Shown here: one piece after another, positions 1 through 43,306 of the stretch
Numbering within the stretch: position 1 is the stretch's first letter
How the letters are laid out: every line of letters starts with the position of its first letter
Source: Clostridiales bacterium
GTDB taxonomy: Bacteria > Bacillota > Clostridia > Saccharofermentanales > Saccharofermentanaceae
Assembly (NCBI GenBank): GCA_017519205.1
Contig: JAFWSW010000033.1
Span: 1-43,306, forward strand
Direction: 5' to 3'
DNA length: 43,306 nt
Position numbers and translations under genes: made by a program
The notes under the pieces: model-generated
Told to the model about the DNA's origin: nothing
The model's input: the letters and a program-made list of their open reading frames with translations, nothing else
Databases searched by the model: none

Positions 1-223
1 CGCCCTCGTTGACCTCGATATCCTGATCTGCCATAGATGCAGAAAACCTGCCGCGGATCCCGTAGATGATCTCGACAAAGTCGTGATAATGGGGAGCGAT
101 CTCACGGCAGGGACTGCCGTCTTCCAGAAAGTGCAGACAACTGGCAATAGCATCATGAAGGTGTGGACGGTGAAGGTCCTCATATAAAGCATTTGCCGTA
201 GTATGAATATTCTGATTAGACAT
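1..223 (-). CDS. AraC-family transcriptional regulator, N-terminal part (runs off the left edge)
   Basis: The first 74 residues are visible and the gene continues beyond base 1. The ATG at 223-221 is preceded on the minus strand by an AGGGA ribosome site about five bases away. Residues around 48-74 contain PHYHDFVEIIY followed by a glycine and basic stretch and IEVNEG. This is the usual opening of the cupin-type sensor domain of AraC regulators (histidine-rich ligand-facing strand, then 'hV.eG'). The DNA-binding helix-turn-helix half should lie outside the window. Upstream DNA (224-363) separates it from the Xre gene, which is transcribed the same way. The ligand is unknown. A stand-alone cupin protein is the alternative. 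Confidence 0.6.
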   Translation of the reverse strand, partial: MSNQNIHTTANALYEDLHRPHLHDAIASCLHFLEDGSPCREIAPHYHDFVEIIYGIRGRFSASMADQDIEVNEG

Positions 224-363
224 AATTCCCTGACACTCCGTATTCATGAAAAACTGATAAACAACATGTTCAGCATACCATGTCAGGTAAAAAAAAGAAA
301 GGTTTATGTCAAAATAATGAAATTGTCCATGACGGCCCGAAAATCCGCCGGAGATTGAAATTA

Positions 364-585
364 CTACATTTCGAGGGTAATTAGTTCCGAAAAGCGGACA
401 AGTGAAACGCCGAGCGCCTGCGTTACCGCATATATGACCCGGATGGTGGGGTTCGTTTTTCCGCCTTCGAGTTTACAGTAGTAGGAAAGATTGATCCCCG
501 AGCGGGACGCGACGGCAAACTGGGACAGTCCCTTTTCCCGGCGCAGCCTGCGGATCACCCGGCCGATTACGATGGCTTCATCCAT
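364..585 (-). CDS. Small Xre/Cro-type helix-turn-helix regulator (73 aa)
   Basis: Residues about 5-65 form a single HTH_3 domain. IGRVIRRLRREKGLSQ is helix 1 and the start of helix 2, FAVASRSGINLSYYCKLEGG is the helix-turn-helix with the usual 'E.G' after the recognition helix, and PTIRVIYAVTQALGVSL is the last two helices. There is almost nothing outside the DNA-binding fold, so it probably acts as a dimeric repressor or as the regulator of a small accessory locus. I chose the ATG at 585 because AAAGGAGG sits directly in front of it. A TTG at 603 in the same frame overlaps that ribosome site and is unlikely. A 14-bp inverted repeat at 637-650 lies just upstream and may be its operator. Its target is unknown. 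Confidence 0.85.
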   Translation of the reverse strand: MDEAIVIGRVIRRLRREKGLSQFAVASRSGINLSYYCKLEGGKTNPTIRVIYAVTQALGVSLVRFSELITLEM

Positions 586-636
586 GATGATTCCTCCTTT
601 CAAAAGTACTTGCTGGTATGTATATGATATAGGCGT

Positions 637-650
637 ACTCTTATATGAGT
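637..650. promoter_or_regulatory. Candidate operator: imperfect 14-bp inverted repeat
   Basis: ACTC-TTATAT-GAGT has perfectly complementary 4-base arms around an AT-rich centre. It lies about 52 bases upstream of the Xre start codon, where an autoregulatory site would be expected. This is inferred from symmetry and position only. Confidence 0.25.
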
Positions 651-766
651 AAATGGAAAAGCCTGATTTTACAGGGGTTTTTGCCGCTTTTCCCGAACGA
701 AGGGTAAAGATTATAGTTTTGACTTATGTAAAAGTGTTTTTAGGCGAAAAAAACACAAAGTTGTCG

Positions 767-772
767 TATAAT
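767..772 (+). promoter_or_regulatory. Probable -10 box for the 810-6564 gene run
   Basis: A perfect TATAAT lies about 38 bases upstream of the first start codon. No good -35 box is found at 16-18 bases, so an activator-dependent promoter is possible. The AraC regulator encoded second in the run would be a natural candidate. Confidence 0.4.
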
Positions 773-809
773 AGAGTTTAATGAGATAACTATGTGAGGT
801 AACGTGCGA

Positions 810-3182
810 ATGGCGCAAACGAATGATATACGTCTTCCGTCCTGGATCTCTCCGGGTATGGTTTTCCAGCAGGGAGTTCCGGTGGTACTCCGCGGTAAAG
901 TGGGATCTTCTTCCGTCCCGGTCACACTGGAAGTTATGAAGGATCCTACGGACGGCCGTAAGGTATCCAAACTGGATACGGACTACGGTGTAATTCTGAG
1001 TCTGGAGACAGTATCGGAGGAAGACGGATCTTTCCGTTTTACGCTTCCTGCATACCGTTCTTCGACCGACGCATATACGCTGGTTTTCCATTCCCTGACA
1101 GATACACTTACGATCGAGGACTGCCGATGCGGTGATGTATGGGTCCTCTTCGGCGGACGTCCGCTTGCGGCTTCGATCTCTCAGACGGCCGCTCCGCGTA
1201 CACCTCTGAAGAAAGATGTCATGCCGCTTCTCCGCTTTTATTCTCCGGAAAAAGGCGTGCTCGATCAGGTGGATATTCTTTCCTATGATCCGGTCCTGAC
1301 CGAGGAGAATACGAAGTGGATCCGTATCCGTGATACGCTTGAACTTGCGAGTGTTTCTTCGGTGGCCTTTTCCTATGCATATCACCTCGCGGAGCAGCTG
1401 CACTATCCGGTCGGTATTCTGGATCTGGCCGAGGAGTATGCGCCGATCTACCGCTGGCTCTCCCATGAGGGAATCGATAACAACGATGCGATCCGCGAGT
1501 ATCTCGAGGAGAGAAACCTCTATTTTGACGAAGAGGGATGGCGCGCCAATATTGCCCGTCTTACCGATAAGAAGAGCTCGATCATCGACGGCTCACTCGT
1601 GAAAGATGAGTCGGAAGAGGATTCCGAACCGACCAGTGAGGAGTCTTTCGTTTTCGAAGATGAAGAGAAATGCGATGTTCCGATCGATCCTGAGGGAGCG
1701 CTTGCCTTTGAGGACCATAAGGGTGGAAATACTGAGGAAGAAGCATCCGCAGAAACAGATGAAGATACACAGGATCCTTCTGAAAAAGCACCCGCCGAAG
1801 ATACTTTAGATGATGATCCGCCGCTTTCTTTCCCGACCGAGGAACTTAAGCACTTTGAAAAGAAGAATAACCATGAGCTTCTGAACTCCATCATCCCTTC
1901 TGCTGAGACCGTGATGACGGAGACGCTGGTTTCCGAAGCCGCACACCGTCCGCTGGTCGGTCCGGCCGATATGATGTCCGTGTTCTTTAATCACCGTCTT
2001 GCACCGCTGTGCGACACGAGCATCCGTGGTATCGTTTTCGCACCGGATGCATCGGATGCCCAGATCGGAGACCTTTATACCGCGATGGTCCGCCAGCTCC
2101 TCGTAGATCTGGCAAGAGTATTCGGTCCCCGTGAGATCGAAGATAAGAATCAGGTGCCGTCCTTTATCATCATGCAGCTGCATCCGGATGCGATGGATCC
2201 GGAAGCGCCGTTCCGCCATGTGGAGTTCAATGAACGTCTCTGTGCGATCCGAAGAAGATTCCCGATGCCGATCGGTATCTTAGGCCAGCATGATCTCCTG
2301 ATTCCGGATAAGACGGTCTCCTTTACGATCGGACGAAGACTGTCCTGTATCGCGCTGGGACTTCACTTCACGCCGAAGATGCCGGCTTCTTCGCCGGAGT
2401 GCGTCGGTGTCGAGGTGATCGGAAACAAAGTCATGCTTTCCTTCGATAATACGGTCGATGGACTCCGGTTGTCGGAAAATGAATCTGTTCTCCGCGGATT
2501 TGCGGTCTGCGATGAAAGCCGCGTATATGTTCCGGCATCGGCGAGGATCCTGCACGGCGTCCGCGTCATGGTCTGGAATGACGATATTCTCGATCCGGTC
2601 GGCGTAACTTACGGATACTCTCCGATCCCGCATCAGGCGACTTTCCGTAACCGTATCGATCTTCCGGTACTTCCGTTCCGATTTGATAAGATCCCGTCGG
2701 AGTACTGCCCGGATCTGACCTTCACGGCCTGTGAAGACATTACGTTTACCGGAAAAAAGACCTGGGACAGTGATTTTGAAAAACTCGAAACCTATAAGAT
2801 CACGAAGGGAAAAGCCACGATCTTCCGTGAGGTCATGAACAAGACCCAGGGTGCGGCTTCACTGCGTATCGAGTATGAACCGGAGAACAGCCTTCTGTCG
2901 TTCGGACCGGTCCTGTCCTACGCATCTGTTATGGCACCGCTGAAGTTCTCCAGAGCCAGAAGGATCTGTCTGGATATCTTTAATCCCGATCAGTGTGAGA
3001 AGACGATGCAGATCTCCGGCTTCCGCGGAGAGGCGACGATCCAGATCGGTCTCCGCTGGCAGACGATCTCCCTGAACTGGGCATCCTTTGATGATATGGA
3101 GATCAGCAATCTGGTATTTACGATTTTTGACAGACAACGGTCCGGAGCGATCTATATCGATAACATCCGGTTCCTGCCGTAA
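810..3182 (+). CDS. Degenerate sialate O-acetylesterase-like protein with acidic insert and C-terminal carbohydrate-binding-like domain
   Basis: The layout follows SGNH sialate O-acetylesterases: an N-terminal beta domain (PSWISPGMVFQQGVPV), an esterase core, and a C-terminal beta domain ending in a segment like 'RNRIDLPVLPFRFD'. The landmark GDVWLCSGQSNM of the family is here GDVWVLFGGRPLA (residues about 108-120), so the nucleophilic serine is absent. The usual DIHP near the end of the core reads DLLIP (about 496-500), so the catalytic histidine also appears lost. An acidic Glu/Asp/Ser-rich stretch (about 265-350) interrupts the core. Residues about 640-790 form an extra beta-sandwich like those of carbohydrate-binding modules. 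There is no signal peptide, so it is probably cytoplasmic. It is likely a pseudoenzyme, perhaps a glycan-binding or scaffold protein. ATG at 810 fits the GAGGT site; a GTG at 804 is the alternative. An AraC regulator follows 29 bases downstream. Confidence 0.65.
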   Translation: MAQTNDIRLPSWISPGMVFQQGVPVVLRGKVGSSSVPVTLEVMKDPTDGRKVSKLDTDYGVILSLETVSEEDGSFRFTLPAYRSSTDAYTLVFHSLTDTLTIEDCRCGDVWVLFGGRPLAASISQTAAPRTPLKKDVMPLLRFYSPEKGVLDQVDILSYDPVLTEENTKWIRIRDTLELASVSSVAFSYAYHLAEQLHYPVGILDLAEEYAPIYRWLSHEGIDNNDAIREYLEERNLYFDEEGWRANIARLTDKKSSIIDGSLVKDESEEDSEPTSEESFVFEDEEKCDVPIDPEGALAFEDHKGGNTEEEASAETDEDTQDPSEKAPAEDTLDDDPPLSFPTEELKHFEKKNNHELLNSIIPSAETVMTETLVSEAAHRPLVGPADMMSVFFNHRLAPLCDTSIRGIVFAPDASDAQIGDLYTAMVRQLLVDLARVFGPREIEDKNQVPSFIIMQLHPDAMDPEAPFRHVEFNERLCAIRRRFPMPIGILGQHDLLIPDKTVSFTIGRRLSCIALGLHFTPKMPASSPECVGVEVIGNKVMLSFDNTVDGLRLSENESVLRGFAVCDESRVYVPASARILHGVRVMVWNDDILDPVGVTYGYSPIPHQATFRNRIDLPVLPFRFDKIPSEYCPDLTFTACEDITFTGKKTWDSDFEKLETYKITKGKATIFREVMNKTQGAASLRIEYEPENSLLSFGPVLSYASVMAPLKFSRARRICLDIFNPDQCEKTMQISGFRGEATIQIGLRWQTISLNWASFDDMEISNLVFTIFDRQRSGAIYIDNIRFLP

Positions 3183-3211
3183 GAAACAATAGAAGAGAGG
3201 GGGCTTGTGTT

Positions 3212-4201
3212 ATGGTTGAAGACCTGCTGCCGGCATTTGAAAAAAGTCTATTAGAGTCATCCGGCTCTATTCCGGTCGTGTTTGAGGGCGTGGAACATTG
3301 TTACGAGACATCTACGCCGTTTCCGACAGCGAGCCGGCATACCTCTCATGAACTGATGTATCTCCGGAGAGGAAAGTGTGAATTCCTGATCAACGGAAAG
3401 ACCGTGAATGTTACTAAGGGAAGCACGCTCATTATCCGTCCTCAGGTCATGCATTCCGTCCGTGTCGTGGAAGGCCCGGCGGACATGGTCGTTCTGTATT
3501 TCGGATTCTCTTCGGATATTGCAAAAGCACAGCAGGCACTCCTTTCGAAGCCGAAGGATACACAGCCGATGGCAAACGGAAGACTCAGAGGCGGACCGAC
3601 AGTGCCTTTCCTTCAGGAAAATATCGCTGCCCTTCCTCTCGAAAACTTCCTGGATTTCGCATCCGGTGATGCCCTTGGAGATGGTTCATATCTGATGATC
3701 TCCGGTAAATCTCGTCAGGCGATCGGTGTACTTGCGGAGAGGATCATGCGCGAGAGCCGTTCGGAGGCCTATGCGAAGGATATGATGATGCAGCTTCTGA
3801 CGATGGAGCTCCTGATCACACTGTCCCGTGCACTTCGTGAAGAGTGGGAGGAGAGCCTCCGTGTGAAGAACGGAAAGGCCAGAGAACTTGTCCTTATTGC
3901 AAGAGATTACCTTGATGAGAACTATGACCGTGGCGTGACCGTGGCTGAGACGGCCGCATATGTATTCCTCAGTCAGGGATACTTTACGAGAGCTTTCCGT
4001 GATGAGTTCGGCATCAGTCCCATGAACTATCTGATGCAGATCCGTATCGAGGCGGCGTGCCGTCTTCTGACGCAGAAAGAGATCAAGGTCAGCGGTATCG
4101 CGACGCAGGTGGGATTCAGCAGTCCCCAGAGATTTAATGTGGCGTTTAGAAAACAGAAGGGGATGACCCCGATGGAATACAGACATATGTACACAGAGTA
4201 A
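3212..4201 (+). CDS. AraC-family transcriptional regulator (329 aa)
   Basis: The N-terminal half is a cupin sensor domain: HELMYLRRGKCEFLINGK, then GSTLIIRPQVMHSV, about residues 45-90. The C-terminal hundred residues are a double helix-turn-helix of the AraC/XylS type: VAETAAYVFLSQGYFTRAFR, then the second motif IATQVGFSSPQRFNVAFRKQ and the family ending GMTPMEYR. Proteins of this build usually bind a sugar or related metabolite and activate a nearby promoter. It sits 29 bases after the esterase-like gene and 15 bases before folE, so it is co-transcribed with both. It may control the promoter upstream of 810. The ribosome site is GAGAGGGGG. The ligand cannot be read from the sequence. Confidence 0.9.
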   Translation: MVEDLLPAFEKSLLESSGSIPVVFEGVEHCYETSTPFPTASRHTSHELMYLRRGKCEFLINGKTVNVTKGSTLIIRPQVMHSVRVVEGPADMVVLYFGFSSDIAKAQQALLSKPKDTQPMANGRLRGGPTVPFLQENIAALPLENFLDFASGDALGDGSYLMISGKSRQAIGVLAERIMRESRSEAYAKDMMMQLLTMELLITLSRALREEWEESLRVKNGKARELVLIARDYLDENYDRGVTVAETAAYVFLSQGYFTRAFRDEFGISPMNYLMQIRIEAACRLLTQKEIKVSGIATQVGFSSPQRFNVAFRKQKGMTPMEYRHMYTE

Positions 4202-4216
4202 GGAGAATACGAAGCA

Positions 4217-4837
4217 ATGAGCATTTATGATGATGATTTCCGGGTACCGGAGGAAAGCCGTAAAGGGATGGATCTCCCGCGGATCGAAAGAGCCGTAAGA
4301 GAGATCCTGATCGCTGTCGGCGAGGATCCGGACAGAGAGGGACTTGTTGAAACACCGAACCGTGTGGCCCGTATGTACGGCGAAGTCTTCTCGGGACTGC
4401 ACCGTGACATCGAAAAAGACATCAAGACATTCACATCGGACAACGATGAGATGATCCTGATCGGCGATATCCCGTTCTACTCCATGTGTGAGCATCACCT
4501 CTTGCCTTTCCATGGAAAAGCACACGTCGTATATGTTCCGAAAAACGGAAAGATCCTGGGCCTTTCGAAGGTAGCACGTATCGTGGATACGCTTTCCCGA
4601 AAGCCGCAGCTTCAGGAGAGGCTGACTTCCGAGATCGCCGATACGATCCAGAAAGCGGTCGATGCGATGTCTGTCTGCGTCGTTCTGGAAGCCGAGCATC
4701 TGTGCATGACGATGCGCGGTATCAGAAAGCCGGGCAGTAAGACGGTCACTTCCGCAATGCGTGGCGGCTGCCGTTCGGATGCGAGAACACGCTCCGAGGC
4801 ACTGGCACTGATCAACCGTCCGCGGAACATCATCTGA
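4217..4837 (+). CDS. folE: GTP cyclohydrolase I
   Basis: It opens the guanine ring of GTP and rearranges it to 7,8-dihydroneopterin triphosphate, the first step of tetrahydrofolate synthesis. At 206 residues it has the normal length of the type I enzyme. The zinc ligands and active site are visible: [18 protein letters not shown] carries the first Cys and the His pair, and [12 protein letters not shown] the second Cys. '[14 protein letters not shown]' and 'LSKVARIVD' are further family signatures. An AGGAG ribosome site precedes the ATG. It is the first of four consecutive folate genes (folE, folP, folB, folK), with a 17-base gap to folP. Confidence 0.97.
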
Positions 4838-4854
4838 TTTCGTGGAGGCAGAAA

Positions 4855-5718
4855 ATGAGTGATACGTCTGAGTGCTTTCAGAAAAGATGGGAACTGAGGG
4901 ATAAGAGCGTCGAATACGGGAAGGATATTCTTGTAATGGGTATTCTTAATGTTACCCCGGATTCTTTTTCCGACGGTGGATCTTTCTATACGCCGGAGAA
5001 TGCCTGCTGCCATGCGCAGGATCTGGTCAATGACGGTGCGGATATCCTGGATATCGGCGCGGAGTCGACCCGTCCCGGATCCGAGAAGATCTCTGCTGAC
5101 GAAGAACTCTCGAGACTGATCCCCGCACTCAAACTGATCAGAAATGCCGTTTCCATCCCGATCTCGATCGATACATATAAGAGCAAGACCGCAAGAGAGG
5201 CTCTCAAATTCGGCGCGGATATCATCAACGATGTCTGGGGTCTTCTTTACGATAAAGAGATGGCAGAGGTCGTCGCCGAAGCAGGAGCCGGTCTGGTCAT
5301 CATGGCCAATTACACGGACGAGAAGATCTTTGCCCGCAAAGGCGACATCGTAGATGACTGCCTTTCTTTCTTTGAAAAAAGCGCGCAGGTTGCTGAAAAG
5401 GCCGGAATTAAAAGAGAGAAGATCCTTTTTGATCCGGGTGTCGGATTCGGAACGAATACAGAGGAATCCATCCGCCTGATCCAATCGACCGGAAGAATAC
5501 AGAAAGAAGGATATCCGCTCCTGATCGGACCTTCGAGGAAACGCTTTATCGGTGAGATCCTCGATGGCGTGCCGGCGGAGGAAAGAGATGCGGGAACCGC
5601 GGCTACGGCGATCTTCTGTCAGGAAGAAAAAGCGGCATGTATCCGTGTACACAATGTATTTGAAACAGTAACGGCGCTGAAGGTGTTTAAGACGCTTTCC
5701 GGAGGGAAAAATGGATAA
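4855..5718 (+). CDS. folP: Dihydropteroate synthase
   Basis: It condenses 6-hydroxymethyl-7,8-dihydropterin pyrophosphate with p-aminobenzoate to give dihydropteroate, and is the sulfonamide target. The TIM-barrel signatures are all present in order: ILNVTPDSFSDGG (loop 1), DGADILDIGAESTRPGS (loop 2), ISIDTYKS, ADIINDVWG, DPGVGFG, IGPSRKRFIG with the pterin/sulfonamide-site lysine and arginine, and IRVHNV near the end. Its 287 residues are typical. The start has a GGAGG ribosome site. It overlaps folB by eight bases, which implies translational coupling. Confidence 0.97.
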   Translation: MSDTSECFQKRWELRDKSVEYGKDILVMGILNVTPDSFSDGGSFYTPENACCHAQDLVNDGADILDIGAESTRPGSEKISADEELSRLIPALKLIRNAVSIPISIDTYKSKTAREALKFGADIINDVWGLLYDKEMAEVVAEAGAGLVIMANYTDEKIFARKGDIVDDCLSFFEKSAQVAEKAGIKREKILFDPGVGFGTNTEESIRLIQSTGRIQKEGYPLLIGPSRKRFIGEILDGVPAEERDAGTAATAIFCQEEKAACIRVHNVFETVTALKVFKTLSGGKNG

Positions 5719-6091
5719 GATCGTTCTGAAGAATATGAGATTCCGCAGTTTTTCCGGCGTTCTTCAGAAAGAGAAGAGCGAAGGACAGGATTTCGTGGTG
5801 ACGCTCACGCTCGAGCTTCCGGTCATCCCGGGCTGCCGAACAGATAAACTCTCCGATACGGTCGATTACGGTAAGGTATTTTCTATGACGCGGGATTATG
5901 TCGAGAACACTTCCTGTGATCTGATCGAGTATATGGCCGAGAACATTATCCTTCGGATCATGCGGTCTTTCTCTCTGATAGAGAGGATCACCTGCGAGAT
6001 ACAGAAGCCGACAGCTCCGATCGACGGAACCTTCGATTATATGAGTGTCATTATCGACCGTTCCAGAAAAGAACTGGAGGAAATACTATGA
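5711..6091 (+). CDS. folB: Dihydroneopterin aldolase
   Basis: It cleaves dihydroneopterin to 6-hydroxymethyl-dihydropterin and glycolaldehyde. The 126-residue length and the pattern match FolB: an opening strand IVLKNMRFRSFSGVL with the short-chain tunnelling fold, DFVVTLTLEL, LSDTVDYGKVF, LIEYMAENII with the pterin-anchoring glutamate, and ITCEIQKPTAPIDGTFDYM with the conserved lysine and proline. It overlaps folP by eight bases and folK by four (ATGA), so the three are translated as one coupled block. Confidence 0.93.
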   Translation: MDKIVLKNMRFRSFSGVLQKEKSEGQDFVVTLTLELPVIPGCRTDKLSDTVDYGKVFSMTRDYVENTSCDLIEYMAENIILRIMRSFSLIERITCEIQKPTAPIDGTFDYMSVIIDRSRKELEEIL

Positions 6092-6564
6092 GTGAAGCAT
6101 ACCTTTCCCTGGGAAGTAATATGGGTGACCGTATCAAGAACTTGAGCCGTGCGGTCGCGCTTCTGAACAGACCTGAGGAAGGAGTACGCGTGGAGCAGGT
6201 TTCTCCGGTGTTTGAGACAGCTCCTGTAGGATATAAGGAACAGGACGATTTTCTGAATATCTGCGTACTGGTCGAGACGGACCTGGAGCCGCTGGCGCTT
6301 CTTGCTGTCTGCCAGAAGGTCGAGGAGGCACTTCATCGGGAGAGGATCATCCGCTGGGGACCGAGAACGATCGATGTGGATATTCTTACCTACGATGATC
6401 TTGAGATCAATACGCAGAGGCTTACGATCCCTCACCCGAGAATGTATGAAAGAGGCTTCGTTCAGGTGCCGCTTCTGTTTATGCACGGATACTCGGAGAT
6501 CCCCGAAAAATGGGCGGGGGACGTTCGTTACTACGGGCTTCTGCCTGATGTCAAGGTTGATTGA
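6088..6564 (+). CDS. folK: 2-amino-4-hydroxy-6-hydroxymethyldihydropteridine pyrophosphokinase
   Basis: It transfers pyrophosphate from ATP to 6-hydroxymethyl-7,8-dihydropterin, feeding FolP. Seen in order: AYLSLGSNMGDR at the start, VSPVFETAPVGYKEQDDFLNI (pterin-binding loop), and WGPRTIDVDILTYDD with the two magnesium-binding aspartates, then LTIPHPRMYERGFV. The length of 158 residues is standard for the stand-alone enzyme. It is the last gene of the folate run. The p-aminobenzoate genes and folC are not in this window. A new promoter begins inside its last codons. Confidence 0.97.
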   Translation: MSEAYLSLGSNMGDRIKNLSRAVALLNRPEEGVRVEQVSPVFETAPVGYKEQDDFLNICVLVETDLEPLALLAVCQKVEEALHRERIIRWGPRTIDVDILTYDDLEINTQRLTIPHPRMYERGFVQVPLLFMHGYSEIPEKWAGDVRYYGLLPDVKVD

Positions 6565-6584
6565 AACAGGAAAACCGATATAAT
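6557..6584 (+). promoter_or_regulatory. Sigma-A-type promoter for the tmk cluster
   Basis: TTGATT (6557-6562) and TATAAT (6579-6584) are 16 bases apart. The -35 box overlaps the folK stop codon. Transcription would start near 6591, just before the ribosome site of the gene at 6624. Confidence 0.7.
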
Positions 6585-6623
6585 ATAGATATTCAGTTCA
6601 TTTCCGAAATCTGGAGGTATTAG

Positions 6624-7070
6624 ATGGGCGAACAGGAAGTAAAAAAGGTCAATCATTCCGCGGGCGGCAATCCGTCAGGCGAGTCGCAGCCACCGAGAAA
6701 TAACGGCAACCGTAACCGGAGAAGAAAATCCGGCAACTACGGCGGAAACCGTGACCGTAACAACTATAACCGCAATAATCGCTCCAATAACGAAGGAAAC
6801 CAGAACCGTGAGCGCCGTCCGGACAACCGCGATGACAGACGTTCTGAAAACCGTGATCAGAACCGGGAAAACGGTTCCGAGAAGAGAGAATACCAGAAGA
6901 AGAACTATGACCGGAAGAATTCCGATCATCGTGAAGGAAGAGAGAAAAAGAACTGGAACCGCCGCCGTCCTGCAGAGGAGACCGTTGAGGATATCCGCAA
7001 AGATAATGAACGTATCGAGAAGGATATCTGGCTGGAGATCGCCAGCATCCATTCGGTAAAGCTGGATTAA
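6624..7070 (+). CDS. Asn/Arg/Asp-rich low-complexity protein of unknown function (148 aa)
   Basis: Residues about 20-115 are made almost entirely of Asn, Arg, Asp, Glu, Lys and Gly, with repeated NRN, NRD and ENRDQNRE-type words and essentially no hydrophobic residues, so this part is predicted to be disordered and strongly charged. The last 30 residues (ETVEDIRKDNERIEKDIWLE, then IASIHSVKLD) look like an amphipathic helix and are the only part likely to fold. It has a clear promoter at 6557-6584 and a GGAGG ribosome site, and heads the tmk-darA-holB-ricT operon, 37 bases before tmk. Such a composition is common in RNA-binding or condensate-forming proteins, but I do not recognise the family and assign no function. 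Confidence 0.75.
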   Translation: MGEQEVKKVNHSAGGNPSGESQPPRNNGNRNRRRKSGNYGGNRDRNNYNRNNRSNNEGNQNRERRPDNRDDRRSENRDQNRENGSEKREYQKKNYDRKNSDHREGREKKNWNRRRPAEETVEDIRKDNERIEKDIWLEIASIHSVKLD

Positions 7071-7107
7071 GCGGAGATTAAGTAGAAACAGGGAGGATTT
7101 TGGAAAG

Positions 7108-7731
7108 ATGAAGGGACTATTTATCACCTTCGAAGGAATCGATGGATGCGGGAAGACCACGCAGATCGATATGCTTTCCAAAGATCTGGAAAAAGAAGGT
7201 ATCCCGTATGTTCTGATCCGTGAACCGGGCGGAACGATGATCGGGGAAAAGATAAGAACGATCCTGCTGGATAAGGCGAACAGCGGGATGGACGAGAGAA
7301 CGGAGCTCCTTCTTTATGAAGCAGCACGTGCGCAGATCGTAAAGGAACGGATCAAGCCGGAACTTGAGGATGGAAAGGTCGTCATCTGCGACCGTTTCTA
7401 CGACTCGACGATCGCTTATCAGGGATATGCGAGAGGTCTGGATCTGGAGGAGATCGATTTCCTCAACAACTGGAGCGCAGCCGGTATCAAGCCGGATATC
7501 ACGTTCCTTCTGGATCTGGATGAGAAGACGGCATATGAACGCCGTCACGGAAGATCCGATGAAGAAGACCGTCTGGAGGCGGAAGGCCTTCTGTTTATGA
7601 AGAAAGTCCGCGATGGATATCTGTCGCGAAGCAGGGAAGATAAGAGGTTTCTGGTGCTTGATGCCTTAAAAACACCGGATGAGATCTATCAACAGATCAG
7701 AAAAGCTGTCTGGGAGGTAGTGAAAAAATGA
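7108..7731 (+). CDS. tmk: Thymidylate kinase
   Basis: It phosphorylates dTMP to dTDP with ATP. The P-loop FEGIDGCGKTTQ is at residues about 6-17, the dTMP-binding DR motif is in VVICDRFYDSTIAYQGYARG, and 'ITFLLDLDEKTAYERR' leads into the lid region. The length of 207 residues is standard. The start is preceded by an AGGGAGGA-type ribosome site. Its stop overlaps the start of darA by four bases. The order tmk, darA, holB, ricT is conserved in Firmicutes. Confidence 0.97.
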   Translation: MKGLFITFEGIDGCGKTTQIDMLSKDLEKEGIPYVLIREPGGTMIGEKIRTILLDKANSGMDERTELLLYEAARAQIVKERIKPELEDGKVVICDRFYDSTIAYQGYARGLDLEEIDFLNNWSAAGIKPDITFLLDLDEKTAYERRHGRSDEEDRLEAEGLLFMKKVRDGYLSRSREDKRFLVLDALKTPDEIYQQIRKAVWEVVKK

Positions 7732-8054
7732 AACTGGTATTTGCAATCGTTCATGATGAGGATACACCCCGTCTGATGGCGGAATTAAATAAAGCAGGTT
7801 TCCGTGTGACGAAACTCAATTCTTCCGGCGGATTCTTAAGATCCGGAAATACGACGCTTATGATCGTCGTTGAGGAAGAAAAACTTCAGGAAGTTCTGGA
7901 TCTGATCCGGAAGTATTCCTCTTCCCGCCGTTCGGCGATCAACAGCATGACACCGGTCCCGATGGGCGGCGAAGGACTGCCGTATCCGGTAGATGTTACC
8001 GTAGGCGGCGCGACGGTATTCGTCGTCAATGTAGAGCATTTTGAAAAGATGTGA
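7728..8054 (+). CDS. darA: PII-like cyclic-di-AMP receptor (DarA/PstA/YaaQ family)
   Basis: This small trimeric PII-like protein binds cyclic di-AMP in Firmicutes. The whole 108-residue protein matches the family: MKLVFAIVHDEDTPRLMAEL at the N-terminus, the glycine-rich ligand loop LNSSGGFLRSGNTTLMI at about residues 31-47, EEKLQEVLDLIRKYSSSR, and a closing VTVGGATVFVVNVEHFEKM. It lies between tmk and holB, as yaaQ does in Bacillus, and overlaps tmk by four bases. Its downstream partner is generally unknown in the family. Its presence implies that cyclic di-AMP signalling operates in this organism. Confidence 0.93.
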   Translation: MKLVFAIVHDEDTPRLMAELNKAGFRVTKLNSSGGFLRSGNTTLMIVVEEEKLQEVLDLIRKYSSSRRSAINSMTPVPMGGEGLPYPVDVTVGGATVFVVNVEHFEKM

Positions 8055-8057
8055 CGT

Positions 8058-9068
8058 ATGGCTTTTTCGGAACTGATCGGACAACAGGAAGCAAAACAGC
8101 GCCTCGGGGTTTCTCTAACCGGAGAACCGGGGCACGCTTTTTTATTGGTCGGCCCCGCGGGGATCGGAAAGAAGACCCTGGCAAGAGAATTTGCAAAGGG
8201 GCTTCTCTGTGCGCACCCGACGGAGAACGGCGGATGCGGGGAATGCCCGAACTGCCACTATATGAAGGCGGGAACGCATCCGGACTATAAGGAACTTCTG
8301 CTTCCTGAAGGAGAAAAGAACATCAAGGTCGCGGATGTGCGGTCGAAGATCTTATCAGATGTCGGCATCATGTCCCAGATCGCCAGCCGGAAAGTATATC
8401 TTATCGATGCGGACGGACTCGCCGAGGAAGGCCAGAATGCTCTTCTTAAGACGCTTGAGGAACCGCCGAAGCATGTCGTCTTTATTCTTACCGTATCGGA
8501 TGAATCGAAACTCCTGCCGACGATCCTGTCCCGTACCGTCTCTGTCCGCCTTCTCCCGAATACAGAAGAAGAGGTGCAGCAGGCGATCCTTTCCAGAAAT
8601 CCGGATACACACCCTGAGGAAGCACAGCTCTTTTCAAGGTTTGCAAACGGCGTGATCGGCTATGCCTTAAGTCTCTGTGAGAGCAACTGGCTGATCAATG
8701 ACTGGGAAGAGGTCACGGATCTGATCCTTCGTCTTCCGGAGATCTCGAGGACCGAACTTCTCACTGAGGTATATTCGTTCTTTGATGAGGAAAAAGAACA
8801 CTTCCGGGATATCCTTGCCCTGATGAGCATGGTCTATGACGAGATGGCTATCTGCAGTACGGATGCGAGCTCGGTTTGCTTGCACGGCGAAGAGAAAAAA
8901 GATAAGATGGTCACTGTAATTAAGAAATATCATCTGGATGTGCAGAAGATCGGGAAGTGCAATGCGATCCTGACTACTGCCGCCAAAGCCCATAAAGCGA
9001 ATGGAAATTTCGAAATGATCGTATGCCGGATGCTTCTGGCATTAAAAAAGGAGAACAGTAATGGCTAA
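8058..9068 (+). CDS. holB: DNA polymerase III delta' subunit
   Basis: This clamp-loader subunit works with the tau/gamma and delta subunits. It has an AAA+ fold with a P-loop-like LLVGPAGIGKKTLAREFA at about residues 30-47. Four zinc-module cysteines lie in the segment from LLCAHPTENGGCGEC to PNCHYM. VYLIDADGLAEEGQNALLKT, EEPPKHVVFILT and LLPTILSRTVSV (SRC-type region, here SRT) follow. The length of 336 residues is normal. It starts three bases after darA and overlaps ricT by eight bases. Confidence 0.95.
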   Translation: MAFSELIGQQEAKQRLGVSLTGEPGHAFLLVGPAGIGKKTLAREFAKGLLCAHPTENGGCGECPNCHYMKAGTHPDYKELLLPEGEKNIKVADVRSKILSDVGIMSQIASRKVYLIDADGLAEEGQNALLKTLEEPPKHVVFILTVSDESKLLPTILSRTVSVRLLPNTEEEVQQAILSRNPDTHPEEAQLFSRFANGVIGYALSLCESNWLINDWEEVTDLILRLPEISRTELLTEVYSFFDEEKEHFRDILALMSMVYDEMAICSTDASSVCLHGEEKKDKMVTVIKKYHLDVQKIGKCNAILTTAAKAHKANGNFEMIVCRMLLALKKENSNG

Positions 9069-9936
9069 AGTTGTGAATCTGCGATTCCACGATGCCGGAA
9101 AGCCGTACCGCTTCCTGGCCGGGGACCTGAAACTCAAGGTCGGGGACGCAGTTATGGTTAATACGGCACTTGGACAGGATATCGCATTTGTCGTAGATGA
9201 ACCCTTCGATCTTCCGGAGGAGAAAGTGGATGAGACGATCCTTCCCGTTCTTCGCTATGCGAATGAAAAGGAGATGGATCATTATCACGAGAAGAAAGAA
9301 AGAGAGAAGAGTGCTTTTTACAAGTGCTTAGAGCTTATCGAGAAAAGAGAACTGCCGATGACGCTTGTAGAGGCGGTCTATTCCTTTGACGGAAGAAAAC
9401 TCACTTTCTACTTTACCGCAGATAAACGCGTCGACTTCCGTGAGCTGGTCAAAGACCTGACTTCATGTTTTAGAACACGTATCGAGCTCCGTCAGATCGG
9501 TTCGCGTGAGCAGGCGAAGATGGTCGGCGGCCTCGGCATCTGCGGAAGAGAACTTTGCTGCTGCTCGTATCTTGACCAGTTCCTGCCGGTAACGATCCGT
9601 ATGGCAAAGGACCAGGGCCTGTCGATGAATCCGACGAAACTTACCGGAACCTGCGGACGTCTGATGTGCTGTCTTTCCTATGAGCAGGCGGCGTATGAAG
9701 ATGCGAATAAGCGTGTTCCGAAGGTAGGAAAGAAAGTTAAGACACCGGATGGTATCGGTGTAGTCATCTATTCCGATCTTCTGAAAGAGAAGGTCACTGT
9801 CCGCTTCGAGAAGGAAGAGGAGACGGAAATGCAGATCTATGATGCTTCTGATGTGTCTCTCGTTAATCCTCCGCAGCCGCAGTGTAAACAGGATTGCCCG
9901 AGAAAAAAGCCTCAGGCAGAGAAAAAAGATGATTGA
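9061..9936 (+). CDS. ricT: PSP1-domain protein, RicT/YaaT family
   Basis: In Bacillus, RicT forms a complex with RicA and RicF that carries iron-sulfur clusters and stimulates mRNA maturation by RNase Y. The characteristic cysteine pattern is intact: GLGICGRELCCCSYL and then GTCGRLMCCLSYEQAAYE (about residues 158-205), following the PSP1 signature region around residues 75-150. The 291 residues and a Lys-rich tail match the family. It overlaps holB by eight bases. RicA and RicF homologues are not in the window. Confidence 0.93.
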   Translation: MAKVVNLRFHDAGKPYRFLAGDLKLKVGDAVMVNTALGQDIAFVVDEPFDLPEEKVDETILPVLRYANEKEMDHYHEKKEREKSAFYKCLELIEKRELPMTLVEAVYSFDGRKLTFYFTADKRVDFRELVKDLTSCFRTRIELRQIGSREQAKMVGGLGICGRELCCCSYLDQFLPVTIRMAKDQGLSMNPTKLTGTCGRLMCCLSYEQAAYEDANKRVPKVGKKVKTPDGIGVVIYSDLLKEKVTVRFEKEEETEMQIYDASDVSLVNPPQPQCKQDCPRKKPQAEKKDD

Positions 9937-9955
9937 TATTTTTACATTTTGTTAA

Positions 9956-9984
9956 TTTACAAAACGTTAAAAGTAGTGTTTAAT
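9956..9984 (+). promoter_or_regulatory. Promoter of the ferredoxin gene
   Basis: TTTACA (9956-9961) and TTTAAT (9979-9984) are separated by 17 bases in an AT-rich gap between ricT and the ferredoxin gene. The predicted start lies about 25 bases before the start codon. Confidence 0.5.
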
Positions 9985-10017
9985 GAATTCGTAGACCAGA
10001 TAAAGGAGGACAAATCA

Positions 10018-10188
10018 ATGGCATATGTAATTTCTGATGCATGTCTGTCTTGCGGATCCTGCGAGGGTGAGTGCCCGGTAGGTGCTATCTCTCAGGGTGA
10101 CGGCAAGTACGAGATCAATGCAGACCTCTGTCTTGAGTGTGGTTCTTGCGAGGCGGCTTGCCCGGCTGGCGCTATCTCTCAGGGCTGA
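10018..10188 (+). CDS. 2[4Fe-4S] clostridial-type ferredoxin
   Basis: This low-potential electron carrier has 56 residues and two CxxCxxCxxxCP cluster motifs: Cys9, 12, 15, 19 and Cys38, 41, 44, 48. Each is followed by the repeated GAISQG segment, so the ancestral internal duplication is still obvious. The ATG at 10018 is chosen for its AAAGGAGG site six bases upstream; longer in-frame extensions lack one. It has its own promoter and a strong terminator, so it is a mono-cistronic, probably highly expressed unit. It sits where Bacillus has yabA. Confidence 0.97.
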   Translation: MAYVISDACLSCGSCEGECPVGAISQGDGKYEINADLCLECGSCEAACPAGAISQG

Positions 10189-10212
10189 TATTGCGCACAT
10201 AGTGTAACATGA

Positions 10213-10250
10213 AGGGATCTGTTTCTCTTAAAGGGGAACAGATCCTTTTT
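10213..10250 (+). terminator. Rho-independent terminator after ferredoxin
   Basis: GGATCTGTT pairs with AACAGATCC, extended inward by G-C and G-T pairs around a TTAAAG loop, and is followed by five T. It lies directly in front of the next gene, which has no room for its own promoter. Confidence 0.85.
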
Positions 10251-10269
10251 CATGAAAAGGAGTATTTCT

Positions 10270-11046
10270 TTGGAGTTTGATGCTAAAACAGAGACGATGG
10301 AGGATCTGGGAAGAGCCGGTGCCCGCTTGATCCAGAGTAGAGACGGTTTCCGATTTGGTGAGGATACCGTTCTTCTGGCATGGTTCACTGCCGGAAATCT
10401 CCGATTCCGTAAGTCGCGTCCGGTGAGAGTTCTTGAACTGGGGACAAACTGCGGTGCGGGATCGATCCTTCTGGCGGCCAGACGTCCGGATATCCGGATC
10501 GACGGTGTCGAACGGCAGGAAGCTGCCTTTTCGGTTTTTCAAAGAAATATCACTTTGAATTCGTTTTCGGACAGGATGCGGGCGTTTTGCTTCGATCTTC
10601 GGGATCTTCCATCAGAGAAGCTTCCCGGAAATGAATACGATGCCGTTTTCATGAACCCGCCGTACAGAAAGGCGGAAGAGGGACCGGTCACATCGGAAGC
10701 GGCCCACAGTACCGGGCTTCTCGAAGCAAGATTTGCGATGCACGGCGGCGTGGAGGATTTTCTTTCCTGCGGAAAGAAGATGCTTGCATCCGGCGGTGAT
10801 CTCTTTCTTGTGGACCGTGCCAAGGATTTTTCCCTGGTTATGAAAACCTGCACGGAGTTGAACCTGATCCCGAAGAGAATCACCTTTGTGCACCCGTATG
10901 CGGAAAAAGAAGCGACACTGTTTCTCCTTTCTGCGAAGAAGGGCGGGAAGATGACGGGAACGGTCATCACACCGCCACTTATCCTTCGGGATAATGAACG
11001 TGAATACACACCTCAACTGAAGAAAATATATAGTGAGGACAACTGA
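10270..11046 (+). CDS. tRNA1(Val) adenine-N6-methyltransferase family (TrmN6/YabB)
   Basis: This S-adenosylmethionine-dependent methyltransferase is expected to modify an adenine, most likely A37 of a valine tRNA as in the E. coli family member. Seen: RLIQSRDGFRFGEDTVLLAW near the start, VLELGTNCGAGSILLA (SAM-binding motif I), and the N6-adenine catalytic signature FMNPPYRKAEEG. I place the start at the TTG 10270, seven bases after AAGGAG; the product then begins MEFDAKTETMEDLG, like other family members. The in-frame ATG at 10252 overlaps the upstream terminator's T-run and has no ribosome site. It ends three bases before rsmI. Confidence 0.88.
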   Translation: MEFDAKTETMEDLGRAGARLIQSRDGFRFGEDTVLLAWFTAGNLRFRKSRPVRVLELGTNCGAGSILLAARRPDIRIDGVERQEAAFSVFQRNITLNSFSDRMRAFCFDLRDLPSEKLPGNEYDAVFMNPPYRKAEEGPVTSEAAHSTGLLEARFAMHGGVEDFLSCGKKMLASGGDLFLVDRAKDFSLVMKTCTELNLIPKRITFVHPYAEKEATLFLLSAKKGGKMTGTVITPPLILRDNEREYTPQLKKIYSEDN

Positions 11047-11049
11047 TAT

Positions 11050-11880
11050 ATGCTGTACTTAGTAGGAACTCCGATCGGAAATATGCAGGATCTGTCGCCG
11101 CGTGCGGTGGAAATCCTGAAGAGCGTGGACCTCGTGGCCTGCGAAGATACCAGAAGAACCGGGCTTCTTCTTTCCCATTTTGAAATCTCCGCAAAACTCA
11201 TGAGCTACCACGAACATAACAAAGCGGCTGCCGGTGCGAAGATCATCGCACGTCTTAAGGAGGGTGCGCAAGTCGCGCTTGTTTCCGATGCAGGTATGCC
11301 GAGCATCTCCGATCCGGGCGAGGATCTGGTCAAGCTCTGTATCGAGGAAGGGATCGATGTTACCACGGTGCCGGGGCCGGTTGCCGGTATCAGTGCACTG
11401 GTGCTGTCCGGTATGGATACAGGGCATTACTACTTTGAGGGATTCCTCCCGGTAGAGACGAAAGAGAGAAAAGAACGGCTTTCCACGGTAGCATCATCGA
11501 CGGTAACGACGATCCTCTATGAAGCTCCGCACCGTCTTCTGAAGACACTTAACGACCTTTCCGAAACGGGACCGAAGGACAGAAGGATCGCTGCCTGCCG
11601 CGAACTTACCAAGAAATACGAGGAAGTCGTCCGCGGAACGGTAGAGGAATTGATACATCACTTCACCGAAGTGCCTCCGAAAGGAGAATTTGTACTCGTC
11701 CTGGAAGGAAATGCAAAAACAGATCAAAAACCGGTGCTTTCGCCGGAGGAACGCAAAAAAATCATTTTAGATTTAGAAAATAAGGGATTATCCACTAAAG
11801 ATATTGCAAAAACCCTCGCTTTGGAGTGGGGAGAAAGCAAAAAGGCACTATACGCTGAGGTGCTTGAAATGTTAAAATAG
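11050..11880 (+). CDS. rsmI: 16S rRNA (cytidine(1402)-2'-O)-methyltransferase
   Basis: It methylates the ribose of C1402 in the decoding centre. The tetrapyrrole-methylase fold is clear: MLYLVGTPIGNMQDLSPRA, ACEDTRRTGLLLSHF, VALVSDAGMPSISDPG, VTTVPGPVAGISALVLSG and FEGFLPVE are signature segments, and ILYEAPHRLLKTL follows. A C-terminal helical part (about 225-276) is typical. Its 276 residues match the family. It ends with TAG, which shows that amber codons are used as normal stops here, a point relevant to the interrupted rho gene. Confidence 0.97.
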   Translation: MLYLVGTPIGNMQDLSPRAVEILKSVDLVACEDTRRTGLLLSHFEISAKLMSYHEHNKAAAGAKIIARLKEGAQVALVSDAGMPSISDPGEDLVKLCIEEGIDVTTVPGPVAGISALVLSGMDTGHYYFEGFLPVETKERKERLSTVASSTVTTILYEAPHRLLKTLNDLSETGPKDRRIAACRELTKKYEEVVRGTVEELIHHFTEVPPKGEFVLVLEGNAKTDQKPVLSPEERKKIILDLENKGLSTKDIAKTLALEWGESKKALYAEVLEMLK

Positions 11881-11911
11881 TATAGATAGTCTAGTTTAGG
11901 GGAGAATTTCG

Positions 11912-14431
11912 ATGGTCGCCGACGATTCCGGTTTCGTGTCAGCATTATATGACTCGTCGATCAGCCTTGATCCACAGATTCTGGCACAGGCCGACAGCCT
12001 GCTGGAAAAAGTGGCAATGTGCACGTTCGTGGTTTTCCCCAAAGAAAAGCGTTTTTTCTTTTCAAAAGGCATGATCGATTTCCTCGGGCCGGTAGCTTCT
12101 GAGGATATGCTTCTGGATAATTTCCTGGAATATACGGATCCGGATGAACAGAGAGCTTTGAAAGTCCGCTATGAGGAGGCTTTCTATGATCTCGCGGCGG
12201 ATAACCATAAAGTCGTTTCCTTCGAGCACAATATCGTTTCGAACACGGGTCATCTTTATCATGTCCGTGTCAATATGCAGGCCGTAAAGAAAGAGAATCA
12301 TCTCCTGATCTTCGGCATGATGGAAGACTATACCAGTAGCTTCGGTGAGATCGTCTATGAGAAGCTCCTTTCCGACTCCATTGACGGATATGTGTTCTGC
12401 TATGAGAGTGAGACGGACCATGCCCTGTTTAATTCCTCGCTGGCCGTCCTTCTGGACTTCCCGAACCATGAACTCCTGCATGCAAGTAAAGAGATCGGTA
12501 ACCTCGTAAATCCTGAGGATTATTCCGCATTCGTATCCATCATGCAGGACGATAAAGAGAAGAAGGACCGGTTCGGTCTGGACTTCCGTATCCTTTCCCC
12601 GGTTAAGGGCGAGATCTGGGTCCACTCCTGTGGTGTCTTTGACTTCACGTCTCCGGACCAGAAACACTATAAGATCGGCATCCTCGTGGATATCACGGAT
12701 AAGACGATGACGAACTCACTCCAGAGACTGATCATTGACGGTTCCGAGGCGATCACTTTTACCGCTGATATGAAACGCGGTATCATCGAGTTCTCCCCGA
12801 ACCTGAAGGATGCTTTCCCGGATATGGATCTTACCTATTCCGGTGACATCATCAACCGTATGGCCGAGGAAGTCATCGAGGATGACCGCCGCCGTTTTAT
12901 AGAGACATTTACCTACCTTGTGGATGAGGAAAGAGATACTTTCTCCATCGAGTTCCGCGTTTGGGGCGCAGACGATCAGATCCGCTGGCTCGCCAGCCGT
13001 GGTAAGACCGTCTATGACAGCAGCAAGCAGGCTCTTGTGATCATCGGAACGATCTTCGATCTGACCTCGATGAACGAGATGCGTGAGAACGTCGAGAAGA
13101 ATTCTTCTCGAAATGCACTTACCGGCTTACTTGCGCGTGAACGTCTTCTTTCGGATCTCGACGCCATGATCCATGACAGAGATGTTCTCTCTGCGGCGAT
13201 CGTGCTGATCGATATCAAAGACTTCCATGTATTTAATGACCGCTACGGAAGAGAAGCCGGTGACAGACTTCTGATCACGATTGCGAAGAAACTTCGTGAG
13301 AGCGGTCCGAAGGACAGTGAACTCTACCATATCAACGTCGATACATTCTGTCTCCTGTGGAAGAATGCGACGCGTGTTCAGGTCGAGAACCATATGAAAG
13401 CGATCAAGGAAGAGATGAACGAACCGCTGATCGTTGATCGAAGCTCGATGTATGTTTCGTTCTCGATGAGTGCGGCGCTGTTCCCGTCGTGCGGAAATGT
13501 CGCGGAAGAACTCCTTGTAAATGCGGAGATCACGCTTCATAAGGTCAAGCAGGATCCGCGTCTTACTTACTCGATCTATACACCGCAGTTCAAGGTGGAA
13601 CTGAAAGAAAGACTCGACTTCGAGTTCCAGATCTCTAAATCCGTAAGAGAAGGAAATCAGAACTTCCTTCTGTACTTCCAGCCGCTGGTCGATGCAAGAT
13701 CCGAGCGTCTGGTCGGATGCGAGGCACTTCTCCGTTGGAAGTCCCCGCAGGGAAATCTTATCTCACCTGAGAAGGTCATCGCTGCCGTCTATGCGACCGG
13801 CCAGATGAATATCGTCGGTGACTGGATCTTAAGAACAGCCATCAAGCAGTGCAAGACCTGGATCGACTCCGGTGTTTCGGACGACTTCTATGTGCATATC
13901 AACGTTACTGCGGAAGATATGGCAAGGATCGACTTTGCGGACTATGTTATCCAGCTTCTTGCAGAATATGGTCTTCAGCCGAAGAACATCCTTCTGGAGA
14001 TCACGGAGACGACCCTTATGAAGAACCTCGCGATCTGCCGTCAGAATATGAGTAAGCTCAGAAACAACGGCATCCGTATCGCGCTCGATGACTTTGGTAC
14101 CGGTTATTCATCCTTTAACTATCTTCGTGAGTTCCCGGTAGATGAGATCAAGATCGACCGAGCTTTCGTCGATCAGGATGACCGCTTCAATACATCCTTT
14201 ATTTCCGCTATCGTTCTTCTGACACGTACGATCGGCATGACCGTATGCGTCGAAGGAATCGAGACTGCACAGAAAGCATCGAGGATCCGTGCGCTGGGTG
14301 TCGACATCTTCCAGGGATTCTATTTTGCAAAACCGCTATCACCGGAGGACTTTGAGAAGAAGTATTTCTCCGGCGCGAAGTTCCGCGCTTCCAAAGAAGA
14401 AGTCCAGGAGAGGACCAGACGAGGAGAGTAA
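11912..14431 (+). CDS. PAS / degenerate GGDEF / EAL cyclic-di-GMP phosphodiesterase
   Basis: There is an N-terminal sensory region of about 390 residues with PAS-like segments, then a GGDEF-type domain and a C-terminal EAL domain. The EAL catalytic set appears intact: CEALLRW (Glu604), EITETTLM, IALDDFGTGYSS (Asp726-Asp727), DEIKIDRAFV and VEGIET. The cyclase signature has changed from GGDEF to NVDTF (residues 475-479), so the GGDEF domain should not make cyclic di-GMP but could bind GTP or act as a regulator. No transmembrane helix or signal peptide is seen, so it is probably a cytosolic sensor that lowers cyclic di-GMP. It follows rsmI by 31 bases and ends the operon at the 14452-14486 terminator. 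Confidence 0.92.
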   Translation: MVADDSGFVSALYDSSISLDPQILAQADSLLEKVAMCTFVVFPKEKRFFFSKGMIDFLGPVASEDMLLDNFLEYTDPDEQRALKVRYEEAFYDLAADNHKVVSFEHNIVSNTGHLYHVRVNMQAVKKENHLLIFGMMEDYTSSFGEIVYEKLLSDSIDGYVFCYESETDHALFNSSLAVLLDFPNHELLHASKEIGNLVNPEDYSAFVSIMQDDKEKKDRFGLDFRILSPVKGEIWVHSCGVFDFTSPDQKHYKIGILVDITDKTMTNSLQRLIIDGSEAITFTADMKRGIIEFSPNLKDAFPDMDLTYSGDIINRMAEEVIEDDRRRFIETFTYLVDEERDTFSIEFRVWGADDQIRWLASRGKTVYDSSKQALVIIGTIFDLTSMNEMRENVEKNSSRNALTGLLARERLLSDLDAMIHDRDVLSAAIVLIDIKDFHVFNDRYGREAGDRLLITIAKKLRESGPKDSELYHINVDTFCLLWKNATRVQVENHMKAIKEEMNEPLIVDRSSMYVSFSMSAALFPSCGNVAEELLVNAEITLHKVKQDPRLTYSIYTPQFKVELKERLDFEFQISKSVREGNQNFLLYFQPLVDARSERLVGCEALLRWKSPQGNLISPEKVIAAVYATGQMNIVGDWILRTAIKQCKTWIDSGVSDDFYVHINVTAEDMARIDFADYVIQLLAEYGLQPKNILLEITETTLMKNLAICRQNMSKLRNNGIRIALDDFGTGYSSFNYLREFPVDEIKIDRAFVDQDDRFNTSFISAIVLLTRTIGMTVCVEGIETAQKASRIRALGVDIFQGFYFAKPLSPEDFEKKYFSGAKFRASKEEVQERTRRGE

Positions 14432-14451
14432 TAACCGATCAATAATACAGA

Positions 14452-14486
14452 CAAAAAAAAGACCGTCCGCAATGGACGGTCTTTTG
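14452..14486. terminator. Bidirectional terminator between the EAL gene and leuS
   Basis: GACCGTCC and GGACGGTC form an 8-bp stem with a GCAAT loop. It is flanked by eight A on one side and four T on the other, so it can serve both convergent genes. Confidence 0.9.
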
Positions 14487-14505
14487 ATTTATCTTTGAAT
14501 TCGGA

Positions 14506-16980
14506 TCACTTTGCAACGATGTTTGCCAGTCTTCCCTTAACGTAGATGAACTTGACGATGGATCTTCCGGCGAGAGCAGTTTCGAGGTGACTGTCTTCCT
14601 TAACGATCTTCTCGACATCTTCCTGTGTTGAATCCGGAGCGATGTTGACCTTGAACTTCACCTGACCGTTGATCTGAACAGCGATCTCGATGGTATCCTT
14701 AACGAGCTTGCTCTCGTCGCATACCGGCCAAGCCTGATTGAAGATCGAGTATTCATTGCCCATTCTCTCCCAGAGCTCTTCAGTAAAGTGAGGAGCGTAC
14801 GGAGCATAGAGCAGAAGGAATGTCTCGACTGTAGATCTTAAGAGCGCATCGTTCTTGTTCGCAGATCCCTGATACTTGCCAATCGCGTTCAGGAGCTCCA
14901 TGAGACGTGCAATGGAAGTGTTGAACTGGAATCTCTCTGTATCTGTTGTTACGGCCTTGATGGTGTAGTTCAGGCTGTAAAGGAGAGCCTTATCTTCTTC
15001 GGAAAGATCGGTCGGCAGAGCCTGTCCCTTGGCAATGCCGGATACTTCTTCAACGAGACGGTCGATACGTCCGGTGAACTTAACGATCGCCTGAAGTCCG
15101 CTCTCACTCCACGGACCGCCGTCGGTGTATGCGAAACCGAAAGCGAGGTAGGTTCTGAATACGTCGGAACCATACTTCTGGATGTACGGATCCGGTGCGA
15201 CAGTGTTTCCTCTGGACTTACTCATTCTGTTTCCGTCAGGTCCGAGGATGATTCCCTGGTGAACAAGAGAAGTGAACGGCTCGTCGAAATCAAGGTAACC
15301 CATATCACGGAGTGCCTTACAGAAGAAACGTGTGTACAGGAGATGCATGGCAGCATGCTCCGGACCACCGACGTACTTATCGACCGGGCACATCTTATCG
15401 ATGAGTTCTCTGTTGAAAGGTTCCTTATCGTTCTTGTTATCCGGGTAACGGAGCTGATACCAGGAAGAGTCAACGAATGTATCCATGGTATCCGGATCAC
15501 GCTTGGCCGGAGCACCGCACTTCGGGCAGGTAGTGTTCATGAACTCTGCACACTTTGCCAGCGGAGACTCTCCATCCGGACGGAATTCTACGTCATAGGG
15601 GAGAAGTACCGGGAGCTGATCGTCCGGTACCGGAACGACGCCGCACTTCTCGCAGTGAACGACCGGGATCGGAGTACCCCAGTAACGCTGACGGGAGATC
15701 AGCCAGTCACGGAGACGGTAGTTGATCTTTCGTTCTGCCATGCCCTGCGGCTGGAGCTTCTCAATGATCGCATCGATCGCTGTCTTGAAGTTCAGACCGT
15801 CGAATTCACCGGAGTTAACGAGAATACCTTTTTCAATGAACGGGAGTTCATCCTCAGCATCTGCAGAGGATGCGATAACTCTCTGGATCGGGAGATCGAA
15901 CTTCTTAGCGAACTCGTAGTCTCTCTCATCGTGAGCCGGAACAGCCATAACCACACCGGTACCGTATGTTGCGATTACGTAGTCGGAAGCCCAGATCGGA
16001 ACTTTCTTTCCGGTGATCGGGTGGATCGCATAAGAACCTGTGAAAACACCGGTCTTCTCACGTGTGGTGGACATTCTGTCGATATCGGAAGCCTTCTTGT
16101 TGAAAGCCTGATACTCTTCTACTTTTTCTCTGCACTCATCTGTTGTAAGAAGTGTGCACAGCGGGGACTCCGGTGCAACTACAACATAGGAAACGCCCAT
16201 CAGGGTATCTGCACGAGTGGTAAATACGGAAAGCTTCAGATCGGAACCGTCTTCGTCCTTGAGGCGCTCTCCGTTCTTCTCGCAGAGGAAGGAGATCTGT
16301 GTACCCTCGGATCTGCCGATCCAGTTGGTCTGGATCTTCTTGGTCTTTTCCGGCCAGTCGAGCTGAGGCAGGCAATCGAGAAGTTCCTGAGCATAAGCGG
16401 TGATCTTGAAGAACCACTGCGTCATGTTCTTGTGCTCTACCTCAGTGTGGCAGCGCTCACATGCGCCGTCGATGACCTGCTCGTTGGCAAGTACGGTATT
16501 ACACTGTGGGCACCAGTTTACCGGTGCATTCTTTCTGTAAGCCAGACCCTTCTCGAGGAGTCTTAAGAAGATCCACTGGTTCCACTTATAGTATTCCGGC
16601 TTGCATGTCGCGATCTCATAATCCCAGTCATAGGTAGCGCCCATGTTCTTGAGCTGCTGCTCCATGATCTCGATGTTATGGAGAGTGGAATCCTTCGGAT
16701 GGATACCTGTCTTGATCGCGTAGTTCTCTGCAGGGAGTCCGAAGGAGTCAAATCCCATCGGATGGAATACGTTATAGCCCTGCATTCTCTTCATACGGGA
16801 CCAGGAGTCGGTCAGGGAGTAGTTGTACCAGTGACCGAGGTGTAGATTTGCTGCGGACGGGTACGAGAACATCTCAAGAACATATAGTTTCTCGCCCTTC
16901 TTATTCGGATCAAACTTATAAAGTTTGGTGTCTTCCCATTTCTTTTGCCATTTACGATCGACATCGGTTGAATAGGCCAT
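14506..16980 (-). CDS. leuS: Leucyl-tRNA synthetase
   Basis: It attaches leucine to tRNA-Leu. The class I signatures are present: the HIGH motif as [12 protein letters not shown] near residue 46, and KMSKS as [15 protein letters not shown] near residue 580. A zinc-type module [14 protein letters not shown]...CERCH and the CP1 editing domain (VYVAVDTLMG-type [23 protein letters not shown]) lie between them, and an anticodon-binding plus C-terminal beta domain finish the protein. At 824 residues it is complete. The start codon follows a GAGAGG ribosome site. The upstream region is only about 200 bases, shared with the divergent gene, and has no T-box features. Confidence 0.98.
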
Positions 16981-17018
16981 GTTTTTACCTCTCTTTATAT
17001 AGAAACTTACGAAACAAC

Positions 17019-17024
17019 ATTATA
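17019..17024 (-). promoter_or_regulatory. -10 box of leuS
   Basis: A perfect TATAAT on the minus strand lies 39 bases upstream of the leuS ATG. No convincing -35 box is found. A 10-bp alternating CG run (17036-17045) lies where one would be. Confidence 0.45.
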
Positions 17025-17102
17025 GCAGATTTTTCCGCGCGCGCGTTATTTATTTAGGAACTCGTCAGGAAATAGCACTTCTTTATACGAAAACAAAATC
17101 TC

Positions 17103-17131
17103 TTGATATGTTTCCGGCTTTTCGGTATAGT
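17103..17131 (+). promoter_or_regulatory. Promoter of the zinc-ribbon/TPR gene pair
   Basis: TTGATA (17103-17108) and TATAGT (17126-17131) are exactly 17 bases apart. The predicted start near 17138 leaves a leader of about 57 bases before the ATG at 17195. Confidence 0.65.
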
Positions 17132-17194
17132 CATTTTATAGTCATTAGACGTGTTTTTGGGGTTTTCGAAGGTATATCGGAGGACTTTGGGTAA

Positions 17195-18637
17195 ATGACA
17201 CTGATCAAGAGCCATACATGCACCAGATGCGGCGGAACGCTGGTCGTCCATAACGACCGCAAGCAGTACGAATGCCCGTATTGCAGTGTCTTTTATGACT
17301 ACGAGTATTTCAGGTCCCGGGATATCCTTGATCAGGCAGATTCTTCTCTGAAGATGCTCCAGTATGCGTCAGCGAAAGAGAAGTACGATTTTCTCCTTAC
17401 GAAAGATCCCCATAGTTTCCGTGCGCTCCGCGGAATCCTTCTTTGTGATGCGAAGATCAACCGGCCGTCCGAGTTATCGAAGCCGGAGAACGTTTTAAGG
17501 ATCACGCCGGCCTCTCTTAGTGAAGCCGAAGAAGATGCAAGAGAGGAAGAGAAAGCGTATTTTTCCAAGATCCGTCTTATGTATGAGATCGCAAAGTATT
17601 CCCGCGCCAACCAGCAGGAAAAAGAGCGGATCGAGAAGGGCCGCGAGCAGTTATTTGAAACTCAGGCGGAGCGCTCCGAAGCACTCGCCAAAAACAGAGA
17701 AAGAAGCAAGAGATTTTCAGAAGAGTTCGCCAAGCTTTATAAGCAGCTTTCGGAACTTGAGCCTGAAGAGGTTAAAGTAAGAAGCGATGAGCAGAAAGAA
17801 TCCGGCCTTATTCAGGTGAACTTAAAGGTGTCAAAGTCCTGTGCTTCCTGCGGCGGCGAGCTGATCGTCAATCTCGACAGACAGGTATATGAATGTCCTT
17901 TCTGCGGTGTGACCTACGACTTCGATTTTATCCGCGATGAGACAGCGATGGACGAGGCGGAAGAAGCGCTTTCGAAGTCCCAGTTTCTCAAGGCGGACGC
18001 GATCTATGCATACATCCTTACCGTTGATCCGAAGAACTTCACCGCACTTCGCGGACGTATCCTCTGCGCGGCGAAATGGACAGGCATAAGGATCGCATCA
18101 AAGAATGCGGAGATCTATATGCGCAAAGCACATATTCCGACCATGAAAGAGCGTGTCGAAGAAGCCATCTCCGTCTGCGACAGTGCGGACAGACCGTACT
18201 TTGAAGAATTCGGGAAGATCTTCCCGGAATATGAAAACTACATTAACAACAGCAGTCCGACGAACCGCTTCAGAAAAGACAGTCACCGCCTGACAAAGAC
18301 AAGAGGTGAACTCGAAGATGAGATGGATGTCCTGAGAGATGAGAGGGATAAGTATCTCGATGAGCGTGACAAGCGCAGAAAAGACGGCATTTTCTTACTT
18401 GAGGAAATCTACTATAGTGCGAAAGCGAATGCGGTGCAAAAAGAGATAAATGAAGTGTACGACAGCAGATCGATCGTCGATGAACAGTTAAGTGAGACCG
18501 TCGAGGAGATCTCCAAACTGAGTACGGAAGCGCAGCACTCCATCAAGGTGATCGAAAAGCACCTGAGAGATATACTGAAGATCGAAACAGACAGGGAACT
18601 GTCACAGAAGGCTACCGGAGGACCGAGTGAGACATGA
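17195..18637 (+). CDS. Double zinc-ribbon / TPR-like protein, copy 1 (480 aa)
   Basis: The protein is an internal duplication. Each half starts with a four-cysteine zinc ribbon (Cys9, 12, 27, 30 and Cys216, 219, 234, 237; pattern CxxCGG...YECPxC). Each ribbon is followed by a TPR-like helical hairpin (YASAKEKYDFLLTKDPHSFR and FLKADAIYAYILTVDPKNFT, each then continuing ALRGxxLC) and a long charged coiled-coil stretch (about 125-205 and 355-465). No signal peptide or membrane segment is visible, so it is likely cytosolic. The ribosome site is GGAGG. Its stop overlaps the start of its paralogue by four bases (ATGA). Zinc ribbons of this kind bind nucleic acid or protein; TPR-like repeats bind proteins. 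I do not recognise a characterised family and give no function. Confidence 0.85.
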   Translation: MTLIKSHTCTRCGGTLVVHNDRKQYECPYCSVFYDYEYFRSRDILDQADSSLKMLQYASAKEKYDFLLTKDPHSFRALRGILLCDAKINRPSELSKPENVLRITPASLSEAEEDAREEEKAYFSKIRLMYEIAKYSRANQQEKERIEKGREQLFETQAERSEALAKNRERSKRFSEEFAKLYKQLSELEPEEVKVRSDEQKESGLIQVNLKVSKSCASCGGELIVNLDRQVYECPFCGVTYDFDFIRDETAMDEAEEALSKSQFLKADAIYAYILTVDPKNFTALRGRILCAAKWTGIRIASKNAEIYMRKAHIPTMKERVEEAISVCDSADRPYFEEFGKIFPEYENYINNSSPTNRFRKDSHRLTKTRGELEDEMDVLRDERDKYLDERDKRRKDGIFLLEEIYYSAKANAVQKEINEVYDSRSIVDEQLSETVEEISKLSTEAQHSIKVIEKHLRDILKIETDRELSQKATGGPSET

Positions 18638-20067
18638 CACTGATAAAGAGCCATAGCTGTACCAAGTGCGGTGGCGTTCTTATCGTTCACAACGACCGTC
18701 AGCAGTATGAATGCCCGTATTGCAGCGTCAATTACGATTATGAGTATTTCCGCTCCCGTATCATTCTTGAGCAGGCATCTGTTTCCCAGAAGATGCTGCA
18801 GTATGCTTCCGCGAAAGAAAAGTACGATTTTCTCCTGAAAAAAGACCCTCATAATTTTGTCGCACTTCGCGGGAATCTTCTCTGTGAAGCCGGGATCAAC
18901 CGTCCGGAAGAATTATGTAAGCCGGAGCGTGTCGTTATGCTTCGTCCCGATTCTCTGGTGCATGCCGAAGAGATGGCGGATGAGGAAGGAAAAGAGTATT
19001 TTCACAGACTTCGTCTTCTGCGGGAGATCGCAGGTTTTGTTAATTCAAACCGGCAACTGAGAAGAGATATCGAAAGAGGTATGGTGAAAGTCTGTACGAA
19101 CAGAACGGAGGCGCTTGAGAAGAATAAGGCGCTGCTCGAAAGATTCACTTCGAGTTTTCGAAATCTCTATTCACAGCTGCTTGAGCTGGAGCCGGAAGAG
19201 GTCAAACAGGAAGCGCTCCGGAAGAGTTCCGGAAAAGACGCGAAACACGATGATGACAAGCAGGTTAGACTGGAGATGTCTCCGTCGTGCACATCCTGTG
19301 GCGGCGAACTGATCGTTAATCTGAACAGACAGGTCTATGAATGCCCGTTCTGCGGGTTGTCGTTTGACTTTGACATCATTCGTGATGAGACAGCAGTTGC
19401 TGAAGCACAGGATGCTCTTTCGAAGCAGCAGTTCCTCAAAGCGGACGCGATATATAGATACATCCTTACGGTCGATCCGAAAAACTTTGCGGCGCTTCGC
19501 GGACGGATCCTCTGCGCGGCCAAATGGCCGGATCTGGGTACCACGATACAATATGCGGAGTATTACATGGAAAAAGCACACATCCCGTCATTGAAGCTTC
19601 GTATCGAGGAAGCGCTTGGCGCCTGTGAAGAATGTGACAGACCTTTTTTTGAGGGCTTCAAAAATACTGTCCCGGATATTGAAGCATTCGTAAAGGTCTC
19701 CGCTCCGTCAAATGCTCACAGAAGAAATAAAGATCGTCTGCGCAAGGAACTGTTGGAACTGGAAAAAGAATATGAAAAAGTGACAATACAATACGAAGCG
19801 CTAAATAGAATGGTACCCGGACGGTATAATGAGTTTGCGGAGGGGCTGACACCACAGCAAGAGCGGATAATGGCTAAACTTTACTACAGAAAGGAAGCTA
19901 TTGAAAGAGAAATGAAAGATCTACGGCCCTTGATCAACAAGAATGAAGAAGGTGTCACCGAGTTGGATCAAAACGGCGTGTATATGATAGGAAATATCCG
20001 TCAAAACCTCGCAAGTCTTCTGAACTTCGAGTGGCGCAAGAGTCAAAAAGAAGGAACCGCGGAGTAA
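18634..20067 (+). CDS. Double zinc-ribbon / TPR-like protein, copy 2 (477 aa)
   Basis: A tandem paralogue of the preceding gene: by manual count about 73 of the first 90 residues are identical, and the module order is the same. The zinc ribbons are Cys9, 12, 27, 30 and Cys219, 222, 237, 240. TPR-like hairpins follow at about 50-90 and 258-298, and coiled-coil segments at about 135-205 and 370-465. The C-terminal coil has diverged most and contains a different Pro/Arg-rich stretch (MVPGRYNEFAEGLTPQQERI). Translation is coupled to copy 1 by the ATGA overlap, so the two products are made together and may form a hetero-oligomer. The stop codon lies in the loop of the terminator hairpin. Confidence 0.85.
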   Translation: MTLIKSHSCTKCGGVLIVHNDRQQYECPYCSVNYDYEYFRSRIILEQASVSQKMLQYASAKEKYDFLLKKDPHNFVALRGNLLCEAGINRPEELCKPERVVMLRPDSLVHAEEMADEEGKEYFHRLRLLREIAGFVNSNRQLRRDIERGMVKVCTNRTEALEKNKALLERFTSSFRNLYSQLLELEPEEVKQEALRKSSGKDAKHDDDKQVRLEMSPSCTSCGGELIVNLNRQVYECPFCGLSFDFDIIRDETAVAEAQDALSKQQFLKADAIYRYILTVDPKNFAALRGRILCAAKWPDLGTTIQYAEYYMEKAHIPSLKLRIEEALGACEECDRPFFEGFKNTVPDIEAFVKVSAPSNAHRRNKDRLRKELLELEKEYEKVTIQYEALNRMVPGRYNEFAEGLTPQQERIMAKLYYRKEAIEREMKDLRPLINKNEEGVTELDQNGVYMIGNIRQNLASLLNFEWRKSQKEGTAE

Positions 20068-20081
20068 CGCGGTTCCTTTCA
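20051..20081. terminator. Terminator overlapping the stop codon of the second zinc-ribbon gene
   Basis: AAGGAACCGCG (20051-20061) pairs with CGCGGTTCCTT (20068-20078), and the loop GAGTAA contains the TAA stop codon. T-rich DNA follows on the plus strand and A-rich DNA precedes it, so it can also end the convergent TraX-like gene. Confidence 0.85.
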
Positions 20082-20095
20082 ATTTGCTTTTTAGA

Positions 20096-20938
20096 TTATG
20101 AAACGAGATACGCAGTGGTTGCGCAGATGGCGATGATCAGCGGGTAGAAGAGATAGAAAGTACGGTAGAACATCTTCGGTTTCTTTCTCTTTTTGTTCGG
20201 AAGAAGAAGGCAAAGCAGAAAACCCGCAAGGGAAGTTCCCTCCCAGGTGATTATCCCGGTCATGCGGAAGTAAAGATATGTATAGCACGCAGAAAAAGCC
20301 GTAAAGAAGATCATCGCGACGAAAACGCGGTTGTCGATCTTCCACCGGTGCAGAAAGTAGAACATCAGCGTACACATGACCGACATCAATGACATCGTCA
20401 GCGGAAGAAAGGTGATCAGGGTCATGCAAAGTGCGAATAAAACGATGGCCAGACCATGGAATGTAGATCTCGGCCAGGCGGGGACTTTCATGCCTTTAGG
20501 AAGGTTATTGGCATCTGTGCTGGAGATCACGACGCCGTATCTTGTGCTGTGGGATGTCTGATTCGCATCGAGAAGATTCATCGACGCGACACGGTCACGC
20601 GGAAGTGAGACAAGCAGTTCCACACCAAACAGGATGATAAAGGCGATCAGCCAGGTGAATACGATATTGAATCGTGTGGGCTTCGGCCCGTCTTTCCAGC
20701 AAAGATAGGAGATCAGGAAGACCGCCTGCGATGCATATGCCGTGAAGGCGATGCGGAGAAAATAGCGGTACGTGTTTCTTGTCAGGAAGAATCCTTCAAC
20801 CAGGGCCTGTGCGAAGAAGGGCATGGAGAAATAACCGATGATAGTCAGCACGAAAATGACCGTAGAGGGCAGGATCCCGTCGAAAAACAGGGCCGCCGTG
20901 CCGCAGATCATGAACAGATATGCCAATATCTTCTTCAC
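20096..20938 (-). CDS. TraX-like multi-pass membrane protein (280 aa)
   Basis: There are about eight hydrophobic segments spread over 280 residues and short charged loops. The stretch FSMPFFAQALVEGFFLTRNT, continuing YRYFLRIAFTAYASQ, is the hallmark of the TraX family (in F plasmids the member that acetylates pilin; most chromosomal members have no known substrate). The start is a GTG at 20938 preceded by GGGGG; the overlapping ATG at 20940 is out of frame. It stands alone, convergent with the zinc-ribbon pair and divergent from mreB. An acyltransferase role is only a family-based guess. Confidence 0.7.
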   Translation of the reverse strand: MKKILAYLFMICGTAALFFDGILPSTVIFVLTIIGYFSMPFFAQALVEGFFLTRNTYRYFLRIAFTAYASQAVFLISYLCWKDGPKPTRFNIVFTWLIAFIILFGVELLVSLPRDRVASMNLLDANQTSHSTRYGVVISSTDANNLPKGMKVPAWPRSTFHGLAIVLFALCMTLITFLPLTMSLMSVMCTLMFYFLHRWKIDNRVFVAMIFFTAFSACYTYLYFRMTGIITWEGTSLAGFLLCLLLPNKKRKKPKMFYRTFYLFYPLIIAICATTAYLVS

Positions 20939-20979
20939 ATTTTACCCCCAATTTGTAAAATGAATGCAATCCATTAACG

Positions 20980-21008
20980 TTGAAAGATAAGCACATTTAT
21001 TGTATCAT
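20980..21008 (+). promoter_or_regulatory. Promoter of the MreB-type gene
   Basis: TTGAAA (20980-20985) and TATCAT (21003-21008) are 17 bases apart, about 68 bases before the start codon. Confidence 0.6.
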
Positions 21009-21075
21009 TAACGTGTTTATTTGTGCATAACAATACGCTTCCTGCGTATTTCCGATATATACGAGGTGAATAATC

Positions 21076-22086
21076 ATGGGCTTAGGATTAGATATTGGAA
21101 TTGATTTGGGCACAAGCAGTGTCCTTATTTATGTTCGCGGTAAGGGCGTCGTTCTTAAGGAGCCTTCCGTAGTAGCAGTAAATACGAAGACAGGTACCGT
21201 TCTCGCGGTAGGTGAGTCTGCTTCTCTGATGCTCGGTAGAACGCCGGGGGTCGTCGAGGCGATCCGTCCTCTGAGAGATGGCGTTATTTCCGACTTTAAA
21301 GTAACCGAAGTTATGCTGAAGGCTTTCATCGGCCGTGTATGTCAGGGTATCCGTGCGACATACTTCCGTCCGACGATCGTCGTATGTGTTCCTTCCGTTA
21401 TTACTCCGGTTGAGCAGAAGGCTGTTGAAGATGCCTGCCGTCATGCCGGTGCGAAGGATGTATTCCTGATCCGTGAGCCGATCGCAGCTGCTATCGGCGC
21501 GGGTATCGATATTACAAAGGCCTGCGGTTCCATGATCGTAGATATCGGTGGTGGTACGACAGATATCGCAGTCATCTCTCTCTGCGAGCCTGTAGTTGAC
21601 TTCTCCCTGAAGGTTGCGGGCGACAAGTTTGATGAAGCGATCGTTAAGCACGTTCGTCGTAAGCACAACGTCCTTATCGGTGAGAAGACCGCGGAAGAAT
21701 TAAAGATCAACATCGGATGCGCATATCCGAGAGAAGAAGAAATGACCATGGATGTACGTGGACGTAACCTGATCACAGGTCTTCCGGCCACAGTTACTGT
21801 TTCTTCCACCGAGATGCTCGAGGCACTTGAAGAGCCGGTAGCGGCGATCTTCGATGCCGTACACTCCGTACTCGAGAGAACTCCGCCGGAGCTTATGGCT
21901 GATATCTCCCAGCGTGGTATCGTAATGACCGGTGGCGGTGCTCTGCTTTATGGTCTCGATCGTATGCTTGCCACTAAGATCGGTATCGATGTATGTGTTG
22001 CTGAAGATACCGTTTCCTGTGTTGCGATCGGTACCGGTAAAGCTCTCGGTATGATGGATAAGTTCGCTGCTCTCGGCGATACCTGA
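21076..22086 (+). CDS. MreB/Mbl-type rod-shape actin homologue
   Basis: This bacterial actin polymerises under the membrane and guides cell-wall synthesis. The ATPase signatures are intact: LDIGIDLGTSSVLIYVRGKG (phosphate 1), MIVDIGGGTTDIAVIS (phosphate 2) and RGIVMTGGGALLYGLDRML (adenosine site). VLKEPSVVAVNTKTG and EAIRPLRDGVISDF are family signatures. Its 336 residues fit MreB or Mbl, and sequence alone does not separate the two. It is mono-cistronic, with its own promoter and a strong terminator, and no mreC or mreD is adjacent, which favours an Mbl-like or second MreB copy. The ribosome site is GAGGTG. Confidence 0.94.
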   Translation: MGLGLDIGIDLGTSSVLIYVRGKGVVLKEPSVVAVNTKTGTVLAVGESASLMLGRTPGVVEAIRPLRDGVISDFKVTEVMLKAFIGRVCQGIRATYFRPTIVVCVPSVITPVEQKAVEDACRHAGAKDVFLIREPIAAAIGAGIDITKACGSMIVDIGGGTTDIAVISLCEPVVDFSLKVAGDKFDEAIVKHVRRKHNVLIGEKTAEELKINIGCAYPREEEMTMDVRGRNLITGLPATVTVSSTEMLEALEEPVAAIFDAVHSVLERTPPELMADISQRGIVMTGGGALLYGLDRMLATKIGIDVCVAEDTVSCVAIGTGKALGMMDKFAALGDT

Positions 22087-22114
22087 TCCGGATCAACTGA
22101 ACGAAATGATCACG

Positions 22115-22148
22115 AAGTGCTCCTGAATATATGTCAGGAGCACTTTTC
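22115..22148 (+). terminator. Rho-independent terminator after mreB/mbl
   Basis: AAGTGCTCCTGA and TCAGGAGCACTT form a perfect 12-bp stem with a seven-base loop, and a short T-run follows. Confidence 0.92.
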
Positions 22149-22174
22149 ATATGGCCTTCGTACAAACATGTTTA

Positions 22175-22204
22175 TTGACAAGTCTGCAAATGAACAATTA
22201 TAAT
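22175..22204 (+). promoter_or_regulatory. Consensus promoter of rho
   Basis: TTGACA (22175-22180) and TATAAT (22199-22204) both match consensus perfectly, with an 18-base spacer. Transcription should begin near 22211, giving a leader of about 180 bases. Confidence 0.85.
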
Positions 22205-22210
22205 TACAAC

Positions 22211-22391
22211 AGTTTTGATGATGTATCGCGTTAAGTGCTTTTCAAATAGATTCGAGCCGGCGGTACAGATGAGGTGTAGTTATTTTTCGCAATCATAATT
22301 GAATCATATGAGCACTTTGCACAGGGTATTTCTATATCTTTGTGCGGACGAAAAAGCAGCCGATTCCAATAGAAATTTGTGAGGTATATTT
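22211..22391 (+). promoter_or_regulatory. Long 5' leader of rho, possibly structured
   Basis: About 180 untranslated bases separate the promoter from the GTG start. GCACA (22319-22323) can pair with TGTGC (22341-22345). The loop of that hairpin contains ATTTCTAT (22328-22335), which is complementary to ATAGAAAT (22369-22376), four bases in front of the GAGG ribosome site. AAGTGCT (22233-22239) can pair with AGCACTT (22311-22317). A pseudoknot or switch controlling translation is possible, and rho genes are known to be autoregulated in other bacteria. No known riboswitch class is recognised. Confidence 0.35.
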
Positions 22392-22850
22392 GTGGCGCAA
22401 GATGATTTTTTCTCAAAGAGTAAAGAGGATCTTTCTGCAATCGCGACAGCCTTTAATCTGGTCAGTGCAGATAAGGCGGCGTCGATGAGCCAAAGTGAAC
22501 TTGCTGAACTTCTGTCTTCTGAACAAAAGAAGACGGAAAGCCCGGCGGAAAAAAAGCCGGCAGCAAAGAAACCTGCGGCGAAGCGCAGTAAGAAGACCGC
22601 CGATAAGGCAGAAGAGAAAGCGCCTTCCGATGCTTCTTCCGAAAAGACCGAAGAAGTAAAACCGGAAGAGAAGAAAGAAAAGAAAAAGGCAGCTTCTGCG
22701 AAGAAAGAAACTGCGGAGAAAAAGACTTCCGCAAGAAAAAAGAAGACCGAAGAAAAAACTCCGATCGAAGAGATTGCGGAGAAAGCTTCGGAAGTAAAAG
22801 AAGAGGCTGTGAAAGCAGAAGCTCCGACAGAAAGTACGGAGGCTCCATAG
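22392..22850 (+). CDS. rho: Rho factor, N-terminal fragment ended by an in-frame amber codon
   Basis: It starts at a GTG with GAGGT six bases upstream. Residues about 5-45 (FFSKSKEDLSAIATAFNLVS, then the segment up to LAELLSSEQ) form the Rho_N helical domain. The remainder is an Ala/Lys/Glu-rich low-complexity tract like the insertion found in many high-GC and clostridial Rho proteins. The frame stops at TAG 22848-22850 after 152 residues, but the same frame continues without another stop into the rest of Rho. On its own this product would lack all RNA-binding and ATPase parts. A substitution, an assembly error or genuine readthrough could explain it. Confidence 0.8.
   Translation: MAQDDFFSKSKEDLSAIATAFNLVSADKAASMSQSELAELLSSEQKKTESPAEKKPAAKKPAAKRSKKTADKAEEKAPSDASSEKTEEVKPEEKKEKKKAASAKKETAEKKTSARKKKTEEKTPIEEIAEKASEVKEEAVKAEAPTESTEAP
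22848..22850 (+). other. In-frame TAG inside the rho reading frame
   Basis: This is codon 153 counted from the GTG at 22392. Coding with the same composition continues on both sides (TESTEAP before, EEKSSEKAGKKS after). One base change from CAG, GAG or AAG would explain it. Confidence 0.9.
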
Positions 22851-22922
22851 GAAGAGAAGTCTTCTGAAAAAGCAGGAAAGAAATCCCGCGGCAAGAAGAC
22901 AAAGAAGGATGCAGCTGAAGAG

Positions 22923-24410
22923 GTGAAAGCCGAGGCGAAAGAAGATGCCAAAGCAGAGCCGGAGGAAGGAAAGAAAGAAGAAGCGGTAAGTGTTGAATCT
23001 TCCGAAAAAGATACTTCTTCCCAGACCTCGTCTGATGAGCAGAAGAACGAGCAGAAACAGGAGCAGAAGAACCCGAATAACCAGGGAAAGAATAAGAAGC
23101 AGAAGGGCCGCCACAGAAGCGTGGAGATCCGTCCGGCGAATGAAGCTCCGGCATCTTCGGAATCCGGGGAGAACGGTTCCGAGGAGAATGCCTCCGAAGG
23201 CGATGCTCCATCTGAACCGCAGAAGCCGCAGATCGAACCGATCGAGTTTGTCGGTGTACTGGAACTGGTACAGGAAGGCGGCTACGGCTTCGTAAGAAGA
23301 GAGAACTATCTGCCGTCTCCGCAGGACGTATTCGTACCGACCAATCTGATCCGCCGCTTCGGACTTCGTATCGGTGACCAGATCAGGGGTTTCGCGCTCC
23401 CGAAGAGAGGTCAGGAGAAGAACCTGGCATTAAGCTATATCACGACCGTTAATGATGTCGAGATCGATAAGCTCGGAAAACGTCCGCACTTTGAAAGACT
23501 TACTCCGATCTACCCGGATGAGAGATTCCGCCTGGAGACAGGAAAACAGGAACTCAGTACACGTATCATCGATCTGGTATCTCCGATCGGTAAAGGTCAG
23601 CGTGGTATGATCGTTTCCCCGCCGAAAGCAGGTAAGACGATCCTTCTTCAGAAGATTGCGAACGCGATCACACAGAACAGCCCGAAGACGAAACTCATCG
23701 TGCTTCTCATCGATGAGCGTCCGGAGGAAGTTACCGACATGCAGCGCTCTATCAAGGGCGAGGTCGTATACTCCACTTTCGATAAGAAGCCGGAGAATCA
23801 TACCAGAGTTACTGAGCTCGTTCTCGAGCGAGCGATGCGACTCGTAGAAATGGGTGAGGATGTCGTTATCCTTCTTGACTCCATGACACGTCTGGCCCGT
23901 GCTTATAACCTGACGATCACACCTACAGGAAGAACGCTGTCCGGTGGTCTCGATCCGGGATCTCTCTATGGACCGAAGCGTTTCTTCGGTGCCGCGAGAA
24001 ATATCGAGAACGGCGGTTCACTGACGATCGTAGCTACCTCTCTTATCGAGACCGGTTCCCGAATGGACGAAGTTATCTTCGAGGAATTCAAGGGAACAGG
24101 TAACATGGAAGTGTACCTCGACAGAAAACTCTCCGAGAAGCGTATCTTCCCGGCGATCGATATCAACAAGTCCGGTACACGTCGTGAGGACCTTCTCATG
24201 TCGCAGGAAGAACTCGATGCCGTATGGACGATCCGAAAAGCATTCTCCCAGATGGAGACGGCTCCGGTCACCGAGACGATCATCAACCTGCTTCTGCGTA
24301 CCAATTCGAACGATCACTTCATCCGTTCCGTCAAAGTATCCTTTGCGGACAAGGAAGTATTCGATGCGATGCGAGGCACGGGAGCAAACGGATCTGCGTC
24401 GAAAGATTAA
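22923..24410 (+). CDS. rho: Transcription termination factor Rho, main body
   Basis: This ring-shaped RNA-dependent ATPase ends transcription. The segment contains the second half of the low-complexity insert, the cold-shock-type RNA-binding domain (FVGVLELVQEGGYGFVRREN), the Walker A motif VSPPKAGKTILLQKIA, the Walker B VVILLDSMTRLARAYN, the Q-loop region GRTLSGGLDPGSL and GSLTIVATSLIETGSRMD, and a complete C-terminus (NLLLRTNSNDHFIRSVK). If the amber codon is real and not read through, translation would have to restart at the GTG 22923, which has no convincing ribosome site. The shortened Rho would lack only the N-terminal helical domain and part of the insert. The full original gene would run from 22392 to 24410 (about 671 residues). 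Confidence 0.93.
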   Translation: MKAEAKEDAKAEPEEGKKEEAVSVESSEKDTSSQTSSDEQKNEQKQEQKNPNNQGKNKKQKGRHRSVEIRPANEAPASSESGENGSEENASEGDAPSEPQKPQIEPIEFVGVLELVQEGGYGFVRRENYLPSPQDVFVPTNLIRRFGLRIGDQIRGFALPKRGQEKNLALSYITTVNDVEIDKLGKRPHFERLTPIYPDERFRLETGKQELSTRIIDLVSPIGKGQRGMIVSPPKAGKTILLQKIANAITQNSPKTKLIVLLIDERPEEVTDMQRSIKGEVVYSTFDKKPENHTRVTELVLERAMRLVEMGEDVVILLDSMTRLARAYNLTITPTGRTLSGGLDPGSLYGPKRFFGAARNIENGGSLTIVATSLIETGSRMDEVIFEEFKGTGNMEVYLDRKLSEKRIFPAIDINKSGTRREDLLMSQEELDAVWTIRKAFSQMETAPVTETIINLLLRTNSNDHFIRSVKVSFADKEVFDAMRGTGANGSASKD

Positions 24411-24437
24411 GTCTGATATACAAACAACAAAAACAAC

Positions 24438-24523
24438 AGAAGATGGAAATCTGTTGAGACACGGGTTATTTGCCATGGCAAATACTGTCTGAATGTCGAG
24501 ACTGTTTCCATCTTCTTTTTTTG
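24438..24523. terminator. Large nested hairpin between rho and lysR, probable bidirectional terminator
   Basis: The outer stem AGAAGATGGAAA (24438-24449) pairs with TTTCCATCTTCT (24505-24516) and is followed by T. Inside it, AGACA (24457-24461) can pair with TGTCT (24486-24490). At the centre is a perfect 18-base palindrome, TATTTGCCATGGCAAATA (24467-24484). On the other strand the hairpin is followed by T-rich DNA, so it can also end the LysR gene. Confidence 0.7.
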
Positions 24524-25429
24524 TTATGCGTTTTTACAGGTTTCGGTCAGTATCCGGATATATTCCTGTGTGAGGGAAGAGGTAGTGATCGACTTCGGAA
24601 GGATATATCCGATCTCCATATAGTCATCGACCTTCAACGGACGGGCGACGATACCGGGACCGTTTAGTTCTTCGTTGATCACACCACTGCAGATAGTGTA
24701 TCCGTTCATACCGATGAGCATATTAAAGAGTGTGGCACGGTCACGTACGATGATTTCCTTATCGGCATCTACAGTACTTAAGATCTCTTCCGAAAAATAG
24801 AAAGAGTTATGGGAACCCTGTTCGTATGAGAGTCTCGGGTATGGTTTTAGATCATCCAGGGAGAGTTTCTTTTTCTTCGCAAGAGGAGAATTCCTTCCGA
24901 CGAATACATGCGGCTTGGCAGTAAAGAGCGATGTGAAATACAGTTCGTTATCCCGAAGTGTTTTCTCGATGACCGTCTCGTTAAAACTGTTCTTATAGAG
25001 GATGCCGATCTCGCTTCGGAACTGGGAAACATCTTCGATGATTTCATAGGTCTCTGTCTCACGCATATGGAATTCATATTTATCGCCGCCTTCTTTTCGA
25101 AGAAGTTCAACAAAGGATTCGACGACGAATGAGTAGTGCTGGGAAGAGACGGAGAAACGGTGTTTACCGGTGCTTTTGCCGCTGTATCTTTCATCGATGA
25201 GGTTCGCCTGCTCCAGGACCTGTCTGGCATAGCCCAGAAATTCTTCGCCTTCTCTTGTGACCTCGATGCCTTTTCTGGAACGGTGGAAGATCGTGATCCC
25301 GAATTCCTTTTCCAGTTCCTGTATCGAAGCAGTCAGGCTCGGCTGGGCGATATACAGGCGGTTGGCCGCCTCCGTGATGTTGCCGGTCTCGGCGACTTTA
25401 ATAATGTAGCGCAGCTGTTTCAGGGTCAT
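24524..25429 (-). CDS. LysR-family regulator, probable activator of metE-metF
   Basis: Residues 1-60 form the LysR winged helix-turn-helix: MTLKQLRYIIKVAETGNITE, then ANRLYIAQPSLTASIQELEK and FGITIFHRSRKGIEVT. A periplasmic-binding-protein-like effector domain follows to residue 301. The start at 25429 has CGGAG nine bases upstream. An upstream in-frame TTG at 25474 abuts the -10 box of its own promoter and cannot be the start. It is divergent from metE-metF with a MET-box-like palindrome between them, the classic arrangement of a LysR methionine regulator (MetR/MtaR, or a CysB-like relative). Homocysteine is the co-inducer in characterised MetR; here that is inference. Confidence 0.88.
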   Translation of the reverse strand: MTLKQLRYIIKVAETGNITEAANRLYIAQPSLTASIQELEKEFGITIFHRSRKGIEVTREGEEFLGYARQVLEQANLIDERYSGKSTGKHRFSVSSQHYSFVVESFVELLRKEGGDKYEFHMRETETYEIIEDVSQFRSEIGILYKNSFNETVIEKTLRDNELYFTSLFTAKPHVFVGRNSPLAKKKKLSLDDLKPYPRLSYEQGSHNSFYFSEEILSTVDADKEIIVRDRATLFNMLIGMNGYTICSGVINEELNGPGIVARPLKVDDYMEIGYILPKSITTSSLTQEYIRILTETCKNA

Positions 25430-25473
25430 CGTTCTATTCTCCGTGTCTGGTAAAGAAATAGTTTCTTGTGACA

Positions 25474-25479
25474 ATTATA
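25474..25479 (-). promoter_or_regulatory. -10 box of the LysR gene
   Basis: A perfect TATAAT on the minus strand with a weak TAGATT -35 box 16 bases upstream. That -35 box overlaps the palindrome at 25487-25503, which would allow autorepression. Confidence 0.55.
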
Positions 25480-25486
25480 ACATACA

Positions 25487-25503
25487 TATAGAAAAAATCT
25501 ATG
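25487..25503. promoter_or_regulatory. MET-box-like LysR operator
   Basis: TATAG-N7-CTATG is a 17-bp near-palindrome. It matches nine of the ten arm positions of the MET-box described for MetR/MtaR in streptococci (TATAG-N7-CTATA). It also contains the T-N11-A core of LysR sites and lies 58-74 bases upstream of the predicted metE start, where an activator of this family normally binds. Confidence 0.55.
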
Positions 25504-25525
25504 GAAAGATGATGGTTTTTCGTAT

Positions 25526-25554
25526 TTTACCTAGTTTTTCACTGGGTTTATACT
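25526..25554 (+). promoter_or_regulatory. Promoter of metE-metF
   Basis: TTTACC (25526-25531) and TATACT (25549-25554) are 17 bases apart, about 30 bases before the metE start codon. The weak -35 box fits dependence on an activator. Confidence 0.55.
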
Positions 25555-25584
25555 TCACACAACGAGACAAGGAGGAAAGAAGCT

Positions 25585-27864
25585 ATGAAAACATCTGTTA
25601 TTGGTTATCCGAGGATCGGTAAGAACCGTGAACTGAAATTTGCATCCGAGAAATTTTTCGGGAAGGAGATCTCCGTGGAGGAACTTCTTTCTGTGGCGAA
25701 AGAGATCAGAAAAGGGAACTGGCTTGCGCAGAAAAATGCCGGAGTGACCTATATCTCTTCGAATGATTTTTCTTTCTATGATAATGTGCTGGACACAGCA
25801 GTCCTTCTGAATGTGATCCCGAAGAGATACCGTGATCTGGGTCTTTCTGAGATCGAGACTTATTTCGCGATGGCACGTGGATATCAGGGCGATAAGGGAA
25901 ATGTGAAGGCGCTGGCCATGAAGAAATGGTTCAATACGAACTATCACTACATCGTGCCGGAGATCGACGATGATACGGTCATTACTCTTTCCGGGAATAA
26001 GCCGGTCGATGAGTTTTCCGAGGCAAAAGCACTTGGCGTGGATACGAAGGTGGCTATTGTCGGACCGTTTACCTTCCTCAAACTTGCCCGCTTTACCGGA
26101 AAGAAGAAAGCCGAAGATGTCGAGCCTGCCATCGTTTCCGCCTATGAGGATCTTCTTGGGAAGATTGCCGCTGCCGGTGCTTCCTGGGTCGAGTTCGATG
26201 AACCGTATCTGGTAAGAGATCTGACAGAAGAAGATATCCGTCTCTTCAGCAATATCTACACCGCGCTTCTTTCTGACAAGCATGGATTAAAGATCCTTCT
26301 TCAGACATATTTCGGTGATGTGAGAGATATTTACAGCAAGCTCTCAGGCTTTAATTTCGATGGTATCGGTCTGGATTTCCTCGAGGGAAGAAAGACACTC
26401 GAACTTGTAAAGACCAACGGTTTTGCAAAGGATAAGATCCTCTTTGCCGGCCTTCTGAACGGTAAGAACATCTGGAAGAACCAGTATTCGAAAACCCTCG
26501 AAAGCCTTGCTTCTTTAAAAGAAATCGCAGGAGACAATGTCGTGCTCAGCACATCCTGCTCACTCCTTCACGTACCATACTCCCTTTCCGGAGAAGATGC
26601 TCTTTCTGAAGAGTATAAGAAGCACTTCGCTTTTGCAGAAGAAAAACTGAAAGAACTTTCTGAAATCAGCCTGATCAGTGATGGCGAGAGCTTAGAAGCC
26701 GGAGTGATCCTTGCGGAAAACGACAAGTGCTTTTCGGGCAGGATCGATAGCGTGGACGAAGCGGTACAGGCCCGCGTAGCCTCTATCAAGGACAGTGATT
26801 ATGAGAGAAAACCGGACTTCTTCGAAAGAGAGAAGATCCAGAAGGAGAAGCTCCAGCTGCCGCTGTTCCCGACGACTACGATCGGATCGTTTCCGCAGAC
26901 ACAGAAAGTCAGAAAGAACCGCCAGGCATTCCGTAAAGGCGAGATCTCCAAAGAGCAGTATGTGGCATTTAACGAAGAGAAGATCCGCGAGTGCATCAAG
27001 CTTCAGGAAGAGATCGGACTGGATGTACTGGTCCATGGAGAATTTGAAAGAAATGACATGGTCGAGTACTTCGGAGAGCACCTCTCCGGTTATGTATTTA
27101 CCCGTCAGGCATGGGTGCAGTCCTACGGTACAAGATGCGTAAAACCGCCGATCATCTGGGGCGATGTCAGAAGAAAGGATCCGATCACCGTTTCCTGGTC
27201 GAAGTTCGCGAAGTCCTGCACGGATAAGCCGGTCAAGGGCATGCTGACAGGTCCGGTTACGATCCTCAACTGGTCGTTCCCGAGAGAAGACATTTCCATT
27301 AAGGAGAGCACGCTTCAGATCGCTCTGGCGATCAGAGATGAAGTGCTGGATCTCGAAGCTAACGGAATCGATATCATCCAGATCGACGAAGCAGCACTTC
27401 GTGAGAAGCTCCCGCTTAGAAAGAGTGACTGGTACTCCGAGTATCTCGACTGGGCGATCCCGGCCTTCCGTCTGGTACACAGCGGAGTGAAGCCCGAGAC
27501 GCAGATCCACACCCATATGTGCTACAGCGAATTCACGGATATCATCCCGGCGATCGATGCAATGGATGCCGATGTCATCACCTTCGAAGCATCCCGTTCG
27601 GACCTCCTGATCCTGGATGCACTTCTGGAGAATCACTTCAAGACCGAAGTCGGTCCGGGTGTCTATGACATTCACAGCCCGCGTGTTCCGTCTATCGACG
27701 AGATCGTTACGGCACTTACGAAAATGCGTGAGAAGATCTCCGACAGCAAGCTCTGGGTCAACCCGGACTGCGGACTTAAGACACGTGGTGATGAAGAGAC
27801 GAAAGCCAGCCTCCTGAATCTGGTTCAGGCGGCAAAGACCGTAAGGGAGAAGGTAGGATCGTGA
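25585..27864 (+). CDS. metE: Cobalamin-independent methionine synthase
   Basis: It transfers a methyl group from 5-methyltetrahydrofolate (polyglutamate) to homocysteine, giving methionine without vitamin B12. The two homologous barrels are present: the N-terminal one begins [20 protein letters not shown] and the C-terminal one [20 protein letters not shown]. The zinc ligands are visible in [12 protein letters not shown] (His, Cys), the glutamate of ITFEASRSD, and the cysteine of [11 protein letters not shown]. The length of 759 residues is standard. The ribosome site is AAGGAGGAAAG. It overlaps metF by four bases, coupling methyl-donor supply to its use. Confidence 0.98.
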
Positions 27865-28721
27865 AAGTATCCGAGATCTATAAAACGAAAAAGAAGAGCC
27901 TGTCGTTCGAGATCTTTCCGCCGAAGAAAGATACCGAACTGGAGAATATCGATGAGACGCTGTCGGTGCTGTCTGAACTGCATCCGGACTTCATCAGTGT
28001 GACCTTCGGTGCGGGCGGATCGAGTAACTGCAATCGTACGATCGAGCTTGCTAAGAAGATCAAGAACGAGTATCAGATCGAGCCGGTGGTACATCTGACA
28101 TGTCTTCACTATGACAGAGCCGAGATGGAGGAGTTCGCGAGAGTCCTCTCGGACGAAGGTATCCAGAATGTGCTGGCCCTCCGTGGCGACAGGAATCCCC
28201 GCATTCCGGAAAAGGATGATTTTAAGCACTCTTCGGATCTTATCTCCTATCTGAAACCGGAGCACGATTTCTGTTTCCTGGGAGCCTGCTATCCGGAGTG
28301 CCATCCGGAATCCTCCAGCCGTGTCAGTGAGATCCGTGCTCTGAAGTCGAAAGTGAATGCAGGCGCGGAAGTGCTGATCTCCCAGCTCTTTTTCGATAAC
28401 GACAAGTTCTTCCAGTTCTACGAAGAATGTCAGATCGCGGATATCGATGTGCCGATCCTTCCCGGTGTTATGCCGGTGATCAACGCCGCGCAGATCCAGC
28501 GCATGATCTCCATGTGTAATGCGGCTTTTCCGGAAAGATTTCAGAGGATCATCCGAAGATACGAGGACAACCGCGAAGCGCTTTTCGATGCGGGAATGTC
28601 GTATGCCCTAAGCCAGATCATCGATCTTCTGGTCAGTGATATTCCGGGGATCCATCTATATACGATGAATAATCCGGTGGTCGCAAGAAGGATCTGCGAG
28701 GGGATCAAAAATATCGTGTAA
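27861..28721 (+). CDS. metF: 5,10-methylenetetrahydrofolate reductase
   Basis: This flavoprotein reduces methylene-tetrahydrofolate to 5-methyl-tetrahydrofolate, the donor used by MetE. It starts at a GTG overlapping the metE stop. Seen: [17 protein letters not shown] at the N-terminus, [38 protein letters not shown] (folate and flavin contacts), [13 protein letters not shown] and [10 protein letters not shown]. Its 286 residues match the bacterial enzyme. It is the last gene of the operon, ended by the terminator at 28743-28779. Tetrahydrofolate for this step would come from the folE/P/B/K genes elsewhere in the window. Confidence 0.97.
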
Positions 28722-28742
28722 GATTACTGTTCCGAGCATTTG

Positions 28743-28779
28743 AAAAGGACCGTCTCAAGAAAGTGAGGCGGCCCTTTTT
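28743..28779 (+). terminator. Rho-independent terminator after metF
   Basis: CCGTCTCA and TGAGGCGG (one G-T pair) form the stem, extended by GGA/CCC-type pairing and flanked by AAAA and TTTTT. Confidence 0.88.
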
Positions 28780-28914
28780 ATATGAGGGATTCCGGATTTA
28801 ATAATCGTTTAAGGATTTCCATGAACTGCCATGCTATGCTTGAACTATAAGAACACTAAGACGACGTAAAACGACCGAGCGAAAACACAGAATCGCAAGA
28901 ACGGAGGAAACACC

Positions 28915-29382
28915 ATGAAGGATTATGATATCAAGATCAAGAAGGCAGAAGAAGTAACGATCTACGGCACAGACAACGACACGATCGTGGTACCTTCGAA
29001 GGTGAAGTTTGATACCGACCGTGATCAGGCGGATATCGATATTGAAGGCGTGGCAAAAGCACTGGTAGGCATCCCGCCGGAAGCAGCGCACATCGAGCTG
29101 TTTATTGAAGATGCTGTTTTGAATCTGAAGGGGATATCTTTTGAGAGAATGGAGATCGATGGGGAAGGAAAACTCACAATCTCGCTGGAGGATGTGGATG
29201 GAAGCATCGACATCAATATGATCAAGGGAACAGCAGAACTGATCGTTCCTTCCGGTTTTGCTTTTGCAACCAGGTGCGAAGGAAAGAATAATGTGATCGA
29301 CTGTCAGGTACCTCTTACCGAAGGTGCGAAAAATGTGATCGAACTGAACGGAAAGAACAGTACGCTTACGATCCGATCATAA
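28915..29382 (+). CDS. Small beta-rich hypothetical protein (155 aa)
   Basis: The protein alternates short hydrophobic and acidic strands (ADIDIEGVAKALVGI, AHIELFIEDAVLNLKGISFE, KLTISLEDVDGSIDINM, TAELIVPSGFAFATR). This resembles the repetitive beta-helix of DUF4097-type adhesin-head domains. There is no signal peptide, no membrane segment and no anchor, so it should stay in the cytoplasm, unlike most proteins with that fold. The start has an ACGGAGG ribosome site. It is a single-gene unit between the metF terminator and a bidirectional terminator. I do not recognise a characterised relative. Confidence 0.7.
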   Translation: MKDYDIKIKKAEEVTIYGTDNDTIVVPSKVKFDTDRDQADIDIEGVAKALVGIPPEAAHIELFIEDAVLNLKGISFERMEIDGEGKLTISLEDVDGSIDINMIKGTAELIVPSGFAFATRCEGKNNVIDCQVPLTEGAKNVIELNGKNSTLTIRS

Positions 29383-29387
29383 AAAGT

Positions 29388-29413
29388 CTGCACAAGGGGA
29401 GAGTGCAGTTAAT
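29388..29413. terminator. Bidirectional terminator
   Basis: CTGCAC (29388-29393) and GTGCAG (29403-29408) form a 6-bp stem. TTAATTCTTTTT follows on the plus strand and ACTTTTT on the minus strand. It serves the small beta-rich gene and the short-chain dehydrogenase operon. Confidence 0.65.
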
Positions 29414-30113
29414 TCTTTTTCTCGATCCTGTGAAGCTGCGGACGCACGGTGAACTCCGTGATGACCATATGAGGATCTGAGGATAATATGAAACGTACGG
29501 CATCAGCCACGTCCTGTGGGAGAAGCCGTGCGTTTTCTTCTTTAGATGCTTCGAAGTCCGCGTTCCGATAGAGGTTGGTATCGGTCATATCGGGAAGGAT
29601 CGTGGTGACCTTGACGCCGTGCTTTCTGACTTCATCAAAGAGACTCTTTCCGAAACTGAGAAGACCGGCTTTTGTTGCTCCGTAGGAAGCGCCGTGAGGA
29701 TTGCTTTGATTGGCAGTGACGGAAGCGATGTTGATGATCGTTCCCTTGCTCTCTTTCAGTTTTTTCAGAAGAAGATTGGAAAGAAGCATCGGCACCTCGA
29801 GATTCGTTCTTACCATCTCGGAGATGCTCATCGGAGCCACCTCATCGTGGAGTCCGTAGTATCCGACGCCGGCGCAGTTGATCAGAAGGTCAAGGGATCT
29901 TCCTTTCGTGATATCGCGTACCGTGGCCTCGAGTTTGGATGTCTCGAGAAGATCGAGTTCCACCTTGTGAAAAGCACTGTTCGAGGTAAGATCGGAGGCA
30001 GAGGAGAAGTCGCGGCCGATACCGTAGATCTCATAGTCCATTCCCAGAAGGGTTTCGCAGATCGCTTTTCCGATGCCGGAGGAAGCTCCGGTGATGATGG
30101 CTGTCTTTCCCAT
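29409..30113 (-). CDS. Short-chain dehydrogenase/reductase
   Basis: It is a classical SDR with a Rossmann fold. The nucleotide-binding TGASSGIGKAIC is at residues about 8-19, INCAGVGYYG is the NNAG-equivalent, the catalytic serine lies in IINIASVTANQS, and the YxxxK pair is in ASYGATKAGLLSFGKSL. The length is 234 residues. Preference for NAD or NADP cannot be fixed, although GRD after the second strand favours NADP. It is the last gene of the minus-strand operon that starts at 33430, 13 bases after the preceding gene. The substrate is unknown. Confidence 0.93.
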   Translation of the reverse strand: MGKTAIITGASSGIGKAICETLLGMDYEIYGIGRDFSSASDLTSNSAFHKVELDLLETSKLEATVRDITKGRSLDLLINCAGVGYYGLHDEVAPMSISEMVRTNLEVPMLLSNLLLKKLKESKGTIINIASVTANQSNPHGASYGATKAGLLSFGKSLFDEVRKHGVKVTTILPDMTDTNLYRNADFEASKEENARLLPQDVADAVRFILSSDPHMVITEFTVRPQLHRIEKKN

Positions 30114-30126
30114 GTTTCTTCCTTTC

Positions 30127-30756
30127 TTACCAGTTGACTTTCTTGGTGAGGATGAGTGCCCAGTTGTCCTTCAGCTTCAGCTCGACGGTACTGTTCACCT
30201 CGTATTGCTTCGATGTGGAGCCTAAAGGAAGAAGAATGAATTTCTTTCCTTCCGATGTGTCCACGAGGATCTTGACCTTCTGTCCGTTGACGCCGTTATA
30301 TGCGACGGTGTCATCCATATAGCCGTATACTACGCCGCTTCTTTCAACGCCGTGCTTCTTGACCTGGAGGTGACGGAATACCGTTCTCAATGCGATGCCG
30401 ATCGCAACGAATCCGATCAGCATGAACGGGATCGTGAACAGCGTCATCGATTTGCCCATGTTTCCGGATCCTTCAAAAGCACTGTCCACGAAGAGTGAGA
30501 TCAGGAACATCGGTAAGGAAACACAGAGGAAAATACCTCCGAATATAAGAGGAAAACCGACGTTCCAGAAACCGAGTCTGGCATTCTTGCACTCGACGAG
30601 CGGATACTCCGGCGTCAGGTCAGCAGTAGCGACTTCTCCGATATAAGTGCCGCAGAACTGGCAGACCTCTGACAGAAGCGGAGCGCCGCATTTGGGACAG
30701 CTTCTCACATCTTCCGGGTTTTTCTTATGTGGATTATTCAGTCGGATATCACTCAT
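30127..30756 (-). CDS. Zinc-ribbon membrane protein (209 aa)
   Basis: The N-terminal zinc ribbon CPKCGAPLLSEVCQFCGTYIG (residues about 20-40) is followed by two transmembrane helices (about 65-90, VGFPLIFGGIFLCVSLPMFL; and about 105-125, LFTIPFMLIGFVAIGIALR). A C-terminal beta domain of about 80 residues (VVYGYMDDTVAYNGVNGQKV and following) recalls the DUF3592-type domain. The ribosome site is GGAGG. Its start overlaps the stop of the SPL-like gene (ATGA). Its role in the operon is unknown. A second membrane protein with a zinc ribbon heads the same operon, which suggests a shared membrane-associated function. Confidence 0.75.
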   Translation of the reverse strand: MSDIRLNNPHKKNPEDVRSCPKCGAPLLSEVCQFCGTYIGEVATADLTPEYPLVECKNARLGFWNVGFPLIFGGIFLCVSLPMFLISLFVDSAFEGSGNMGKSMTLFTIPFMLIGFVAIGIALRTVFRHLQVKKHGVERSGVVYGYMDDTVAYNGVNGQKVKILVDTSEGKKFILLPLGSTSKQYEVNSTVELKLKDNWALILTKKVNW

Positions 30757-31799
30757 TTTTCAGTTCCTCCGTTATTCTTTTCTAAAGAATCGGTCCGATA
30801 GATCTTTTCCTCGGAAATCAAGGTTTGTAACATTGTTATAAGGGTATTTTCCATGTCGTTTTTTATGCTTTCCGGATATTCCATGACACCGCCTCTGTTC
30901 TCGTAGGGGAACTGGCAGATGGAAGAGGCCGGGAAGTCTCTCCGCAGCTTCTTGATGTATTCAGAAGAGATCCGGAAAGATCCGACGCTGATATCCTTTA
31001 ATTGATGAGCATCGATGTGTTTTTTTACCTCGGAACACATCGATGTATATACATCTTTCCAGTTTTTCACGTAGATGAGCGGGTCGAAGCAGAGCCGGAC
31101 AGGGAAGCCTTTTCTCATCGCGCAGGAAGCGGCATCAAGACGGTCGGAAAGAGAAGCGGTCCGCTTCTCGTATTTGTCGATGATCTCCTGTGGCGAGATG
31201 GTGTAGGCGAAGATCACGCGGTCGCATGGTGCGATCTTCTCGAAAAGGTCTTTTCGGAAAGACTTGGTACGGATCTCGATAGTGAGATCTTTATGTTCTT
31301 TCGTAAACTCCGCCCAGCGAGATACGTAGCCTGTCAGGATATCCAGGGCGATGAGGTCGGTGTCAAAGGAAACACAGAGATATACGGGGTGCTCCTTAAG
31401 AAGTGCTTCGACTTCGGAGAAGATGTCCTCGAGATTTACGAAGATGACGACATTTCCGGAACCGTACATCCCGCGGAGATAGCAGTACTCGCAGTCGAAG
31501 ATGCAGTTTCTCGTACATGATGTGTAATAGAAATGATCGTAACCGAAATCCTGACATACCGGGGCGCCTTTAAAAACGGAGGCACCTGTATTCTTCGCAA
31601 GGATCAGGGAGGGAGCGGTCTTCTGAAGCCCGTAGTTCTGACGCGGACGGTTGAAGATGTCCTTATAGTGGGCGATGGGTATGACCACCGATTTCGCGTA
31701 ACGGGCGAGGATGCTCTTCGTCAGCGGATGGTCCATGACCTTCTCTTCCACATAGATATGCGAGAACGGAAAGTTAAATAAGTCTTTGCCGGATGACAT
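30753..31799 (-). CDS. SPL-family radical SAM protein (spore photoproduct lyase-like)
   Basis: It is predicted to use a [4Fe-4S] cluster and S-adenosylmethionine for radical chemistry. The N-terminal signature FSHIYVEEKVMDHPLTKSIL matches the opening of spore photoproduct lyase. The cluster motif CX3CX2C is Cys99, Cys103 and Cys106 in CTRNCIFDCEYCYLRG. In B. subtilis SplB the hydrogen-donor Cys141 lies in ASCTSDIVGID (from memory); the matching segment here, VSFDTDLIALD, has Phe145 instead, with a cysteine at 142. It may therefore act on another lesion or substrate, or use a different donor. At 348 residues it is full length. The ribosome site is GGAGGTC. It overlaps the nucleosidase-like gene by 26 bases. 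Confidence 0.85.
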   Translation of the reverse strand: MSSGKDLFNFPFSHIYVEEKVMDHPLTKSILARYAKSVVIPIAHYKDIFNRPRQNYGLQKTAPSLILAKNTGASVFKGAPVCQDFGYDHFYYTSCTRNCIFDCEYCYLRGMYGSGNVVIFVNLEDIFSEVEALLKEHPVYLCVSFDTDLIALDILTGYVSRWAEFTKEHKDLTIEIRTKSFRKDLFEKIAPCDRVIFAYTISPQEIIDKYEKRTASLSDRLDAASCAMRKGFPVRLCFDPLIYVKNWKDVYTSMCSEVKKHIDAHQLKDISVGSFRISSEYIKKLRRDFPASSICQFPYENRGGVMEYPESIKNDMENTLITMLQTLISEEKIYRTDSLEKNNGGTEK

Positions 31800-32607
31800 C
31801 TAAGACCTCCTTTCCATCACGCTTGGACGAAGCAGGGATCCTGCCTTCCTTTTCCAGATCGGAAAGGATCTTCTCCATATCGATCCCTTCTGTCGCTGCA
31901 TACTCGAAGAGCTGGTGAAGTTCATAGCGCATGGTCTCGCTTAAGCGGAGAGCCAGTGCGGTGCCGAGAAAGAGATCTTCGTCGATGGGATTTGATTCTT
32001 CGGAAATATCCTTCAGATGATCAAGTACGGAAACGACTTCTGCCACATGTTTTTCCGCCCACTCGGTGAGAAGAGCCGCAGTGATCTTCTTCGGATCATC
32101 GGTTCCGGAATCGGACACATACTTCAGGAAGATCATGCGGTGCGGCGGAACAAAACGTGCCGCGGCCTGAAAGATCGCGGATGCTTCCATCTCATAAAGA
32201 AGAGAAGGATCCTCAAGAGATGAGACCACCTTCGAAACGGTGACGAGTGCTTTTTCCGAAGAAGCGGGAAGACCGCAGGAGGAAAGATCATAGAGCATGT
32301 CCGGATAGAAATCACGGCCGGTGACCTCATCATGGATCTTATTGACCAGATGAAGACCCGGTGCGGCTCCGGCGCAGGAACCGAAGTTGATGAAGAAGTC
32401 TTCCTCCTTCTTAAATCCGAAGCGTGTCAGAAGATAGGTCGTAGCGGAGGCTGCGGCGATGGTACCCATGCCGGAAATAACAAGAACACTCGAGCTGTCT
32501 TCAGAAAAGAATGTGTCGTACGGACAAACTGTGGTATCCCGCCGCAGTGAAAGGGCGGAGATCAGAGGCTTGGCTTCGGCAGAAAGTGCACAGACGATGA
32601 AGTACAT
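31774..32607 (-). CDS. Nucleoside phosphorylase / nucleosidase-like protein
   Basis: The first 190 residues have the PNP_UDP_1 fold: VCALSAEAKPLI at the N-terminus, VISGMGTIAAASATTYLLTR, FINFGSCAGA, LYEMEASAIFQAA (the ribose-binding Met-Glu pair) and LKYVSDSGTDD with the base-contacting aspartate region. These are the landmarks of methylthioadenosine/S-adenosylhomocysteine nucleosidases, though the sequence is divergent. A helical C-terminal extension (about 195-277) is not part of that family. It overlaps the radical SAM gene by 26 bases, so the two are translationally coupled. It might clear 5'-deoxyadenosine or a repaired nucleoside made by the neighbour. That link is inference. Confidence 0.75.
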   Translation of the reverse strand: MYFIVCALSAEAKPLISALSLRRDTTVCPYDTFFSEDSSSVLVISGMGTIAAASATTYLLTRFGFKKEEDFFINFGSCAGAAPGLHLVNKIHDEVTGRDFYPDMLYDLSSCGLPASSEKALVTVSKVVSSLEDPSLLYEMEASAIFQAAARFVPPHRMIFLKYVSDSGTDDPKKITAALLTEWAEKHVAEVVSVLDHLKDISEESNPIDEDLFLGTALALRLSETMRYELHQLFEYAATEGIDMEKILSDLEKEGRIPASSKRDGKEVLDVIRQRLI

Positions 32608-32623
32608 GTATCTTCTTTTCCTA

Positions 32624-33430
32624 TTAACCCTTTCTTTCCGAACGTACGCCCAATCCGACGGAGACGATCAATGCGATAGGAGCAACGATAGACGTGATCG
32701 CTGCCGATTTGGTATCCATATGGAATCCGTATGCCAGTACCATGAACAGAACAAGCGGTACGAAGCACAGAAATGAGATCACGATGAGCACGATGGACAG
32801 AGGTCCTTCGCGATATACCGCATAAGCGATGCCGGCAACCAGCACGAGACAGATCGGGATGATCGCAAGGATCGGGAACCCGACGATCTCCTTGAGAAGT
32901 AATCCCAGGACAGCAGGGATGACCAGACCGATGATCACGGCAAAGGGGATGTTTTTCTTCCTTTCCGTGACCTGCAGTTTCCTGCATTCCTCGATGCGGG
33001 CTGCCGAGTTTCTTACATTGGGGATCTTTTCGTATTCGGAGAGTGCCATACGATATCTCTTTTTTTCAAAGTGGCTCTCTGCCGTGGCATAGTGCTTGAG
33101 GTCATCGGATTCCTTCATTCCGTCCTTACATGCGGCGTGAAGCTCGGATGCGATCGCATCCGTACGCAGGCACTCGGTCGAGGCACTCTGGAAAAGAAGC
33201 TTCGCCTGGGCACAGTTGGTGACATCCGGTTTATCGTCCAGAAGAGCACGTGCTTTCTTCATCTTTTCAATTGCGGAAGCATAGTTTTTATATTCAGGAA
33301 GGAGATCCTGCATGGACCATGTGTTTTTGCAGTATGCGCATACACAGGAACCGGAGAGATAATCGTTGATGATCTCTCCGCCGCAGATCTTGCACCTCAG
33401 GGAATTTGGCTTTGCTGTTACATCCGGCAT
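32624..33430 (-). CDS. Zinc-ribbon / TPR-like membrane protein (268 aa)
   Basis: It has a zinc ribbon at residues about 13-34 (CKICGGEIINDYLSGSCVC, then AYC), a helical repeat region (about 45-150, including AESHFEKKRYRMALSEYEKI, a TPR-like hairpin), then three to four transmembrane helices (about 165-260: VIIGLVIPAVLGLLL, ILAIIPICLVLVAGIAYAV, IVLIVISFLCFVPLVLFMV, AITSIVAPIALIVSVGLGV). The soluble ribbon-plus-repeat half resembles the tandem proteins at 17195-20067, so this may be a membrane-bound relative. It is the first gene of the five-gene operon, with CGGAGA as ribosome site. No function is known. Confidence 0.75.
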   Translation of the reverse strand: MPDVTAKPNSLRCKICGGEIINDYLSGSCVCAYCKNTWSMQDLLPEYKNYASAIEKMKKARALLDDKPDVTNCAQAKLLFQSASTECLRTDAIASELHAACKDGMKESDDLKHYATAESHFEKKRYRMALSEYEKIPNVRNSAARIEECRKLQVTERKKNIPFAVIIGLVIPAVLGLLLKEIVGFPILAIIPICLVLVAGIAYAVYREGPLSIVLIVISFLCFVPLVLFMVLAYGFHMDTKSAAITSIVAPIALIVSVGLGVRSERKG

Positions 33431-33551
33431 GTGTTTGTCTCCGAATAAATAATTATTGATGTCATTCTATCATATTTTCCAATCTTCACACAGGTGGTAG
33501 AATATCTTAAGGGGAAATAGGGGAAATATTGGTCAACAAGGAAGAAAAAGA

Positions 33552-34382
33552 ATGAAGGTTGCTGCCTATCAGTTTCCGGTCAGTGGTGATGTTGAGAAAA
33601 ACCGTGCTCACATTCTTCGTGCAATCGAACAAGCGGCGAAGAGCGGAGTGCGTCTCCTGGTGTGTCCGGAATGTGCCATTACCGGGTACCCTCCGAGAGA
33701 TATTGATTCTGTACGTAAGGTCAATTTTGATGCTGTGGACAAAGCACACGCGGCGATCGCCGAGGCGGCCTGGTGCCACGATATTTACGTGGTAGTCGGA
33801 ACGATCGTAAAAGAAGAGTGTGCGCAGTGGGATGCTCCCCTGATGGGCGATGCTCCTGCCATCCAGGATCAGTTCTATAACACGGCACTGGTATTTACCC
33901 CGTCCGGCCAGGTGGAGCGCTATAGTAAGCGTGCGCTCTGGGGCTGGGATTCCGAGAATTTCTGTGCCGGAGAAGAGCCGGGAATCATCGATGTGGACGG
34001 TATCCGTGTCGGGATAAGGATCTGCTTCGAGGTAAGATTCCCAGAGTATTTCCGTGAACTTTATCACGAGCGGACGGATCTGAATCTGATCCTTTTCTAT
34101 GATGTTTCCGATAGGGAAGATCCGGACAGATATAACCTGATCCGCGGACATGTCCGGACCAGAGCCGTCGAGAATGTCACGTACACGCTTACCAGCAACG
34201 CGACTTTCCCGCACCAGACGGCGCCGACGGCGCTCTATGACAGATCCGGAAGGACGCTCGTGGAACTCAAGCCCGGCCAGGAAGCGGCCCTGATGTATGA
34301 CCTCAATCTGACGGAAGCGGACTTCGGGGAGAGGGGAAGGATCATTTTCTCTGACCAGCTGACCGCGAAAGACAAATCATAA
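33552..34382 (+). CDS. Carbon-nitrogen hydrolase (nitrilase superfamily)
   Basis: It hydrolyses a C-N bond, most likely an amide. The catalytic triad is visible: Glu40 in LLVCPECAITGYPP, Lys126 in RYSKRALWGWDSENF and Cys158 in VGIRICFEVRFPEYF. The length is 276 residues, one domain, cytosolic. The substrate is not evident; omega-amidase, N-carbamoylputrescine amidase and other branches share this build. It has a weak A-rich ribosome site (GGAAGAAAAAG), is divergent from the zinc-ribbon/SPL operon and is closed by its own terminator. Confidence 0.9.
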   Translation: MKVAAYQFPVSGDVEKNRAHILRAIEQAAKSGVRLLVCPECAITGYPPRDIDSVRKVNFDAVDKAHAAIAEAAWCHDIYVVVGTIVKEECAQWDAPLMGDAPAIQDQFYNTALVFTPSGQVERYSKRALWGWDSENFCAGEEPGIIDVDGIRVGIRICFEVRFPEYFRELYHERTDLNLILFYDVSDREDPDRYNLIRGHVRTRAVENVTYTLTSNATFPHQTAPTALYDRSGRTLVELKPGQEAALMYDLNLTEADFGERGRIIFSDQLTAKDKS

Positions 34383-34392
34383 AGCTTTTGAA

Positions 34393-34428
34393 AAGCTGAT
34401 CGGATGAACTCCGGTCAGCTTCTTTCTA
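34393..34428 (+). terminator. Rho-independent terminator after the nitrilase-family gene
   Basis: AAGCTGATCGGA (34393-34404) pairs with TCCGGTCAGCTT (34410-34421) with one G-T pair, a five-base loop and a T-rich tail. Confidence 0.8.
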
Positions 34429-34435
34429 TAATTCA

Positions 34436-34464
34436 TTGTTTTAAAATCACAATATTGCTATAAT
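34436..34464 (+). promoter_or_regulatory. Promoter of metG-tatD
   Basis: TTGTTT (34436-34441), a 17-base spacer and TATAAT (34459-34464) with an extended -10 TGC in front. It starts transcription about 50 bases before the metG ATG. Confidence 0.75.
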
Positions 34465-34521
34465 ATACAGACGCAAAAGTCCCAAGGGGCTGATGCAAAA
34501 GAATTAAAGGGGGCATGATTC

Positions 34522-36465
34522 ATGGCCGAAAAGCAGAAGTATTACATCACAACACCGATCTATTACCCGTCGGGCAATCCTCACGTAGGACATTTTTACA
34601 CCACACTGGCGTGCGACGTGGTTTCGAGATATAAGCGAATGCAGGGTTTTGATGTCATGTTCCTGACCGGTACGGATGAGCATGGTCAGAAGATCGAGAA
34701 GAAGGCAGAGGAAGCGGGCGTTACTCCGCAGGCCTATGTCGATGAGATCGTTGCCAACTTCAAAAAGCTCTGGGAGAGACTGGACATTACCTATGACCGT
34801 TTCATCAGAACGACTGATCCGTATCACGTGGAATCCGTTCAGAAGATCTTCAAGGATCTCTACGATAAGGGTTACATCTATAAGAGTAAGTATGTCGGCA
34901 AGTATTGCACGCCGTGTGAGTCTTTCTGGACAGAGAGCCAGCTGAAGGACGGCAAATGCCCGGACTGCGGACGTGATGTCGTCGATGCGGAAGAAGAAGC
35001 ATACTTCTTCAAGCTTTCCGAGTTCTCCGACAGACTCGAGGCACTGCTCCTTGACGAGGAGAGAAACTTCCTTGAGCCGAAGTCCCGCGTCAACGAGATG
35101 ATCAATAACTTCATCAAACCGGGTCTGGAGGATCTTTGCGTATCCCGTACGAGCTTTAAGTGGGGTATTCCGGTAACCTTCGATGAGAAGCATGTCGTCT
35201 ATGTATGGATCGACGCGCTCAGCAACTATATCACGGCACTCGGTTACGGCAACTCGACATATAATGATTTCGAGAAATACTGGCCGGCAGACATTCATGT
35301 CATGGCGAAGGAGATCATCCGTTTCCACTCCCTGATCTGGCCGGCAATGCTGATGGCTCTTGATCTTCCGCTTCCGAAGCATATCTACGGACACGGCTGG
35401 ATCACCTTCGGCGGTGCAAAGATGGGTAAGTCCACAGGTAACGTCATCGATCCGTTTATCCTCGCTGACCGTTACGGTGTAGACGCTGTCCGTTATCATC
35501 TCCTCCGCGAGATGCCGTTCGGCGCAGATTGTCCGTTCTCCAATGAGCAGATGGTACAGCGTATCAATACCGACCTCGCAAATGACCTCGGAAACCTTGT
35601 TTCCAGAACCGTTGCGATGGCGATCAAGTACTTCGACGGCACACTTCCTGCCGAGCGCGAGACAGATCCTCTCGACGACGAGCTTCTGAATATGGTAAAA
35701 GCACTCCGCCCGTTCGTGGAGGAGAACTACGAGTCACTGCATATCTCTGCAGCACTTGCTGAGATCTTCAAGGTCATCGCCCGTGCCAATAAGTATATCG
35801 ATGAGAATGCTCCGTGGGTACTTGCAAAGGATGAGAGCAAGAAGACACGTCTGGCAACAGTCCTTTATAACCTTCTGGATACGATCCGTATGTGCTCGAT
35901 CCTCCTGAACCCTGTAATGCCGAATACCTGCCCGGAGATCTGGAAGCAGATCGGCGCTTCCGAGGATGTATGTGCCTGGGATGCTTCCGATAAGGTCGGC
36001 GCACTTGCTGCAAACGTGACAGTCCAGAAGGGAGAAGTGCTTTTCCCGAGACTGGATATGGATAAGGAAATGGAAGAACTTGCCAAGATCTCTGAGGCGG
36101 CTCTTGCAGCGGCTCAGGGTAAGGTCCTCGAGCATAAGGACGAGATCGTATATGACGATTTCGCGAAGCTTGAGCTCCGTGCGGCGAAGGTCCTCGAATG
36201 CGAGAAGGTCCCGAAGGCGGACAAGCTTCTCCGTATGCAGCTCGATGTCGGCGATAGAAAGATGCAGGTACTCTCGGGTATTGCACAGTACTATACTCCG
36301 GAAGAAATGGTCGGAAAGATGGTCGTATGGGTGGCTAACCTCGCGCCGAGAAAACTCCGTGGATTTGATTCCTACGGTATGATCCTCTGCGCGGAGAAAC
36401 CGAACGGCGACTATGCTCTCCTGTCTGTTCCGGAAGGCGTAGAGCCGGGAGCGGAGGTCTCTTAA
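34522..36465 (+). CDS. metG: Methionyl-tRNA synthetase
   Basis: It charges tRNA-Met. The class I HIGH motif is HVGH in IYYPSGNPHVGHFYTTLACD, the four-cysteine zinc module is CTPCESFWTESQLKDGKCPD, then CG, the KMSKS loop reads KMGKS in AKMGKSTGNVIDPF, and the C-terminal hundred residues are the OB-fold tRNA-binding domain (FAKLELRAAKVLECEKVPKA, ending LLSVPEGVEPGAEVS). Total 647 residues, the Firmicute long form. The ribosome site is AAAGGGGG. tatD follows within three bases. No T-box or SAM riboswitch is visible in the short leader. Confidence 0.97.
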   Translation: MAEKQKYYITTPIYYPSGNPHVGHFYTTLACDVVSRYKRMQGFDVMFLTGTDEHGQKIEKKAEEAGVTPQAYVDEIVANFKKLWERLDITYDRFIRTTDPYHVESVQKIFKDLYDKGYIYKSKYVGKYCTPCESFWTESQLKDGKCPDCGRDVVDAEEEAYFFKLSEFSDRLEALLLDEERNFLEPKSRVNEMINNFIKPGLEDLCVSRTSFKWGIPVTFDEKHVVYVWIDALSNYITALGYGNSTYNDFEKYWPADIHVMAKEIIRFHSLIWPAMLMALDLPLPKHIYGHGWITFGGAKMGKSTGNVIDPFILADRYGVDAVRYHLLREMPFGADCPFSNEQMVQRINTDLANDLGNLVSRTVAMAIKYFDGTLPAERETDPLDDELLNMVKALRPFVEENYESLHISAALAEIFKVIARANKYIDENAPWVLAKDESKKTRLATVLYNLLDTIRMCSILLNPVMPNTCPEIWKQIGASEDVCAWDASDKVGALAANVTVQKGEVLFPRLDMDKEMEELAKISEAALAAAQGKVLEHKDEIVYDDFAKLELRAAKVLECEKVPKADKLLRMQLDVGDRKMQVLSGIAQYYTPEEMVGKMVVWVANLAPRKLRGFDSYGMILCAEKPNGDYALLSVPEGVEPGAEVS

Positions 36466-36468
36466 TTG

Positions 36469-37278
36469 ATGGAGATTTTTGATACTCACGCCCATCTCAA
36501 CTGGCGTGAAGAGTATAAAGATGACATCGATCAGGTGCTGGAAAATGCGAAGAATGCCGGCGTAACGCATATTCTTCTGGCGAGCTCGGAACTCCATGAC
36601 AGTAAGATCAATATGGATCTTCGTGCGGCGAAGAAGGACTGCGGCGTCAAGCTCTCCTGCGCGGTGGGCGTGCATCCGGAAGTGGCTGCGACTTTTGACG
36701 ACGAAGCGAAGTGGCAGATGGAGCAGTGGCTCAAGAAAAAGGACGAGCTGGGGATCGTGGCGGTCGGCGAGATCGGTATGGATTACCACTATGACGATGC
36801 TTCTCCGGCACACGAAGCAGCGGCCTTTATCTACCAGATGGGCATGGCATACAGATATGATCTTCCTGCCATAATCCATGAAAGAGATGCCTGTGAGGAT
36901 ACGATCTTTATTCTAAAGACGCTCCATGAGCAGAAAGTACTCCGTGAGGTTCCTGGTGTACTGCACTGCTTCTCGGGATCCGTCGAGACGGCGAAGATCC
37001 TTCTCGATATGGGCTTTTACCTCGGCTTTGACGGACCGATCACTTTTAAGAATGCTCGAAAAGCACCGGACGTCATCCGTATGTGCCCTCTTGACCGCCT
37101 TCTGGTCGAGACGGACTCTCCGTACATGGCACCGGTACCTCATAGAGGACACAGGAATGAACCGGCATATGTGAAGTATGTAGTGGAAGAGATGGCTCGC
37201 CTCAAGGAGATCTCTGTCGAGGAGATGGCAAGGATCACGACTGAGAATGCGCAGCGTCTCTTCGGAAAGGATACATGA
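36469..37278 (+). CDS. TatD-family metal-dependent deoxyribonuclease
   Basis: A TIM-barrel hydrolase thought to trim DNA 3' ends (TatD/YabD). The metal ligands are seen in order: IFDTHAHLNW (HxH), VGEIGMDYHYDD (Glu), PAIIHERDA (His), VLHCFSGS (His) and VETDSPYMAPVPHRG (Asp), followed by the family tail NEPAYVKYVVEEMA. About 269 residues. The ATG at 36469 or the immediately preceding TTG could start it; both lie behind GGAGGT. The metG-tatD order is the same as in Bacillus. It overlaps the next gene by four bases. Confidence 0.95.
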   Translation: MEIFDTHAHLNWREEYKDDIDQVLENAKNAGVTHILLASSELHDSKINMDLRAAKKDCGVKLSCAVGVHPEVAATFDDEAKWQMEQWLKKKDELGIVAVGEIGMDYHYDDASPAHEAAAFIYQMGMAYRYDLPAIIHERDACEDTIFILKTLHEQKVLREVPGVLHCFSGSVETAKILLDMGFYLGFDGPITFKNARKAPDVIRMCPLDRLLVETDSPYMAPVPHRGHRNEPAYVKYVVEEMARLKEISVEEMARITTENAQRLFGKDT

Positions 37279-37751
37279 TGAAGAAGAACAGAACAGCCAT
37301 TATTCTTATCGCACTTCTGGTGGTGCTCGGATCGGTCCTTCTCTTTTTCGCTATCAGGGACAACGACAAGCGAGGTCTCATCAAGAGAAAGACAGGCTAC
37401 TCGCTTCCGAGCGAATATAAGATCGAGAAAATGGTGAAGTACGGTTCGATCTTTAATAGAAAGAGTTTTGAAGTGAAGGTCAGGATCGATGATGCCGATC
37501 ACATGGAACAGACGATTGCCGACCTGACGGCTATGCTGGGAGATGATCATCACGAGATCCCGCTGTCCGAATATAATATCACGAAGTATTCTCTGTTCTC
37601 CGAACAGAAGCTGGTACCGGAGCCGATCGAGATATCCTGGGTAATCACCGGACCCTGTAAATCCGGCAGTCTGGTATGTTTTCTTGACGTTGAGGAAGTG
37701 CCGGAAGAAGGCGCCCACGGCATCTTTATGTATATGTACTATAACGAGTGA
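37275..37751 (+). CDS. Membrane-anchored hypothetical protein (158 aa)
   Basis: One N-terminal hydrophobic helix (residues about 5-25, AIILIALLVVLGSVLLFFAI) is preceded by a positively charged MMKKNR, so the rest should face outside the membrane. It lacks the cysteine lipobox of a lipoprotein. The outer part of about 130 residues is mixed alpha/beta with one cysteine pair (GPCKSGSLVCFLDV). It overlaps tatD by four bases (ATGATG), so it belongs to the metG-tatD operon. No family is recognised. Confidence 0.75.
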   Translation: MMKKNRTAIILIALLVVLGSVLLFFAIRDNDKRGLIKRKTGYSLPSEYKIEKMVKYGSIFNRKSFEVKVRIDDADHMEQTIADLTAMLGDDHHEIPLSEYNITKYSLFSEQKLVPEPIEISWVITGPCKSGSLVCFLDVEEVPEEGAHGIFMYMYYNE

Positions 37752-37771
37752 TCCGGCAAGTGCGGGAAAAT

Positions 37772-37799
37772 TTGTCAAAATTTATACCGTGAGTATACT
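37772..37799 (+). promoter_or_regulatory. Promoter of the 46-residue small-protein gene
   Basis: TTGTCA (37772-37777), a 16-base spacer and TATACT (37794-37799). The leader to the start codon is about 75 bases. A second TATAAT at 37850-37855 is too close to the ribosome site to be useful. Confidence 0.6.
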
Positions 37800-37879
37800 G
37801 ACAAATGAAAATCATAGTGGTACATTATGTATATCGAAAGATAAACCAGTATAATTTACAAGAAAGGAGAGTTTCACAA

Positions 37880-38020
37880 ATGAAATCTGTTAACTGGATC
37901 AAAGCCACATACACAACAACAGCCAAATCAGCCATCGTGTGCATTACAGCCCATGATATTAAGCGTTATGTGTCTTACGACATGTATGGAAAAGCACTTG
38001 TGAAACACTCAGATGAATAA
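37880..38020 (+). CDS. Orphan small protein (46 aa)
   Basis: A short gene with every expression signal: a promoter at 37772-37799, AAAGGAGAG ten bases before the ATG, and a strong terminator at 38050-38090. The product begins MKSVNWIKATYTTTAKSAIV and ends KALVKHSDE. It is soluble, Thr/Lys-rich, with a single cysteine and no membrane helix. An in-frame ATG at 37805 would extend it, but lies next to the -10 box and lacks a ribosome site. A small Xre regulator follows. It could be a toxin, a peptide precursor or a regulator; I do not recognise it. Confidence 0.6.
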   Translation: MKSVNWIKATYTTTAKSAIVCITAHDIKRYVSYDMYGKALVKHSDE

Positions 38021-38049
38021 GGTTTCACAGTTAAAACGTCAGAAACTAT

Positions 38050-38090
38050 GACCGCTTTTCCGAGTTTGTGTGGAAAAGCGGTTTTTTATT
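38050..38090 (+). terminator. Strong rho-independent terminator
   Basis: ACCGCTTTTCC and GGAAAAGCGGT form an 11-bp perfect stem with a ten-base loop and are followed by TTTTT. Confidence 0.93.
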
Positions 38091-38116
38091 TTAAACAAAG
38101 GATGGAGGAATGACCT

Positions 38117-38347
38117 ATGCTACCAATCATCAACATGGAAGAAACGGGAAGTAACATCGTACGGCTCCGCGAGGATGCGGGACTGTCCGTACGTGATCTT
38201 CAGGATATATTCGGATTTGCCACACCTCAGGCCATTTACAAGTGGCAGAGAGGACTGACGATGCCGACGATCGATAATCTCGTCGTGCTGTCTATGACAT
38301 TTCAGGTACCGATCGAGAGGATCCTGGTCGTCGATACGATGAACTGA
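38117..38347 (+). CDS. Small Xre-type helix-turn-helix regulator (76 aa)
   Basis: A single HTH domain of about 60 residues: TGSNIVRLREDAGLSVRDLQ (helices 1 and 2), FATPQAIYKWQRGLTMP (recognition helix with KWQRG) and TIDNLVVLSMTFQVPIERIL (last helices). The MLPIINMEETG opening and the 'AIYKWQRG' recognition helix are common in a clostridial family of short Xre proteins. The ribosome site is GGAGG, eight to nine bases upstream. It sits between two strong terminators with little room for a promoter of its own, so it may depend on readthrough from the small-protein gene. Confidence 0.88.
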   Translation: MLPIINMEETGSNIVRLREDAGLSVRDLQDIFGFATPQAIYKWQRGLTMPTIDNLVVLSMTFQVPIERILVVDTMN

Positions 38348-38381
38348 TCCGATTCATAATATTATTAACCTCCTTAAGGGC

Positions 38382-38421
38382 AAAACACATCTGCCAGGGG
38401 ATTCCCTGCAGATGTGTTTTT
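38382..38421 (+). terminator. Strong rho-independent terminator after the Xre gene
   Basis: AAAACACATCTGC pairs with GCAGATGTGTTTT (13 bp), extended inward by AGGG/CCCT and ending in five T. Confidence 0.93.
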
Positions 38422-38467
38422 CTTCCCCGTGATTTTATGAAAAAGACTTTCTCTTTATATAGAGATA

Positions 38468-38476
38468 TGCTATACT
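38468..38476 (+). promoter_or_regulatory. Extended -10 promoter of uvrB
   Basis: TGC directly precedes TATACT (38471-38476); no strong -35 box is seen. The predicted start near 38483 leaves about 33 bases of leader. No clear LexA/DinR box is recognised. Confidence 0.5.
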
Positions 38477-38515
38477 GAATCAGACGAAAATATGTTCGAA
38501 AAAGGCAAGCTTCCT

Positions 38516-40534
38516 ATGAGTGAGATGACGACACCGTTTAAGATACATTCTGAATATACGCCGACCGGAGACCAGCCTCAGGCGATCTCGAAACTGGTGG
38601 ACGGGATCAACGCGGGTATGAAGGGACAGACCCTTCTGGGTGTTACCGGTTCCGGTAAGACATTTACTATGGCGAATATTATCGAGCGGACACAGCGCCC
38701 GACGCTGGTGATCGCTCCGAATAAGACGCTGGCGGCACAGCTGGCTGCGGAGTTTAAGGCGTTCTTCCCGGACAATGCCGTCGAGTTTTTCGTCTCTTAC
38801 TATGATTACTATCAGCCGGAGGCATATATCGCTTCGACGGATACCTATATTGAGAAGGATTGCGATATCAATGATGAGATCGACCGTATGCGTCACAGTG
38901 CCACGAGTGCGCTTCTTGAGAGAAGAGATGTCATCGTGGTGGCATCGGTCTCCTGTATCTACGGTCTCGGTGATCCGTCCGACTATAAGGACCTCATGAT
39001 CAACCTCCGTTCAGGGATGCAGGTATCCCGTGATGCGGTGATAAGAAAACTCATCGACCTTCAGTATGTGAGAAATGACTTCGAGATCACGCGAGGTGCT
39101 TTTCGCGTAAAGGGAGATACGCTCGATATCTTTCCGCCGTCTTCCGAAGAACTTCTGACACGCGTGACTTTCTTCGGTGACGAGATCGAGAAGATCTCGG
39201 AAGTACACCACATCAGCGGTAAGGTCATGTGGAACAGAAACTATGCGGTGATCTTCCCGGCTTCGCACTATGCGACGACGAAGGAGAAGATGGACCGCGC
39301 GATCGTGACGATCGAGGAAGAACTGGAGGAGCGTCTTGCCGAGCTTCGGGAGCAGGGAAAACTCATCGAGGCCTACCGTCTTGAACAGAAGACCAGATAC
39401 GATCTGGAGATGCTATCCGAGACAGGATTTGTGAAAGGGATCGAGAACTACTCGCGCCACCTGACGAGAAGAAAGCCGGGTGAGCCGCCGTATACGCTCA
39501 TGGACTTTATGCCGGAAGATTATCTTCTGATGATCGACGAGTCCCACGTGACGGTCCCGCAGATCGGAGCGATGTATAACGGTGACAGATCAAGAAAGAC
39601 GACGCTGGTCGATTACGGCTTCCGTCTGCCGTCGGCCTTTGATAACCGCCCACTGAAATTCGATGAGTTTGAGAAGAAGATGGGACAGACGATCTTCGTA
39701 TCGGCGACCCCGTCGAAGTATGAAGCCGAGCATAGTCAGCAGACTGTCGAGCAGATCATCCGTCCGACGGGACTTCTCGATCCGGAGATCTCGATCCGTC
39801 CGGTCGAGGGACAGATGGAAGATATCCTGACCGAGATCAGAGATACGGTTGCCAAGGGCGAGCGTGCACTTATCCTGACGCTGACCAAGAAAATGTCCGA
39901 AGACCTTACGGGATTCCTCAAGCAGGAAGAGATCCGGGTCAAGTATCTGCACTCGGATATCGATATGCTTGACAGAATGAAGATCCTAAGAGAACTCCGT
40001 CAGGGTGAATTTGATGTTCTTGTCGGTATCAACCTGCTGCGTGAGGGACTGGATATTCCGGAGGTATCGCTCCTGATGATCCTCGATGCGGATAAGGAGG
40101 GCTTCCTGAGGTCGACCCGATCCCTGATCCAGATGATCGGACGTGCCGCGAGAAACGTCAACGGACGGGTCATTTTCTATGCGGATGATGTGACGGATTC
40201 GATGTTCGAAGCAGTTTCTGAAACTAACCGTCGACGCGGGATCCAGATCCAGTATAATAAGGATAACAACATCACGCCGAAGAGCGTCAAGAAAGAAGTG
40301 CGTGATGTACTGGCGACCATGGAGGAAGTCAGCCGTGAAGATAAGATCGACATGAAGGATCTGTCGGCTCTCGTGAGCGACAAGAAGACGCATATGTCGA
40401 AGAAAGAACTCGAGAAACTGGCTGCGCGTCTTGATAAGGATATGAAAGCAGCCGCCAAGGATCTTGCCTTTGAAGAGGCGGCAAGGCTTCGTGACCTGCT
40501 GGTGATCGTAAAGGGAAAACTGGGGGACGGCTGA
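38516..40534 (+). CDS. uvrB: UvrABC excinuclease subunit B
   Basis: It loads onto damaged DNA with UvrA and recruits UvrC for nucleotide excision repair. Walker A is [14 protein letters not shown] near residue 45, the DNA-wedging beta-hairpin region is [14 protein letters not shown], the DEAD-like box is [15 protein letters not shown], later helicase motifs include [16 protein letters not shown] and [11 protein letters not shown], and the C-terminal UVR/UvrC-interaction helix is [17 protein letters not shown]. The ATG at 38516 ([20 protein letters not shown]) has AAAGG ten bases upstream. An in-frame ATG at 38492 lies right after the promoter without a ribosome site. 672 residues, complete. 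Confidence 0.97.
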
Positions 40535-40557
40535 TAAGTTATAAAGTGATAAGTATA

Positions 40558-40580
40558 CCGGAAAGATGAGTGCTTTCCGG
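40558..40580. repeat. Perfect 8-bp hairpin between uvrB and dnaE
   Basis: CCGGAAAG (40558-40565) and CTTTCCGG (40573-40580) flank a seven-base loop, with no T-run after it. It is therefore not a normal terminator and might be an mRNA processing or stability element. Confidence 0.4.
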
Positions 40581-40602
40581 AAGGAAGTGTAGAGGAAAGA
40601 AG

Positions 40603-43306
40603 ATGTCAGAAGAGAACCTGCAGGGCTTTGTGCACCTGCATCTACATACGGAATACAGTCTTCTGGATGGTGCGATCCGCATCAAGCGCCTCGCTGCCCG
40701 GCTCAAGGAACTGGGTATGACTTCCTGCGCGATCACGGATCACGGTACGATGTACGGTACCGTTGAATTTTATAAGGCGATGACGGAAGAGGGTATCCAT
40801 CCGATCATCGGCTGTGAGGTATATGTTGCTCCGAGAGGGCGTTTCCTGAAAGAAAATGAAGATCGAGGATATTACCATCTGGTGCTTCTCGCGAAGAATG
40901 ACGAAGGACTGAAGAATCTAAACCGTCTGGTCTCCGCGGGATTTACCGAAGGCTTCTACTATAAGCCGAGAGTCGACCATGAACTTCTTGAAAAGTACTC
41001 GGAGGGATTGATCGCACTTTCTGCCTGCGTATCGGGTGAAGTTGCGACCTATGTGCTTAAGAATGAACCCGAGAAAGCGAAGGAGGCGGCACTCTGGTAT
41101 GACCGCGTTTTCGGTCGCGGAAACTACTATCTGGAGATCCAGAGCAACCAGCTCCCTGAGCAGGCAAAGGTCAACCAGCACCTGATCATGCTCAGTAATG
41201 AGACCGGCATCCCGCTTGTCGCGACCAATGACTGCCACTACATGTATAAGGAAGATGCGAAGGCGCATGAAGTCCTTCTTTGTATGCAGACCGGTAAACG
41301 CATGAGTGATCCCGACCGCATGAAGATGCCGACAGATGATTTCTATATCAAGTCGGAAGAAGAGATGCGCCAGTATTTTTCTTCGATCCCTTCGGCGATC
41401 GAAAACACGACGAAGATCGCCAGCATGTGTCATGCCGGTTATACATTTGACCAGATCCATCTCCCTGCTTTCGATGTACCGCTCGAGTATGCGGATGCGG
41501 AAGAGTATCTCCGTCACCTCTGTGATGAGGGACTGAAGAAGAGACTGTCCTGGTGCTCGGATCCGGAGGAGATCGAGAAATACAGACAGCGTGCCGAATA
41601 TGAAATGTCGGTCATCACTTCGATGGGATATACCGATTACTATCTCATTGTGTGGGACTTTATCCACTACGCAAAAGAGAACCATATCATGGTCGGTCCG
41701 GGACGTGGTTCCGGTGCGGGATCACTGGTCGCATATGCACTGAGGATCACGAATATAGACCCGATCAAGTATGGTCTGATCTTCGAGCGATTCTTAAATA
41801 ACGAACGTGTCAGCATGCCTGACTTCGACGTCGACTTCTGCTATGAAAGAAGACAGGAAGTTATTGACTATGTCACCAGAAAATACGGAGAAGACCGGGT
41901 CGCGCAGGTAATCACCTTCGGTACGCTTGCGGCGAAAGCCTGTATCAAGGATGTCGCCCGTGCACTCGATGTTCCGTATGCGGACAGTGACCGTATCTGC
42001 AAGATGGTTCCGAATACACTGGGCATCACGATCGCAGATGCGCTGAAGGGATCTCCTGATCTGAAAGCGGAATATGAAAACGATGCCCTCATCAAGCAGG
42101 TCATCGACACGGCCATGCTCTTTGAGGGTATGCCGAGACATGCTTCCACGCACGCCGCAGGTGTCATCATCTCCGCCAAGCCTCTGACCGATATCGCGCC
42201 GCTTGCGAAGAACGATGAATCTGTTGTTGTCCAGTTTGCAAAAGCGAACTCCGAAGAGATCGGTCTTCTGAAGTTCGACTTTCTCGGACTTCGTACTCTT
42301 ACGGTCATGCGCGATACCGCGCAGATGGTCCTTGAGAACCAGGGCATCGAGATCGACTTCGACCGTATTCCGATGGATGAGCCGCAGGTCTTCGAGATGA
42401 TCAGCCGGGGCGACACAGAGGGCGTGTTCCAGCTTGAAAGTTCGGGCATGACCTCGTTCATGGTCGACCTGAAACCGAGCTCTCTCGAGGATATCATCGC
42501 GGGTATCTCACTTTACCGGCCGGGTCCGATGGACCAGATCCCGAAGTATGTGGCCGCCCGTCATGATCCGTCTTCGATCAAGTACGATCATCCGCTTCTT
42601 GAGCCGATCCTGAACATGACTTACGGATGTATGATCTATCAGGAACAGGTCATGCAGATCGTTCGTGATCTTGCAGGTTTCTCCATGGGCCAGTCCGATA
42701 ATATCCGACGCGCCATGGCGAAGAAGAAAGCGTCCATGATGGAGAAATACCGCCAGACATTTATCTACGGCGGAAAAGACGAAAAGGGAAGAGAAGTGCC
42801 GGGCGCGATCGCCAATGGCGTTTCCGAACCGGTTGCCAGAAAGATCTTCGATGACGTGACACAGTTTGCAGGATATGCCTTTAACAAATCCCATGCGGCG
42901 GCGTATGCCGTGGTCGGATATTTTACCGCTTATCTGAAGTATCACTATCCGACGGAGTTCATGGCGGCGATGCTGAACAGTTTCCTGGGAAGCCAGTCCC
43001 AGTCGGCGTGGTATACGTCCTGCGCCAAGAAGATGGGTATTTCTATCCTTCCGCCTTCCGTCAACAAGAGTCAGGTGAGATTCTCGACAGAGGGTGAGAA
43101 GAAGATCCGTATCGGACTTACCGCTGTCAAAAATGTCGGTGAGAGCGCTGTCAGAAAACTCGTCGTCGATCGAGAAGTGAACGGGGACTTTACTTCCTTC
43201 GGTGATTTCCTCAGAAGATCAGAGACACTTGAGATCAACAAGAAGATGATCGAGAGTCTGATCCTCTCTTCCGCGATGGATGAATTCGGTATTCCGAGAT
43301 CGCAGA
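40603..43306 (+). CDS. dnaE: DNA polymerase III alpha subunit (3' end beyond the window)
   Basis: The replicative polymerase subunit, with about 901 of an expected 1100-1200 residues visible. The N-terminal PHP domain begins FVHLHLHTEYSLLDGAIRIK and continues with AITDHGTMYGTVEFYKAM. The polymerase core carries VGPGRGSGAGSLVAYALRI and the metal-binding MPDFDVDFCYERR (Asp409, Asp411), then GVFQLESSGM and MIYQEQVMQIV. It is the DnaE type, without the N-terminal OB and exonuclease domains of PolC. The ATG is preceded by AGAGGAAAG. It lies 68 bases after uvrB, and the hairpin at 40558-40580 falls between them. Confidence 0.96.
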   Translation, partial: MSEENLQGFVHLHLHTEYSLLDGAIRIKRLAARLKELGMTSCAITDHGTMYGTVEFYKAMTEEGIHPIIGCEVYVAPRGRFLKENEDRGYYHLVLLAKNDEGLKNLNRLVSAGFTEGFYYKPRVDHELLEKYSEGLIALSACVSGEVATYVLKNEPEKAKEAALWYDRVFGRGNYYLEIQSNQLPEQAKVNQHLIMLSNETGIPLVATNDCHYMYKEDAKAHEVLLCMQTGKRMSDPDRMKMPTDDFYIKSEEEMRQYFSSIPSAIENTTKIASMCHAGYTFDQIHLPAFDVPLEYADAEEYLRHLCDEGLKKRLSWCSDPEEIEKYRQRAEYEMSVITSMGYTDYYLIVWDFIHYAKENHIMVGPGRGSGAGSLVAYALRITNIDPIKYGLIFERFLNNERVSMPDFDVDFCYERRQEVIDYVTRKYGEDRVAQVITFGTLAAKACIKDVARALDVPYADSDRICKMVPNTLGITIADALKGSPDLKAEYENDALIKQVIDTAMLFEGMPRHASTHAAGVIISAKPLTDIAPLAKNDESVVVQFAKANSEEIGLLKFDFLGLRTLTVMRDTAQMVLENQGIEIDFDRIPMDEPQVFEMISRGDTEGVFQLESSGMTSFMVDLKPSSLEDIIAGISLYRPGPMDQIPKYVAARHDPSSIKYDHPLLEPILNMTYGCMIYQEQVMQIVRDLAGFSMGQSDNIRRAMAKKKASMMEKYRQTFIYGGKDEKGREVPGAIANGVSEPVARKIFDDVTQFAGYAFNKSHAAAYAVVGYFTAYLKYHYPTEFMAAMLNSFLGSQSQSAWYTSCAKKMGISILPPSVNKSQVRFSTEGEKKIRIGLTAVKNVGESAVRKLVVDREVNGDFTSFGDFLRRSETLEINKKMIESLILSSAMDEFGIPRSQ

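Follow-up and report, generated by a model that had tools for sequence, protein, structure and literature searches.

A tandem pair of zinc-ribbon-TPR genes at a variable slot in gut Clostridia encodes putative adaptors homologous to part of the TIR proteins of SPFH operons

Introduction

What might be the role of two overlapping genes that together encode four copies of one zinc-ribbon module, and how did they come to stand side by side? We addressed this question for genes A and B, which lie in a 43,306-nt stretch of DNA, referred to here as the window (contig JAFWSW010000033.1 of assembly GCA_017519205.1), from a Clostridiales bacterium of the Saccharofermentanaceae. An earlier sequence-only reading had described them as translationally coupled members of an undescribed family, derived from an old internal duplication followed by a recent gene duplication, and had suggested that their products form a two-subunit complex. 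The genomes that we compared are mostly draft metagenome assemblies, and are designated by G numbers where they need to be told apart. Features are listed in Table 1.

Table 1. Features of the gene pair, its surroundings and a related operon. Positions are those of the window unless a contig is given.
Feature	Position	Strand	Description and basis
leuS	14506..16980	-	Fixed left border of the variable slot; gene-order comparison
Promoter	17103..17131	+	5′ of gene A; sigma-70-type, TTGATA-17-TATAGT, 10/12 matches; predicted
Gene A	17195..18637	+	480 aa (P0001); two ZR-TPR modules, coiled coil after each; first-in-operon class
Putative exchanged cassette	17195..18655	+	99.2-99.4% identical to G008 and G021; edges at A and B start codons
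Module A-M1	17207..17584	+	C4 ribbon, TPR and YF helix; module profile E 1.6e-51; AlphaFold2 model
Module A-M2	17831..18223	+	Module profile E 1.4e-52
ATGA overlap	18634..18637	+	Start/stop overlap of A and B, 4 nt
Gene B	18634..20067	+	477 aa (P0002); two ZR-TPR modules with coiled coils; last-in-operon class
Module B-M1	18646..19020	+	Module profile E 4.5e-49
Module B-M2	19279..19671	+	Module profile E 6.9e-50; AlphaFold2 model
Intrinsic terminator	20050..20079	+	12-bp stem, overlaps the stop of B; sequence scan
TM280	20096..20938	-	280-aa membrane protein, fixed right border of the slot; no Pfam match
mbl/mreB-like gene	21076..22086	+	Past the slot; gene-order comparison
SPFH(Band_7_1)-4TM-[ZR-TPR-TIR-DUF6273] operon	C92:581-4712 (L035)		The window's own genome, different contig

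Results

The Gene Pair and Its Repeated Module

Both open reading frames are present as the sequence-only reading had placed them, and they overlap by an ATGA. Since a promoter-like sequence precedes A and a terminator stands at the 3′ end of B, the pair appears to be a complete two-gene unit; the chance rate of the promoter scan is not negligible, and a similar promoter-like sequence is also present in most other congeners that bear an array of such genes. The 4-nt overlap is found at most array junctions and is conserved in most congeners, and the proposed translational coupling is plausible. The proteins are acidic, with pI values of 5.5 (A) and 6.2 (B) and of 4.8-5.0 for the second (M2) modules.

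As had been described, each protein contains two CxxCGG-x10-YECPxC ribbons, each followed by helices ending in ALRG-x2-LC and then by a coiled coil, and AlphaFold2 models agree with this layout. The length of about 90 residues assigned to the module was somewhat too short, as the module also takes in a helix that bears a conserved [DE]xxYF motif (alignment A1). We thus define a module of ~130 residues comprising a CxxC-x14-CxxC ribbon, three helix pairs that include the ALRGxxLC motif, and the helix with the YF motif. A chance motif is ruled out by profile E-values of 1e-49 to 1e-52 for all four copies and by the near-universal cysteines of related modules: all four are found in 109 of 110 modules from related genomes, the lone exception being cut by a contig end, and the 14-residue spacing is found in 108.

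AlphaFold2 predicted one module with a pLDDT of 90 and the whole of B with a pLDDT of 82, with a coiled coil after each module. When module residues 31-127 were compared to solved structures, the matches listed were overwhelmingly TPR domains, many of them peptide-binding; the best among those listed was SycD (Z 10.0, 3.5 Å, 86 residues), and Tah1, HOP and CHIP were also listed. The modeled module therefore has the TPR helix-pair fold, which it has in common with peptide-binding chaperones and adaptors (SycD/PcrH/IpgC, Tah1, HOP, CHIP; Z about 10). This is a common fold that does not by itself show function, and these proteins, unlike the module, have no zinc ribbon and are only 8-20% identical to it in sequence. 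No Pfam TPR model scored above its curated cut-off (TPR_16 reached 21.3 bits vs. a cut-off of 32.7), and solved-structure searches gave no significant match beyond TPR and coiled coil. Fold searches with whole proteins were uninformative, with long helices (LSD1 tower, adaptor hairpins) dominating the results. The heads are conserved and the coiled coils variable, with A and B being 81% and 73% identical in their heads and 47% and 33% identical in their tails.

Boundaries of the Family

Searches of Pfam, NCBIfam, PHROGs and PADLOC gave only generic ribbon-sized or sub-threshold TPR matches for A and B. No enzymatic domain was found in either protein in these domain searches, and PADLOC gave no full-length match to a protein of an anti-phage system, only short ribbon or coiled-coil matches. 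Identity as a Cas12f/TnpB nuclease was considered and rejected, as the matches cover ~30-60 residues around the ribbon, which is followed by TPR and coiled coil with no RuvC around the TNB ribbon. Viral contigs, phages and plasmids were searched without finding relatives, and an origin from phages or plasmids was likewise discarded.

An order-wide profile search matched 80 of 188 genomes at E ≤ 1e-15, with 1-21 module matches per matching genome. All belong to two genera (g1 and g2) of one family, and the other genera of that same family gave zero matches at this threshold. In a phylum-wide search of 398 genomes, E 1e-10 was passed only by the window's own genome and by one weak match, a protein of the ZR-TPR-TIR type discussed below. 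The relatives that carry names, for example Mageeibacillus sp. UBA1193 and Clostridiales of the rumen or omasum, are metagenome assemblies.

In the window's genome, the module profile detected paralogs on contigs C59, C227 and C134 and, weakly, C169; most paralogs sit away from the array locus. Those on C59, C227 and C134 are single- or double-module proteins with a two-TM hairpin and share the module of A and B at E-values of 1e-38 to 1e-44. The C59 protein has its TM pair between two modules, while C227 carries two single-module two-TM genes that overlap by 4 nt, as A and B do. Such hairpin paralogs are mostly membrane-anchored, whereas A and B have no hairpin. One family member is encoded by two genes in G027 and by a fused gene in G023 and G032, which, together with the C227 pair, indicates that the family passes back and forth between tandem single-module genes and fused ones.

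A profile search with the module thus matched no well-characterised family. The description of the family as undescribed holds in that it is unnamed and that no curated family covers the module, but not in the sense of an orphan, given the many same-genome paralogs and the homology to the adaptor part of ZR-TPR-TIR proteins. In the open-access literature we found neither a ZR-TPR family nor an SPFH-TIR operon like those below described, and other papers may exist.

Further ribbon and TPR loci were observed. The window itself encodes a 268-aa protein with a CxxCGG ribbon, a TPR-like part and multiple TM segments (32624-33430, minus strand), a similar stretch of which is HTH-fused in G023 (L116 8223-8891) and a related gene of which adjoins an SPFH gene (L124 10355-10999), as well as a 209-aa zinc-ribbon protein with transmembrane segments and no clear family beyond the ribbon (30127-30756, minus strand). 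The C227 pair (L032 3003-6813) lies directly 3′ of a response-regulator-GGDEF-EAL gene and a gene for a small Hpt-like protein; the gene 5′ of the corresponding pair differs in G007. A single-module ZR-TPR two-TM gene (about 370-430 aa; L051-L061) is conserved in many members of the genus and usually has a response regulator nearby, along with a large protein whose sequence begins ...STKxIKAGK. Another lineage expansion is seen on contig C121 of the window's genome, in which three tandem genes encode double-zinc-ribbon membrane proteins of about 410 aa (L034 6709-11204).

Age of the Duplications

The modules of A and B correspond in the way that had been proposed: A-M1 and B-M1 are 81% identical over the first 90 residues (about 80% had been claimed) and 72% over the module, while A-M1 and A-M2 are 33% identical. 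In a module tree, the M1s and the M2s of arrays form separate groups, so the duplication that gave two modules per gene came first. The second event was, contrary to the sequence-only reading, not recent. A and B are 54% identical as proteins and 60% as DNA, with a dS of about 2.9. Synonymous sites are saturated in heads and tails alike (pS 0.66 in the first 90 codons), which implies that the A/B duplication is old; the paralog classes predate the sampled species. The ~80% identity of the heads is therefore attributed to purifying selection rather than recency. Gene conversion between heads, considered as its source, is unsupported given this head pS in the window; some conversion is possible, judging from synonymous divergence, in G011, G012 and G022, where head pS is 0.46-0.48.

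A Variable Slot and Apparent Exchange of Whole Genes

We found the order leuS|slot|TM280|mbl|rho preserved across 21 congeneric genomes (its ends being absent where contigs stop). The slot contains 0-3 array genes, with 1-3 in 12 of the 21 genomes; the remaining nine slots are empty or hold a DUF4190/zinc-ribbon gene, an ECF-sigma pair or a lipoprotein-like gene. No partner gene is fixed beside the array among the congeners compared. In G003, the upstream leader is retained and the gene is absent, which looks like loss.

The first array genes of G008 and G021 match gene A at 99.2% and 99.4% identity, with a dS of 0.02, vs. flanking dS values of 0.62 for leuS, 0.65 for mbl and 1.5-1.7 for TM280 (1.7 for G008). 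The flanks of these gene copies, 25 kb in all, are only 75-90% identical. Identity sets in no more than about 15 bases from the start codon of A and ends just past the ATG of B, and the downstream partner of gene A in G008 and G021 differs from the B gene of the window. The same pattern is seen for a 441-aa type (G008, G015, G021) and a 572-aa type (G007, G015). The simplest reading of these comparisons is that whole ORFs have been replaced, with homologous recombination taking place in conserved leaders and starts of ORFs. The main worry is assembly error at short conserved stretches, as the edges fall on conserved 5′ ends of ORFs, where contigs from metagenomes could have been wrongly joined. 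We consider such an artefact quite improbable: gene A occurs in three assemblies, two of them with a downstream partner unlike that of the window, the two other types repeat the pattern, and the leader without a gene in G003 points to real loss.

Two other irregularities were seen at the slot. TM280 itself was apparently exchanged, being 97% identical to its counterpart in G015, where nearby DNA is 75-87% identical, and 71-80% identical to those of most other congeners. A copy (85%) of the leuS 5′ end and leader lies inside the arrays of G015 (L099 3337-3586) and G008 (L096, reverse strand), the trace of a duplication or insertion event at the leader.

First and Last Genes of Overlapping Operons

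In a tree of full-length proteins, the last genes of overlapping operons (8/8) fall in one clade (10 rows, support 100/100), and the eight first genes all lie outside it; TM hairpins occur only in members that do not belong to this last class. After the exchange, gene A again precedes a last-class partner. This conserved pairing of classes lends support to the proposed two-subunit complex but falls short of showing it, and could also reflect plain inheritance of an old gene order.

Homology to ZR-TPR-TIR Proteins

Weaker matches across the class (~1e-12) were to proteins of 500-1250 aa in which an N-terminal CKMCGG ribbon and TPR are accompanied by a TIR_2 domain and a further stretch of TPR. 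Aligned with hhalign, the module and the head of these ZR-TPR-TIR proteins matched with a probability of 98.3% (E 1.9e-14) over 91 collinear columns, with the N-terminal ribbon, the TPR and the ...LC motif in register. The ZR-TPR-TIR genes, often several in a row, lie in an operon with genes for an SPFH (Band_7_1) protein and a protein with 4-5 TM segments. The window's own genome has one such operon (Table 1), and operons of this type, each having one to several TIR genes, are present in other Clostridia as well (L134-L142). Both kinds of protein, then, form tandem runs and occur in this genome. Unlike the ZR-TPR-TIR proteins, A and B have the module doubled, are confined to two genera, and have neither a TIR domain (no match in domain searches), nor a WG/DUF6273 C-terminus, nor an SPFH (Band_7_1) gene beside them in the window. 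As the module corresponds to the adaptor head that elsewhere is placed before TIR, A and B are made up entirely of such heads.

The closer SPFH type was found in 9 of the 12 array genomes and in 0 of the 9 whose slot lacks an array (Fisher p 0.001, confounded by relatedness). Compared along a FastTree species tree, array and SPFH gene change together in the sister pairs G010/G016 and G003/G001 but not in G008/G021, with G008 having an array and no SPFH match. We therefore offer the link of A and B to an SPFH-TIR system as a hypothesis suggested by homology and by this relatedness-confounded co-occurrence.

Discussion

We propose, with moderate confidence, that A and B are paralogous non-enzymatic adaptor or scaffold proteins, heteromeric and membrane-proximal, that perhaps feed a sensing or conflict system. 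The most likely form of this proposal, judging from sequence comparison and structural models, is that they are paired cytosolic adaptors close to the membrane that bind peptides or partners via their TPRs. Each ribbon would bind a structural zinc, and the TPR groove would bind a peptide or partner; conservation of the heads suggests one common to all members. The variable coiled coils would decide assembly, with one first-class and one last-class protein, made in step from one mRNA, forming a heteromer. The cytoplasmic face of the membrane would be the ancestral site, as suggested by the two-TM hairpin between the modules of paralogs, whose heads are predicted to be on the same side, and A and B would be soluble derivatives. 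The least secure part is the pathway: the homology shared with the adaptor region of ZR-TPR-TIR proteins of SPFH operons suggests that the system which A and B would feed is membrane-associated and serves sensing or conflict, not housekeeping.

Alternatively, the array may be a variable set of conflict or immunity cassettes, anti-phage or interbacterial, each directed at a different foreign factor and turned over by selection. While presence/absence and 0-3 copies at a single slot, exchange of whole ORFs between species and homology to TIR-linked adaptors would all fit such a set, we regard it as unlikely, since neither protein contains a toxin, nuclease or effector, both have only generic ribbon matches in PADLOC, relatives in phages or plasmids were not found, and whole-gene dN/dS between classes is low (about 0.1-0.3), with no sign of diversifying selection at the whole-gene scale. 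It also seems distinctly unlikely that A and B are nucleic-acid-binding regulators in which the ribbons bind RNA or DNA and the TPR only dimerises. The top library matches of the ribbon are indeed of that kind (PRK14890 Zn-ribbon RNA-binding protein at E 2e-6, Cas12f1-like TNB, TFIIB-type), but they span just the 30 residues of the ribbon and at best barely reach the cut-offs; moreover, both proteins are acidic and have no HTH or other DNA-binding domain, and the paralogs are membrane-anchored. A role in cell shape or envelope growth with the neighboring mbl and TM280, to which the conserved gene order and the constant adjacency of TM280 and mbl might point, is very improbable, as nine congeners retain leuS, TM280, mbl and rho with the slot array-free or holding unrelated cargo and the paralogs lie mostly elsewhere in the genome.

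Extending the adaptor proposal, one could imagine the slot as a recombination platform that shuffles whole-ORF adaptor cassettes, with conserved ORF starts as crossovers, conserved ribbon-TPR heads that would dock on a shared membrane SPFH-TIR machinery and variable coiled coils as interchangeable specificity parts, giving a repertoire of receptors or adaptors built through horizontal exchange of cassettes; we consider this full scheme improbable.

These results define an unnamed adaptor family based on a zinc-ribbon-TPR module of about 130 residues, multiplied up to about 20-fold in two genera of gut Clostridia, and homology ties this family to a widespread and apparently undescribed type of SPFH-TIR operon. 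They also reveal a locus at which whole genes appear to swap from one species to another, the exchanged segments being bounded by start codons. Should the adaptor reading be true, the locus would represent a natural case of cassette-wise diversification, with no dedicated recombinase in sight, and the family would provide an entry point to the wiring of TIR proteins in gut Clostridia.
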